Shown here: piece after piece, positions 1-38,163 of the stretch
How positions within the stretch are numbered: the first letter of the stretch is position 1
How the letters are laid out: each line of letters begins with the position of its first letter
Source of the DNA: a virus
Reading direction: 5' to 3' (one strand)
Virus record (IMG/VR): IMGVR_UViG_3300030117_005155
Coordinates: 1-38,163 of that record
DNA: 38,163 nt
Position numbers and translations under genes: made by a program
The notes under the pieces: generated by a model
The model's input: only the letters and a program-made list of their open reading frames with translations
Database searches by the model: none
Told to the model about the DNA's origin: nothing

Positions 1-1
1 T

Positions 2-1273
2 CCAGACGTTATTAAGAAGCAGGTCATTGAGTACTTATCCAAGATAAAATCAGGTCAGATAAACGCTGACGATCGTGATTATGTCAAAGAAAAGTCACTA
101 GATTTCTGTAAGAAGCAAAAACTAAAAGAGGCTATCCTTAAGTCAGTAAACCTTTTACAGACATCTTCGTTTGAGGAGATTCAAAAGGTTATTGACGGCG
201 CTCTCAATCTTGGACTGGACGACAGTCATGGGCATGATTTTGTGCAAGACTTTGAGGCAAGATACGTCAAAATATCTCGTGACCCCTCCATGACAGGCTG
301 GCAAGAGATAGATAACATTACTAGGGGTGGATTAGGAAAGCGAGAGTTGGGTGTGGTTATTGCTCCAACTGGTGCTGGTAAGTCTATGGCATTAGTTCAC
401 TTGGGTGCGATGGCTGTTCTTAGCGGCAAGAATGTTATCCACTATACATTAGAGTTGGCCGAGGGCGTCGTAGGTCAGCGGTACGATTCGTGCCTGACTG
501 GTGTCCCTCTGTCAAATCTTTTTGACCACAAAGATAAAATTAAAGAAAAAATATCACAGGTTGATGGACAGCTAATTATTAAAGAGTATCCAACAAAATC
601 TGCAACTACAATGACTTTGGAAACGTCGCTAGAGAAGATGAGGCAAAGAGGGATAGAACCAGATTTTATAATTGTGGATTACGCAGATTTATTGCGTCCT
701 GTGACGACTAGTTATAAACAAGAGCATCGCCACAACATAGAAACAATCTATGAAGAGTTGAGGGGAATCGCCCAAAAATTTGACATTCCTGTTTGGACCG
801 CATCGCAGACAAACAGAAGTGGACTTAATGCGGAGGTTATTACTATGGAGTCAATCAGTGAGGCATTCAATAAATGTTTCGTTGCCGACTTCATTTGCAC
901 CATCTCCAGAACAGCAGACGACAAGGTACAAGGCACGGGGCGAATGTTTGTGGCAAAGAATCGGAACGGGCCAGATGGTTTAGTTTTCCCCATGTCTATT
1001 GATACTAGTAAAGTAAAACTGCGTGTTCATCAACCACAGACTGGTGATGATCTTAATACTATTGTTACCCGAACTGCTCAGGAGCAAAAGCAGCATCTAC
1101 AACAAAAGTACAAGAAGTTCAAACAAAAACGAAAAACTGAAACAAATACAACAACTAACAATCAAGAGAGAAACCCTCTTAGTAATCCTCTTAGCAAGGA
1201 AAGTTTGCGTAAACTTGCAGAGGAAACAAGAGCAAATAAAGAAGCACAAAACAGGAGCGCAGCACAGCAATGA
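2..1273 (+). CDS. Replicative DNA helicase, DnaB/T4 gp41-like (5' partial)
   Basis: This is an ATP-driven hexameric helicase that would unwind DNA at the phage fork. The frame is open from base 2 with no stop, so the GTG at 242 is not the true start and the N-terminal part lies outside the window; 423 residues are visible. It carries a RecA-fold motor with Walker A APTGAGKS (bases 362-385), Walker B-like hydrophobic stretch ending in VDYADLL, and a WTASQTNRSG segment typical of DnaB/gp41 motif H3. The lysine- and glutamine-rich tail is low complexity. The stop overlaps the next start (ATGA). Assignment to the superfamily 4 helicases is firm; the choice of gp41 over DnaB is by overall feel. 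Confidence 0.9.
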   Translation, partial: PDVIKKQVIEYLSKIKSGQINADDRDYVKEKSLDFCKKQKLKEAILKSVNLLQTSSFEEIQKVIDGALNLGLDDSHGHDFVQDFEARYVKISRDPSMTGWQEIDNITRGGLGKRELGVVIAPTGAGKSMALVHLGAMAVLSGKNVIHYTLELAEGVVGQRYDSCLTGVPLSNLFDHKDKIKEKISQVDGQLIIKEYPTKSATTMTLETSLEKMRQRGIEPDFIIVDYADLLRPVTTSYKQEHRHNIETIYEELRGIAQKFDIPVWTASQTNRSGLNAEVITMESISEAFNKCFVADFICTISRTADDKVQGTGRMFVAKNRNGPDGLVFPMSIDTSKVKLRVHQPQTGDDLNTIVTRTAQEQKQHLQQKYKKFKQKRKTETNTTTNNQERNPLSNPLSKESLRKLAEETRANKEAQNRSAAQQ

Positions 1274-3147
1274 GTGATCAAGATCTATCAACACAGATTC
1301 TATCTGATATAACGGTTTACATGAAATATGCCAGGTATCTTCCTGAACATAAGCGTAGGGAAACGTGGCAAGAATTAGTAAGTCGTAATATGCAAATGCA
1401 TATCAAGAAGTATCCAAACCTCAAGAAAGAGATAGAGGAAACATATCAGCTTGTGTATGATAAGAAGGTCTTGCCTTCTATGCGTTCCATGCAGTTTGGT
1501 GGTAGGCCCATTGAAATAGCTCCTAATAGGATATTCAACTGCGCCTATTTGCCAGTTGATGACTGGCGAGCTTTTGGTGAAATTATGTTTCTCTTACTGG
1601 GAGGAACAGGTGTGGGATTCTCTGTCCAACAACATCACATTGATGATTTACCAGAGATTCAAAAACCTAATCAAAATAGAACTCGGAGGTATCTAATCAA
1701 TGATAGTATTGAAGGATGGGCTGATGCAGTCAAATATCTTATGCGTAGCTACTTCTATGGTGGCTCAAAGCTACGATTTGATTTTAGTGACATTCGCCCT
1801 AAAGGTGCTCGCCTTGTAACTTCTGGTGGTAAGGCTCCAGGCCCTCAGCCACTAAAAGAGTGTTTGGTTAAAATTGAGGGGATGCTCGCTGAAAAGGAGA
1901 ACGGTGATAAGCTAACTCCCATTGAAGTACACGACATTGTTTGTCACGTTGCTGATGCAGTTCTAGCAGGTGGCATTCGTCGTGCTGCTCTTATCTCCTT
2001 GTTCTCAGCAGACGACCAAGAGATGATCGCTGCCAAGTCAGGCAACTGGTGGGAAACTAATCCACAGCGAGGTAGAGCTAACAACTCTGTCGTATTGCTT
2101 CGTCACAAGGTAGAAGAAGAATTCTTTAACGCTTTGTGGGAACGAATTGAAGCATCAGGAGCAGGCGAGCCAGGCTTCTATCTTTCCAATGACAAAGATT
2201 GGGGAACAAACCCATGCTGTGAAATTGCTCTAAGACCATACCAGTTCTGTAACCTAACAGAGGTGAACGTCAGTAATATCACAGGACAAGAAGACCTTGA
2301 GGAGCGTGTCCGTGCCGCAGCATTTATTGGCACACTTCAAGCAGGCTACACAGACTTTCATTACCTACGACCAGTATGGCAACGCACCACAGAGCGTGAT
2401 GCACTCATTGGTGTCTCACTAACTGGTATTGCATCAGGTCGTGTATTGGCAGACGATGTGTCGCTAAAAACAGCCGCAAGCATTGTCAAGCAGGAAAACC
2501 AGCGAGTAGCTGAATTGATTGGAATCCGAAAGGCTAACCGCACGACCTGTGTTAAGCCAGCAGGAACAACCAGTCTGACACTTGGAACGTCCAGTGGTAT
2601 TCATGCTTGGCACAATGATTATTATATCCGCCGTATTCGTGTTGGTAAGAACGAACCAATCTACTGGCACTTGGCTGTCAATCACCCAGAGTTAGTAGAA
2701 GATGATTATTTCCGTGCTCACGATACGGCAGTGATTTCTATTCCGCAGAAGGCACCAGACGGTGCAATCTTAAGAACAGAAAGTGCGTTTGATTTGCTGA
2801 AGAGAATTCAGAAGATCACTACCGAATGGATTCGCACAGGCCACCGCAGCGGACAGAATACGCACAATGTTTCTGCTACTGTGTCTATCAAGGCTGATGA
2901 ATGGGGCAAAGTCGGAAAATGGATGTGGAAGAACAACAAGGCATACAACGGTCTTTCAGTGTTACCACATGACGACAACGAGCACACATACGTTCAAGCT
3001 CCCTTTGAGAACTGCACAAAAGAAAAGTATGAGGAAATGATGCAATCCTTGTTATCAGTTGACCTCACTCAGATTGTTGAAGAGGATGATAACACGGATC
3101 TCAAGGGCGAGGCAGCTTGCGCTGGTGGAGCTTGTGAGATCACATAA
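1270..3147 (+). CDS. nrdJ: Class II (adenosylcobalamin-dependent) ribonucleoside-triphosphate reductase
   Basis: The enzyme reduces ribonucleotides to deoxyribonucleotides with coenzyme B12 as radical source. Visible active-site residues match the monomeric RTPR family: FNCAYLP with C91, NPCCEI with N314, C316 and E318, and FCN with C327. The 11-residue gap between C316 and C327 equals that between C408 and C419 of the Lactobacillus leichmannii enzyme. A C-terminal Cx4C pair (C617, C622) is the expected external thiol relay. At 625 residues it is about 110 shorter than that enzyme. It starts inside the helicase stop (4-nt overlap). A glutaredoxin at 29882 is a plausible reductant. No intein interrupts it. 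Confidence 0.93.
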   Translation: MSDQDLSTQILSDITVYMKYARYLPEHKRRETWQELVSRNMQMHIKKYPNLKKEIEETYQLVYDKKVLPSMRSMQFGGRPIEIAPNRIFNCAYLPVDDWRAFGEIMFLLLGGTGVGFSVQQHHIDDLPEIQKPNQNRTRRYLINDSIEGWADAVKYLMRSYFYGGSKLRFDFSDIRPKGARLVTSGGKAPGPQPLKECLVKIEGMLAEKENGDKLTPIEVHDIVCHVADAVLAGGIRRAALISLFSADDQEMIAAKSGNWWETNPQRGRANNSVVLLRHKVEEEFFNALWERIEASGAGEPGFYLSNDKDWGTNPCCEIALRPYQFCNLTEVNVSNITGQEDLEERVRAAAFIGTLQAGYTDFHYLRPVWQRTTERDALIGVSLTGIASGRVLADDVSLKTAASIVKQENQRVAELIGIRKANRTTCVKPAGTTSLTLGTSSGIHAWHNDYYIRRIRVGKNEPIYWHLAVNHPELVEDDYFRAHDTAVISIPQKAPDGAILRTESAFDLLKRIQKITTEWIRTGHRSGQNTHNVSATVSIKADEWGKVGKWMWKNNKAYNGLSVLPHDDNEHTYVQAPFENCTKEKYEEMMQSLLSVDLTQIVEEDDNTDLKGEAACAGGACEIT

Positions 3148-3150
3148 ATT

Positions 3151-3178
3151 TTAACAAGTTTGATATATAAGATATAAT
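3151..3178 (+). promoter_or_regulatory. Sigma70-like promoter
   Basis: TTAACA, a 16-bp spacer and a perfect TATAAT lie just after the reductase stop and 26 bp before the next start codon. It would drive the small Cys-containing gene and the GroES-like gene. Confidence 0.55.
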
Positions 3179-3203
3179 CAACACAAGTTGAAAGGGTTAT
3201 GTT

Positions 3204-3437
3204 ATGAGTAAAACACTAAATCATATCATGCCATCAAGTTTGGCGAGCGGCTTGTGTAAGCGTGAAGATAAAAATAAAGTACCTCACCGTTGGCTGCCAA
3301 GCGGGCAGTCTCGGGCGCTTCATGATAATCATGTAGGCGTTGAGTGTTACTGCAAGCACTGTGGATTACGAGAGTGGGGCACAGTTACTCGTCATGAATT
3401 TGTCGTACTAACAGAGTCTTGGAAGGAGTTACAATGA
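3204..3437 (+). CDS. Small Cys-containing protein of unknown function
   Basis: This 77-residue product is not recognised. Its middle holds ECYCKHCGLREWG, whose CxCxxC spacing could bind a metal, preceded by a histidine-containing stretch. The AAAGGG upstream at usual distance supports the ATG at 3204. It is co-transcribed with the GroES-like gene, which begins in its stop codon, but nothing links the two functions beyond that. Confidence 0.6.
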   Translation: MSKTLNHIMPSSLASGLCKREDKNKVPHRWLPSGQSRALHDNHVGVECYCKHCGLREWGTVTRHEFVVLTESWKELQ

Positions 3438-3691
3438 GGCCAGTAAACAGACGATTACTCGTAGAATTATTTGAGGAAGAAGAAGAGAGTCCACTTTTTA
3501 TTCTACCTGAAGACTTCCAGGAAAAATCTCATAGATCGTACAAGGTACTAGCCACGGCAAGGGATTGCAGTATGGATCTAAAAGTAGGAGAGGTTGTTAT
3601 TGCTCACACTTCAGACCCAGAAACAATTACCTTTGAAGGCAAAGAACACTTGTTATTGTTAGAGAATCATGTTGTCTGTGTGGTTGATTAG
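3434..3691 (+). CDS. groES: GroES-like co-chaperonin
   Basis: This is a co-chaperonin that would cap a GroEL cavity, made either by the host or by the phage GroEL at 24222. The 85 residues follow the GroES plan: RPVNRRLLVEL at the N-terminus, an acidic stretch followed by PLFILPED where GroES has GGIVLPD after its mobile loop, then LKVGEVVIAHTSD and FEGKEHLLLLENHVVCVVD matching the GroES C-terminal strands. I chose ATG 3434 over the upstream TTG at 3419 because AAGGAG sits 5 nt before it and it overlaps the previous stop as ATGA. The mobile loop is shortened and acidic. T4 gp31 is a functional precedent. It ends tail to tail with the minus-strand lipoprotein gene, their stop codons overlapping. 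Confidence 0.78.
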   Translation: MRPVNRRLLVELFEEEEESPLFILPEDFQEKSHRSYKVLATARDCSMDLKVGEVVIAHTSDPETITFEGKEHLLLLENHVVCVVD

Positions 3692-4956
3692 TTACCGATA
3701 CACAGATCCTGAAAGATATTTTTGATCTGCAAAAACACCGTTTCTGAATTTGCAGTTGGTGTGTAGAGCCTGTCTCTTTCACCCCGCACACAATTTATAA
3801 ATGTGTTATGATGTTGCTCAAGGGCGAAAACAAATAGTTCAAACCCTAAAGTGTTTGATAACTCGCCAACTTCAAAACAAGTCATTGGGTGGGAATACAT
3901 TGTCTGTGCTTCTTCATCAGTCATTGTTATAATAACTTTCTGTGCGTCTGGCCGCCAGGAAAATGGATAGGTGTTCATTGACCAGTACATCGTGTCTATT
4001 GTTGGTTCTTGACCAGCACTGTCAATCATTCTACCAGCCTCTATCACATCAAGAAACTCGTCAGCATAGACAAAATCAGACACCATCCTAGCGAGATGGT
4101 ATTCTGGTCTTAGATCTGATCCTGCCCTAGCACCAACAACAACTAATCCAAAACGAAATGTACTTGTAATCGGGTCTTCTAAAAGAGGGGCTATACCTTG
4201 GATCATAGAGTCAATCTCATCTCGGAAAGAACCAGATATATCTAAAACAAATACTAGGTCTACACCACGACTATCAAAGCCCTCATCCACTTCGCCATCA
4301 CAATCATTATCTAGATTATCGCATCGCTCAATAACTGGTAAAACTTGACCATCACAAGGACCACCAAAGTCTCCATCCGTACAATAACGGACACCTGCTC
4401 GGCACTCACCGACAGCGAGCGTGCCCTCTGGACCCTCATAACACACAACAGCAGTTGCACCGACTATCCCTTCGTCAGCCGTGCCATTACAATTATTATC
4501 AATTCCATCACAGGTTTCTTCAGTTGGTCCAACATGGCCATCACAATATAATCCACCATTGTCACACTTCATTACACCTGGCGTACATATGCCTACACCA
4601 TAGTCCACGTTTTCTTGGAACCCACACAGTTGGTGTTCTTCTGGGTATGTTTCATCAATAGCTGCATCGCAGTCATTATCTATGCCATCGCAAATTTCTT
4701 CACTTGATCCCCTCGCACCCACACATTCTGACCACCCGTTAAGTGTGCAGGTTCTTAATCCATAGGAGCATTGCCCTGCTCTTTGGGGTATATCAACTGG
4801 ATCTGCATTAGGGAAGTCTTGATCAAGTTCATCGCAAACAATTTGTTCGCCTGGGACACACTCCAGCCTCACTAGATCTTCGTCTGATGAACAACCGCTG
4901 AATAGCGAGGCAACACATAATAATAATGCTATTTTGTTCTTACTTGTTCTAAACAT
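3688..4956 (-). CDS. Surface lipoprotein with MopE-type repeats and a vWA domain
   Basis: This is probably a secreted, membrane-anchored metal-binding adhesion protein. It has a lipoprotein signal with lipobox LFSGC (C22), then three CDGIDNDCD-type acidic Cys repeats near residues 89-102, 149-162 and 212-225, as in the putative metal-binding MopE motif family. A von Willebrand A domain follows with intact MIDAS DISGS at 239-243 and a later TMTDEE. The total is 422 residues. This architecture is characteristic of Myxococcota and relatives and unusual for a phage, so it was probably acquired from a host. It is the last gene of a three-gene minus-strand set and overlaps its upstream neighbour by 28 nt. 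Its function in infection is unknown. Confidence 0.8.
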   Translation of the reverse strand: MFRTSKNKIALLLCVASLFSGCSSDEDLVRLECVPGEQIVCDELDQDFPNADPVDIPQRAGQCSYGLRTCTLNGWSECVGARGSSEEICDGIDNDCDAAIDETYPEEHQLCGFQENVDYGVGICTPGVMKCDNGGLYCDGHVGPTEETCDGIDNNCNGTADEGIVGATAVVCYEGPEGTLAVGECRAGVRYCTDGDFGGPCDGQVLPVIERCDNLDNDCDGEVDEGFDSRGVDLVFVLDISGSFRDEIDSMIQGIAPLLEDPITSTFRFGLVVVGARAGSDLRPEYHLARMVSDFVYADEFLDVIEAGRMIDSAGQEPTIDTMYWSMNTYPFSWRPDAQKVIITMTDEEAQTMYSHPMTCFEVGELSNTLGFELFVFALEQHHNTFINCVRGERDRLYTPTANSETVFLQIKNIFQDLCIGN

Positions 4957-5384
4957 TCTTCTCTGCTACTAAACATGTGTATGGACAACACATCGCTACC
5001 AAGCCAGGTGAATTTTGCCTTTTGAAGTGGCAAGCTGCTTGGTACTGCTGCTGATAATACGATAGGGACAGAGGACATACTAGGTAAATTGAAAGCCATA
5101 AGAAGTTCGTTAGATTTAGAAACTTGTATAACTCCTGGCAAAGCTCCTGCTTTAGTAGCGCTAGGTATACCTATTACCATGCGTGTTATGGAGTTTGGTT
5201 CCTTCTGTAAGATATCAAGTGTTTGTAATATCCACAAACAATTACTTTTTTGCCCCGCAAGGTAGTAAACGCTTTGCTTTGGGATGACTACTTCTATTTT
5301 TGGTTCAGCGTTAGCCATGATGTATATCACGGCAGTTGAGATGGCGGCCATTGCCACTAAGAGAATGTTGTATTTCTTAAACAT
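4929..5384 (-). CDS. Exported or membrane-anchored protein, unknown
   Basis: The 151 residues start with a short basic segment and a hydrophobic stretch of about 18 residues ending at ANA, which reads as a signal peptide with an AxA cleavage site or as an N-terminal anchor. The rest is a mixed alpha/beta-looking domain with two cysteines, and I recognise no family. It lies between two other exported proteins on the minus strand and overlaps the downstream lipoprotein gene, suggesting joint expression and a shared periplasmic or surface role. Confidence 0.65.
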   Translation of the reverse strand: MFKKYNILLVAMAAISTAVIYIMANAEPKIEVVIPKQSVYYLAGQKSNCLWILQTLDILQKEPNSITRMVIGIPSATKAGALPGVIQVSKSNELLMAFNLPSMSSVPIVLSAAVPSSLPLQKAKFTWLGSDVLSIHMFSSREECLEQVRTK

Positions 5385-5399
5385 CCAGATACTGCAAAC

Positions 5400-5684
5400 T
5401 TATTTACCACTATAGGTTATAAATGGTAATTTAGTTATCTCCTCTCGTAAAGGCTTGGACTTCTCTATATTCAAAAGAGACTTACCCTTTACAAGAGTAA
5501 CTAGTATTTGGTTTTGAATCTTTATATCTTGTTCGGTGTATTGCCAGCCACCTCTGGTTTCTTCTTTCCAAACTTCCATGATAGCTTGCTTACCAGCATC
5601 AGCGGGTCCAGCGTCGTTTGCGAGTGTATTTATGGGGGTTAGGAGAAGTAAATAAAAACTAAATAAAACACTTTTGTAATTCAT
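5400..5684 (-). CDS. Small secreted protein, unknown
   Basis: This is the first gene of the minus-strand envelope set, 94 residues. MNYKSVLFSFYLLLLTP followed by NTLANDAG is a classical Sec signal peptide with probable cleavage after ALA/LAN. The mature part is about 70 residues, charged and without cysteines. Upstream on its strand there is TTGCTT-N17-TATAAT, but it would put the transcription start almost on the ATG, so either the message is leaderless or the match is chance. No family was recognised. Confidence 0.6.
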   Translation of the reverse strand: MNYKSVLFSFYLLLLTPINTLANDAGPADAGKQAIMEVWKEETRGGWQYTEQDIKIQNQILVTLVKGKSLLNIEKSKPLREEITKLPFITYSGK

Positions 5685-5776
5685 AACTTATTATATTCCT
5701 AGTCTAATTTTCAAGCAATAGCTCAAAATCACCTGTAACTAGTAAACAAAACCCTAAAAAGCCTCATATTTAAAGT
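5685..5776. other. Divergent intergenic region
   Basis: These 92 AT-rich bases separate the minus-strand exported genes from the plus-strand protease set, so they must hold promoters for both directions. I could not identify the plus-strand one with confidence. Confidence 0.4.
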
Positions 5777-6640
5777 ATGAACACTAAGAAAACATTTCGT
5801 AATCTGGTTTACTTCTTAATTTTGTTGCAAGTTGGATGTTCCACAACAATATCTAATAATAACAAAGCAGTTTCTAGTGTTGCGGGCTTGCCTGTCAGCC
5901 AAAGTATGCCAAAAGAGTCTTTCTTTAAATTTCAAGTGGCTCAAGCCGTTGAGGCATGTTTGCACTACGAAGATAAGAAAGATGAATGCACTGTTGGTGT
6001 CGTTCGGCATACGTCATCAGGAGCTTTTGTAGGTAGGAGCGAAGTCAGGAAAGATGTAGCATATGGTCTAACAGCAGGACACTCTTGCCAGGATAAATTT
6101 GCTAAGAAGTCTAACAAGGATATTAGCTTCAAGGTAGTCTCGGCAGATTATCTTGCACTTATGTTCAATGGCAAACTAAGAAGAGCAGAAATTATTTCAT
6201 ATGATACAAAGTCAGACTTATGTCTACTTCGTGTGTATGGTTTCAACAATAACAGGCCTGCCCCACTAAAAATCGCAGATAAATTTCCTAAGTGGGGAGA
6301 GAAGGTGTATAACATGGCAGCACCACGAGGAATATTTAGCCCAGGGATGTTGTTAATGTTTGACGGATACTACGCTGGGATAGGGTTTGACAACTACATG
6401 TTCTTTTCATTGCCAACCAAGCCAGGGTCCAGTGGTTCACCAATATTAAATGCAAAGAAGGAATTGGTATCCATGATATTTGCTGGGTTTCCTGCAATGG
6501 AAAATATTGGACTTGGATCAAACCTAACAGCTATAAGAAGCTTTGTAACAAATAAAGTTGCGCTGTCGGAGGCTGACCTATGGGCAAAAAAGAATTTGAA
6601 TAAAGATAGAACTGAAACTACCACAACAGAGGGCAGGTAG
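5777..6640 (+). CDS. Trypsin-like serine protease lipoprotein (S1/DegS-like fold)
   Basis: This is a predicted periplasmic, lipid-anchored protease of 287 residues. The signal ends in LLQVGC (lipobox). The catalytic triad is readable in order: His in LTAGHSC, Asp in TKSDLCLLRV, Ser in KPGSSGSPI. This matches chymotrypsin-fold proteases such as the DegP/DegS clan, but I see no PDZ domain after the protease core; the last 30 residues are charged. It begins the plus-strand half of the envelope island and is followed 6 bp later by a single-pass membrane protein and then an M50 protease. Outer- versus inner-membrane sorting is undecided. Substrate unknown. Confidence 0.82.
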   Translation: MNTKKTFRNLVYFLILLQVGCSTTISNNNKAVSSVAGLPVSQSMPKESFFKFQVAQAVEACLHYEDKKDECTVGVVRHTSSGAFVGRSEVRKDVAYGLTAGHSCQDKFAKKSNKDISFKVVSADYLALMFNGKLRRAEIISYDTKSDLCLLRVYGFNNNRPAPLKIADKFPKWGEKVYNMAAPRGIFSPGMLLMFDGYYAGIGFDNYMFFSLPTKPGSSGSPILNAKKELVSMIFAGFPAMENIGLGSNLTAIRSFVTNKVALSEADLWAKKNLNKDRTETTTTEGR

Positions 6641-6646
6641 ATTGCC

Positions 6647-7135
6647 ATGGACAGAGAAAGAGAAGCCTGGCAGAACATGAGAGACAGTGCTTACGAGACG
6701 ATCAGCGACTCGCAGGTATATGAATATGATCTCTTCCCCATCAAGGAGGCCAAGCCAAACTATCTTTCAGCATTTGTTTGGACAACTTTAGTTGCAGCAA
6801 TGGTCTGCGCAATATATACGGGCTTCTTGCTGTACTTGTTTAATAGTAGTGGACTAGAAGATAATCTTAGGAAAGCTACTAACCATGCGATCATTAATTT
6901 AGAGCGAGTCATAGAACTACAGAACAAAGAGATATCAGCGCTCAAAACCGAAAACAAAAAGATATATGACTATCTGCAACTCTGGACACCGCTTGATGTT
7001 CAAAAGTATCGTCGGCAACAAGAAAATAAATATAAGCCACCTACAGAGGAAGATGTGTGGAACTTAGGTCCAGATATACCAATCAATAGATACAACCTCT
7101 GTGATGAGGAGCGATTACTATGGTCTTGCTATTAG
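6647..7135 (+). CDS. Single-pass membrane protein with coiled coil
   Basis: The 162-residue product has a 40-residue polar N-terminal segment, one transmembrane helix (about residues 40-66, YLSAFVWTTLVAAMVCAIYT), and a C-terminal side starting with a coiled coil (about 72-105, NLERVIELQNKEISALKTEN). The topology, with a short N-terminal segment on one side and an extended domain on the other, is that of an anti-sigma factor such as RseA or of a spanin, but no sequence match was recognised. It sits between a serine protease and a site-2 protease and overlaps the latter by 16 nt, which makes it a candidate substrate or partner. That role is inference. Confidence 0.65.
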   Translation: MDREREAWQNMRDSAYETISDSQVYEYDLFPIKEAKPNYLSAFVWTTLVAAMVCAIYTGFLLYLFNSSGLEDNLRKATNHAIINLERVIELQNKEISALKTENKKIYDYLQLWTPLDVQKYRRQQENKYKPPTEEDVWNLGPDIPINRYNLCDEERLLWSCY

Positions 7136-7920
7136 CAATTATAATAGGTTTAATATTCATTCATGAGCTAGGTCACTATGTCGCTGGGCGTCTTAGTGGT
7201 TTTGGCATAGAGGAATTTGCAATTGGTTTTGGTAAAGAACTTGCCAGCTTCAATGCACTAGGGAACAAGTGGTCTTTTAGACTCATACCACTTGGTGGTT
7301 ATGTTCGTTTTGAGGGCGAGGCAGACTATGATAATGTTCTTCAGAGTAAAACATCTTTTTGGGGCAAGCACCCATTACAAAGATTATTTGTTGCGCTTGC
7401 AGGACCAGCAGCAAATTTACTTTTGCCTTACGCTTTGTTCTTTGTGTATTTCCATGGTATGCCCTGGCCAGATGTGAAAGCCCCTGATGGTTCTGAGGTT
7501 GGTAAAATCAGTGCTTACTGGGCTGCTAAGGCCAGCATAAACACAACCAATAATTTATACGCTAGTATAGGAGAAGCTGTCAGCCAGCTAGGCGATCGTG
7601 GTATAAAAGCGACTGATGTCGGTGGACCAGTGGCGATGTATGATATGACGGAGCAAGCTAGGAAACAATCGTCCTCCACTAAAGACAATGGCTTTTTGTA
7701 TCAGTGGATCGCATTCCTTAGTATTAATATTGGGTTCATGAATTTATTACCAATACCTTTACTAGATGGAGGACATGTGGTAATATCAATTGTAGAAACA
7801 GTAATCGGTAGAAATATAAAACGTAGAACAAGAAACATATTAACTTATGTAGGGTTAGCGATTGTCGGTCTTATAATGTGTTTGGCTATCTTCTCTGATG
7901 TAGGCAGACTGTTTTCTTAA
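7120..7920 (+). CDS. M50 site-2 (intramembrane) metalloprotease, RseP-like without PDZ
   Basis: This zinc protease cleaves transmembrane segments within the membrane. HELGH is at residues 15-19 in the first helix, LIPLGGYVRFEGE is the beta-loop typical of RseP-type enzymes, and NLLPIPLLDGGH at 208-219 supplies the third zinc ligand (D216). Only about 85 residues lie between the second and third membrane helices, too few for the PDZ domains found in RseP, so the 266-residue protein is a minimal form. The start overlaps the previous gene, with GAGGAGCG as ribosome site. Membership of M50 is firm; the substrate is unknown. Confidence 0.9.
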   Translation: MVLLLAIIIGLIFIHELGHYVAGRLSGFGIEEFAIGFGKELASFNALGNKWSFRLIPLGGYVRFEGEADYDNVLQSKTSFWGKHPLQRLFVALAGPAANLLLPYALFFVYFHGMPWPDVKAPDGSEVGKISAYWAAKASINTTNNLYASIGEAVSQLGDRGIKATDVGGPVAMYDMTEQARKQSSSTKDNGFLYQWIAFLSINIGFMNLLPIPLLDGGHVVISIVETVIGRNIKRRTRNILTYVGLAIVGLIMCLAIFSDVGRLFS

Positions 7921-7954
7921 ATGGTAATTATTTATTAGTCAGGAGGCATATAAA

Positions 7955-8320
7955 ATGTCCGAAGCCAAAAGTAAAACAGAAAACAAGGAAGAGGTTACTG
8001 ATGATCTAATTCCAAAACCCCCACCAAAACTTGCCCCACGAGGCATCACAAGTTTCACGGTTTATAGAACCCAAGATGAAACAGGTGTATCGGGAGAGGG
8101 GGTTGTAATTGAAGGCGTCGTTATGGCGACAGGGCAATGTGTTGTCCACTGGCTCTACCCACCACCCCGTGGAGGTATTGCTATTTTTGATAGCATGAGT
8201 GACTTTGTAAAGGTTCACATTGAACCACACCCAGCCAACCAAACTATCATCACTTATCAGGATGGACATAAAGATGTCTATGGCAAGAAGCCACAAGAAA
8301 ATTCTGAAGAAGATACTTGA
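7955..8320 (+). CDS. Hypothetical protein
   Basis: This 121-residue protein has a charged, proline-rich N-terminus (KPPPKLAP), followed by a beta-rich stretch with VVIEGVVMATGQCVVHWLYPPPRGGIAIFD and a lysine/glutamate tail. A strong AGGAGG precedes ATG 7955. The family is not recognised. Its cytoplasmic, soluble look separates it from the membrane genes just upstream. Confidence 0.6.
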   Translation: MSEAKSKTENKEEVTDDLIPKPPPKLAPRGITSFTVYRTQDETGVSGEGVVIEGVVMATGQCVVHWLYPPPRGGIAIFDSMSDFVKVHIEPHPANQTIITYQDGHKDVYGKKPQENSEEDT

Positions 8321-8345
8321 CACAAAGTATAAAGTAAATTATAAT
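8317..8345 (+). promoter_or_regulatory. Consensus sigma70 promoter for the polymerase gene
   Basis: TTGACA, a 17-bp spacer and TATAAT match the sigma70 consensus exactly. The -35 overlaps the stop codon of the preceding gene, and the polymerase ATG is 28 bp beyond the -10. It should be read by unmodified host RNA polymerase, fitting early expression. Confidence 0.75.
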
Positions 8346-8373
8346 AAAGCCATAAGATAGAAAGGTTTCTTAT

Positions 8374-11300
8374 ATGACTAAACGTATTGCTAGTAAGATC
8401 CCGTTTGTGGGTCTACATGCTCACTCAGGCCTATCTCCATTTGATGGGTTAGGTATGCCAGGCGAACATATGGACTTCGCTTATGAGAATGGGATGAATG
8501 CTCATTCGCTTACCGACCACGGACACATGAACGGCTTATCCTTTCAGGTTGAGCACTTAAAGAAGATGAGGGCAGATGGCAAAGAGTTCAAAGCAATCTA
8601 TGGTTGTGAGGCTTACTTTATTAAGTCACATAAGAAGTGGCGGCAGCAGTACGAGGAGCACAAAGCCAACAGCAAGCGGCAGAAGAAAGAAGAGTTTGCT
8701 ATGGTTGTTGAGGATGAGAACAGACAGAAGAAGTTCAATCCTCTAAACATTCGCAGGCATTTGGTTTTGTTAGTTCAGAATCAGGTAGGATTGAATAATC
8801 TTTTCAAGCTTGTATCGGACAGTTATCGTCCCGAAAATTTTTACCGTTACCCCCGTATTGACTTTGAGATGTTGAGACAATACAACGAGGGGTTGATCGT
8901 TAGCACTGCTTGTATGTCGGGTCCGCTCTTTGGAGACTTTTGGAAACATCGTGATCCAGTCACCCACGAGTATGATGCAGATAAAGTTTTAGCATCAATG
9001 CGCAATACGATTGCCGAGTTTCAAGATATCTTTGGTGACAGATTTTATGGAGAGATTCAGTGGAACGATATTCCAGAGCAGCACATTGTCAATGATCTAA
9101 TTATCCAAGCATGTATGGAGATGGGTGCAGAGGTTATCAGCACTTCAGATAGTCACTACCCACGACCAGAGTTGTGGAAGGACCGAGAGATGTACCGCCG
9201 TATTGGGTGGGCAGGTAAAGCTCCTTATGATGATCAGGACGCTAACAGGCTACCAGAGTCAGTGGAGGAGATTGGCTACGAGTTGTATCCTCGTAACGGT
9301 GATCAGATGTGGGAGGCCTACAAGAAGTATTCAGGTCGCTCCAAGGTAGAGTATGATGATGACTTTGTGTTGGCTAGTATTGAGCGCACACACCACATTG
9401 CCTTTGATCGTATTGAAGACTTCCTGCCAGACAGCCAGGTTCGCCTACCAGAGTTTGTGATCCCAGAGGGCACAACGGCAATCCAGGCATTGACCAAGGA
9501 TGCATTGGCAGGGCTAAAAGAAAAACAACTAACAGACCAAGTGTATATTGACAGGCTCAAGTACGAACTGTCAGTGATCAAAGACCGAGGCTTCGCACAG
9601 TACTTCTTGACCATGAAGGCGATTAGTGACAAGGCACAGGAGGATATGCTTGTTGGACTTGGACGTGGTTCTGCGGCAGGGTCGTTACTTTCCTATGTGC
9701 TTGACATCACCCAGGTTGACCCAATCAAGTATGGGTTACAGTTTGAGAGATTCTTGACCAAGGGCGGAGCAGGCTACCCCGATATTGATTTTGATGTTGA
9801 AGAACCTATGGAGTTGAAAGAGCGTTTAGCAAATGAGTGGGGTCGTGAAACTGTTGTGCCTATTAGTAACTTTAATACGCTACAGTTGCGCTCACTCATT
9901 AAGGACATCGGTAAGTTCTATGGCGTCCCATTTGCAGAGGTAAACAAAGTTACAGGCGTCATGATGAGCGAGGCAACACCCAAGGCTAAGGCGGCCCATG
10001 GGCAGACAGCAGGTGTGTACACTCCAACGTTTGATGAGGTAAAAGAGTACAGCGAAACACTACAGGAGTTCTTTGAGAAGTATCCGCATATCGCTACACA
10101 TGTTGACAACCTCTTTGGTAATGTTCGCAGTGTGAGTAGGCACGCTGGTGGTGTTGTGGTCGCAGAGAACCTAGACAAACACATGCCACTAATCAACTCG
10201 GGTGGGGTGATGCAGACCCCATGGAGCGAGGGACAGAACGTTAGGCACTTAGAGCCGCTTGGGTTTATTAAGTTTGACTTATTGGGGCTGTCAACGCTGC
10301 GGATGATCTCAGGTGCTATTCGGCACATCCTCAAGCGACATCATGGAATTGAAGAGCCTACATTCAAACAGGTTAGGGAGTTCTATGATAAATACTTGCA
10401 CCCTAACGTGATTGACTTTGATGATCAAAAGGTTTGGAAAAACATCTTCCATGAAGGCAAGTGGGCTGGTATCTTCCAAATGACCAGCGGACCAGCACAG
10501 TCTTTCTGTCAGGAGGCTAAGCCAGAGTCGCTCATGGACTTTGCGGCAATCACAGCGATCTTTAGGCCAGGTCCGTTGTCAGCTAAGGCGGATAAGTTGT
10601 ATGTCGCTAACAAGAGTAACCCAACACAAGTAACCTATGACCACCCAATTATTGAAGAGGTGTTAGGTGACACGTATGGGCTACTGGTTTTCCAGGAACA
10701 GTTGGCTATGCTAGCTCACAAGCTGGGAGATAATCTTACACTAGATGAGGGTAACCTACTTCGCAAAGTTCTCACTAAGAAGGGCACGGGTAAAGACAGT
10801 GTAAGAAATAAACTTTACAATAAGTTCCTCAAGGGTTGCAAGGACAAAGGACTAGCAGAAGATAAAGCCAAAGACTTGTGGTCTAAGATGGAATACTTCT
10901 CAGGCTACGGCTTCAACTTGTCACATGCAGTTTCGTATGGGGCGGTTTCATTCCAGTGTGCTTGGTTGGCACACTATTACTCAACCGAATGGATGGCAGC
11001 GTTCCTAGATAAGGAGCCAGAGAAGCGCAAGATGGCAGCGATCAATACCGCAAAGAAGTTTGGCTTCAATGTTGTTCCTGCTAGTATCAACAAGTCAGGA
11101 ATGGTTTGGGAGATCTCCGAAGATGGTCAGAAGCTTATCCAGCCGCTCACAGCGATCAAGGGCTTGGGCACGACAGCTATCCAGCAGATCTTAGATAACA
11201 GGCCTTTCAGCACAATTGAGGAGTTCCTGTTCAACGAGAACATCACATACTCTAAGCTCAACAAGAAGGCTCTAGATGTTTTAGTCAGAAGTAAAGCCCT

Positions 11301-11802
11301 TGATGAATTGATGGATGACAGGTTCACAGGACCAAAACACTTTTGGTCAGCGGTTGCTGTGGACAGACCACGTAAAGAAAAGAACTTGATTGATAACATT
11401 GAGTCTTACGCAGACGAGGGGCACTTCTCTATTGAGGAGACCATTGATCATCTTACAACGCTTACGGGTATTTATCCGATTGATCTAGTGATGGATGAGT
11501 TTACTCGTGAGTCTTTGATGAGCAAGAACTGTCCACCGATCTCAGAGTATGACCCCGAACGACGAGTCTGTTGGTTTATTCCAAGAGAGGTAAAGGTCAA
11601 GAAAACAAAGAACGGTAAGAAGTATTTTATTGTGTCGGTCACAGACCATAACGGTGCTGATGAAAACATTAAATGCTGGGGCGTAAAGGATACCGACGTG
11701 ATTAGGCTCAACCGTGTTTATGTTGGTAAACTAAAACATGAAGCACGGTGGGGTTTTAGCACGTTCAGTATTCAACATAACTTGAGACTTTTACGGGCCT
11801 AG
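8374..11802 (+). CDS. dnaE: DNA polymerase III alpha subunit (C family)
   Basis: This is the replicative polymerase of the phage, 1142 residues, close to the bacterial DnaE length. The N-terminal PHP domain is complete (GLHAHSGLSPFDG, LTDHGHMNGL, YGCEAYF, TSDSHYPRP), so its metal site looks intact and may proofread. The palm holds GLGRGSAAGS and PDIDFD (D470, D472). Later come SRHAGGVVV, FKFDLLGLSTL, FRPGPLSAKAD, LLVFQEQL and YGFNLSHAVSYG. The C-terminus has an OB-fold-like segment (VCWFIPREVKVKK...YFIVSVTD). It is preceded by its own consensus promoter. There is no intein and no fused epsilon exonuclease. Confidence 0.95.
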   Translation: MTKRIASKIPFVGLHAHSGLSPFDGLGMPGEHMDFAYENGMNAHSLTDHGHMNGLSFQVEHLKKMRADGKEFKAIYGCEAYFIKSHKKWRQQYEEHKANSKRQKKEEFAMVVEDENRQKKFNPLNIRRHLVLLVQNQVGLNNLFKLVSDSYRPENFYRYPRIDFEMLRQYNEGLIVSTACMSGPLFGDFWKHRDPVTHEYDADKVLASMRNTIAEFQDIFGDRFYGEIQWNDIPEQHIVNDLIIQACMEMGAEVISTSDSHYPRPELWKDREMYRRIGWAGKAPYDDQDANRLPESVEEIGYELYPRNGDQMWEAYKKYSGRSKVEYDDDFVLASIERTHHIAFDRIEDFLPDSQVRLPEFVIPEGTTAIQALTKDALAGLKEKQLTDQVYIDRLKYELSVIKDRGFAQYFLTMKAISDKAQEDMLVGLGRGSAAGSLLSYVLDITQVDPIKYGLQFERFLTKGGAGYPDIDFDVEEPMELKERLANEWGRETVVPISNFNTLQLRSLIKDIGKFYGVPFAEVNKVTGVMMSEATPKAKAAHGQTAGVYTPTFDEVKEYSETLQEFFEKYPHIATHVDNLFGNVRSVSRHAGGVVVAENLDKHMPLINSGGVMQTPWSEGQNVRHLEPLGFIKFDLLGLSTLRMISGAIRHILKRHHGIEEPTFKQVREFYDKYLHPNVIDFDDQKVWKNIFHEGKWAGIFQMTSGPAQSFCQEAKPESLMDFAAITAIFRPGPLSAKADKLYVANKSNPTQVTYDHPIIEEVLGDTYGLLVFQEQLAMLAHKLGDNLTLDEGNLLRKVLTKKGTGKDSVRNKLYNKFLKGCKDKGLAEDKAKDLWSKMEYFSGYGFNLSHAVSYGAVSFQCAWLAHYYSTEWMAAFLDKEPEKRKMAAINTAKKFGFNVVPASINKSGMVWEISEDGQKLIQPLTAIKGLGTTAIQQILDNRPFSTIEEFLFNENITYSKLNKKALDVLVRSKALDELMDDRFTGPKHFWSAVAVDRPRKEKNLIDNIESYADEGHFSIEETIDHLTTLTGIYPIDLVMDEFTRESLMSKNCPPISEYDPERRVCWFIPREVKVKKTKNGKKYFIVSVTDHNGADENIKCWGVKDTDVIRLNRVYVGKLKHEARWGFSTFSIQHNLRLLRA

Positions 11803-11854
11803 AACACTACTTACTTTGTATAACTGCGCAGAGCGCACATACAGGAGTTATAGA

Positions 11855-11956
11855 ATGAAGAACTTTTTACACAAATTGGTTAGCCTATTTAACAGCAGTC
11901 ACTGTTGCTGCTGTTGCGGTTGTTGCGCTTGTGCTAGCTGCGAAGGAGCATGTTAA
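11855..11956 (+). CDS. Tiny cysteine-rich peptide (10 Cys in 33 residues)
   Basis: Read directly: a start MKNFLHKLVSLFNSSH followed by CCCCCGCCACASCEGAC. AGGAG lies 7-8 nt before ATG 11855. The N-terminal half could form an amphipathic or membrane-seeking helix; the tail is a dense thiol cluster as in metallothioneins or palmitoylation-like tails. Its stop is 2 nt before the first gene of the targeting-peptide array and its end carries that gene's ribosome site, so it may also act as a coupled leader. No homologue is known to me. Confidence 0.5.
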   Translation: MKNFLHKLVSLFNSSHCCCCCGCCACASCEGAC

Positions 11957-11958
11957 GT

Positions 11959-12198
11959 ATGAAGAAGATTACTAAGCAAACACTACAGCAAATTATCAAA
12001 GAAGAGGTTGCTAGGGAACTCAACGAAGAGTACAGCGCACAAATGGAAGTGCTGTTCCAAGAGCTTATGCGAGTAGCCCAAGAGATGGGCGGAACGCCAG
12101 AGATTATGGATGATCTTCTAGCTATGCAGAATCGCCACGGCGGAACAAAGCCAAGTGGCAAGCGTGTTGATGTAGACATGAGCAAGATGGATATCTAG
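11959..12198 (+). CDS. Array member 1: prohead-targeting-type peptide, short acidic protein
   Basis: The 79-residue product begins MKKITKQTLQQIIKEEV, the shared leader with one extra lysine. I use ATG 11959, not ATG 11950, because GAAGGAG ends 10 nt before it and the leader then lines up with its neighbours. The rest is helical and rich in M, E and Q, with no known domain. Predicted trimming would follow I-K-E. Confidence 0.7.
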   Translation: MKKITKQTLQQIIKEEVARELNEEYSAQMEVLFQELMRVAQEMGGTPEIMDDLLAMQNRHGGTKPSGKRVDVDMSKMDI

Positions 12199-12208
12199 GG
12201 GATAAAAC

Positions 12209-12580
12209 ATGAAAGAACTATTGACGGAGTGGCGCAAGTATATCACAGAGGCCAGGTATTCTGGCAACCAACTTGAACGACGAGATGAAACTGTTAAAGC
12301 AATCCTCAAGGAGCTTGGCTTGGACAGTAATGAAGATACAGACAGAGCGACATACGGGTATACTTACACTCTTAGGTCTGTTGCACAAGGAAGAGATCTT
12401 AACGACAAGCAGACGTCGGTGCTAAAAGATCCTCGCTTTGCAGCAGCCACGGGTGCCTTTATGGAACTTAAGAAAGAACTAGAAGACCAAGATGCTGACC
12501 CAGAAATAATCTTGGACGCCGCAACAATGTTAACAAAAGAAGCAGGTCGCCGTCTACCAGACGATGATGATTTCGGGTGA
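12209..12580 (+). CDS. Array member 2: variant leader MKELLTEWRKYITEA
   Basis: This 123-residue protein is the odd one in the array. Its leader differs in sequence from the MKITK type but has the same length and ends I12-T13-E14 then A15, the same form of processing site. T4 internal protein III has a comparable FIAEA end. The body is acidic and helical (ELKKELEDQDADPEIILDA) with no recognised domain. AGGGG upstream supports the start. Confidence 0.68.
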   Translation: MKELLTEWRKYITEARYSGNQLERRDETVKAILKELGLDSNEDTDRATYGYTYTLRSVAQGRDLNDKQTSVLKDPRFAAATGAFMELKKELEDQDADPEIILDAATMLTKEAGRRLPDDDDFG

Positions 12581-12590
12581 GGGGTAAAAA

Positions 12591-13013
12591 ATGAAGATTA
12601 CAAAATCACAACTACGACAAATGATTAAAGAAGAGGTCGCAAAAGAAATCAATTCGGATGAAAATATACAAGAGTTTCTTGGCGGTCTTAAGAAGTTTAT
12701 TAAAGGCGGATCAGATCAGCTTGACCCTTACAGTGCTAAAGAGCAGTCAGCTATTGAGCAGCTTGCCCTGAGAATTGAACAAGACAAAGAGGGTAAGTAC
12801 AAAGAAGCCACACAAAAAATGTATAGAAAAGATAGAGTCAAGGGCGAAGAAGCCATCTCTGTCGCCATAGCTATGCTTGGTGAGCCTGGGTTTAGCCGCA
12901 AAAAATCATCTCCAGAGAAGGGTCCAACATTGCGCCAAAGATCCGTTGCTGCTGGTACTAAGAAGCCAGAAAGATATTATGACCATAAGTCAAAAGGGTT
13001 CAAAGTACGATGA
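12591..13013 (+). CDS. Array member 3: MKITKSQLRQMIKEE leader, basic C-terminus
   Basis: The product is 140 residues. The leader is followed by an acidic segment and a LGGLKKFIKGG patch, then a lysine/arginine-rich C-terminal half (KDRVKGEEA, SRKKSSPEKGP, PERYYDHKSKGFKVR). A basic body after an acid leader would suit an internal protein that contacts packaged DNA. GAGGGG precedes the start. Its stop overlaps the next start by 4 nt. Confidence 0.7.
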   Translation: MKITKSQLRQMIKEEVAKEINSDENIQEFLGGLKKFIKGGSDQLDPYSAKEQSAIEQLALRIEQDKEGKYKEATQKMYRKDRVKGEEAISVAIAMLGEPGFSRKKSSPEKGPTLRQRSVAAGTKKPERYYDHKSKGFKVR

Positions 13014-13249
13014 AGATTACAAAACAACAATTACAACAAATAATCAAAGAGGAACTCCTCAAGGAACGGTTGGACGAAGAACTTGAGGTTGTTATGGAAC
13101 TCCTAGAGAAAGCACGGGAACTTCTTGGAGATTACATTAGAGAACAGGGGGGCGACTACCATCCGCTTAGCGACGCAGCAGATGAACTTAGCTCCGTAAT
13201 TAGTGCAGTTAACAGCAGCGGCGGCGAAGGCGCTGGATTTGGGTTTTAA
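13010..13249 (+). CDS. Array member 4: MKITKQQLQQIIKEELLKE leader
   Basis: The 79-residue acidic protein shares its first 19 residues exactly with array member 6, although ten of those codons differ by synonymous changes. The body (VVMELLEKARELLGDYIREQ) is helical and ends in a Gly/Ser-rich tail. It is coupled to member 3 by an ATGA overlap. No known domain. Confidence 0.7.
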   Translation: MKITKQQLQQIIKEELLKERLDEELEVVMELLEKARELLGDYIREQGGDYHPLSDAADELSSVISAVNSSGGEGAGFGF

Positions 13250-13250
13250 T

Positions 13251-13529
13251 ATGAAAATAACAAAACAACAACTACGAAAGATGATAAAGGAAGAGCTTGA
13301 GGCGACCTTGGGCGAAGGCGGCGCTGTTGGCGACAGCAGGGAACCTCTTGACCGCATGAGCAGTTCAAACCGCCCCGTAAGTTCGTATAGCCGAAAAGAA
13401 CTCACGATGGCATTAGCGGAAATCCCTCAACTAGAAAACCCTAAATACGCTGGTCGTCTTCCAGATCATATTCCTCAATGGATTGAGGATGTTAAAGCAA
13501 AAGCAGCAGAGGTGGGGTTAATAAAATGA
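13251..13529 (+). CDS. Array member 5: MKITKQQLRKMIKEE leader
   Basis: I place the start at ATG 13251, 1 nt after the previous stop; the open frame extends upstream to 13203 but that would bury the leader. The 92-residue product has a Gly-rich, Ser/Arg linker after the leader, then a helical region ending WIEDVKAKAAEVGLIK. No recognised family. Confidence 0.7.
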   Translation: MKITKQQLRKMIKEELEATLGEGGAVGDSREPLDRMSSSNRPVSSYSRKELTMALAEIPQLENPKYAGRLPDHIPQWIEDVKAKAAEVGLIK

Positions 13530-13759
13530 AAATCACCAAACAACAACTACAACAGATTATTAAAGAAGAGCTACTCAAGGAAGAGTACACACAACAACTG
13601 CTGGCAAATGCAGAGGGTGCTATACAAAGCCTTGTAGATGATGAAGATATAACAGGTCTATCTTTTCAGGATGGCAGAGTTAAGGAACTTCGTCGCTGCC
13701 TTGAAGAACTTTTTGAGATGGCATACGCTGAAGAAAGCAGGCTAGGATACCGACCATGA
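13526..13759 (+). CDS. Array member 6: MKITKQQLQQIIKEELLKE leader
   Basis: This 77-residue acidic, mostly helical protein has a leader identical over 19 residues to member 4. It is coupled by ATGA overlaps to both neighbours. The body is glutamate-rich (ELRRCLEELFEMAYAEES) with no known fold. Confidence 0.7.
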   Translation: MKITKQQLQQIIKEELLKEEYTQQLLANAEGAIQSLVDDEDITGLSFQDGRVKELRRCLEELFEMAYAEESRLGYRP

Positions 13760-14055
13760 AGATTACAAAAACACAACTACGAAAGATTATTCAAGAAGAG
13801 TTACTCAAAGAGATGCCTGACTATGAGGCAAACGACAAGGCGATGGGAGAAATAGCACTTGAACTTGGCCGCAAGCTTGTGGGTGCCCCTCATATCGTCA
13901 AGCCTATCGTAGATGCTTTGTTAACGCCCACAAAGAATTATGAAACAGGCGAGAAGAAACCTCAGTATCCAATTGCTGCCGCCGCTCTTCAAAAAGGCTA
14001 TGATGAGTCACAAGGGTTTCTTGATGACCAATATATTGGAGTGGATGACGACTAA
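13756..14055 (+). CDS. Array member 7: MKITKTQLRKIIQEE leader
   Basis: The 99-residue product has a leader ending I-Q-E, then a helical segment (MGEIALELGRKLVGAPHIVKPIVDALL) and a lysine/proline stretch before an acidic end (GVDDD). It is not recognised. Its stop TAA shares one base with the next ATG (TAATG). Confidence 0.7.
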   Translation: MKITKTQLRKIIQEELLKEMPDYEANDKAMGEIALELGRKLVGAPHIVKPIVDALLTPTKNYETGEKKPQYPIAAAALQKGYDESQGFLDDQYIGVDDD

Positions 14056-14420
14056 TGAAGATTTCAAAAACACAACTACAACAGATTATTAAAGAAGCCA
14101 AAATGGCTGAGTACGGAAAGATTGATGCAGAGGACGGCAATCCTCCTTCAAAGATTGGACAAGGCAACCCAGATTATATGGAAGCATATAATGCAGTCCT
14201 TATCGCCAAAGGCGAAGATCCACTTCCTATGAAAAAGCCTGACCAAGCTTATCTTGATGCCATGCCTAGTGTCAAAGAAGAGATTTCAGATCGTGACAAA
14301 GACACGATGAATGACGTTATAGCAGAGCTTAAGAAAGCTGTGCAAGCACACAAGTCCCAGCATGAAAGACTACAGGCCATCTTAGACAGGCTTGAAAACA
14401 GTAACGGCGAAGAAGATTAG
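14055..14420 (+). CDS. Array member 8: MKISKTQLQQIIKEA leader
   Basis: The product is 121 residues; the leader ends I-K-E then A. The middle resembles a small phage protein with DYMEAYNAVLIAKGEDPLPMKKP, followed by a C-terminal coiled-coil-like helix (VIAELKKAVQAHKSQHERLQ). No domain recognised; coupled to member 7. Confidence 0.7.
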   Translation: MKISKTQLQQIIKEAKMAEYGKIDAEDGNPPSKIGQGNPDYMEAYNAVLIAKGEDPLPMKKPDQAYLDAMPSVKEEISDRDKDTMNDVIAELKKAVQAHKSQHERLQAILDRLENSNGEED

Positions 14421-14422
14421 CC

Positions 14423-14905
14423 GTGAAGATCACCAAAGATCAAATACGTCAAATGATTAGAGAAGCACTCAGCACCGACGAAGCGGACGTGCAGTTCATG
14501 GTTGACGCTTATGTTAAGCAATTTGGTGGTATTGACAAAGTTAAGAATGCTACCGAAGGTAAAGGCGACAAAGAAGAAAAGGTACAATACACTATCAATA
14601 ATCTTAAGAGTAGATTTGATAAACTGCCTTTTGAGCTTATAAACAAAGCTGCGGTGCAAATAGTCAAAATGGCTGGACTTCTAGATGAAAAGCAGTCAAT
14701 CAATATGAAAGATGTTGAAATAAAAGAAGAGATAATCATGAGACATCTTAAAGAAATGTTTGATGAATTGGGCAGAGAAGATCTGCCAAAAAGATTCTCA
14801 GAAGTCTCTTTACTAAAACCAATTATAGATCGCTACATATCTGCTAGAAGAAATGTACGCACACCTTACTTTGATAAGTTAACAGGGAGAATGAAAAACA
14901 AATGA
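14423..14905 (+). CDS. Array member 9: MKITKDQIRQMIREA leader, GTG start
   Basis: The start is GTG at 14423, 2 nt after the previous stop; it brings the leader into register, so I accept it. The 160-residue body is helical and lysine-rich (FGGIDKVKNATEGKGDKEEKV, RYISARRNVRTPYFDKL). No family recognised. The stop overlaps member 10 as ATGA. Confidence 0.7.
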   Translation: MKITKDQIRQMIREALSTDEADVQFMVDAYVKQFGGIDKVKNATEGKGDKEEKVQYTINNLKSRFDKLPFELINKAAVQIVKMAGLLDEKQSINMKDVEIKEEIIMRHLKEMFDELGREDLPKRFSEVSLLKPIIDRYISARRNVRTPYFDKLTGRMKNK

Positions 14906-16299
14906 AGATTTCAGTAACTGAACTACGCAAGATGATTAAAGAAGCGACAATGGGTGAAGAGCAGTTCGCAGAACTAGAAGCTGCCCGTGAAGCGTTTGAT
15001 AAAAACCGAGGGACGGGTCGTGCAATGGATGGTGATGCTCTCTCTAATTTCTTATCTTTGGTTGAGAAACTTGTAGAGCCAGTTATGATTGACATTGGAC
15101 CTCTGTTCTTTGAGATGGAAGCCTTTATGAATCGTGGCGAGCTTGTATTCAACAATAATAAAGTAGAAGTTACTATTGATCCCTTGGGCAAGAAGGACAA
15201 GTATGAAGTTGATATCAGTCCACAGTATGGTGCAGAAGATGACATTCAGCCAATGAAGGCAGCTTTCCCTACCATGAAGGGCGCACTTCAATTTGTTCAC
15301 GATAAGATCGGTGACAAGGAGTTTTCCCCTGAAAGGGTTGGAGAGCCAAAAGGGCAAGGCGAGTTGCCACTAGAAAACAAAATGAAAGTACAAGGTCTAA
15401 GAGATCTAATCAAAAAGCAAATCCAAGAGATACAGAAAGACCGTATGTCTTATTTGCTCAACCTTAATGAAGAAGTCTTAGAAGAAGGCGTCTACGATCC
15501 AGGTATCCTTAAGGCTGTCTTTACAGCAGGTGGGCCAGGCAGTGGCAAGTCTTATGTTGCTGATGTGATGTTTGATGCCCGAGAGGCTGGCAAGGATAAA
15601 ATGTTTGATGCTGCTTCGTTTATTGGTCGCTTTGGTCTTAAGTATGTTAACAGCGACAACCTATTTGAAATTGGTCTGAAGAAGATGGGCATCCCACTTG
15701 CTGACCTGGGCGCAATCTCACAGGCTGCCAAAGAAGGTGGTGAATACAAAGGAGAAGATGCCAAAGAAGTAGCTGAGAAGATCGGTTTACTTGGCAAGAG
15801 AGGCGATTCAGTCCGTGCTATCGCCAAGGGCAAGCTTGCAAAGCTAAAAGATTTTTACACCGCTGGTCGCTTGGGTATGCTGATTGACGGCACTGGTAAA
15901 GACTTTGGCAAGATGGCAAAGAAAAAACAAGCACTAGATGCGCTTGGCTATGACTCGTACATGATCTTTGTAGACACTTCACTTGAGAACGCATTGGCTC
16001 AGAACGCTAAGCGTGAAAGAAAGCTTGACCCAGAAGAAGTGGAAAAGATGTGGAATAGAGTCCAGGCTAACAAAGAAGACTTTCAGGAGCTATTCGGCGT
16101 TGACAACTTTACAATCGTTGTTAACAATGAGCCAGTACCACCAACCAGGGAAGCCACTAGGGCCGTGCAACGATTTGTTGAAGCACCAGTTGCCAACCCA
16201 CTAGGTCAAAACTGGATCAATGTTCAGCTTGCTGCTAAGGACACTTCGGGTGACGCACCCTCAGAAGAGCCTTCAGAAGAAGCTCCAGAAGAAGAGTAA
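14902..16299 (+). CDS. Array member 10: targeting leader fused to a P-loop (zeta-toxin-like) kinase domain
   Basis: This 465-residue protein begins MKISVTELRKMIKEA. Residues 20-180 form an acidic, unrecognised region. From about 205 a P-loop kinase fold follows: VFTAGGPGSGKS (Walker A at 210-217), a substrate loop, MLIDGTGKDFGKM, YMIFVDTSLENALAQNAKRERKLD (lid-like arginines) and a nucleotide-fold end at TIVVNNEP. The layout resembles zeta-toxin/adenylate-kinase-like kinases. A second I/L-x-E type stretch (NLNEEVLEE, about 187-195) lies just before the kinase and could release it. It has an acidic, proline-rich tail. The substrate is unknown; carriage in the virion is inference from the leader. 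Confidence 0.75.
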   Translation: MKISVTELRKMIKEATMGEEQFAELEAAREAFDKNRGTGRAMDGDALSNFLSLVEKLVEPVMIDIGPLFFEMEAFMNRGELVFNNNKVEVTIDPLGKKDKYEVDISPQYGAEDDIQPMKAAFPTMKGALQFVHDKIGDKEFSPERVGEPKGQGELPLENKMKVQGLRDLIKKQIQEIQKDRMSYLLNLNEEVLEEGVYDPGILKAVFTAGGPGSGKSYVADVMFDAREAGKDKMFDAASFIGRFGLKYVNSDNLFEIGLKKMGIPLADLGAISQAAKEGGEYKGEDAKEVAEKIGLLGKRGDSVRAIAKGKLAKLKDFYTAGRLGMLIDGTGKDFGKMAKKKQALDALGYDSYMIFVDTSLENALAQNAKRERKLDPEEVEKMWNRVQANKEDFQELFGVDNFTIVVNNEPVPPTREATRAVQRFVEAPVANPLGQNWINVQLAAKDTSGDAPSEEPSEEAPEEE

Positions 16300-16307
16300 A
16301 TATTTCC

Positions 16308-16335
16308 TTTACAAATAAACTAACTGTGCTATTCT
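16308..16335 (+). promoter_or_regulatory. Extended -10 promoter
   Basis: TTTACA, 16-bp spacer ending TGTGC, TATTCT; the TGC before the -10 is an extended -10 element. ATTTCCTT directly precedes the -35 and recurs at two other promoters here. It drives the zinc-ribbon/IMP dehydrogenase/sigma-like operon. Confidence 0.6.
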
Positions 16336-16359
16336 ATTAGTATAAGCACAGGAGACTTC

Positions 16360-16638
16360 ATGGATAAGAAGCATCGCAAAAAGCTCAAGCGCAAAGCTAA
16401 GGCAAAGGGCTTGAAGCAAAAGTCTGAGGAAGCTCAGAAGAAGCTACAGAAAAGAATTAATCTATTTGGAAAACTGCCAGAGCAATGCTCGGCGTGTGAT
16501 AAAAACTTTCCTAAAACAAAGGAGTCACATATGACATGGAAAGTGGTCGTAAGATCTAACAGCGAAGTGGTTAGGTTGTTCTGCCCAGATTGCCAAAGCA
16601 AGGTCACAGATTTTGTGGAGGGCCAAGATGAGGTTTAA
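16360..16638 (+). CDS. Basic zinc-ribbon protein
   Basis: The first 32 of 92 residues are extremely lysine/arginine-rich (KKHRKKLKRKAKAKG), followed by a four-cysteine ribbon: CSACDKNFP and, after about 25 residues, CPDCQS. This suggests nucleic-acid binding. AGGAG precedes ATG 16360. It overlaps the start of the IMP dehydrogenase gene by 11 nt. No family assigned. Confidence 0.7.
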   Translation: MDKKHRKKLKRKAKAKGLKQKSEEAQKKLQKRINLFGKLPEQCSACDKNFPKTKESHMTWKVVVRSNSEVVRLFCPDCQSKVTDFVEGQDEV

Positions 16639-17668
16639 GAAAGCAGTAACCTATGACGATATGTTGTTGATCCCACAGTACAGCAACATTGAAAGTAGAA
16701 ATGAAGTTGATCTAAGTAATGACTTGTCTGCTCACGTAACGTTAGATTTGCCTATTTTATCTGCACCAATGGATACAGTGTGTGAGGGTGAGATGGCAAT
16801 TGCTATGGCTCGTAACGGAGGGATGGGAATCCTCCATCGTTATAACAGTATTGATGAACAGGTTAGGCTAGCCAGCGAAGTCATGAGTCGTGGCGAGAGC
16901 ATCTTCGCTGCGGCTGTTGGAATTACTGGAGACTATAAAGAGCGAGCCGAAGTGCTTGTAAACAATGGTGTCAATACGCTATGCCTAGATGTTGCTCATG
17001 GTCACCACATTTTGATGAAGAACGCACTAGAACATCTAAGGGCTAGGTTTGGTAAGTCTATCACAATTATTGCAGGTAATGTTTGCACCCTACAAGGAGT
17101 CAACGATCTAGCGGACTGGGGTGCGGATGCTGTGCGAGCCAACATTGGCGGCGGCAGTATATGTTCAACTCGTATTGTTACGGGGCATGGCTTACCAGGA
17201 CTACAAACTATTTTTGATTGCGCTCGGACTGATAGAGATGTCGCTATCATTGCAGACGGTGGAATCAAAACATCAGGAGATATCGTAAAGGCACTTGCTG
17301 CTGGTGCTGACTTTGTGATGTGCGGTTCTCTTCTTGCAGGAACAAAGGAAAGCCCAGGAGATATCATTACGATGTCTGATGGCAGCAGAATGAAAGAGTA
17401 CCGAGGCATGGCCTCAAAAGATGCCCAGATGAACTGGCGTAACAAGTCATCTACCCCAGAGGGCGTTGCGTCATATATTCCATACAAAGGAACAGTAGAT
17501 GATATTCTTTTGGATCTAGAGGGCGGATTGAGAAGTGGGCTATCTTACTCAGGTGCCCGCACTATCCAAGAATTACAAAGCAATGCTGAGTGGTCACAAC
17601 AAACCTCAGCGGGTACAGTTGAGAGCGGTACCCATATCTTAACATCCCAAAACGGACGGAAAAAATAA
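16628..17668 (+). CDS. guaB: IMP dehydrogenase-like enzyme lacking CBS domains
   Basis: It would oxidise IMP to XMP with NAD+, feeding GTP/dGTP synthesis. The TIM-barrel landmarks are present: TYDDMLLIPQYS, LPILSAPMDTV, GGGSICSTRIVTG with catalytic C179, IIADGGIKTSGDIVKALAAGAD, YRGMASKDAQ (flap), and the C-terminal IPYKGTVDDILLDLEGGLRSGLSYSGA typical of IMPDH rather than GMP reductase. The 346 residues leave no room for the CBS pair that usually sits in the barrel. ATG 16628 follows GGAGG and is preferred to the TTG at 16613. GMP reductase remains a less likely alternative. Confidence 0.85.
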   Translation: MRFKKAVTYDDMLLIPQYSNIESRNEVDLSNDLSAHVTLDLPILSAPMDTVCEGEMAIAMARNGGMGILHRYNSIDEQVRLASEVMSRGESIFAAAVGITGDYKERAEVLVNNGVNTLCLDVAHGHHILMKNALEHLRARFGKSITIIAGNVCTLQGVNDLADWGADAVRANIGGGSICSTRIVTGHGLPGLQTIFDCARTDRDVAIIADGGIKTSGDIVKALAAGADFVMCGSLLAGTKESPGDIITMSDGSRMKEYRGMASKDAQMNWRNKSSTPEGVASYIPYKGTVDDILLDLEGGLRSGLSYSGARTIQELQSNAEWSQQTSAGTVESGTHILTSQNGRKK

Positions 17669-17940
17669 TGAACCATAAACATATGGTCGGAGACGCTATT
17701 TGCTATAACTTCTTTGAGCGAACGAAAGGAACGTGCGACAGAGATAAATGCAGACACTGGATGAAATATGAAGCAGATTCAAATTGTTCTATTGTCTGTG
17801 CAAACAAGAATCCTCATGGTTTGACACTTAGAGATGTGGCTGATAGGCTACAAATTAGCTTCCCTAGAGTCAAACAAATACAAGATAAAGCGATGGAAAA
17901 AGCAGCTAAAAGAGGACTTTTTGATTTCATGGAGGAATAA
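17668..17940 (+). CDS. Small protein with sigma-region-4-like HTH and Cys cluster
   Basis: The product is 90 residues. The N-terminal half has four spaced cysteines (CDRDKCRHW and CSIVC), possibly a metal site. The C-terminal half, LTLRDVADRLQISFPRVKQ followed by IQDKAMEKA, reads like the helix-turn-helix of sigma70 region 4. It lacks other sigma regions, so it may be a transcription co-regulator recognising -35-type DNA rather than a full sigma factor. It abuts IMP dehydrogenase by one base. Confidence 0.6.
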   Translation: MNHKHMVGDAICYNFFERTKGTCDRDKCRHWMKYEADSNCSIVCANKNPHGLTLRDVADRLQISFPRVKQIQDKAMEKAAKRGLFDFMEE

Positions 17941-17952
17941 TACTATTTCCGT

Positions 17953-17968
17953 AACTATTTATAAACAG
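17953..17968 (+). promoter_or_regulatory. Candidate late-promoter motif, copy 1
   Basis: AACTATTTATAAACAG, exactly repeated at 20301-20316. Both copies lie upstream of genes with head-protein-like leaders. The TTTATAAA core recalls T4 late-promoter TATAAATA, but the equivalence is not shown. Confidence 0.4.
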
Positions 17969-17983
17969 TTGGCTAGAGCCAAC
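17968..17983 (+). other. Short hairpin
   Basis: GTTGGCTAGAGCCAAC forms a 6-7 bp stem followed by a T-rich but interrupted stretch. It may be a weak terminator of the upstream operon or a 5' stabiliser of the next message. Confidence 0.4.
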
Positions 17984-18014
17984 ATATTGTTTCTTTTCAA
18001 CAAGGAGTATACTA

Positions 18015-18545
18015 ATGACAAAGAATGATAAACTACTAAATGAGCAAACACTTCGCCGCTGGGCTAAGTTAGCTGATATTTCCGTTATTAATCAGAACCT
18101 CTTCATCAACGAGGCTGCCGAGGTAACCGAGGAAGAGGAAACCGAAGAAGAGACCGTAGCTGAAGAAGTGACCGCAGACGAAGAGCCTGTCGTTGAGCTT
18201 GAAGAGGCAGAGCATGAAGAAGAAGAAATGGACATGCCAGGTGAAGAAGAAATGGACATGGAAGTTGATGCTGAGCCAGAAGCCGAAGAAAACGACGTTG
18301 TTATGGCCATCCTAAAAGCACTTGAGCCATTCGGTGTGGAGATGGATGCTGACGACGAAGAAGGCGAAGAGGAAGAGCCAGCCATGGCACATGAAGATCC
18401 AGCAATGGACCACGGCATGAAAGATGACCCAGCAATGGGTCACGAGCCAGGCATGGGTGACTATGGCAATCGTCAAGATGAAGACGAGTTGACCGAAGCT
18501 GTCCTCAAGCGTGTTCTAGATCGCATTAGCAAGCTTGATAAATAA
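18015..18545 (+). CDS. Highly acidic protein with leader ending INEA (scaffold/internal-head candidate)
   Basis: This is a 176-residue protein. The N-terminal 33 residues (LLNEQTLRRWAKLADI...LFINE) form an amphipathic leader ending I31-N32-E33 then A34, the same site form as the array leaders. The body is dominated by Glu/Asp with short repeats of DPAM(D/G)HG, and the last 20 residues form a helix (TEAVLKRVLDRISKLDK). Acidic, helical, cleavable proteins are typical of prohead cores; that role is inferred. AAGGAG precedes the start, and a strong terminator follows its stop. Confidence 0.68.
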   Translation: MTKNDKLLNEQTLRRWAKLADISVINQNLFINEAAEVTEEEETEEETVAEEVTADEEPVVELEEAEHEEEEMDMPGEEEMDMEVDAEPEAEENDVVMAILKALEPFGVEMDADDEEGEEEEPAMAHEDPAMDHGMKDDPAMGHEPGMGDYGNRQDEDELTEAVLKRVLDRISKLDK

Positions 18546-18573
18546 ATAACATTCTTTGTTGAAGAAAGGAAGA

Positions 18574-18611
18574 AGAGGTACAGGTCTACACAGACTTGTA
18601 TCTCTTTTTTT
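18574..18611 (+). terminator. Rho-independent terminator
   Basis: AGAGGTACAGGTCT pairs with AGACTTGTATCTCT across an ACAC loop (14 bp, two G-U pairs), followed by seven Ts. It closes the acidic-protein gene. Confidence 0.9.
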
Positions 18612-18616
18612 ATTGT

Positions 18617-18946
18617 ATGTCCGTAATAAATCACATATTAGATACCCTAAACCTAATAAGCGACAATGGTAAGGTCATTGACGCAAAAAAGTATTTCATG
18701 GCTAAGCGTATCCTAGAGGTAGGCTACGAGAAAATTAAGAGGGAGGGGCTAGACAGTACAGCGATCACTCCTTATGTTACTGCCATATTAGATTATCGTG
18801 CAGACCGATCAGAAATAAAGATAATAAAAGATGAACAAACAGGCCATGATGAAGTATACTGGTACAGGATTGAGAAAGGAAAATCTTATGAATCGCAGGC
18901 GATTGATGCAAACGCTGATGGCACCAAAGAAGAAGACAAAGGCTAA
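18617..18946 (+). CDS. Hypothetical protein directly after a terminator
   Basis: The 109-residue product runs from ATG 18617 (MSVINHILDTLNLISDNGK). The frame is open slightly further upstream, but only into the terminator. There is no ribosome site before this ATG, so an internal start such as the ATG near 18698 is possible. The sequence is helical then charged, ending EEDKG, and overlaps the ClpP-like gene. It looks like small phage proteins of the ILDTLNLISDNGK type, for which I know no function. Confidence 0.55.
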   Translation: MSVINHILDTLNLISDNGKVIDAKKYFMAKRILEVGYEKIKREGLDSTAITPYVTAILDYRADRSEIKIIKDEQTGHDEVYWYRIEKGKSYESQAIDANADGTKEEDKG

Positions 18947-19664
18947 CAGTAAAACTAAGAAGACAGATAAAGAAGAGTTGGCACCCGCAGAAGATCAATT
19001 TGAGATCATCTCCATTGAAGACCTGACGGAAGATGAGATTAGAGAAGTTGTCCCTAATCTAATACAGGTTGACATGGAGAAGTCCAGCCCCAGAGCAATT
19101 AACTTTTGTGGTGATCTCAATGAGGAATCGGCGTCAGCAATCATATCTGCTATGATCTACCATAATCATAACAACAGGCTGGTCATGGTTAATGAGCAGC
19201 AAACAAAACAATACCATGCTGTCAAGCCTATGCAGTTTTATATTTCTACATTTGGTGGCAACGCCGCTGATATGTTTGGCATCCATGACTTGATGGTTTC
19301 CATGAAGCATTCAACTCCTATTGAAACAGTTGGTTTAGGTAAGGTAATGTCAGCAGGTGTCTTGTTGTTGGCCTCGGGCGCAGAGAACAGTCGGTTCATT
19401 GGCGAGAACACAAGAGTTATGATTCACTCTTTGCGAGCAGGTCACGCAGGAGCGATGCATGAACTTGAAACTGAGTACGAAGAAACAAGGTGGTTGCAAG
19501 ACCAGTACGTCCAAGCACTGAGTCGTGTGACAAACATGAGCAAAAGAATGATCAAAAAGATGATGGAACGGAAAACAAATGTTTACATTAATGCTGAACA
19601 AGCTATTGAATATGGTATTGCTGACAAGATACTCAAGCCCAGCTACTGGGACGAAGGTGAGTGA
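18888..19664 (+). CDS. ClpP-like serine protease (candidate prohead or regulatory protease)
   Basis: The fold landmarks are those of ClpP/S14: MQFYISTFGGNAADMFGI, nucleophile Ser in GKVMSAGVLLLASGA, His in TRVMIHSLRAG and the closing YINAEQAIEYGIADKIL. The position that holds the catalytic Asp in ClpP (RDTERD) reads RKTNVY here, so the third triad residue is absent or moved. A lysine-rich 60-residue N-terminal extension replaces the usual ClpP start. ATG 18888 is preceded by AAGGA (7 nt); the frame is open to 18831. It lies among genes with cleavable leaders, making a maturation role plausible. A genuine ClpP homologue is the alternative. Confidence 0.8.
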   Translation: MNRRRLMQTLMAPKKKTKANSKTKKTDKEELAPAEDQFEIISIEDLTEDEIREVVPNLIQVDMEKSSPRAINFCGDLNEESASAIISAMIYHNHNNRLVMVNEQQTKQYHAVKPMQFYISTFGGNAADMFGIHDLMVSMKHSTPIETVGLGKVMSAGVLLLASGAENSRFIGENTRVMIHSLRAGHAGAMHELETEYEETRWLQDQYVQALSRVTNMSKRMIKKMMERKTNVYINAEQAIEYGIADKILKPSYWDEGE

Positions 19665-19683
19665 GGAAGAGGAAGAAAATAAA

Positions 19684-20298
19684 ATGTCTTTAAAAGATAA
19701 GCTTTCAGATGTGAGTATTGTTAAAGAGGTGTTTAGTAAGAAGGGCTACACTTTCTTTGAGACTCCACATAGAGATTACAATCTAAACTTGTTTGGGGTT
19801 CGGGTTGACAACAACCTTAGTAACGACTTTGACGATTACATTTGTGCGATCTATCATTTAGATGGAGAGTGGAAAACACATGTCTGGAATTGTACTACAG
19901 ACCCAGGTAGGCACTGGCTGGAAAACCCAATCAACCCCAAGGGCACGGCCATTCTAATCCCTGGACAATACAAGTCCACCTGGAAATTAGCTAAGCACCA
20001 AGGCAAATACAAAGCCCTCTGCCAGAGGAAGCCAGTCAGTGTTTGGCGTGATAATAATAAAGATGATATTCTAGATTATGAATGTGAAGTTATTGACGAG
20101 GGACTCTTTGGTATCAACATACACAGGAGTAACCCAAAGACCCAATCTTATCTTGTTGAGAAGTGGTCAGCAGGCTGTCAGGTTTTCCAAAAGGTTAGCC
20201 AGTACTATGAATTTTTAGACCTGTGTGACCACTCCGCACGCCAGTGGGGTAATTCATTTACCTATACATTGTTTGAAGAAAGTGATTTTGATAGTTAG
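19684..20298 (+). CDS. Putative peptidoglycan-active protein, L,D-transpeptidase-like motif
   Basis: This 204-residue protein belongs to a type I have seen in phages of several hosts: NLFGVRVDN, a TTDPGRHWL turn, LIPGQYKSTW, YKALCQRKPVSVWRDNN, then GINIHRSNP and EKWSAGCQVF. The His and the SAGC cysteine are arranged like the HxxG...S(H/A)GC active site of YkuD-type L,D-transpeptidases, so a cell-wall role (lysis or entry) is possible. There is no signal peptide. ATG 19684 is preferred over the in-frame ATG 19579, which lies inside the ClpP-like gene. Confidence 0.55.
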   Translation: MSLKDKLSDVSIVKEVFSKKGYTFFETPHRDYNLNLFGVRVDNNLSNDFDDYICAIYHLDGEWKTHVWNCTTDPGRHWLENPINPKGTAILIPGQYKSTWKLAKHQGKYKALCQRKPVSVWRDNNKDDILDYECEVIDEGLFGINIHRSNPKTQSYLVEKWSAGCQVFQKVSQYYEFLDLCDHSARQWGNSFTYTLFEESDFDS

Positions 20299-20300
20299 AA

Positions 20301-20316
20301 AACTATTTATAAACAG
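20301..20316 (+). promoter_or_regulatory. Candidate late-promoter motif, copy 2
   Basis: Exact second copy of AACTATTTATAAACAG, 15 bp before the ATG at 20332 and immediately before the CGAGGAGCG ribosome site. Confidence 0.4.
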
Positions 20317-20331
20317 CGAGGAGCGCCTAAA

Positions 20332-20619
20332 ATGAATTCTTTTAAAATCTCTAAGGCAAGGTTGAAAGAAATTATCCTTGAAGAGCAGATGGCTCTAGAG
20401 GCAGAAACCTTGGAAGAAAAAGCAAAGTCAACTAAAAAATATGATGATAACCCAAAACTCAAGGGCGATCAGGATGAACTTCCAGATCAACTACAGAAAG
20501 CCATTATTGATAAAGAAGGTGGTGATGCTGATGAGGATGATGAAGAAGAGAAGAACGAGAACTTAGACCTTCAAGATATGGTCCGAGAAGAGATTCTGAA
20601 AGCACTAAGAGGGGAGTAA
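20332..20619 (+). CDS. Acidic protein with targeting-type leader (ISKARLKEIILEE)
   Basis: The product is 95 residues. MNSFKISKARLKEIILE ending I15-L16-E17 then E resembles the array leaders shifted by three residues. The rest is charged and low complexity (GGDADEDDEEEKNENLD) with a final amphipathic helix (LQDMVREEILKALRG). A prohead-core or internal-protein role is inferred. It is followed 4 bp later by a 679-residue gene, presumably its partner. Confidence 0.65.
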   Translation: MNSFKISKARLKEIILEEQMALEAETLEEKAKSTKKYDDNPKLKGDQDELPDQLQKAIIDKEGGDADEDDEEEKNENLDLQDMVREEILKALRGE

Positions 20620-20623
20620 TCCC

Positions 20624-22663
20624 ATGGGCATCATTAACCCATACCAAACTCTAGCATCAGACCCAGAGGTCGCTTTAGAGTATAAGACAAAGATAGAAGA
20701 ACTAAGTCGTCGTCTTAGGGCGAACGGTTTCAATTATCGTAATGACTACGGCATAATGAATGACCGCCAGCGTGATATATTCACAACGGGATTGTTTGTT
20801 ATGCCAGAGCAGGCCGACAGTATAGAAGAGTATGTTGAGTTTGGGCATGACAATTGTGAGTGTCCAGATGTCATGGAAGACTTGGATCAAACTTGCCCTA
20901 TGCTTATGAAAGGTGTAAATACTATCAATGAGCAAGAGGCGATGCGAGAGTCTAACACAATAGAAACAACCCTAGACCTTCTGATAGAGCAATTGATCAA
21001 CGAAGTCATGCTCCAAGAGGCTAGAGGCGTACAACACCCAGACACTTTTGGACTTAGGGTATCTAATGCAGCGGGCACAACAGTAGAAACAGTTGGCAGA
21101 AGATTCGCTAAGATTGGCGAGCCTGAAACGGTCAAGACCCAAGAGCAATTAGCTTTAGCTGTCTATGCAAACATAGCTCAAGTAAATGGTATACCACTAC
21201 CAAATAATCTAAAGGCAGCTTTGGCTAACAAAAAACTTAATCAACTTATCTTATGGAGTGGAGCAAAGAGCGGCGCAGAACTAGATGTAAGCAATTTGCC
21301 CACAAGCATCAAGTCGGCACAAATTATTTTAGCTAAACAAGTAGGCAAGAAAGATACTCTGAGTAAGGAGACTTATGCTTTTGTCCGCTACAGTTCTGTA
21401 ACAAGTATTGATGCCCAGTGGCCGCAGAAAAACTTTGGACAGCTTACAGGTTTCGGCTCCAAGACTACGCAGTCTGGCAAAGAGATACAAACAATTGGTC
21501 CCCCCTTGCTCGGCGATGGCAGAGCCAACAAGATGGCACTCAGTTCAGTCCCAGGGTCACTTGATGCGGCTGTTCTGGAAACATTAGATGGTGCTTTTGC
21601 AAGAAGTCTCCCCGCTTACCTTAAAGCAGCGGTAGAAGGCAAAGCTTTACCTGTCTTGCAATTTGAATCAGAGGAGAATAGAGATCAGTATCTACCCTCA
21701 GTTCGTAAATACCTCAGCGAGGTAACAGGTCCAATATTTTTAGCCACAGGTAATAAAACATATCTGGGCAACGATGCTGTGTTAGACAGCGCCTTTGAGA
21801 ACCTGCTTCAGCCACGGGGTATTGGTAACTGGACTGAAAACGATGGAGTGTCATGGCCTACGTCTGCAAACGAAAAGCTAAAAGATAGCTATGTTCATTT
21901 CGGTGACAAGCAAGATATCATGGTCAGTTCAAAAGCTGGTAAGGGTGCTAACCCAAGCCTAAAAGAACTCTATGCTGAACTAAAAGATATAGGGGAAGAA
22001 GAGAAGCAACAGTTAATAAGATTGTATGGAGTGGGTAACCCTTCGGGTGTGAACCTATACAGTGGCAACGAGCAAGACCCAGGTATTGTGGAGATCTTAT
22101 CAGATGCATCCTATGTTGCATGGCAGCTACCACCACGAATGATCGTTGAAATACCAGCGTCAGCTTATCAGAAGGCAGGCTTTCAGAAGCTTGCTCCCTT
22201 GACTGCGGACGAGTACAATGAACTTAACGAGATCCTGAAAGGTATGAGAGTAAAAGGTGGATTTGAAAGAGAGTTCCCACCGTTTAGAAATAAAAAACTA
22301 GCAGTTAAATGCAAAGCCTATAGAGATATGTTTAGCCCCGACACAAGTAAGTCTGCTTATAGTGAGGCATTCCATACCCTTGCTGGTATGGCAAAGGTTG
22401 CACAGGGAATTATTAATACCATAGAAGATAAAAATGGAGAAAAACTCTTTACAAACTTTGCCAAAGCCATGTATAATAGATTACCTTTAGTACAAATCTA
22501 TGCTAAAGGACCAGCCTACGTGGCAGATGGAAAGACAGGAATAAAGTCGGGACCAATGGATATTATTTACCCAGCCAGGTTTGACGGCGTAATCAATATT
22601 GATGGCGGCAAAAACTACTATGCTACAAAGATCAATGGCAGAATGACAATAGCAATTAAATAA
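20624..22663 (+). CDS. Large protein of unknown function, possible virion cargo
   Basis: The product is 679 residues without recognised motif. Residues 1-90 look like a small domain with CECPDVMEDLDQTCP cysteines. Around 115-135 there is an amphipathic stretch, LDLLIEQLINEVMLQEARG, containing LINE and LQEA sequences of the L/I-x-E kind, so a large pro-segment could be removed there. The remainder is a globular alpha/beta protein without membrane helices, ending in a beta-rich tail (YYATKINGRMTIAIK). Context and length recall T4 Alt-type internal proteins, but I could not find an ADP-ribosyltransferase signature. Confidence 0.65.
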   Translation: MGIINPYQTLASDPEVALEYKTKIEELSRRLRANGFNYRNDYGIMNDRQRDIFTTGLFVMPEQADSIEEYVEFGHDNCECPDVMEDLDQTCPMLMKGVNTINEQEAMRESNTIETTLDLLIEQLINEVMLQEARGVQHPDTFGLRVSNAAGTTVETVGRRFAKIGEPETVKTQEQLALAVYANIAQVNGIPLPNNLKAALANKKLNQLILWSGAKSGAELDVSNLPTSIKSAQIILAKQVGKKDTLSKETYAFVRYSSVTSIDAQWPQKNFGQLTGFGSKTTQSGKEIQTIGPPLLGDGRANKMALSSVPGSLDAAVLETLDGAFARSLPAYLKAAVEGKALPVLQFESEENRDQYLPSVRKYLSEVTGPIFLATGNKTYLGNDAVLDSAFENLLQPRGIGNWTENDGVSWPTSANEKLKDSYVHFGDKQDIMVSSKAGKGANPSLKELYAELKDIGEEEKQQLIRLYGVGNPSGVNLYSGNEQDPGIVEILSDASYVAWQLPPRMIVEIPASAYQKAGFQKLAPLTADEYNELNEILKGMRVKGGFEREFPPFRNKKLAVKCKAYRDMFSPDTSKSAYSEAFHTLAGMAKVAQGIINTIEDKNGEKLFTNFAKAMYNRLPLVQIYAKGPAYVADGKTGIKSGPMDIIYPARFDGVINIDGGKNYYATKINGRMTIAIK

Positions 22664-22679
22664 CAGAAAGCGAGGGCTA

Positions 22680-23615
22680 GTGGGAACACTACTTAGATAC
22701 CCAGGCGGCAAAGCCAAAGCATTAAAAAAGATTATCAAATACTTCCCAGAGGATCTTACCGAGATGGTTAGTCCTTTCTTTGGTGGTGGTGCGATTGAGA
22801 TCCATTACGCACAGAAGCACAAGACAAGAGTGCATGGCTATGATCTATTCTCTCAGTTGGTAAACTTTTGGGAGATGGTACTAATAGATCCAGAACGCCT
22901 AACCGAAGAGGTGGCCATACTAAAGAGTGCCCAGCCAGACCTCACAGAGATTTGGACCGAGATGCAAGACAGGCTTCGTAACACAGAGGTCACTCAAGAT
23001 ACTGCTTTTTTCTTGGCAGCGCTATTTTATGGAATCAATAGATCATCATTTAGTGGGGCTACTTTGAGCGGAGGATGCTCGGGCGAGGCTTACCGCAAGC
23101 GATTCAACGCTGCTAGCATAGAGCGACTAAAGAACTTCAAAGCTCCAACGCTAACTGTAGAGTGCGCTGACTTTGAAGATAGTTTGTCTAGGCACGAGCC
23201 AGATGTATTTGTGTACGCAGATCCACCATATCTATTGGAGAAGTCAACTCTCTATGGAGACAAGGGTTCCATGCACAAAGACTTTGATCATCTCAGGTTA
23301 CATGAGGTCATGACACAAAGAAGCAACTGGGTTATGTCCTATAATCCTCATCCTGAAATTTTAGAACTATACAAAGATTATGAAATAGTATATCCTGAGT
23401 GGGCAATGGGGATGAAGAATATTTATACCCAAGAGGAGACAGACACAAGAAATGCTATAAAACATTGCCAACAGGTTTTGGTAAACATTGCAGATGATCC
23501 CGAGTTCATCCAACAAGCCCAAAGCATATTAAAACAACTTTTATCCCATTACACAAAACCTATGGGAATAGCTAAAGAGATACTCATCTTAAACACTAAG
23601 GAGACAAAAAGATGA
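22680..23615 (+). CDS. dam: DNA adenine methylase, Dam (D12) class
   Basis: This is an N6-adenine methyltransferase using S-adenosylmethionine. LLRYPGGKAKALKKI and SPFFGGGAIEI form the SAM-binding start of the alpha class, and DPPY (residues 181-184, YADPPYLLEKS) is the catalytic motif. 311 residues against 278 for E. coli Dam. The start is GTG 22680 with GAGGG upstream. The target site cannot be read from sequence; GATC is common in the window. It overlaps the FKBP gene by 4 nt. Confidence 0.88.
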   Translation: MGTLLRYPGGKAKALKKIIKYFPEDLTEMVSPFFGGGAIEIHYAQKHKTRVHGYDLFSQLVNFWEMVLIDPERLTEEVAILKSAQPDLTEIWTEMQDRLRNTEVTQDTAFFLAALFYGINRSSFSGATLSGGCSGEAYRKRFNAASIERLKNFKAPTLTVECADFEDSLSRHEPDVFVYADPPYLLEKSTLYGDKGSMHKDFDHLRLHEVMTQRSNWVMSYNPHPEILELYKDYEIVYPEWAMGMKNIYTQEETDTRNAIKHCQQVLVNIADDPEFIQQAQSILKQLLSHYTKPMGIAKEILILNTKETKR

Positions 23616-24049
23616 CAACAGTACAGAACGGTAGTACGGTAACCCTACACTACAAAGGAACACTAAATGACGGGTCGGAGTTTGATAATACACATCAACG
23701 TGAACCACTGACAGTCAAAACAGGCGAGGGAAACTTGATCCCTGGCTTTGAAGCAGCATTGGTTGGCATGACAGAAGGTGAAACAAAAACATTTACTATT
23801 GAATGTAGTGAGGCCTATGGCGAGCGCAATCCAGAAGCAAAGACAGTGATGGAGAAGAAACACTTTCCAGAGGATTATCCAATAGAAGAGGGTATGGTTA
23901 TTCCTCTAATGTCCTCGGAGGGAAATCATGTTATGGCTACAGTAACAGAGATCACTGATACAGAGGTCACCGCTGATCTTAACCATCCTTTAGCTGGACA
24001 GGACTTAACTTTTGAGATTGAGTTGTTGACCGTTGAGGCTAGCGAATAA
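23612..24049 (+). CDS. FKBP-type peptidyl-prolyl isomerase, SlyD-like
   Basis: This is a proline isomerase and chaperone. Conserved stretches are VTLHYKGTLNDGSEFDNT, PLTVKTGEGNLIPGFEAAL, GMTEGETKTFTI, an inserted flap domain around residues 70-120, and the closing NHPLAGQDLTFEIELL, the SlyD arrangement. At 145 residues it lacks the His-rich metal tail of E. coli SlyD. It lies just upstream of GroEL, forming a folding cluster. ATGA overlap with the methylase gene. Confidence 0.9.
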   Translation: MTTVQNGSTVTLHYKGTLNDGSEFDNTHQREPLTVKTGEGNLIPGFEAALVGMTEGETKTFTIECSEAYGERNPEAKTVMEKKHFPEDYPIEEGMVIPLMSSEGNHVMATVTEITDTEVTADLNHPLAGQDLTFEIELLTVEASE

Positions 24050-24057
24050 GTAAAACA

Positions 24058-25814
<1,757 letters not shown>

Positions 25815-25863
25815 ACCTATAGTTGAAAACTAGTTACTACTGTAATCAAGTTACTAAACAATG

Positions 25864-25903
25864 GCCCAGTTTTAATCGTTAGTTAAAGCTGGGCTTTTTT
25901 CTT
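25864..25903 (+). terminator. Rho-independent terminator after GroEL
   Basis: GCCCAGTTTTAA pairs with TTAAAGCTGGGC (12 bp, one G-U) around a 7-nt loop and is followed by six Ts and a further T-rich stretch. Confidence 0.95.
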
Positions 25904-25921
25904 TCTAAAGAGGCTATTCAA

Positions 25922-26386
25922 ATGAGTTCAGATGATCCGATTTATAAGTTACTTTTAGAAAAGCTTGAACGAGTAGAGAACAAAGTAGTTAACTCTGCTG
26001 CGATGAACGGTGGTTTTGATAAGCTCATGAATGAGGTAGAACATATCAAGACAGCCCAAGTTGAGGTTTTAGATGCTGTGAAGGGTGTCAAGAAAAGTCT
26101 TTATGAACCAGACTCTGGCCTTTACAGTCGTGTTAGGGAATTGGAAACCGAATCAGATAGGCGACTAGAGTTTATCCAAGAGTCTAAGCCAGCACTAGAA
26201 TTCTCAAAAGAACTTCAGGTCTGGAAAAAGCACGCCGATAAAGAGCTAGAACAATTTGAGAAGATGCAGATTGAGTTTGCCAAGCTTCAGGATTGGAAGC
26301 AGGGTGCCCAGCGAGTTATCTGGCTCATAGCTACTGCCGCTGGTGGTATGTGGGTGAAACACTTTATGGATCTGGTGATGAAATGA
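25922..26386 (+). CDS. Coiled-coil protein with C-terminal membrane helix
   Basis: The product is 154 residues. Residues 1-130 are charged and helical with heptad character (EKLERVENKV, EHIKTAQVEVLDAVK, LEQFEKMQIEFAKL); residues about 133-150 form a membrane anchor (VIWLIATAAGGMWVKHFM). The layout is common among phage membrane proteins of unknown role near lysis genes. Its stop overlaps the start of the next membrane gene. Confidence 0.65.
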   Translation: MSSDDPIYKLLLEKLERVENKVVNSAAMNGGFDKLMNEVEHIKTAQVEVLDAVKGVKKSLYEPDSGLYSRVRELETESDRRLEFIQESKPALEFSKELQVWKKHADKELEQFEKMQIEFAKLQDWKQGAQRVIWLIATAAGGMWVKHFMDLVMK

Positions 26387-26790
26387 AAAACTGGAAACCT
26401 ATTTTTATAGAGAACAGTAAAATACCTGTTTGGTTATCATACCTTGCACCAATCAACATTGGTGCCATAGCTCTTTTCTTTTTGGTGTTTAGCCGAGGTA
26501 AAATGAATGAGGTAACCAGAAGACACGAAACGATACACTTCCAGCAAATGCTAGAGACTTTTTTGATTGGCTTTATTGTTCTTTATTATTGGGACTATCT
26601 TGTAGGTTGTTGGAAGTATCGCAACGACTGGAAAGGGCAACGCAGCCCAAGAGGTCATCAGTATACCTCTGCTGCAAACAAAGCATACTTTAGGATACGT
26701 GCCGAGCGAGAGGCTTACGACAGAGAGAATACTGCTTCATATTTGTCTAATCGTAAGCGATACAATTGGATAAGAAAATATAAAGTTTAA
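26383..26790 (+). CDS. Membrane protein with HETIH zinc-binding-like motif
   Basis: The product is 135 residues. A first hydrophobic helix (SYLAPINIGAIALFFLVF) is followed by RRHETIHFQQMLETFLIGFIVLYY: an HExxH-type motif (HETIH) directly before a second helix. The C-terminal third is basic and aromatic (RSPRGHQYTSAANKAYFRI). HExxH suggests a zincin-type metalloprotease, but no third ligand is obvious. ATG 26383 overlaps the previous stop; an upstream in-frame start at 26293 is buried in that gene. Confidence 0.6.
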   Translation: MKNWKPIFIENSKIPVWLSYLAPINIGAIALFFLVFSRGKMNEVTRRHETIHFQQMLETFLIGFIVLYYWDYLVGCWKYRNDWKGQRSPRGHQYTSAANKAYFRIRAEREAYDRENTASYLSNRKRYNWIRKYKV

Positions 26791-26799
26791 TTTATTTCC

Positions 26800-26827
26800 T
26801 TGACTCCTAATCATACTGTGGTATTAT
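26800..26827 (+). promoter_or_regulatory. Extended -10 promoter
   Basis: TTGACT, a 16-bp spacer ending TGTGG, TATTAT. From the -10 onward TATTATAAATTGTAAGG is identical to the promoter at 34585. The start of transcription would fall at about 26834, leaving a leader of only about 13 nt that begins with the ribosome site. Confidence 0.75.
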
Positions 26828-26846
26828 AAATTGTAAGGAGAGATAG

Positions 26847-27467
26847 ATGTCTTACTGGCACCAGATGTATCGTCGTCGCCAACCTGCTGAGCGGGTTGAA
26901 GTAGAAAACGCAGCAGTTCGTTTTGAATCTTTGCTTTCAAAGGACTTGTCTGATGGCGACAAACGCTTTGTTGAGTCGCTACACAAACAGTGGCAGGATC
27001 AAGGCAAGCTCTCGCCTAAGCAAGTAGAGATACTTGGCAAGAAAGAAGAGGCATACTCTGAAGAGGCTATTGCTGCTCGTAACTCTTGGCGCAATGACTA
27101 TCGGTCAAAGCACCGTGACGTCGCTCTTATTTGTGCTCGTTACTATCGTAGCACTCAGTACTTCCGTGACTTAGCATCTAACATTTTGTTAGACGAAGAC
27201 TTCGTTCCGACTCAGCGCCAGTTCCAGGCCATGACTCAGAACAAGTTTGCCAAGAAGGCTATCGTCGCTGCAACCGAGCCGCCGCTGTTTCCAGTTGGGT
27301 CACTAGTCAAGATCCGTGGTAACGCCAACTTAGTACCCCAGCGCAGTCTTCATAATGAACTCGCTGTTGTTGTTGAGAATGTCCCTGGCGGTTTGTACGC
27401 TCGCTCTAAAGTGCTAGTCAACGGCAATGAGATTCAGATGGAAGATCGCTGTCTCAAGAAGGCATAA
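26847..27467 (+). CDS. Hypothetical phage protein
   Basis: The product is 206 residues. The first half contains LSDGDKRFVESLHKQWQDQG followed by KLSPKQVEIL, a pattern I associate with uncharacterised proteins of large phages (early, often with zinc-finger relatives). The second half has a small beta domain (FPVGSLVKIRGNANLVP...LAVVVENVPG) like an SH3/KOW barrel. Its codon use has more CGT/GCT than the small neighbours, fitting high expression. Driven by its own promoter. Confidence 0.6.
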   Translation: MSYWHQMYRRRQPAERVEVENAAVRFESLLSKDLSDGDKRFVESLHKQWQDQGKLSPKQVEILGKKEEAYSEEAIAARNSWRNDYRSKHRDVALICARYYRSTQYFRDLASNILLDEDFVPTQRQFQAMTQNKFAKKAIVAATEPPLFPVGSLVKIRGNANLVPQRSLHNELAVVVENVPGGLYARSKVLVNGNEIQMEDRCLKKA

Positions 27468-27471
27468 AAAT

Positions 27472-27500
27472 TATAAACTATTCTGACTTTGTGATATAAG
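27472..27500 (+). promoter_or_regulatory. Possible extended -10 promoter
   Basis: TGATATAAG gives a good extended -10; the -35 (TATAAA region) is poor. It precedes the phosphomannomutase-like gene. Confidence 0.35.
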
Positions 27501-27536
27501 GAGCGTAGTTATAGTACAACGAGGTTTCTAAATGTT

Positions 27537-28319
27537 ATGACAATAGACAATTATTTATTTGATATGGACGGGACTTTAACTAAGTCTCGTTCTCGTATAA
27601 ACACTAATATGCTGGATCTGCTGCGATCCCTTGCTAGCCAAGGTTCAAACAAATTGTATCTGGTGACAGGATCTGACCTTACAAAGGTAGAGGAGCAGAT
27701 TCCATATGATGCGTTGGGTGCCATATTTGACCTTGTGTTTTGTTCCAATGGGACCAGGGTGTATGACTACAGCCCAGACCCAGACAACGAACTAGGCAGT
27801 CAAGAGCCTGAACTTATTCATAGTGTTTCGTTGTTGGACCACTATAGCCAGGAGGATATTAATCATATTGTTAGTGTCCTGTCTAGGCTTGCTGCCAACA
27901 CACACACCAAATATAAAACAGGAACGTTTGTTGAGTGGCGAGGGAGCCAGATTAATTTCTCTGTGATAGGCAGAGATTGTTCTCTAGAACAGAGAGAGAA
28001 CTATGTCAAGTGGGACAAGAAGTCTGGCGAGAGAAATAAGATCATGCAAAAACTAAGAGAAGAATTTGATGGCTGGGGTTTATCATTCAGATTGGGCGGA
28101 CAAATCTCAATTGACATCACCAGAAGTGGGTGGGATAAATCTTACGCCCTAAAACACATACCAGCTAATCCTAAAAAATGTGTATACTTTGGTGACAGAA
28201 TAGATTATAATGGAAACGATAGTGACGTTGCTGCACTTTGTGGCCGTCATCATCAAGTATCTGGACCAGAGGAAACAGAAGAAATAATCAGATCAATTTA
28301 TCTACAAGGAGGAAAATAA
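27537..28319 (+). CDS. Phosphomannomutase-like HAD phosphatase/mutase (eukaryotic PMM type)
   Basis: The 260-residue HAD-superfamily protein carries motif I FDMDGTLTKSR, motif II-like LVTGSDLTKVEEQ, a cap with FSVIGRDCSLEQRENYVKWD, GGQISIDITRSGWDKSYAL and acidic motif FGDRIDYNGNDSDV. These together match the alpha-phosphomannomutase family (mannose-6-P to mannose-1-P) best known from eukaryotes, rather than the bacterial ManB type. The product could be used in glycosylation of DNA, virion or host surface. A phosphatase with PMM fold is the alternative. Encoded first in an operon with small unknown proteins. Confidence 0.75.
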   Translation: MTIDNYLFDMDGTLTKSRSRINTNMLDLLRSLASQGSNKLYLVTGSDLTKVEEQIPYDALGAIFDLVFCSNGTRVYDYSPDPDNELGSQEPELIHSVSLLDHYSQEDINHIVSVLSRLAANTHTKYKTGTFVEWRGSQINFSVIGRDCSLEQRENYVKWDKKSGERNKIMQKLREEFDGWGLSFRLGGQISIDITRSGWDKSYALKHIPANPKKCVYFGDRIDYNGNDSDVAALCGRHHQVSGPEETEEIIRSIYLQGGK

Positions 28320-28321
28320 AT

Positions 28322-28741
28322 ATGAGAGCGAACATTAGCTTAAACATTGATCTGGACCGAGTACCACAATTAGTCAGGGGGCTTCTAGTATCAGAAGGCA
28401 CTCGCTTAGTGGGCTTAGTGCAGCAATTCAACGACGACATTACAACTCCACTAGATGAGTTAGAGTTTGAAAAGGTAGTAGAAAACATAAAGGATTTACG
28501 AGAAACCTTAGACGATATCAATATTGTATTGGCACAAGCTGAGAATATCACTGTTGGTTATATCAATAAAGATGAACCACAAGAGGATCAGGCAGAAGCT
28601 GAGGCAGCCATGGCTGAAAATCTCATGAGCCGTATGCAGGATAAAGAGATGAAAGACAAGTATGATTCCTTCTTGGACAGGATCAATACTGAAAACATCT
28701 ACAGTGATCCTGAAGATCAAGCTGGTGAGGAAAGCGAATGA
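28322..28741 (+). CDS. Hypothetical acidic protein
   Basis: The product is 139 residues from ATG 28322, set by AGGAGG 8 nt before; the frame runs upstream but inside the PMM gene. It is helical and acidic with an N-terminal half (NISLNIDLDRVPQLVRGLL) and a Glu-rich tail. Overlaps the next start by 4 nt. Not recognised. Confidence 0.6.
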   Translation: MRANISLNIDLDRVPQLVRGLLVSEGTRLVGLVQQFNDDITTPLDELEFEKVVENIKDLRETLDDINIVLAQAENITVGYINKDEPQEDQAEAEAAMAENLMSRMQDKEMKDKYDSFLDRINTENIYSDPEDQAGEESE

Positions 28742-28950
28742 AGAGCTTCCAGCCTGGTGATTTAATCCATTTACCACAGAACACAAGCCTGTATCAATAT
28801 CTAAGCGATGGCACGCCGACGAGTGTACTTAGATTACAGGGTCCAAGACTTGCTGTGTTTTGCGGCGATGGCAAAAAAGATAAGATGGCAGAGATTCTTT
28901 ATGATGGAGAGGTATGGAACACTGGCATAGAGAGTTGCTACAACCTGTGA
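28738..28950 (+). CDS. Small beta-rich hypothetical protein
   Basis: The 70 residues beginning MKSFQPGDLIHLPQNTSLYQ look like a small SH3/KOW-type barrel (GDLIHL, VLRLQGPRLAVFCGDG). Overlapped on both ends by neighbours, so clearly part of this operon. No function known. Confidence 0.6.
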   Translation: MKSFQPGDLIHLPQNTSLYQYLSDGTPTSVLRLQGPRLAVFCGDGKKDKMAEILYDGEVWNTGIESCYNL

Positions 28951-29885
28951 GGGAAACGCATAAATATAAAACTACTTGGCTCAACCTGTACGACTACTTT
29001 GCTAGTAACCTAAACGTACCGATTGATTTTTGGTATGACGATGATCGTCCGAACGGCGACTACAAGAATAGGTTCTATGATCCTTTGTTCACCCGTAGAT
29101 TTAATGTGGTTGCTGAAGAGAGAAGGGGCGAGGATAAAGTTCGTCTCCTAATTCTAAGGAGTCTGTTAGATATTGAACCAAAATATAAAAGACTTTGCCA
29201 CCATCAGGGCCGTCCGATTTGGGCATACAATCTGAGGTACGAGGGGAAGACTGGTAACCAGAGAGTGTTGTCGTTTAACCTCAAACAAGAGAAGAAAAGA
29301 TTCTTTATACCTGAGAACTATGTTCTGTACTTGGAGGACGATAGATTTGTTTCGCCACAATCTTATTTGTTTGCGACATCACAGCGTCTGCCAATTGGAA
29401 CCTTTGGCTCACCGTTCTACTCTAAAAAGTGTCTAACAAATATGTTTTTAAACCAAAGCGAGTTTGCTAGCTACGACAGCTTAGAACAATATGTGGAGGC
29501 TGATTCCACAATTCGTGTGGGGTCATTAGTCCAGCCAAGAATCGGACTGTTCTCACCAGATTTTAGATACCGAAGAACTCTGCTCACATATTTGATTGAC
29601 CTTTATGTGGACAGAACAGGACAGTCTGAAAAAACGAAGACTATCCTAGGTCGTTATCATAATGATCGTTGGCTCAAAGAGAAGTCTATGGAAGTGTACA
29701 GAGATTTTCTAAATTGGTGTCGTGAGGATGCTGATGCGCTATTCCCTCTGGGTCTTGTCATAGCTGACGAACAAGGCAATCATTCCGAAGAAAGAAAAGA
29801 ACAAGGCGTCAAAACTTATACAGTCAGGTTTGGCCAAACTATTTATGAAGGGGTCGCTCCCTTTCAAATTGAGGTGGTAACATGA
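28947..29885 (+). CDS. Hypothetical protein
   Basis: The product is 312 residues from GTG 28947, which overlaps the previous stop (GTGA); an ATG at 28914 in frame is possible but lies inside that gene. It is basic and aromatic-rich (THKYKTTWLNLYDYFASNL, FWYDDDRPNGDYKNRFYDP, RYRRTLLTYLIDLYVDRTG) with no cysteine pattern, membrane helix or known motif. It may be nucleic-acid related because of its Arg/Tyr content, but that is a guess. Coupled to glutaredoxin. Confidence 0.62.
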   Translation: MRETHKYKTTWLNLYDYFASNLNVPIDFWYDDDRPNGDYKNRFYDPLFTRRFNVVAEERRGEDKVRLLILRSLLDIEPKYKRLCHHQGRPIWAYNLRYEGKTGNQRVLSFNLKQEKKRFFIPENYVLYLEDDRFVSPQSYLFATSQRLPIGTFGSPFYSKKCLTNMFLNQSEFASYDSLEQYVEADSTIRVGSLVQPRIGLFSPDFRYRRTLLTYLIDLYVDRTGQSEKTKTILGRYHNDRWLKEKSMEVYRDFLNWCREDADALFPLGLVIADEQGNHSEERKEQGVKTYTVRFGQTIYEGVAPFQIEVVT

Positions 29886-30139
29886 ATTATGAAATAATAT
29901 CCAAAGCTAGTTGTCCCTACTGTGTAGCGGCGATTAGACTTTTAGAAGAGAAGAATTTAAGGTACAACTTAATTTCTGTGGATAAGCAACCTACGCTTTT
30001 GAACGAATACAAGTCTCGTCATAACTGGGGCACTGTCCCTATGGTATTTGAGATAGAAAACGGACACAAAAGATTTATTGGTGGTTATACTGACCTTAAG
30101 GAATATCTTGACAAAGGCAAGACCTTATTGCGTGGATAA
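29882..30139 (+). CDS. Glutaredoxin
   Basis: This dithiol redox carrier has CPYC at residues 11-14 after a beta strand, a TVPMVF cis-proline segment and GGYTDLKEYL closing the glutathione site. 85 residues, normal for the family. It could re-reduce the C-terminal cysteines of the ribonucleotide reductase at 1270, although it lies far from it. ATGA overlap with the preceding gene. Confidence 0.92.
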   Translation: MNYEIISKASCPYCVAAIRLLEEKNLRYNLISVDKQPTLLNEYKSRHNWGTVPMVFEIENGHKRFIGGYTDLKEYLDKGKTLLRG

Positions 30140-30142
30140 GCC

Positions 30143-30490
30143 ATGTCTAATTCTAAGAAAGCATATGGTCTTAAAGTATCCACGGTATTAGAGACAATAG
30201 ATTATCTGGCAGATGTGCGTGATTTATGCGAAACATATATACTAGCTTATGATACAATAGAGCAGTTAGAAAATGTTAGGGAATTTCGTCTGATGTGTGC
30301 ATTAGTAGCCAGCATAACAGAACAACTAGAGTGGATATACTCTTTGATCAAGTCCACCACACCAGGCAAGGATGGCCTAATACCTTTGGATGACGGACTG
30401 ATGAAAGATCTAAAGTATTTCAGCGAGAAGACCAATAGGATATTTGAAACCTTAAAGTATGATTACAATAAGAGCTTTATAGAACACTAA
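30143..30490 (+). CDS. Hypothetical helical protein
   Basis: The 115 residues are mainly helical (VSTVLETIDYLADVRDLCETYILAY...). No recognised family. Its stop and the next ATG share a base (TAATG), keeping it in the glutaredoxin operon. Confidence 0.6.
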   Translation: MSNSKKAYGLKVSTVLETIDYLADVRDLCETYILAYDTIEQLENVREFRLMCALVASITEQLEWIYSLIKSTTPGKDGLIPLDDGLMKDLKYFSEKTNRIFETLKYDYNKSFIEH

Positions 30491-30600
30491 TGAGGAACCT
30501 ATTATTTAATACAGTGTATGGAATCTTAATGCTTGGGGTGATTACCCTATTTATCGTCAAAGACAATATCAAAGGAAGGCAGAGCGATAATGAGTTATGA
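30490..30600 (+). CDS. Tiny membrane protein
   Basis: 36 residues with one hydrophobic helix (TVYGILMLGVITLFIVK) and a short polar tail. Starts in the previous stop and overlaps the next gene by 11 nt, the pattern of real coupled genes here. Confidence 0.5.
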   Translation: MRNLLFNTVYGILMLGVITLFIVKDNIKGRQSDNEL

Positions 30601-30979
30601 AAATGAAGCAAACATGAAAAACGCTAAAGACAGAAGCTGGTTCAAGGCTTTTTGTGATAGCAACCGTCTAAGGTATCGTCTATCAGAAGATGCACACCCA
30701 GTTGCAATATCTGCTGGGAGGTGGAAGAACGATCAGTTTTACGATGGTTTTGGTAAGGGAGTTATTGGTATTTATGTTCAGCGAGAAACCAAAACACAAT
30801 ACACTTATCTAAAGAAGCGCCTGGTTGAGAAGTTTGGCTGCGAGCTAACTCAAGATGGGGATACTGAAGGATGTTTTACTATTGATGCCTGGGCAGCACT
30901 ACCAGTTGCAAAGCACCTAAGAATTACTAAGCACAAGCGTAGGGTCAGTAATCCAAGCTGGCTTCACTCGGGCGACTAG
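30590..30979 (+). CDS. Hypothetical basic protein
   Basis: 129 residues, Lys/Arg- and aromatic-rich (RSWFKAFCDSNRLRYRL, TQYTYLKKRLVEKFGCEL, AKHLRITKHKRRVSNPSW). The basic tail suggests nucleic-acid contact; no family recognised. Confidence 0.58.
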   Translation: MSYENEANMKNAKDRSWFKAFCDSNRLRYRLSEDAHPVAISAGRWKNDQFYDGFGKGVIGIYVQRETKTQYTYLKKRLVEKFGCELTQDGDTEGCFTIDAWAALPVAKHLRITKHKRRVSNPSWLHSGD

Positions 30980-30982
30980 CAC

Positions 30983-31177
30983 ATGGATAAAACGAAACTG
31001 GATCAACTAGGAAGACTAATCCTTAAATCAATAGAGGGTGAAGATTACGATAGTGTCATCGGCCTGCTATCAATACAGGTCGCATACTTCCATCGTAAGA
31101 GTGAAACATATAAATTAATGTTTCCTCTGTTCTTTGTCGGTGGATTTTTAGTGGGATATTTCTTAGGGGTCAGCTAG
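30983..31177 (+). CDS. Small C-tail-anchored membrane protein
   Basis: 64 residues: a charged N-terminal half and a C-terminal membrane helix (LMFPLFFVGGFLVGYFLG). Not recognised. It ends the operon before a promoter. Confidence 0.55.
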   Translation: MDKTKLDQLGRLILKSIEGEDYDSVIGLLSIQVAYFHRKSETYKLMFPLFFVGGFLVGYFLGVS

Positions 31178-31185
31178 AAATTTGA

Positions 31186-31214
31186 TTTACATATTTGATA
31201 ATTTGTGGTAATAA
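31186..31214 (+). promoter_or_regulatory. Extended -10 promoter
   Basis: TTTACA, 17-bp spacer ending TGTGG, TAATAA. Same TGG-extended form as the other promoters of this window. Confidence 0.5.
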
Positions 31215-31238
31215 TATAAGTAAGAAAGGGTTTTCCAC

Positions 31239-31520
31239 ATGCCGCAATCCACAGTCAACTATCACCACATTTACAATAACCTAATGGAGGATTCTCTAAA
31301 AGATTCACTGGGTATCCCTGTCAGGTTTTGTGACTTAGATGATAACAATGAAAGGTTTATTGTGGCTTTGATAGACCACAGTTACGGATCTTTTTGCGAG
31401 TCGCTCCTGATGCAGGACCATGTTCGTGACTTAGAGTATTTGTCTACTGAAATATCTGAAACCTTAAACAGTATAGTCTTGGGCATCAATAATCTTAGGA
31501 AAGATTTTAGTCATGCCTGA
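31239..31520 (+). CDS. Hypothetical protein
   Basis: 93 residues, acidic, with no motif I recognise (SYGSFCESLLMQDHVRDLEYL). First gene of an operon that includes a DNA-binding protein, a YkuK-like protein and two methylases; overlaps the HTH gene by 8 nt. Confidence 0.58.
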   Translation: MPQSTVNYHHIYNNLMEDSLKDSLGIPVRFCDLDDNNERFIVALIDHSYGSFCESLLMQDHVRDLEYLSTEISETLNSIVLGINNLRKDFSHA

Positions 31521-31830
31521 TGAGGACAAGAGGCCGCCCAAACGAAAGGATAGGCTCAGAGCCAAGAAGGGTTCACATAAACTAACCCAGAGGCAAATAG
31601 ATATGATCCGATCACAAAAGGGGAAGATGAGTGTTCGTCAGATCGCAAAGTGGTTTGCTAAAAAGAACCACTACAATATTACGATTAGTCCATCTATGGT
31701 TTACGGCATCTTAACAGAAAAGTATCACAAGACTGAAGAAAGCAAAACTTCTATTTACGATCTGATTCAGAATGAAACATCAGACGAAGAGTTAGAAAGC
31801 ATTGACCCAAAGGATATAAAGTATGACTAA
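31513..31830 (+). CDS. Helix-turn-helix DNA-binding protein
   Basis: 105 residues. A basic N-terminus (RPPKRKDRLRAKKGS) precedes KLTQRQIDMIRSQKGKMS then VRQIAKWFAKK and SPSMVYGIL, which reads as the HTH of resolvase/transposon-type or homeodomain-like regulators. The C-terminus is acidic. Likely a small phage regulator; target unknown. Confidence 0.65.
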   Translation: MPDEDKRPPKRKDRLRAKKGSHKLTQRQIDMIRSQKGKMSVRQIAKWFAKKNHYNITISPSMVYGILTEKYHKTEESKTSIYDLIQNETSDEELESIDPKDIKYD

Positions 31831-32065
31831 GCAAGTAACTTATGAAGTAGGCGATATTGAGCACAGCGCAATGACAGGTAATATTAAAATGACTGTTGTT
31901 GTAAGTCCAGAGGCTGTGGATATGATAAAGAAAAATACATTCAATGACCAGGCCACTCCCGTTGATGTTGCGACAGCCGTTCGTGAAATGCTATACAGAA
32001 TGACGTATATGGATTATTACAGAGGTGGTATGGCGAGGATGGGTGTAATTGAAAATGGGGAGTAG
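31823..32065 (+). CDS. Hypothetical protein
   Basis: 80 residues with a beta-like start (VTYEVGDIEHSAMTGNIKMT) and a helical second half. Overlaps both neighbours. No family recognised. Confidence 0.58.
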   Translation: MTKQVTYEVGDIEHSAMTGNIKMTVVVSPEAVDMIKKNTFNDQATPVDVATAVREMLYRMTYMDYYRGGMARMGVIENGE

Positions 32066-32522
32066 AGGTCTGCCAACTAATGGTAAATGGAGATTCTTAG
32101 GCGGACGCCTGATTCCTTGTATGCGGACAGTCCTACTGAACGCTAAGAGAAAAGATCTCTCATTTCATATTGGCACTGACAGCAAACCATTCAAGAACTT
32201 TACAATTGTTAGCACTGCTATCTGTTTGCGTGAGGCGCACAAGGGAGTGATTGTTGCTTACCGTAGGAAAAAAGTCAACAATTTTCATTCGCTAGCTGAA
32301 CGTCTTATGCACGAAACAACAGAGTCTATCACTGTCGCTAACATAGTTTCCGACGTAGTAGATTGTATACCAGTGATACATTCAGACGTTAACACAAAGG
32401 ATAGTGCTGAGAGTACAAAAATGATGACCACCATTTCTGGCATGGTAAAAGGAATGGGGTATGAAATTAGATTGAAACCAAACGCATGGGCTGCTGATAT
32501 TGCAGACATGTTTACACGTTAG
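32055..32522 (+). CDS. YkuK/DUF458-like RNase H-fold protein
   Basis: The 155-residue product from ATG 32055 has a FHIGTDSKPFKNFTIV strand-Asp, a mid AERLMHETTESI and VIHSDVNTKDSAEST...GMGYEIRLKPNAWAADIADM, the layout of the ribonuclease H-like YkuK (DUF458) family. The Asp residues in GTDSK and HSDVN would be the metal ligands. Biochemical activity of the family is not well established. Overlaps the previous gene by 11 nt. Confidence 0.7.
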   Translation: MGSRGLPTNGKWRFLGGRLIPCMRTVLLNAKRKDLSFHIGTDSKPFKNFTIVSTAICLREAHKGVIVAYRRKKVNNFHSLAERLMHETTESITVANIVSDVVDCIPVIHSDVNTKDSAESTKMMTTISGMVKGMGYEIRLKPNAWAADIADMFTR

Positions 32523-32530
32523 GAGGAAGC

Positions 32531-32725
32531 GTGAAAGTAAAAGATCTTATTGATAAGCTAGGTAACTTTGACCCAGACATGGATATTATTCTAAAGCACC
32601 CTGATGCTTGCAATAATCCCTATGCAGTTGTATGCAAGAAAATCCGTTTATATTATGATTTTGATGATGGTCAAGTTTGTCTTGATGGATATGACAAACA
32701 TTTGATTAGGATGAAGCACGCATGA
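32531..32725 (+). CDS. Small hypothetical protein (VKDLIDKLGNFDPD type)
   Basis: 64 residues from GTG 32531 with AGGAGGAA just upstream. VKDLIDKLGNFDPDMDIIL is a pattern repeated among small phage and bacterial proteins of unknown function. Overlaps the methylase start. Confidence 0.6.
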   Translation: MKVKDLIDKLGNFDPDMDIILKHPDACNNPYAVVCKKIRLYYDFDDGQVCLDGYDKHLIRMKHA

Positions 32726-33279
32726 AAAAATATCAAATTGTTTATGCTGATCCTCCTTGGGATTATAAAGGACAACTTCAACATACGGGTCAAGGCGGAA
32801 AGGATAGCGGTGGGGCTACAAAACACTACGGCTGTATGAAACTCAAGGATCTAAAAAAGCTAGATGTCCCAAGCTTGTGTGACGACGATTGTCTAATGTT
32901 TATGTGGGCGACTAGTCCACACCTTGACCAGGCCATTGAGCTACTGAAGGCTTGGGGGTTCTCCTGGGCAACTGTAGGGTTTGTGTGGGACAAGCAAAAA
33001 GTAAACCCTGGATTTTATACGATGAGTCAAGTAGAGCTTTGCTTGATTGGTAAACGAGGCAAGATCCCAAAGCCACGAGGAGCACGTAACATTCGCCAAC
33101 TGGTATCAGAGATGCGAGGGAAGCATAGCGCTAAGCCTGCTGAGGTTAGGAAGCGTATTGAGGAGATGTTCCCAGAACAAGCAAAGATTGAATTGTTTGC
33201 AAGAGAGGAAGTGGAAGGCTGGGACTGCCATGGTAACGAAGTAGAGGCTAATGTTACAATTGAAGAGGTAGAGCTTTGA
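32722..33279 (+). CDS. MT-A70 family adenine N6-methyltransferase
   Basis: 185 residues. YQIVYADPPWDYKG gives the DPPW catalytic motif at residues 10-13; LMFMWATSPHLDQAIELLKAWGF and FVWDKQK follow as in MT-A70/IME4-related phage methylases. It would methylate adenine in DNA (phage use), target not predictable. Followed by a second methylase coupled by a 4-nt overlap. Confidence 0.88.
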   Translation: MKKYQIVYADPPWDYKGQLQHTGQGGKDSGGATKHYGCMKLKDLKKLDVPSLCDDDCLMFMWATSPHLDQAIELLKAWGFSWATVGFVWDKQKVNPGFYTMSQVELCLIGKRGKIPKPRGARNIRQLVSEMRGKHSAKPAEVRKRIEEMFPEQAKIELFAREEVEGWDCHGNEVEANVTIEEVEL

Positions 33280-34010
33280 TTGAATTACAACAGGCCAATT
33301 GTCTAGAGTATCTTAAAACACTCAGCGATAGCTCAGTGGACTTGGTTGTAGTTGATCCTCCCTATTTTGAGATCATCAAAGACTCTTGGGATAATCAGTG
33401 GGGGTCTGAGCAAGAGTATCTGGATTGGTGCAATACATGGACTCAAGAATGTTTTCGTGTCCTCAAGCCAGGTAGCTGCTTTTATGTTTGGGGCACTACA
33501 AAGACCGATACTTTCTTAAAATATAAACTGAACGTTCTAAATAATATTACTGACGCTCATTATCAAAACTGGATTGTTTGGGCATATGACTGGGGTGGCA
33601 GAACAAAAAAGAAGTTCCCTCGTAAACATGAGGATCTTCTTATGTATTCTAAAGGCAAGGAGTTCCCATTTTATGCTGATGATATCCGAGTACCCTACAA
33701 GATGAAAAAGAATATTCGTACCACTGCCAGCAACAATCCGCTAGGGAAGATCCCAACTGACGTGTGGACTAAAAACAATCACACTACGAGTAAAGAGTAT
33801 GCGGGTTGGCACCCAACGCAAAAGCCGATCGTTTTATTGGAGAGGATTATAAAAGCACACACCAGGCCTGGCGATGTGGTGCTAGATTGCTTTAGCGGCT
33901 CAGGGTCAACCATGATAGCTTGTAAACGGACAGACAGATCATTTGTCGGTTGTGAATTTGATAAGGAGTATTACGACAAATCATTAGAGAGGCTAAGAAA
34001 GTATGATTGA
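33276..34010 (+). CDS. DNA methyltransferase, beta class (N6-adenine or N4-cytosine)
   Basis: 244 residues; the DPPY motif at 27-30 (VVVDPPYFEI) comes before the target-recognition region and the SAM motif DCFSGSGSTMIA near the C-terminus, which defines the beta order. HPTQKPIVLLERII is also typical. DPPY fits N6-adenine. TTG 33276 overlaps the previous stop (TTGA) and is preceded by GAGGTAGAG. No restriction endonuclease lies beside it. Confidence 0.88.
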   Translation: MIELQQANCLEYLKTLSDSSVDLVVVDPPYFEIIKDSWDNQWGSEQEYLDWCNTWTQECFRVLKPGSCFYVWGTTKTDTFLKYKLNVLNNITDAHYQNWIVWAYDWGGRTKKKFPRKHEDLLMYSKGKEFPFYADDIRVPYKMKKNIRTTASNNPLGKIPTDVWTKNNHTTSKEYAGWHPTQKPIVLLERIIKAHTRPGDVVLDCFSGSGSTMIACKRTDRSFVGCEFDKEYYDKSLERLRKYD

Positions 34011-34569
34011 CGGTAAAGACTTAGTGAAGAATGAAGAAGACTGCTATGGATGCGGTTGTAACTTGAAACCAGCTTGCCCAGGTTACTGGGACGGAGAAGA
34101 CAATAAAATGAAAGTAAGAGTACAAAAAGTACATGAGAATGCAAAGATGCCAGTGCGGGCGCACCCAACTGATGCAGGCATGGATTTATTCTTTTGCCCA
34201 CCACCTAAACCAGAACTAGACTCACAGATTGAAACTGTGTTGCCGTTTGGTTCATCGGTGATCCCAACTGGACTAAAGATTGAAGTACCAGAGGGTTACA
34301 TGTTAGAGATCAAGAATAAATCAGGCATTGCTTCTAAGCGTAGTCTACTCGTTGGTGCTTGTGTAGTGGACCGAGGTTATACTGGTGAGATCTTTGTAAA
34401 TTTACACAACGTGACGCACCGAAACCAGACTCTACATGAAGGTGATAAAATCGCTCAAGCAGTGCTAGTAAAGATTGAAACTAATATTAGTCTTGTGGAA
34501 TCAGATAGTATCTACGACGAGGACACCAGCCGAGGTGATGGCGCACTAGGATCAACAGGCGACAGATAA
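34003..34569 (+). CDS. dut: dUTPase with Cys-containing N-terminal extension
   Basis: It hydrolyses dUTP to dUMP, keeping uracil out of DNA and feeding dTMP synthesis. The trimeric dUTPase motifs are visible: DAGMDLF, KSGIASKRSLLVGACVVD (motifs 2-3, with VVDRGYTG), GDKIAQAVL and SRGDGALGSTG (motif 5). About 35 extra residues precede the core and include CYGCGCNLKPAC, a possible zinc site. A start at ATG 34108 would remove this extension. Overlaps the upstream methylase. Confidence 0.9.
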   Translation: MIDGKDLVKNEEDCYGCGCNLKPACPGYWDGEDNKMKVRVQKVHENAKMPVRAHPTDAGMDLFFCPPPKPELDSQIETVLPFGSSVIPTGLKIEVPEGYMLEIKNKSGIASKRSLLVGACVVDRGYTGEIFVNLHNVTHRNQTLHEGDKIAQAVLVKIETNISLVESDSIYDEDTSRGDGALGSTGDR

Positions 34570-34584
34570 AAAAAAGATATTTCC

Positions 34585-34612
34585 TTGACGCATACTCTAT
34601 CCGTGGTATTAT
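34585..34612 (+). promoter_or_regulatory. Extended -10 promoter
   Basis: TTGACG, 16-bp spacer ending CGTGG, TATTAT; TATTATAAATTGTAAGG is shared with the promoter at 26800, as is ATTTCCTTGAC around the -35. Confidence 0.75.
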
Positions 34613-34634
34613 AAATTGTAAGGGAGATGTGAGT

Positions 34635-35633
34635 ATGAGTTCTTATCGTAGTCAATCACGTTGTAGCAATTGTAATGAGTATGGGCACAATCGTGCTACC
34701 TGCCCACAGATTATTAGCTCGCACAAACACATTGTTGATATGGCAAAGAAGTACGGTGTTCAGAATCCGTATGACCTGCCAGATTTTCAAAACAATCTTT
34801 ACGTCAGTACGAGTTGGATTCATGATCTCAACGCTGTTATTGAAAAGGCACGCCTAGCAGGCAAGACCGAAGATCAGGAGATCCCTTACTGGCAACGTAT
34901 TCGCTGGGAGGAGCACGAAGAGCGCCTTCGGGCAAACAAGCAGCGCCGTGGCAAAGTCAAACGCTGTAGCTTCTGTGGTGAGGCAGGGCATAATGCTCGG
35001 ACCTGTGAAGTGAAGAAGCAATATATCAAAGACGCCGAAGCTCTCAGGGCCCTCGCTCAGCGAGTGGTTGCGGCAGGGCTTGAAGAGGCAGGTTTGGTAC
35101 CTGGCGCTTTGATCAAGGTTCGGAGGTATGATTACCAAGCAGGCGAGTATGCTAACATGCTAGCAATGATCACGGGGATCAATTGGAAGCAGGTTGGTGC
35201 TTACAATCCTAAGTCGGCTAGGAAGCCTGACTTTCTAAACAACTGGTTCGGCGCTTACGATATTATTGAATACGAACTCTGCCACAATGGTCAGAAGGGT
35301 AGTTGCCACATTCCCCAGCACAGCGCCATTCAGCCCAACCCAGCGGCTCCTAGCGACGATCCAAGCCACCACGAAGTTGACGGGTTTTCGCTACTCCCTG
35401 GTGCCTCTGTGCCTCGCTTACCAGAGAGTGGATATGTGGGTGACAATGTTTCACCGCTTAGTCAGAAAGCACAAAGCATTGACTCCTACGTTGCCAAAGT
35501 CAAAGGTTGGGACAAGCCGCTGTTCCCCGAGGCTGACTCAGATTATGTTAGACTGGTCAACAAGCTGATCCAGGAGGTTGACGGCATTCTAGATCGTCCT
35601 CTTGATTATCTCAAGCGCCGAGGGGCTGCGTAA
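34635..35633 (+). CDS. Zinc-knuckle (CCHC) protein
   Basis: 332 residues with two CCHC zinc knuckles, CSNCNEYGHNRATC near the N-terminus and CSFCGEAGHNARTC about 100 residues later. Such knuckles bind single-stranded nucleic acid. Between and after them are helices and a beta region (GALIKVRRYDYQAGEY) followed by a proline-rich linker; the closing part is helical. I use ATG 34635 because AAGGGAG is 8-9 nt before it; GTG 34629 is too close. Strong promoter upstream suggests early, high expression. RNA or single-stranded DNA handling is inferred. Confidence 0.75.
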   Translation: MSSYRSQSRCSNCNEYGHNRATCPQIISSHKHIVDMAKKYGVQNPYDLPDFQNNLYVSTSWIHDLNAVIEKARLAGKTEDQEIPYWQRIRWEEHEERLRANKQRRGKVKRCSFCGEAGHNARTCEVKKQYIKDAEALRALAQRVVAAGLEEAGLVPGALIKVRRYDYQAGEYANMLAMITGINWKQVGAYNPKSARKPDFLNNWFGAYDIIEYELCHNGQKGSCHIPQHSAIQPNPAAPSDDPSHHEVDGFSLLPGASVPRLPESGYVGDNVSPLSQKAQSIDSYVAKVKGWDKPLFPEADSDYVRLVNKLIQEVDGILDRPLDYLKRRGAA

Positions 35634-35671
35634 GATCTCTCTCAAAAAAGTATTTCAAGAAAGGATACAAT

Positions 35672-35911
35672 ATGTCTTGGGCAACTAAAGTACAAAAAAC
35701 AATGGACACTTACAAAGAGGCTTCGGGTCGTCTGCAAGATACGATCAAGCTGGTCCAGAAGGCCAAAGATTATACAGAGGAATATGATAACGGCTGTCGG
35801 TCCTATGTTGACATGCACAACGCAGAGCTAGCTTTAAACAGTTGCCTTCAACTTATTGAAGAAGCATCAGATTATTTAGCTCGTGACATGTTTGGGGATG
35901 ACAAAAAATAA
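35672..35911 (+). CDS. Hypothetical helical protein
   Basis: 79 residues, helical and lysine-rich (RLQDTIKLVQKAKDYTEEYD), with a GAAAGGA ribosome site. No family recognised. Confidence 0.6.
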   Translation: MSWATKVQKTMDTYKEASGRLQDTIKLVQKAKDYTEEYDNGCRSYVDMHNAELALNSCLQLIEEASDYLARDMFGDDKK

Positions 35912-35916
35912 ACTAA

Positions 35917-35937
35917 ACAGATATATATATTATCTGT
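35917..35937. repeat. Inverted repeat upstream of the histone-like gene
   Basis: ACAGATA and TATCTGT flank TATATAT; the repeat overlaps the region where a promoter for the next gene (TGTTATACT, an extended -10) would lie, so it may be an operator. Confidence 0.4.
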
Positions 35938-35972
35938 TATACTACAGAAGACAAAGAAGGAGGCATTTTACT

Positions 35973-36149
35973 ATGTCCAATATTTTAGAAAACTGGGAAA
36001 ACCTCAAGGAGCTTGTAGAAAGTCTAGAAGCTGACCTTACTAAAACCGCAGGCGGTAACAAAGCTGCTGGTGTACGTTTGCGCAAAGGCTTGCGCAACAT
36101 CAAGAGCCAAGCTGCCGACTTAGTGAAAGAAAGTCTACAGCAAGACTAA
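35973..36149 (+). CDS. Histone H1-like (Hc1-type) nucleoid protein
   Basis: 58 residues from ATG 35973 with AGGAGG. MSNILENWENLKELVESLEA then GNKAAGVRLRKGLRNIKSQAADLV matches the N-terminal globular part of the Hc1 family (GNKAAGTRARKALQELKKLA-like). The family compacts DNA in chlamydiae and occurs in many bacteria. The Lys/Ala-rich tail of full Hc1 is absent. It could organise phage or host DNA early in infection. Confidence 0.7.
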   Translation: MSNILENWENLKELVESLEADLTKTAGGNKAAGVRLRKGLRNIKSQAADLVKESLQQD

Positions 36150-36185
36150 ACCATTTTAGAAGATGGTCCCACATCTATAATTTCC

Positions 36186-36249
36186 CAACCCAGACGTGAC
36201 AAGCATAGTGCGATACTTATCGGGGCCGTGAGTAGTTGCGTCTGGGTTG
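36186..36249 (+). ncRNA. Candidate structured RNA element
   Basis: CAACCCAGACGTGAC pairs with GTTGCGTCTGGGTTG (15 bp, two G-U), enclosing a 34-nt loop with its own CGAT/ATCG mini-stem. There is no strong T-run after it, so it is not a simple terminator. It ends just before the TAGGAGG of the next gene and sits in a 116-bp gene-free gap. It may be a leader regulator or a small RNA. Identity unknown. Confidence 0.4.
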
Positions 36250-36265
36250 TTTATAGGAGGATAGC

Positions 36266-36394
36266 ATGTACAGAAAGATTGGAACATTGCTTTTCTTCTT
36301 TGCCAGGGTTTTAACACGACGAGGTTCTATGCTTGGTCAGTGGTTACACAACAAAGGTATGCTGTTTATGGTAAAGGGTTATAAGAAAAGATGA
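36266..36394 (+). CDS. Tiny basic/hydrophobic protein
   Basis: 42 residues: MYRKIGTLLFFFARVLTRRG then a basic tail (VKGYKKR). Preceded by TAGGAGG. Overlaps the next ORF by 4 nt. Unknown. Confidence 0.5.
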   Translation: MYRKIGTLLFFFARVLTRRGSMLGQWLHNKGMLFMVKGYKKR

Positions 36395-36507
36395 GCTTGT
36401 CCCTAAAAGATTATACCGAAATCATCAATAAGATTGAATCCCTAAAACAAAGAGAAAAGAAAGAGAAGGCCAAAGATGGATATCCTAAGCACGTCAAGCC
36501 CGATTGA
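36391..36507 (+). CDS. Tiny coiled-coil-like protein
   Basis: 38 residues: MSLSLKDYTEIINKIESLKQ then REKKEKAKDGY. Coupled by ATGA to the previous gene; its end overlaps the next by 32 nt. Unknown. Confidence 0.45.
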   Translation: MSLSLKDYTEIINKIESLKQREKKEKAKDGYPKHVKPD

Positions 36508-36625
36508 TATTTTATTAGTTTATTTGATTGTGGGCATTGGCTCACTCGGACTTATCAGCTTCGCAGCAGATGTGTTTGGGATGATGGCTGACTTTTATAA
36601 GAAATTAAGTGGAGGAAACAAATGA
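36476..36625 (+). CDS. Tiny membrane protein
   Basis: 49 residues with a long hydrophobic stretch (DILLVYLIVGIGSLGLISF). Ends in ATGA with the next gene. Unknown. Confidence 0.45.
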   Translation: MDILSTSSPIDILLVYLIVGIGSLGLISFAADVFGMMADFYKKLSGGNK

Positions 36626-36762
36626 TCACTACGATTTTTACTGTTGCTAGTTGGATCGCACTGTTTGTGTTTGGCGGTCTGATACTTGGCAACTTAGTAC
36701 ATAATTTTGTAAGCTTTGTAGCAAAATCAATTAGAGAGGAGAATGATCGTGACCGACACTGA
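36622..36762 (+). CDS. Tiny membrane protein
   Basis: 46 residues, one membrane helix (SWIALFVFGGLILGNLV) then a charged tail. Overlaps the GapR-like gene by 20 nt. Unknown. Confidence 0.45.
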   Translation: MITTIFTVASWIALFVFGGLILGNLVHNFVSFVAKSIREENDRDRH

Positions 36763-36982
36763 TTTTGAAACCACAGTAAAAGAATTTGTGGAACGATTGA
36801 CAACGATTGAGAATGAGATTACTTTGCTCAGGCAAGATCGCTCAGAGTTGTTCGCCGAGATGAAAGAGAAGCTAGACCTAAAGTCTTTTAGGGCTGCTCT
36901 AAAGATTTATAAAATACAAACTTCAACCCCTGATCAACACTCTTTGCATAAAATTTTAACAGTTCTTGAAAATCAAGAATAG
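36743..36982 (+). CDS. GapR-like (DUF2312-type) DNA-binding protein
   Basis: 79 residues. VKEFVERLTTIENEITLLRQ then DRSELFAEMKEKLDLKSFRA follows the DUF2312/GapR pattern (FIERIERLEEEK...IKEVYAEAK...KALRKIIRLRK). GapR of Caulobacter clamps overtwisted DNA ahead of forks. AGAGAGGAGA precedes ATG 36743. It ends with TAG, and the reading frame continues open into the next ORF. The match is by pattern only. Confidence 0.6.
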   Translation: MIVTDTDFETTVKEFVERLTTIENEITLLRQDRSELFAEMKEKLDLKSFRAALKIYKIQTSTPDQHSLHKILTVLENQE

Positions 36983-37483
36983 TTAAATTGTTATGGGGTA
37001 ACTTCAAAGAATGACAAGTTAGAGGTTTGCGTAGCCTTCTACAGAGGTAGAGGACACTGGCATCACCATGTCGTTCGTTGGTCAACTCAGAGCAAATATT
37101 CACACGCTGAGTTGATAATGCCTGACGGTCAGTCAATTAGTATTAGACCATTTGATGAGGGCGGAGTTAGCAAGAGAAACTTTTATGAAGTTGAACCAGT
37201 TGAAGATTATGATTTGATTTGTATTCCTGTTACACAAGAGCAGGTAGACACCATAGAATATTTCTTTCAGGACACAAAAGGAGATGGGTACGATTGGCCA
37301 GGAATGATATTATCAAAGGTCACACCATTTTTTGTAAAGCGCACAGGCAGATGGTATTGCTCAGAGTGGATTGCTTACGCTTTGAGGCTAGCAAGAGCAG
37401 TGGATAGCTTGTATCACCATAACGACCTAACCCCGCAGAGATTATACGAAATATTAGATGATTACGTGCAAGAAAAAAAATAA
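36983..37483 (+). CDS. YiiX-like permuted NlpC/P60 cysteine peptidase ORF without a usual start codon
   Basis: The frame directly continues that of the GapR-like gene after its TAG. Residues encoded from about 37013 (VCVAFYRGRGHWHHHVVRW) to YSHAELIMPDG, then GRWYCSEWIAYALRLA, have the permuted papain order: His in SHAEL before Cys in YCSEW, as in YiiX-type proteins. No ATG, GTG or TTG occurs in this frame before TTG 37112, which lies inside the conserved region and has no ribosome site. Read-through of TAG 36980-36982, a frameshift from ATG 37011 (in another frame) or a base error would explain it. The activity might be peptidoglycan or acyl-ester hydrolysis. Confidence 0.6.
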   Translation, partial: LNCYGVTSKNDKLEVCVAFYRGRGHWHHHVVRWSTQSKYSHAELIMPDGQSISIRPFDEGGVSKRNFYEVEPVEDYDLICIPVTQEQVDTIEYFFQDTKGDGYDWPGMILSKVTPFFVKRTGRWYCSEWIAYALRLARAVDSLYHHNDLTPQRLYEILDDYVQEKK

Positions 37484-37493
37484 ACAAATTTAC

Positions 37494-37521
37494 TTTACAA
37501 ACTAGTATTACGTGGTAATAT
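37494..37521 (+). promoter_or_regulatory. Extended -10 promoter
   Basis: TTTACA, 16-bp spacer ending CGTGG, TAATAT; same TGG extension. It precedes the ParB-like gene. Confidence 0.6.
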
Positions 37522-37552
37522 ACTAATGTACTTGATGATGAAAGGAAAGCAC

Positions 37553-38163
37553 ATGACAGTACAACTTAACAGTCACACAGGTATTGACCTGCATGATACC
37601 AAGGAATTGGTTGATTATGTTCTGAGCCATGCCACCAAACGCATGGTGCAAGTAGATGAGGTTAGGGGTCAGCGACCCGAGGACCAAGTTCGTGAGGGTG
37701 AGGCTTGCCCGCAAAAGATCAAATTGATCTTAGATGAAGCTCGGGATCGCATTGCCAGAGGCGATGAGCCATTCTACACTCTTCCCTTGTATGAGGAAGA
37801 TGGCGTGATTGGAGACCCAGGGTTATTGAGAGGTGATGGTAACCATCGCCAAGAGGCTGCGGTGATTCTCCAAGCTGAAGGCTTAATCAGTGGCTATGAG
37901 GCCAATGTTCTGCCCAATGGGTTCTGGTCTAAACTTGAAGATGCGCTTGGTATTCCAAAAGCAGCGGTTCTTGTTCCTATGAATCCAGAGCAAGTAAACC
38001 CTGGCATGAGTCAAAAAGAATTGCGTGACAATGCTTGGAAGATTTTTGAAACGCCATACATCGCTAAAGATGTGAAAAAGTTAGAAAGCTGGTTGTCTAG
38101 TCTGACGACAAATTACGCTGATGACACTCTCAAGAAGATCGCCAAGGATGTAGCGAAAACATG
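37553..38163 (+). CDS. ParB-like (GDGNHR) protein, 3' partial
   Basis: The frame is open from ATG 37553 to the end of the window (203 residues visible), so the gene continues beyond. LLRGDGNHRQEAA at residues 92-103 resembles the G(D/E)GxHR box II of ParB/sulfiredoxin-fold proteins, which bind or hydrolyse CTP/ATP or nick DNA. AAGGAAAGC precedes ATG 37553; earlier in-frame ATGs at 37526, 37535 and 37538 are less well placed. Later sequence contains ELRDNAWKIFETPYIAKDV. Function in the phage is unknown. Confidence 0.65.
   Translation, partial: MTVQLNSHTGIDLHDTKELVDYVLSHATKRMVQVDEVRGQRPEDQVREGEACPQKIKLILDEARDRIARGDEPFYTLPLYEEDGVIGDPGLLRGDGNHRQEAAVILQAEGLISGYEANVLPNGFWSKLEDALGIPKAAVLVPMNPEQVNPGMSQKELRDNAWKIFETPYIAKDVKKLESWLSSLTTNYADDTLKKIAKDVAKT

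What the first reader, a model, noticed from the sequence alone, without database searches (positions are those of the whole stretch)
12209..12253. Different leader peptides converge on the same length and I-x-E site
MKELLTEWRKYITEA at 12209 has no identity with the MKITK family beyond M-K and the end, but I12-T13-E14|A15 is at the same distance. The acidic protein at 18015 (LFINE|A, position 33) and the one at 20332 (EIILE|E, position 17) add two more forms. Several leader classes with one processing signature suggest distinct docking partners in the prohead core.
Basis: partly seen in the sequence, partly recalled or inferred. Interest (0 to 1): 0.66.

Follow-up and report, generated by a model that had tools for sequence, protein, structure and literature searches.

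The report
Detachable capsid-entry tags on phage proteins
A family of uncultured water-borne phages appears to fuse one of two short removable peptide tags to dozens of unrelated proteins, most likely to load them into the virus head and later deliver them into the bacterium, as phage T4 does with a few proteins but on a much larger scale.

Summary
MKELLTEWRKYITE is not a quirk of one gene. The leader MKxLLxEWRKF[LIV]xE occurs on 46 body families (79 proteins), and MKITKxQLRxIIKEE on 74 (111 proteins), in one lineage of uncultivated phages. When leaders are chosen by residues 1-9 only, E14 is present in 36 of 42 (background 10%). Class-2 conservation collapses right after E14. Relatives carry a T4-type prohead protease (S77), gp20 and gp23; their gp23 maturation site, LL[KR]E|A/S/T/Q, aligns with T4 FLTE65|A and resembles the leader ends. 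T4's capsid-targeting sequence MKTYQEFIAE has the same spacing. Best reading: T4-type capsid-targeting propeptides, hugely expanded, carrying putative injected effectors.

Corrections: A15 is not conserved (A or V). The class at 20332 is MKITK with a three-residue extension. In the 18015 family the invariant site is LNE10, not INE33. Class 1 often has a second LxE at 18-22, so its cut may not be at E14. One body family carries class 1 in one phage and class 2 in others, which argues against separate destinations. Cleavage is untested. "Distinct docking partners" remains unproven.

The parts
12209..12250 (+). class-2 leader MKELLTEWRKYITE (residues 1-14); proposed capsid-targeting propeptide
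   Evidence: 13 of 14 columns invariant in 6 orthologues against 52 of 100 in the body
12251..12580 (+). mature body (residues 15-123, plus stop) after the proposed E14|A15 cut; all-helical, no family or fold match
11959..12198 (+). class-1 leader protein MKKITKQTLQQIIKEEVARELNE.. (start at 11959 inferred from orthologue G012 53150)
12591..13013 (+). class-1 leader protein MKITKSQLRQMIKEEVAKE..
13010..13249 (+). class-1 leader protein MKITKQQLQQIIKEELLKE..
13251..13529 (+). class-1 leader protein MKITKQQLRKMIKEELEATLGE|GG.. with a T4-like second site (LGE22|G)
13526..13759 (+). class-1 leader protein MKITKQQLQQIIKEELLKEEY..
13756..14055 (+). class-1 leader protein MKITKTQLRKIIQEELLKEMP..
14055..14420 (+). 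class-1 leader protein MKISKTQLQQIIKE|AKM.. with IxE14|A
14423..14905 (+). class-1 leader protein (GTG start) MKITKDQIRQMIRE|ALS.. with IxE14|A
   Evidence: related protein in G007 at 119411
14902..16299 (+). class-1 leader MKISVTELRKMIKE|ATM on a zeta-toxin/AAA_33 P-loop kinase body; closest window leader to the one at 12209 (9 of 15 identical)
20332..20619 (+). class-1 leader with a three-residue N-terminal extension, MNSFKISKARLKEIILEE; not a separate class
18015..18545 (+). acidic protein; conserved N-terminal MxK..LLNE10|x; LFINE33|A only partly conserved; association with the leader system uncertain

Best explanation
The 14-residue leader at 12209 and the MKITK leaders beside it are capsid-targeting propeptides of the kind known from phage T4. 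Each forms a short amphipathic helix appended to an otherwise independent protein. The helix docks on the prohead core through hydrophobic residues (W8 and F/Y11 in class 2; L8 and I11 in class 1), which draws the cargo into the prohead. The T4-type S77 prohead protease, encoded elsewhere in the genome, then cuts after [LIV]-x-E: E14 in class 2, and E14 or a second site at about 18-22 in class 1. The cut frees the cargo inside the head, to be packed with DNA and injected into the next host. Shown here: the modular leader, its sharp conservation boundary, its separation from the predicted fold of the body, the protease and matching gp23 site in relatives, and exchange of leader class on one body family. 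Inferred: docking, cleavage, packaging and injection. The protein at 12209 itself is cargo of unknown activity.
For: Modularity: 79 class-2 proteins in 46 body families and 111 class-1 proteins in 74; three tandem genes in L004 and eight in G012 share the leader but not the body. Boundary: information 3.3 bits at E14, 1.2 at 15, 0.8 at 16 and low beyond; the 44-member consensus is MKxLLxEWRKFLxE followed by no consensus. Non-circular E14 test. Peptide-level conservation: 20-56% of identical-residue codon pairs between paralogues are synonymous variants. Fold: leader pLDDT below 50, body about 90. Protease: S77 in all eight lineage contigs over 150 kb; head module gp20, S77, gp23. Same site: gp23 LL[KR]E|A/S/T/Q aligns with T4 FLTE65|A. 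T4 template: two T4 internal proteins start MKTYQEFIAE; residues 4 and 7 target, 8 and 10 process (PMC9026906), which map onto W8, F11, L12, E14. Cargo includes ART-PolyVal, GNAT, SAM lyase, AAA_33, M74 endopeptidase and LigT-like domains. Specificity: one probable chance hit in 257 Gb of bacterial and archaeal genomes against 26 IMG/VR stretches with the same pattern.
Against: No virion proteomics, cleavage or packaging data exist for this lineage. The window carries no head gene, so the link rests on relatives. P1' is often not A/G/S: class 2 has A/G/S in 20/40 and E in 10/40; class 1 has E in 52/68. In class 1, E15 and residue 16 are about as conserved as E14, which is odd for a cut between 14 and 15. 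T4's leader is 10 residues and only its last seven positions resemble class 2; in T4 the 7-mer profile ranks the two internal proteins 6th and 7th of 272, not first. Leader sets were drawn partly by pattern, and ORFs were called by a simple home-made rule.
Confidence: 0.8

Rival explanations
1. Each class docks on a different prohead-core component; class 1 copies the N-terminal helix of the small core protein encoded next to the protease, and class 2 copies another component.
For: The class-1 profile ranks the head-operon protein MKKSELKNIIKECVKEVIFEEG.. 2nd-7th among about 200-240 non-leader ORFs in seven genomes, and in two more it already matches the class-1 pattern. Class-1 leader genes sit beside the protease gene in G037 and G038. 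In G038 the class-2 profile ranks the protease N-terminus (MAKKLLTEFYELCKDG) first.
Against: Core-protein scores are far below true leaders (-8 to +8 against 20 or more). The orthologous core proteins are not independent observations. The class-2/protease match fails in most genomes (ranks 39-84 in six of nine). One body family uses either leader class.
Confidence: 0.2
2. The leaders are targeting helices for something other than the capsid (a host protein, membrane or phage replication compartment) and are never cut.
For: A short modular amphipathic helix could serve any docking role; many sites lack a small P1' residue.
Against: The boundary exactly at a [LIV]xE motif, the same P3-P1 pattern as the clade's own gp23 maturation site, the T4 spacing match and the effector-type cargo favour capsid targeting.
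Confidence: 0.1
3. The leaders are ordinary N-terminal helices of folded domains, or recent gene duplications that have not yet diverged.
For: A single-sequence model extends helix 2-18 across the site.
Against: With an alignment the leader is excluded from the confident fold. Bodies are unrelated by BLASTP while leaders agree, and codons differ synonymously between paralogues.
Confidence: 0.03

Closest known systems
T4 capsid-targeting sequence of internal proteins IPII/IPIII (MKTYQEFIAE|A)
   Same: Short N-terminal peptide starting MK; aromatic-x-x-aromatic-[IL]-x-E spacing; present on otherwise unrelated small proteins; genome encodes S77 protease, gp20 and gp23
   Different: 14 residues instead of 10; Trp-Arg core; two classes in one genome; about 10-20 leader proteins in the richest genomes against a handful in T4; P1' not restricted to A/G/S
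T4 Alt (packaged and injected ADP-ribosyltransferase)
   Same: ART-type cargo behind a short leader ending in Glu (L004:9141-9497, L030:7302-7832)
   Different: Cargo is small (119-177 aa) and matches ART-PolyVal rather than Alt; packaging not shown
Propeptides of phiKZ/SPN3US head proteins cut after SxE or AxE
   Same: Cut after Glu with few other determinants; large sets of head proteins
   Different: The protease motif there is A/S-x-E and several SPN3US propeptides exceed 100 residues (PMC5694885); here it is [LIV]-x-E with a leader of 14-22 residues

Membership tests
T4-type capsid-targeting sequence (CTS) | Short N-terminal peptide shared by otherwise unrelated proteins | tested here: met
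   46 and 74 body families; no consensus after the leader
T4-type capsid-targeting sequence (CTS) | Peptide ends at a prohead-protease site ([LI]xE) | tested here: met
   Class 2: E14 in 36/42 by non-circular choice. Class 1: E14 in 47/53, but which site would be used is unclear
T4-type capsid-targeting sequence (CTS) | Small residue (A/G/S) after the cut, as in T4 FLTE|A and FIAE|A | tested here: inconclusive
   A/G/S in 20/40 class 2 and 10/68 class 1 at residue 15; clade gp23 itself has A, S, T or Q there
T4-type capsid-targeting sequence (CTS) | Cognate S77 prohead protease with gp23-type head in the same genome | tested here: met
   All eight lineage contigs over 150 kb have S77 and gp23; not in the 38-kb window itself, which is a fragment
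T4-type capsid-targeting sequence (CTS) | Directs the protein into the prohead core | not testable with these tools
   Needs packaging assay or virion proteomics
T4-type capsid-targeting sequence (CTS) | Removed by the protease during head maturation | not testable with these tools
   Needs terminal proteomics or protease assay
Ordinary helix of a folded domain | Leader packed into the confident fold | tested here: not met
   pLDDT below 50 for residues 1-4 and 7-17; body 21-120 about 80-95, from a shallow six-sequence alignment

The most novel reading that the evidence does not exclude
Two leader classes in one phage address two different components of the prohead core (class 1 by copying the core protein encoded beside the protease), giving separate loading routes or positions for dozens of injected effectors.
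Probability: 0.18. Interest if true: 0.78.

Novelty: new variant of a known kind. Interest (0 to 1): 0.6.

Why it matters
If right, a 14-residue signature read straight from DNA lists the predicted capsid cargo and injected-effector repertoire of an uncultivated phage lineage, including ADP-ribosyltransferase, SAM-lyase, acetyltransferase, kinase and 2H-phosphoesterase-like proteins. T4's capsid-targeting principle, known for a handful of proteins, would be a general, expandable loading system with exchangeable tags. It makes the question of which phage proteins enter the cell with the DNA directly testable, and it supplies new tags for packaging tests in T4.

Tried and rejected
Function of the 12209 body: no Pfam, PHROG or fold match, so left unknown. 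Homologues in isolated phages: none for the protein; leader searches in isolates gave only weak hits. Idea that class 2 copies the protease N-terminus: rank 1 in G038 but 39-84 in six of nine genomes, rejected as general. Common descent of the two classes: in-register similarity is highest, but once the anchor columns are removed other helical registers score as well, so undecided. Other apparent mixed-class body families (lysine-rich group; G006_947/G029_7907) were low-complexity or a short motif match and were dropped. Class 1 and 2 patterns in T4, immuto, Mel-JY01 and RM378: none. Literature search for MKITK/MKLTK leaders: none in the held library. Defence-system library on class-2 proteins: one weak ZorA match only, not informative.

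Full report
What is there. The ORF at 12209-12580 begins MKELLTEWRKYITEARYSGN and is followed by a run of MKITK-type ORFs at 12591-16299. Neither the protein nor its predicted all-helical body matches a known family or fold. The window is a 38-kb virus fragment in which no head gene was seen; S77 was searched for and is absent.

The leader is a module. A search with the protein returned two full relatives (about 80% identical) and two contigs that match residues 1-15 only. In one of these, L004, three consecutive genes start MKELLTEWRNFINE|A, MKELLTEWRNFMNE|E and MKEILTEWRKFLTE|A on unrelated bodies. A pattern scan found 40 stretches of viral DNA with the leader. In the sequence fetched by then there were 79 different class-2 proteins in 46 body families and 111 class-1 (MKITK) proteins in 74. 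Relative G012 (DnaE 89% identical) has a mixed array of both classes at 163847-170217, including eight class-2 genes.

More than chance, and not by construction. In ten related contigs the class-2 pattern is seen 39 times against 0.35 in shuffles, and the class-1 core 61 times against 0.17; T4, immuto, Mel-JY01 and RM378 have none. Choosing class 2 by residues 1-9 only, position 11 is F or Y in 42/42 and position 14 is E in 36/42; at least three exceptions have the Glu one residue later. Choosing class 1 by residues 1-5 only, E14 is present in 47/53. Background Glu at 14 is 10%. In class 2, information falls from 3.3 bits at E14 to 1.2 and 0.8 at the next two positions, and stays low. Within orthologues of the window gene 13 of 14 leader columns are invariant, against 52 of 100 in the body. 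Paralogous leaders use different synonymous codons, so selection acts on the peptide.

The leader is not part of the predicted fold. With a six-sequence alignment AlphaFold gives residues 1-4 and 7-17 pLDDT under 50, and most of residues 21-120 about 90.

The protease and its site. All eight lineage contigs over 150 kb encode a T4-type S77 prohead protease. The G012 head module has gp20, S77 and gp23. Of ten further leader-bearing contigs, three hold gp23 and two of these hold S77; the third has gp23 close to its very end. The gp23 maturation site of nine relatives, LL[KR]E followed by A, S, T or Q, aligns with T4 FLTE65|A. Leaders such as WRKYLKE|S and WRKFLKE|G end the same way. In T4, two internal proteins begin MKTYQEFIAE (by length and literature IPII and IPIII); in IPIII residues 4 and 7 direct targeting, and 8 and 10 direct processing (PMC9026906). 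Class 2 keeps that spacing four residues further in: W8, F11, L12, E14.

Cargo. Bodies match ART-PolyVal, GNAT, SAM lyase, AAA_33 kinase, M74 endopeptidase and LigT-like domains, fitting the description of T-even internal proteins as diverse proteins sharing only the targeting sequence (PMC3012670). Several of these matches are below Pfam's curated cut-off.

The two leaders are not without identity: the class-1 leader at 14902 shares 9 of 15 residues. A15 is A or V among orthologues. The 20332 leader is class 1 with a three-residue extension. In the 18015 family the invariant site is LNE10, not INE33. For class 1, conservation runs to residue 16 and 53/66 proteins have a second [LIVMF]xE at 16-27 against 12 and 14 of 66 in control windows; with A/G/S after the Glu, 16 against 0 and 2. 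Class 1 may therefore be cut further downstream.

Do the classes dock differently? One body family carries a class-1 leader in G038 and class-2 leaders in at least three other sequences; the bodies align at 29% identity (E 4e-20), starting near the end of each leader, and there the class-1 form ends ILSE25|A. That favours one destination. The class-1 profile does rank a conserved head-operon protein 2nd-7th in seven genomes, which is a hint of mimicry, but scores are low. I leave the docking question open.

Specificity. A strict class-2 pattern has one hit in 257 Gb of bacterial and archaeal genomes, at a contig edge beside ATP-synthase genes and probably chance, against 26 stretches in viral contigs.

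Not shown: packaging, cleavage and injection. All mechanism beyond sequence and predicted structure is inference.

Noticed in passing
3688-4956 (-): Lipoprotein-like protein with MopE-type metal-binding motifs and a VWA domain, unusual in a phage.
   Followed up: partly
3419-3691 and 24222-25814 (+): Phage-encoded GroES (Cpn10) and GroEL (Cpn60) in one window, together with an FKBP-type isomerase at 23612.
   Followed up: partly
18831-19664 (+): ClpP-like protease; in L004 the class-2 leader array follows directly after a ClpP-like gene.
   Followed up: no
7120-7920 (+): Site-2-type M50 membrane peptidase in a phage, with a trypsin-like protein at 5777.
   Followed up: no
18015-18545 (+) and relatives: Acidic protein family with invariant N-terminal LNE and a conserved C-terminal helix-like end; role unknown, possibly scaffold-like.
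   Followed up: partly
L171:8902-9699 and G012 164610-165948: Lysine-rich class-1 cargo with a YDVWPSAYASGALVKCRK-type motif; a related motif (YDKPSAYRSGAIVRCRKG) occurs behind a different N-terminus in Flavobacterium phage immuto at 111184. Possible internal DNA-binding proteins.
   Followed up: no
G012:14521-14892 and equivalents: Small conserved head-operon protein MKKSELKNIIKECVKEVIFEEG.. directly or closely after the protease in nine genomes; candidate T4 gp67/gp68 counterpart.
   Followed up: partly
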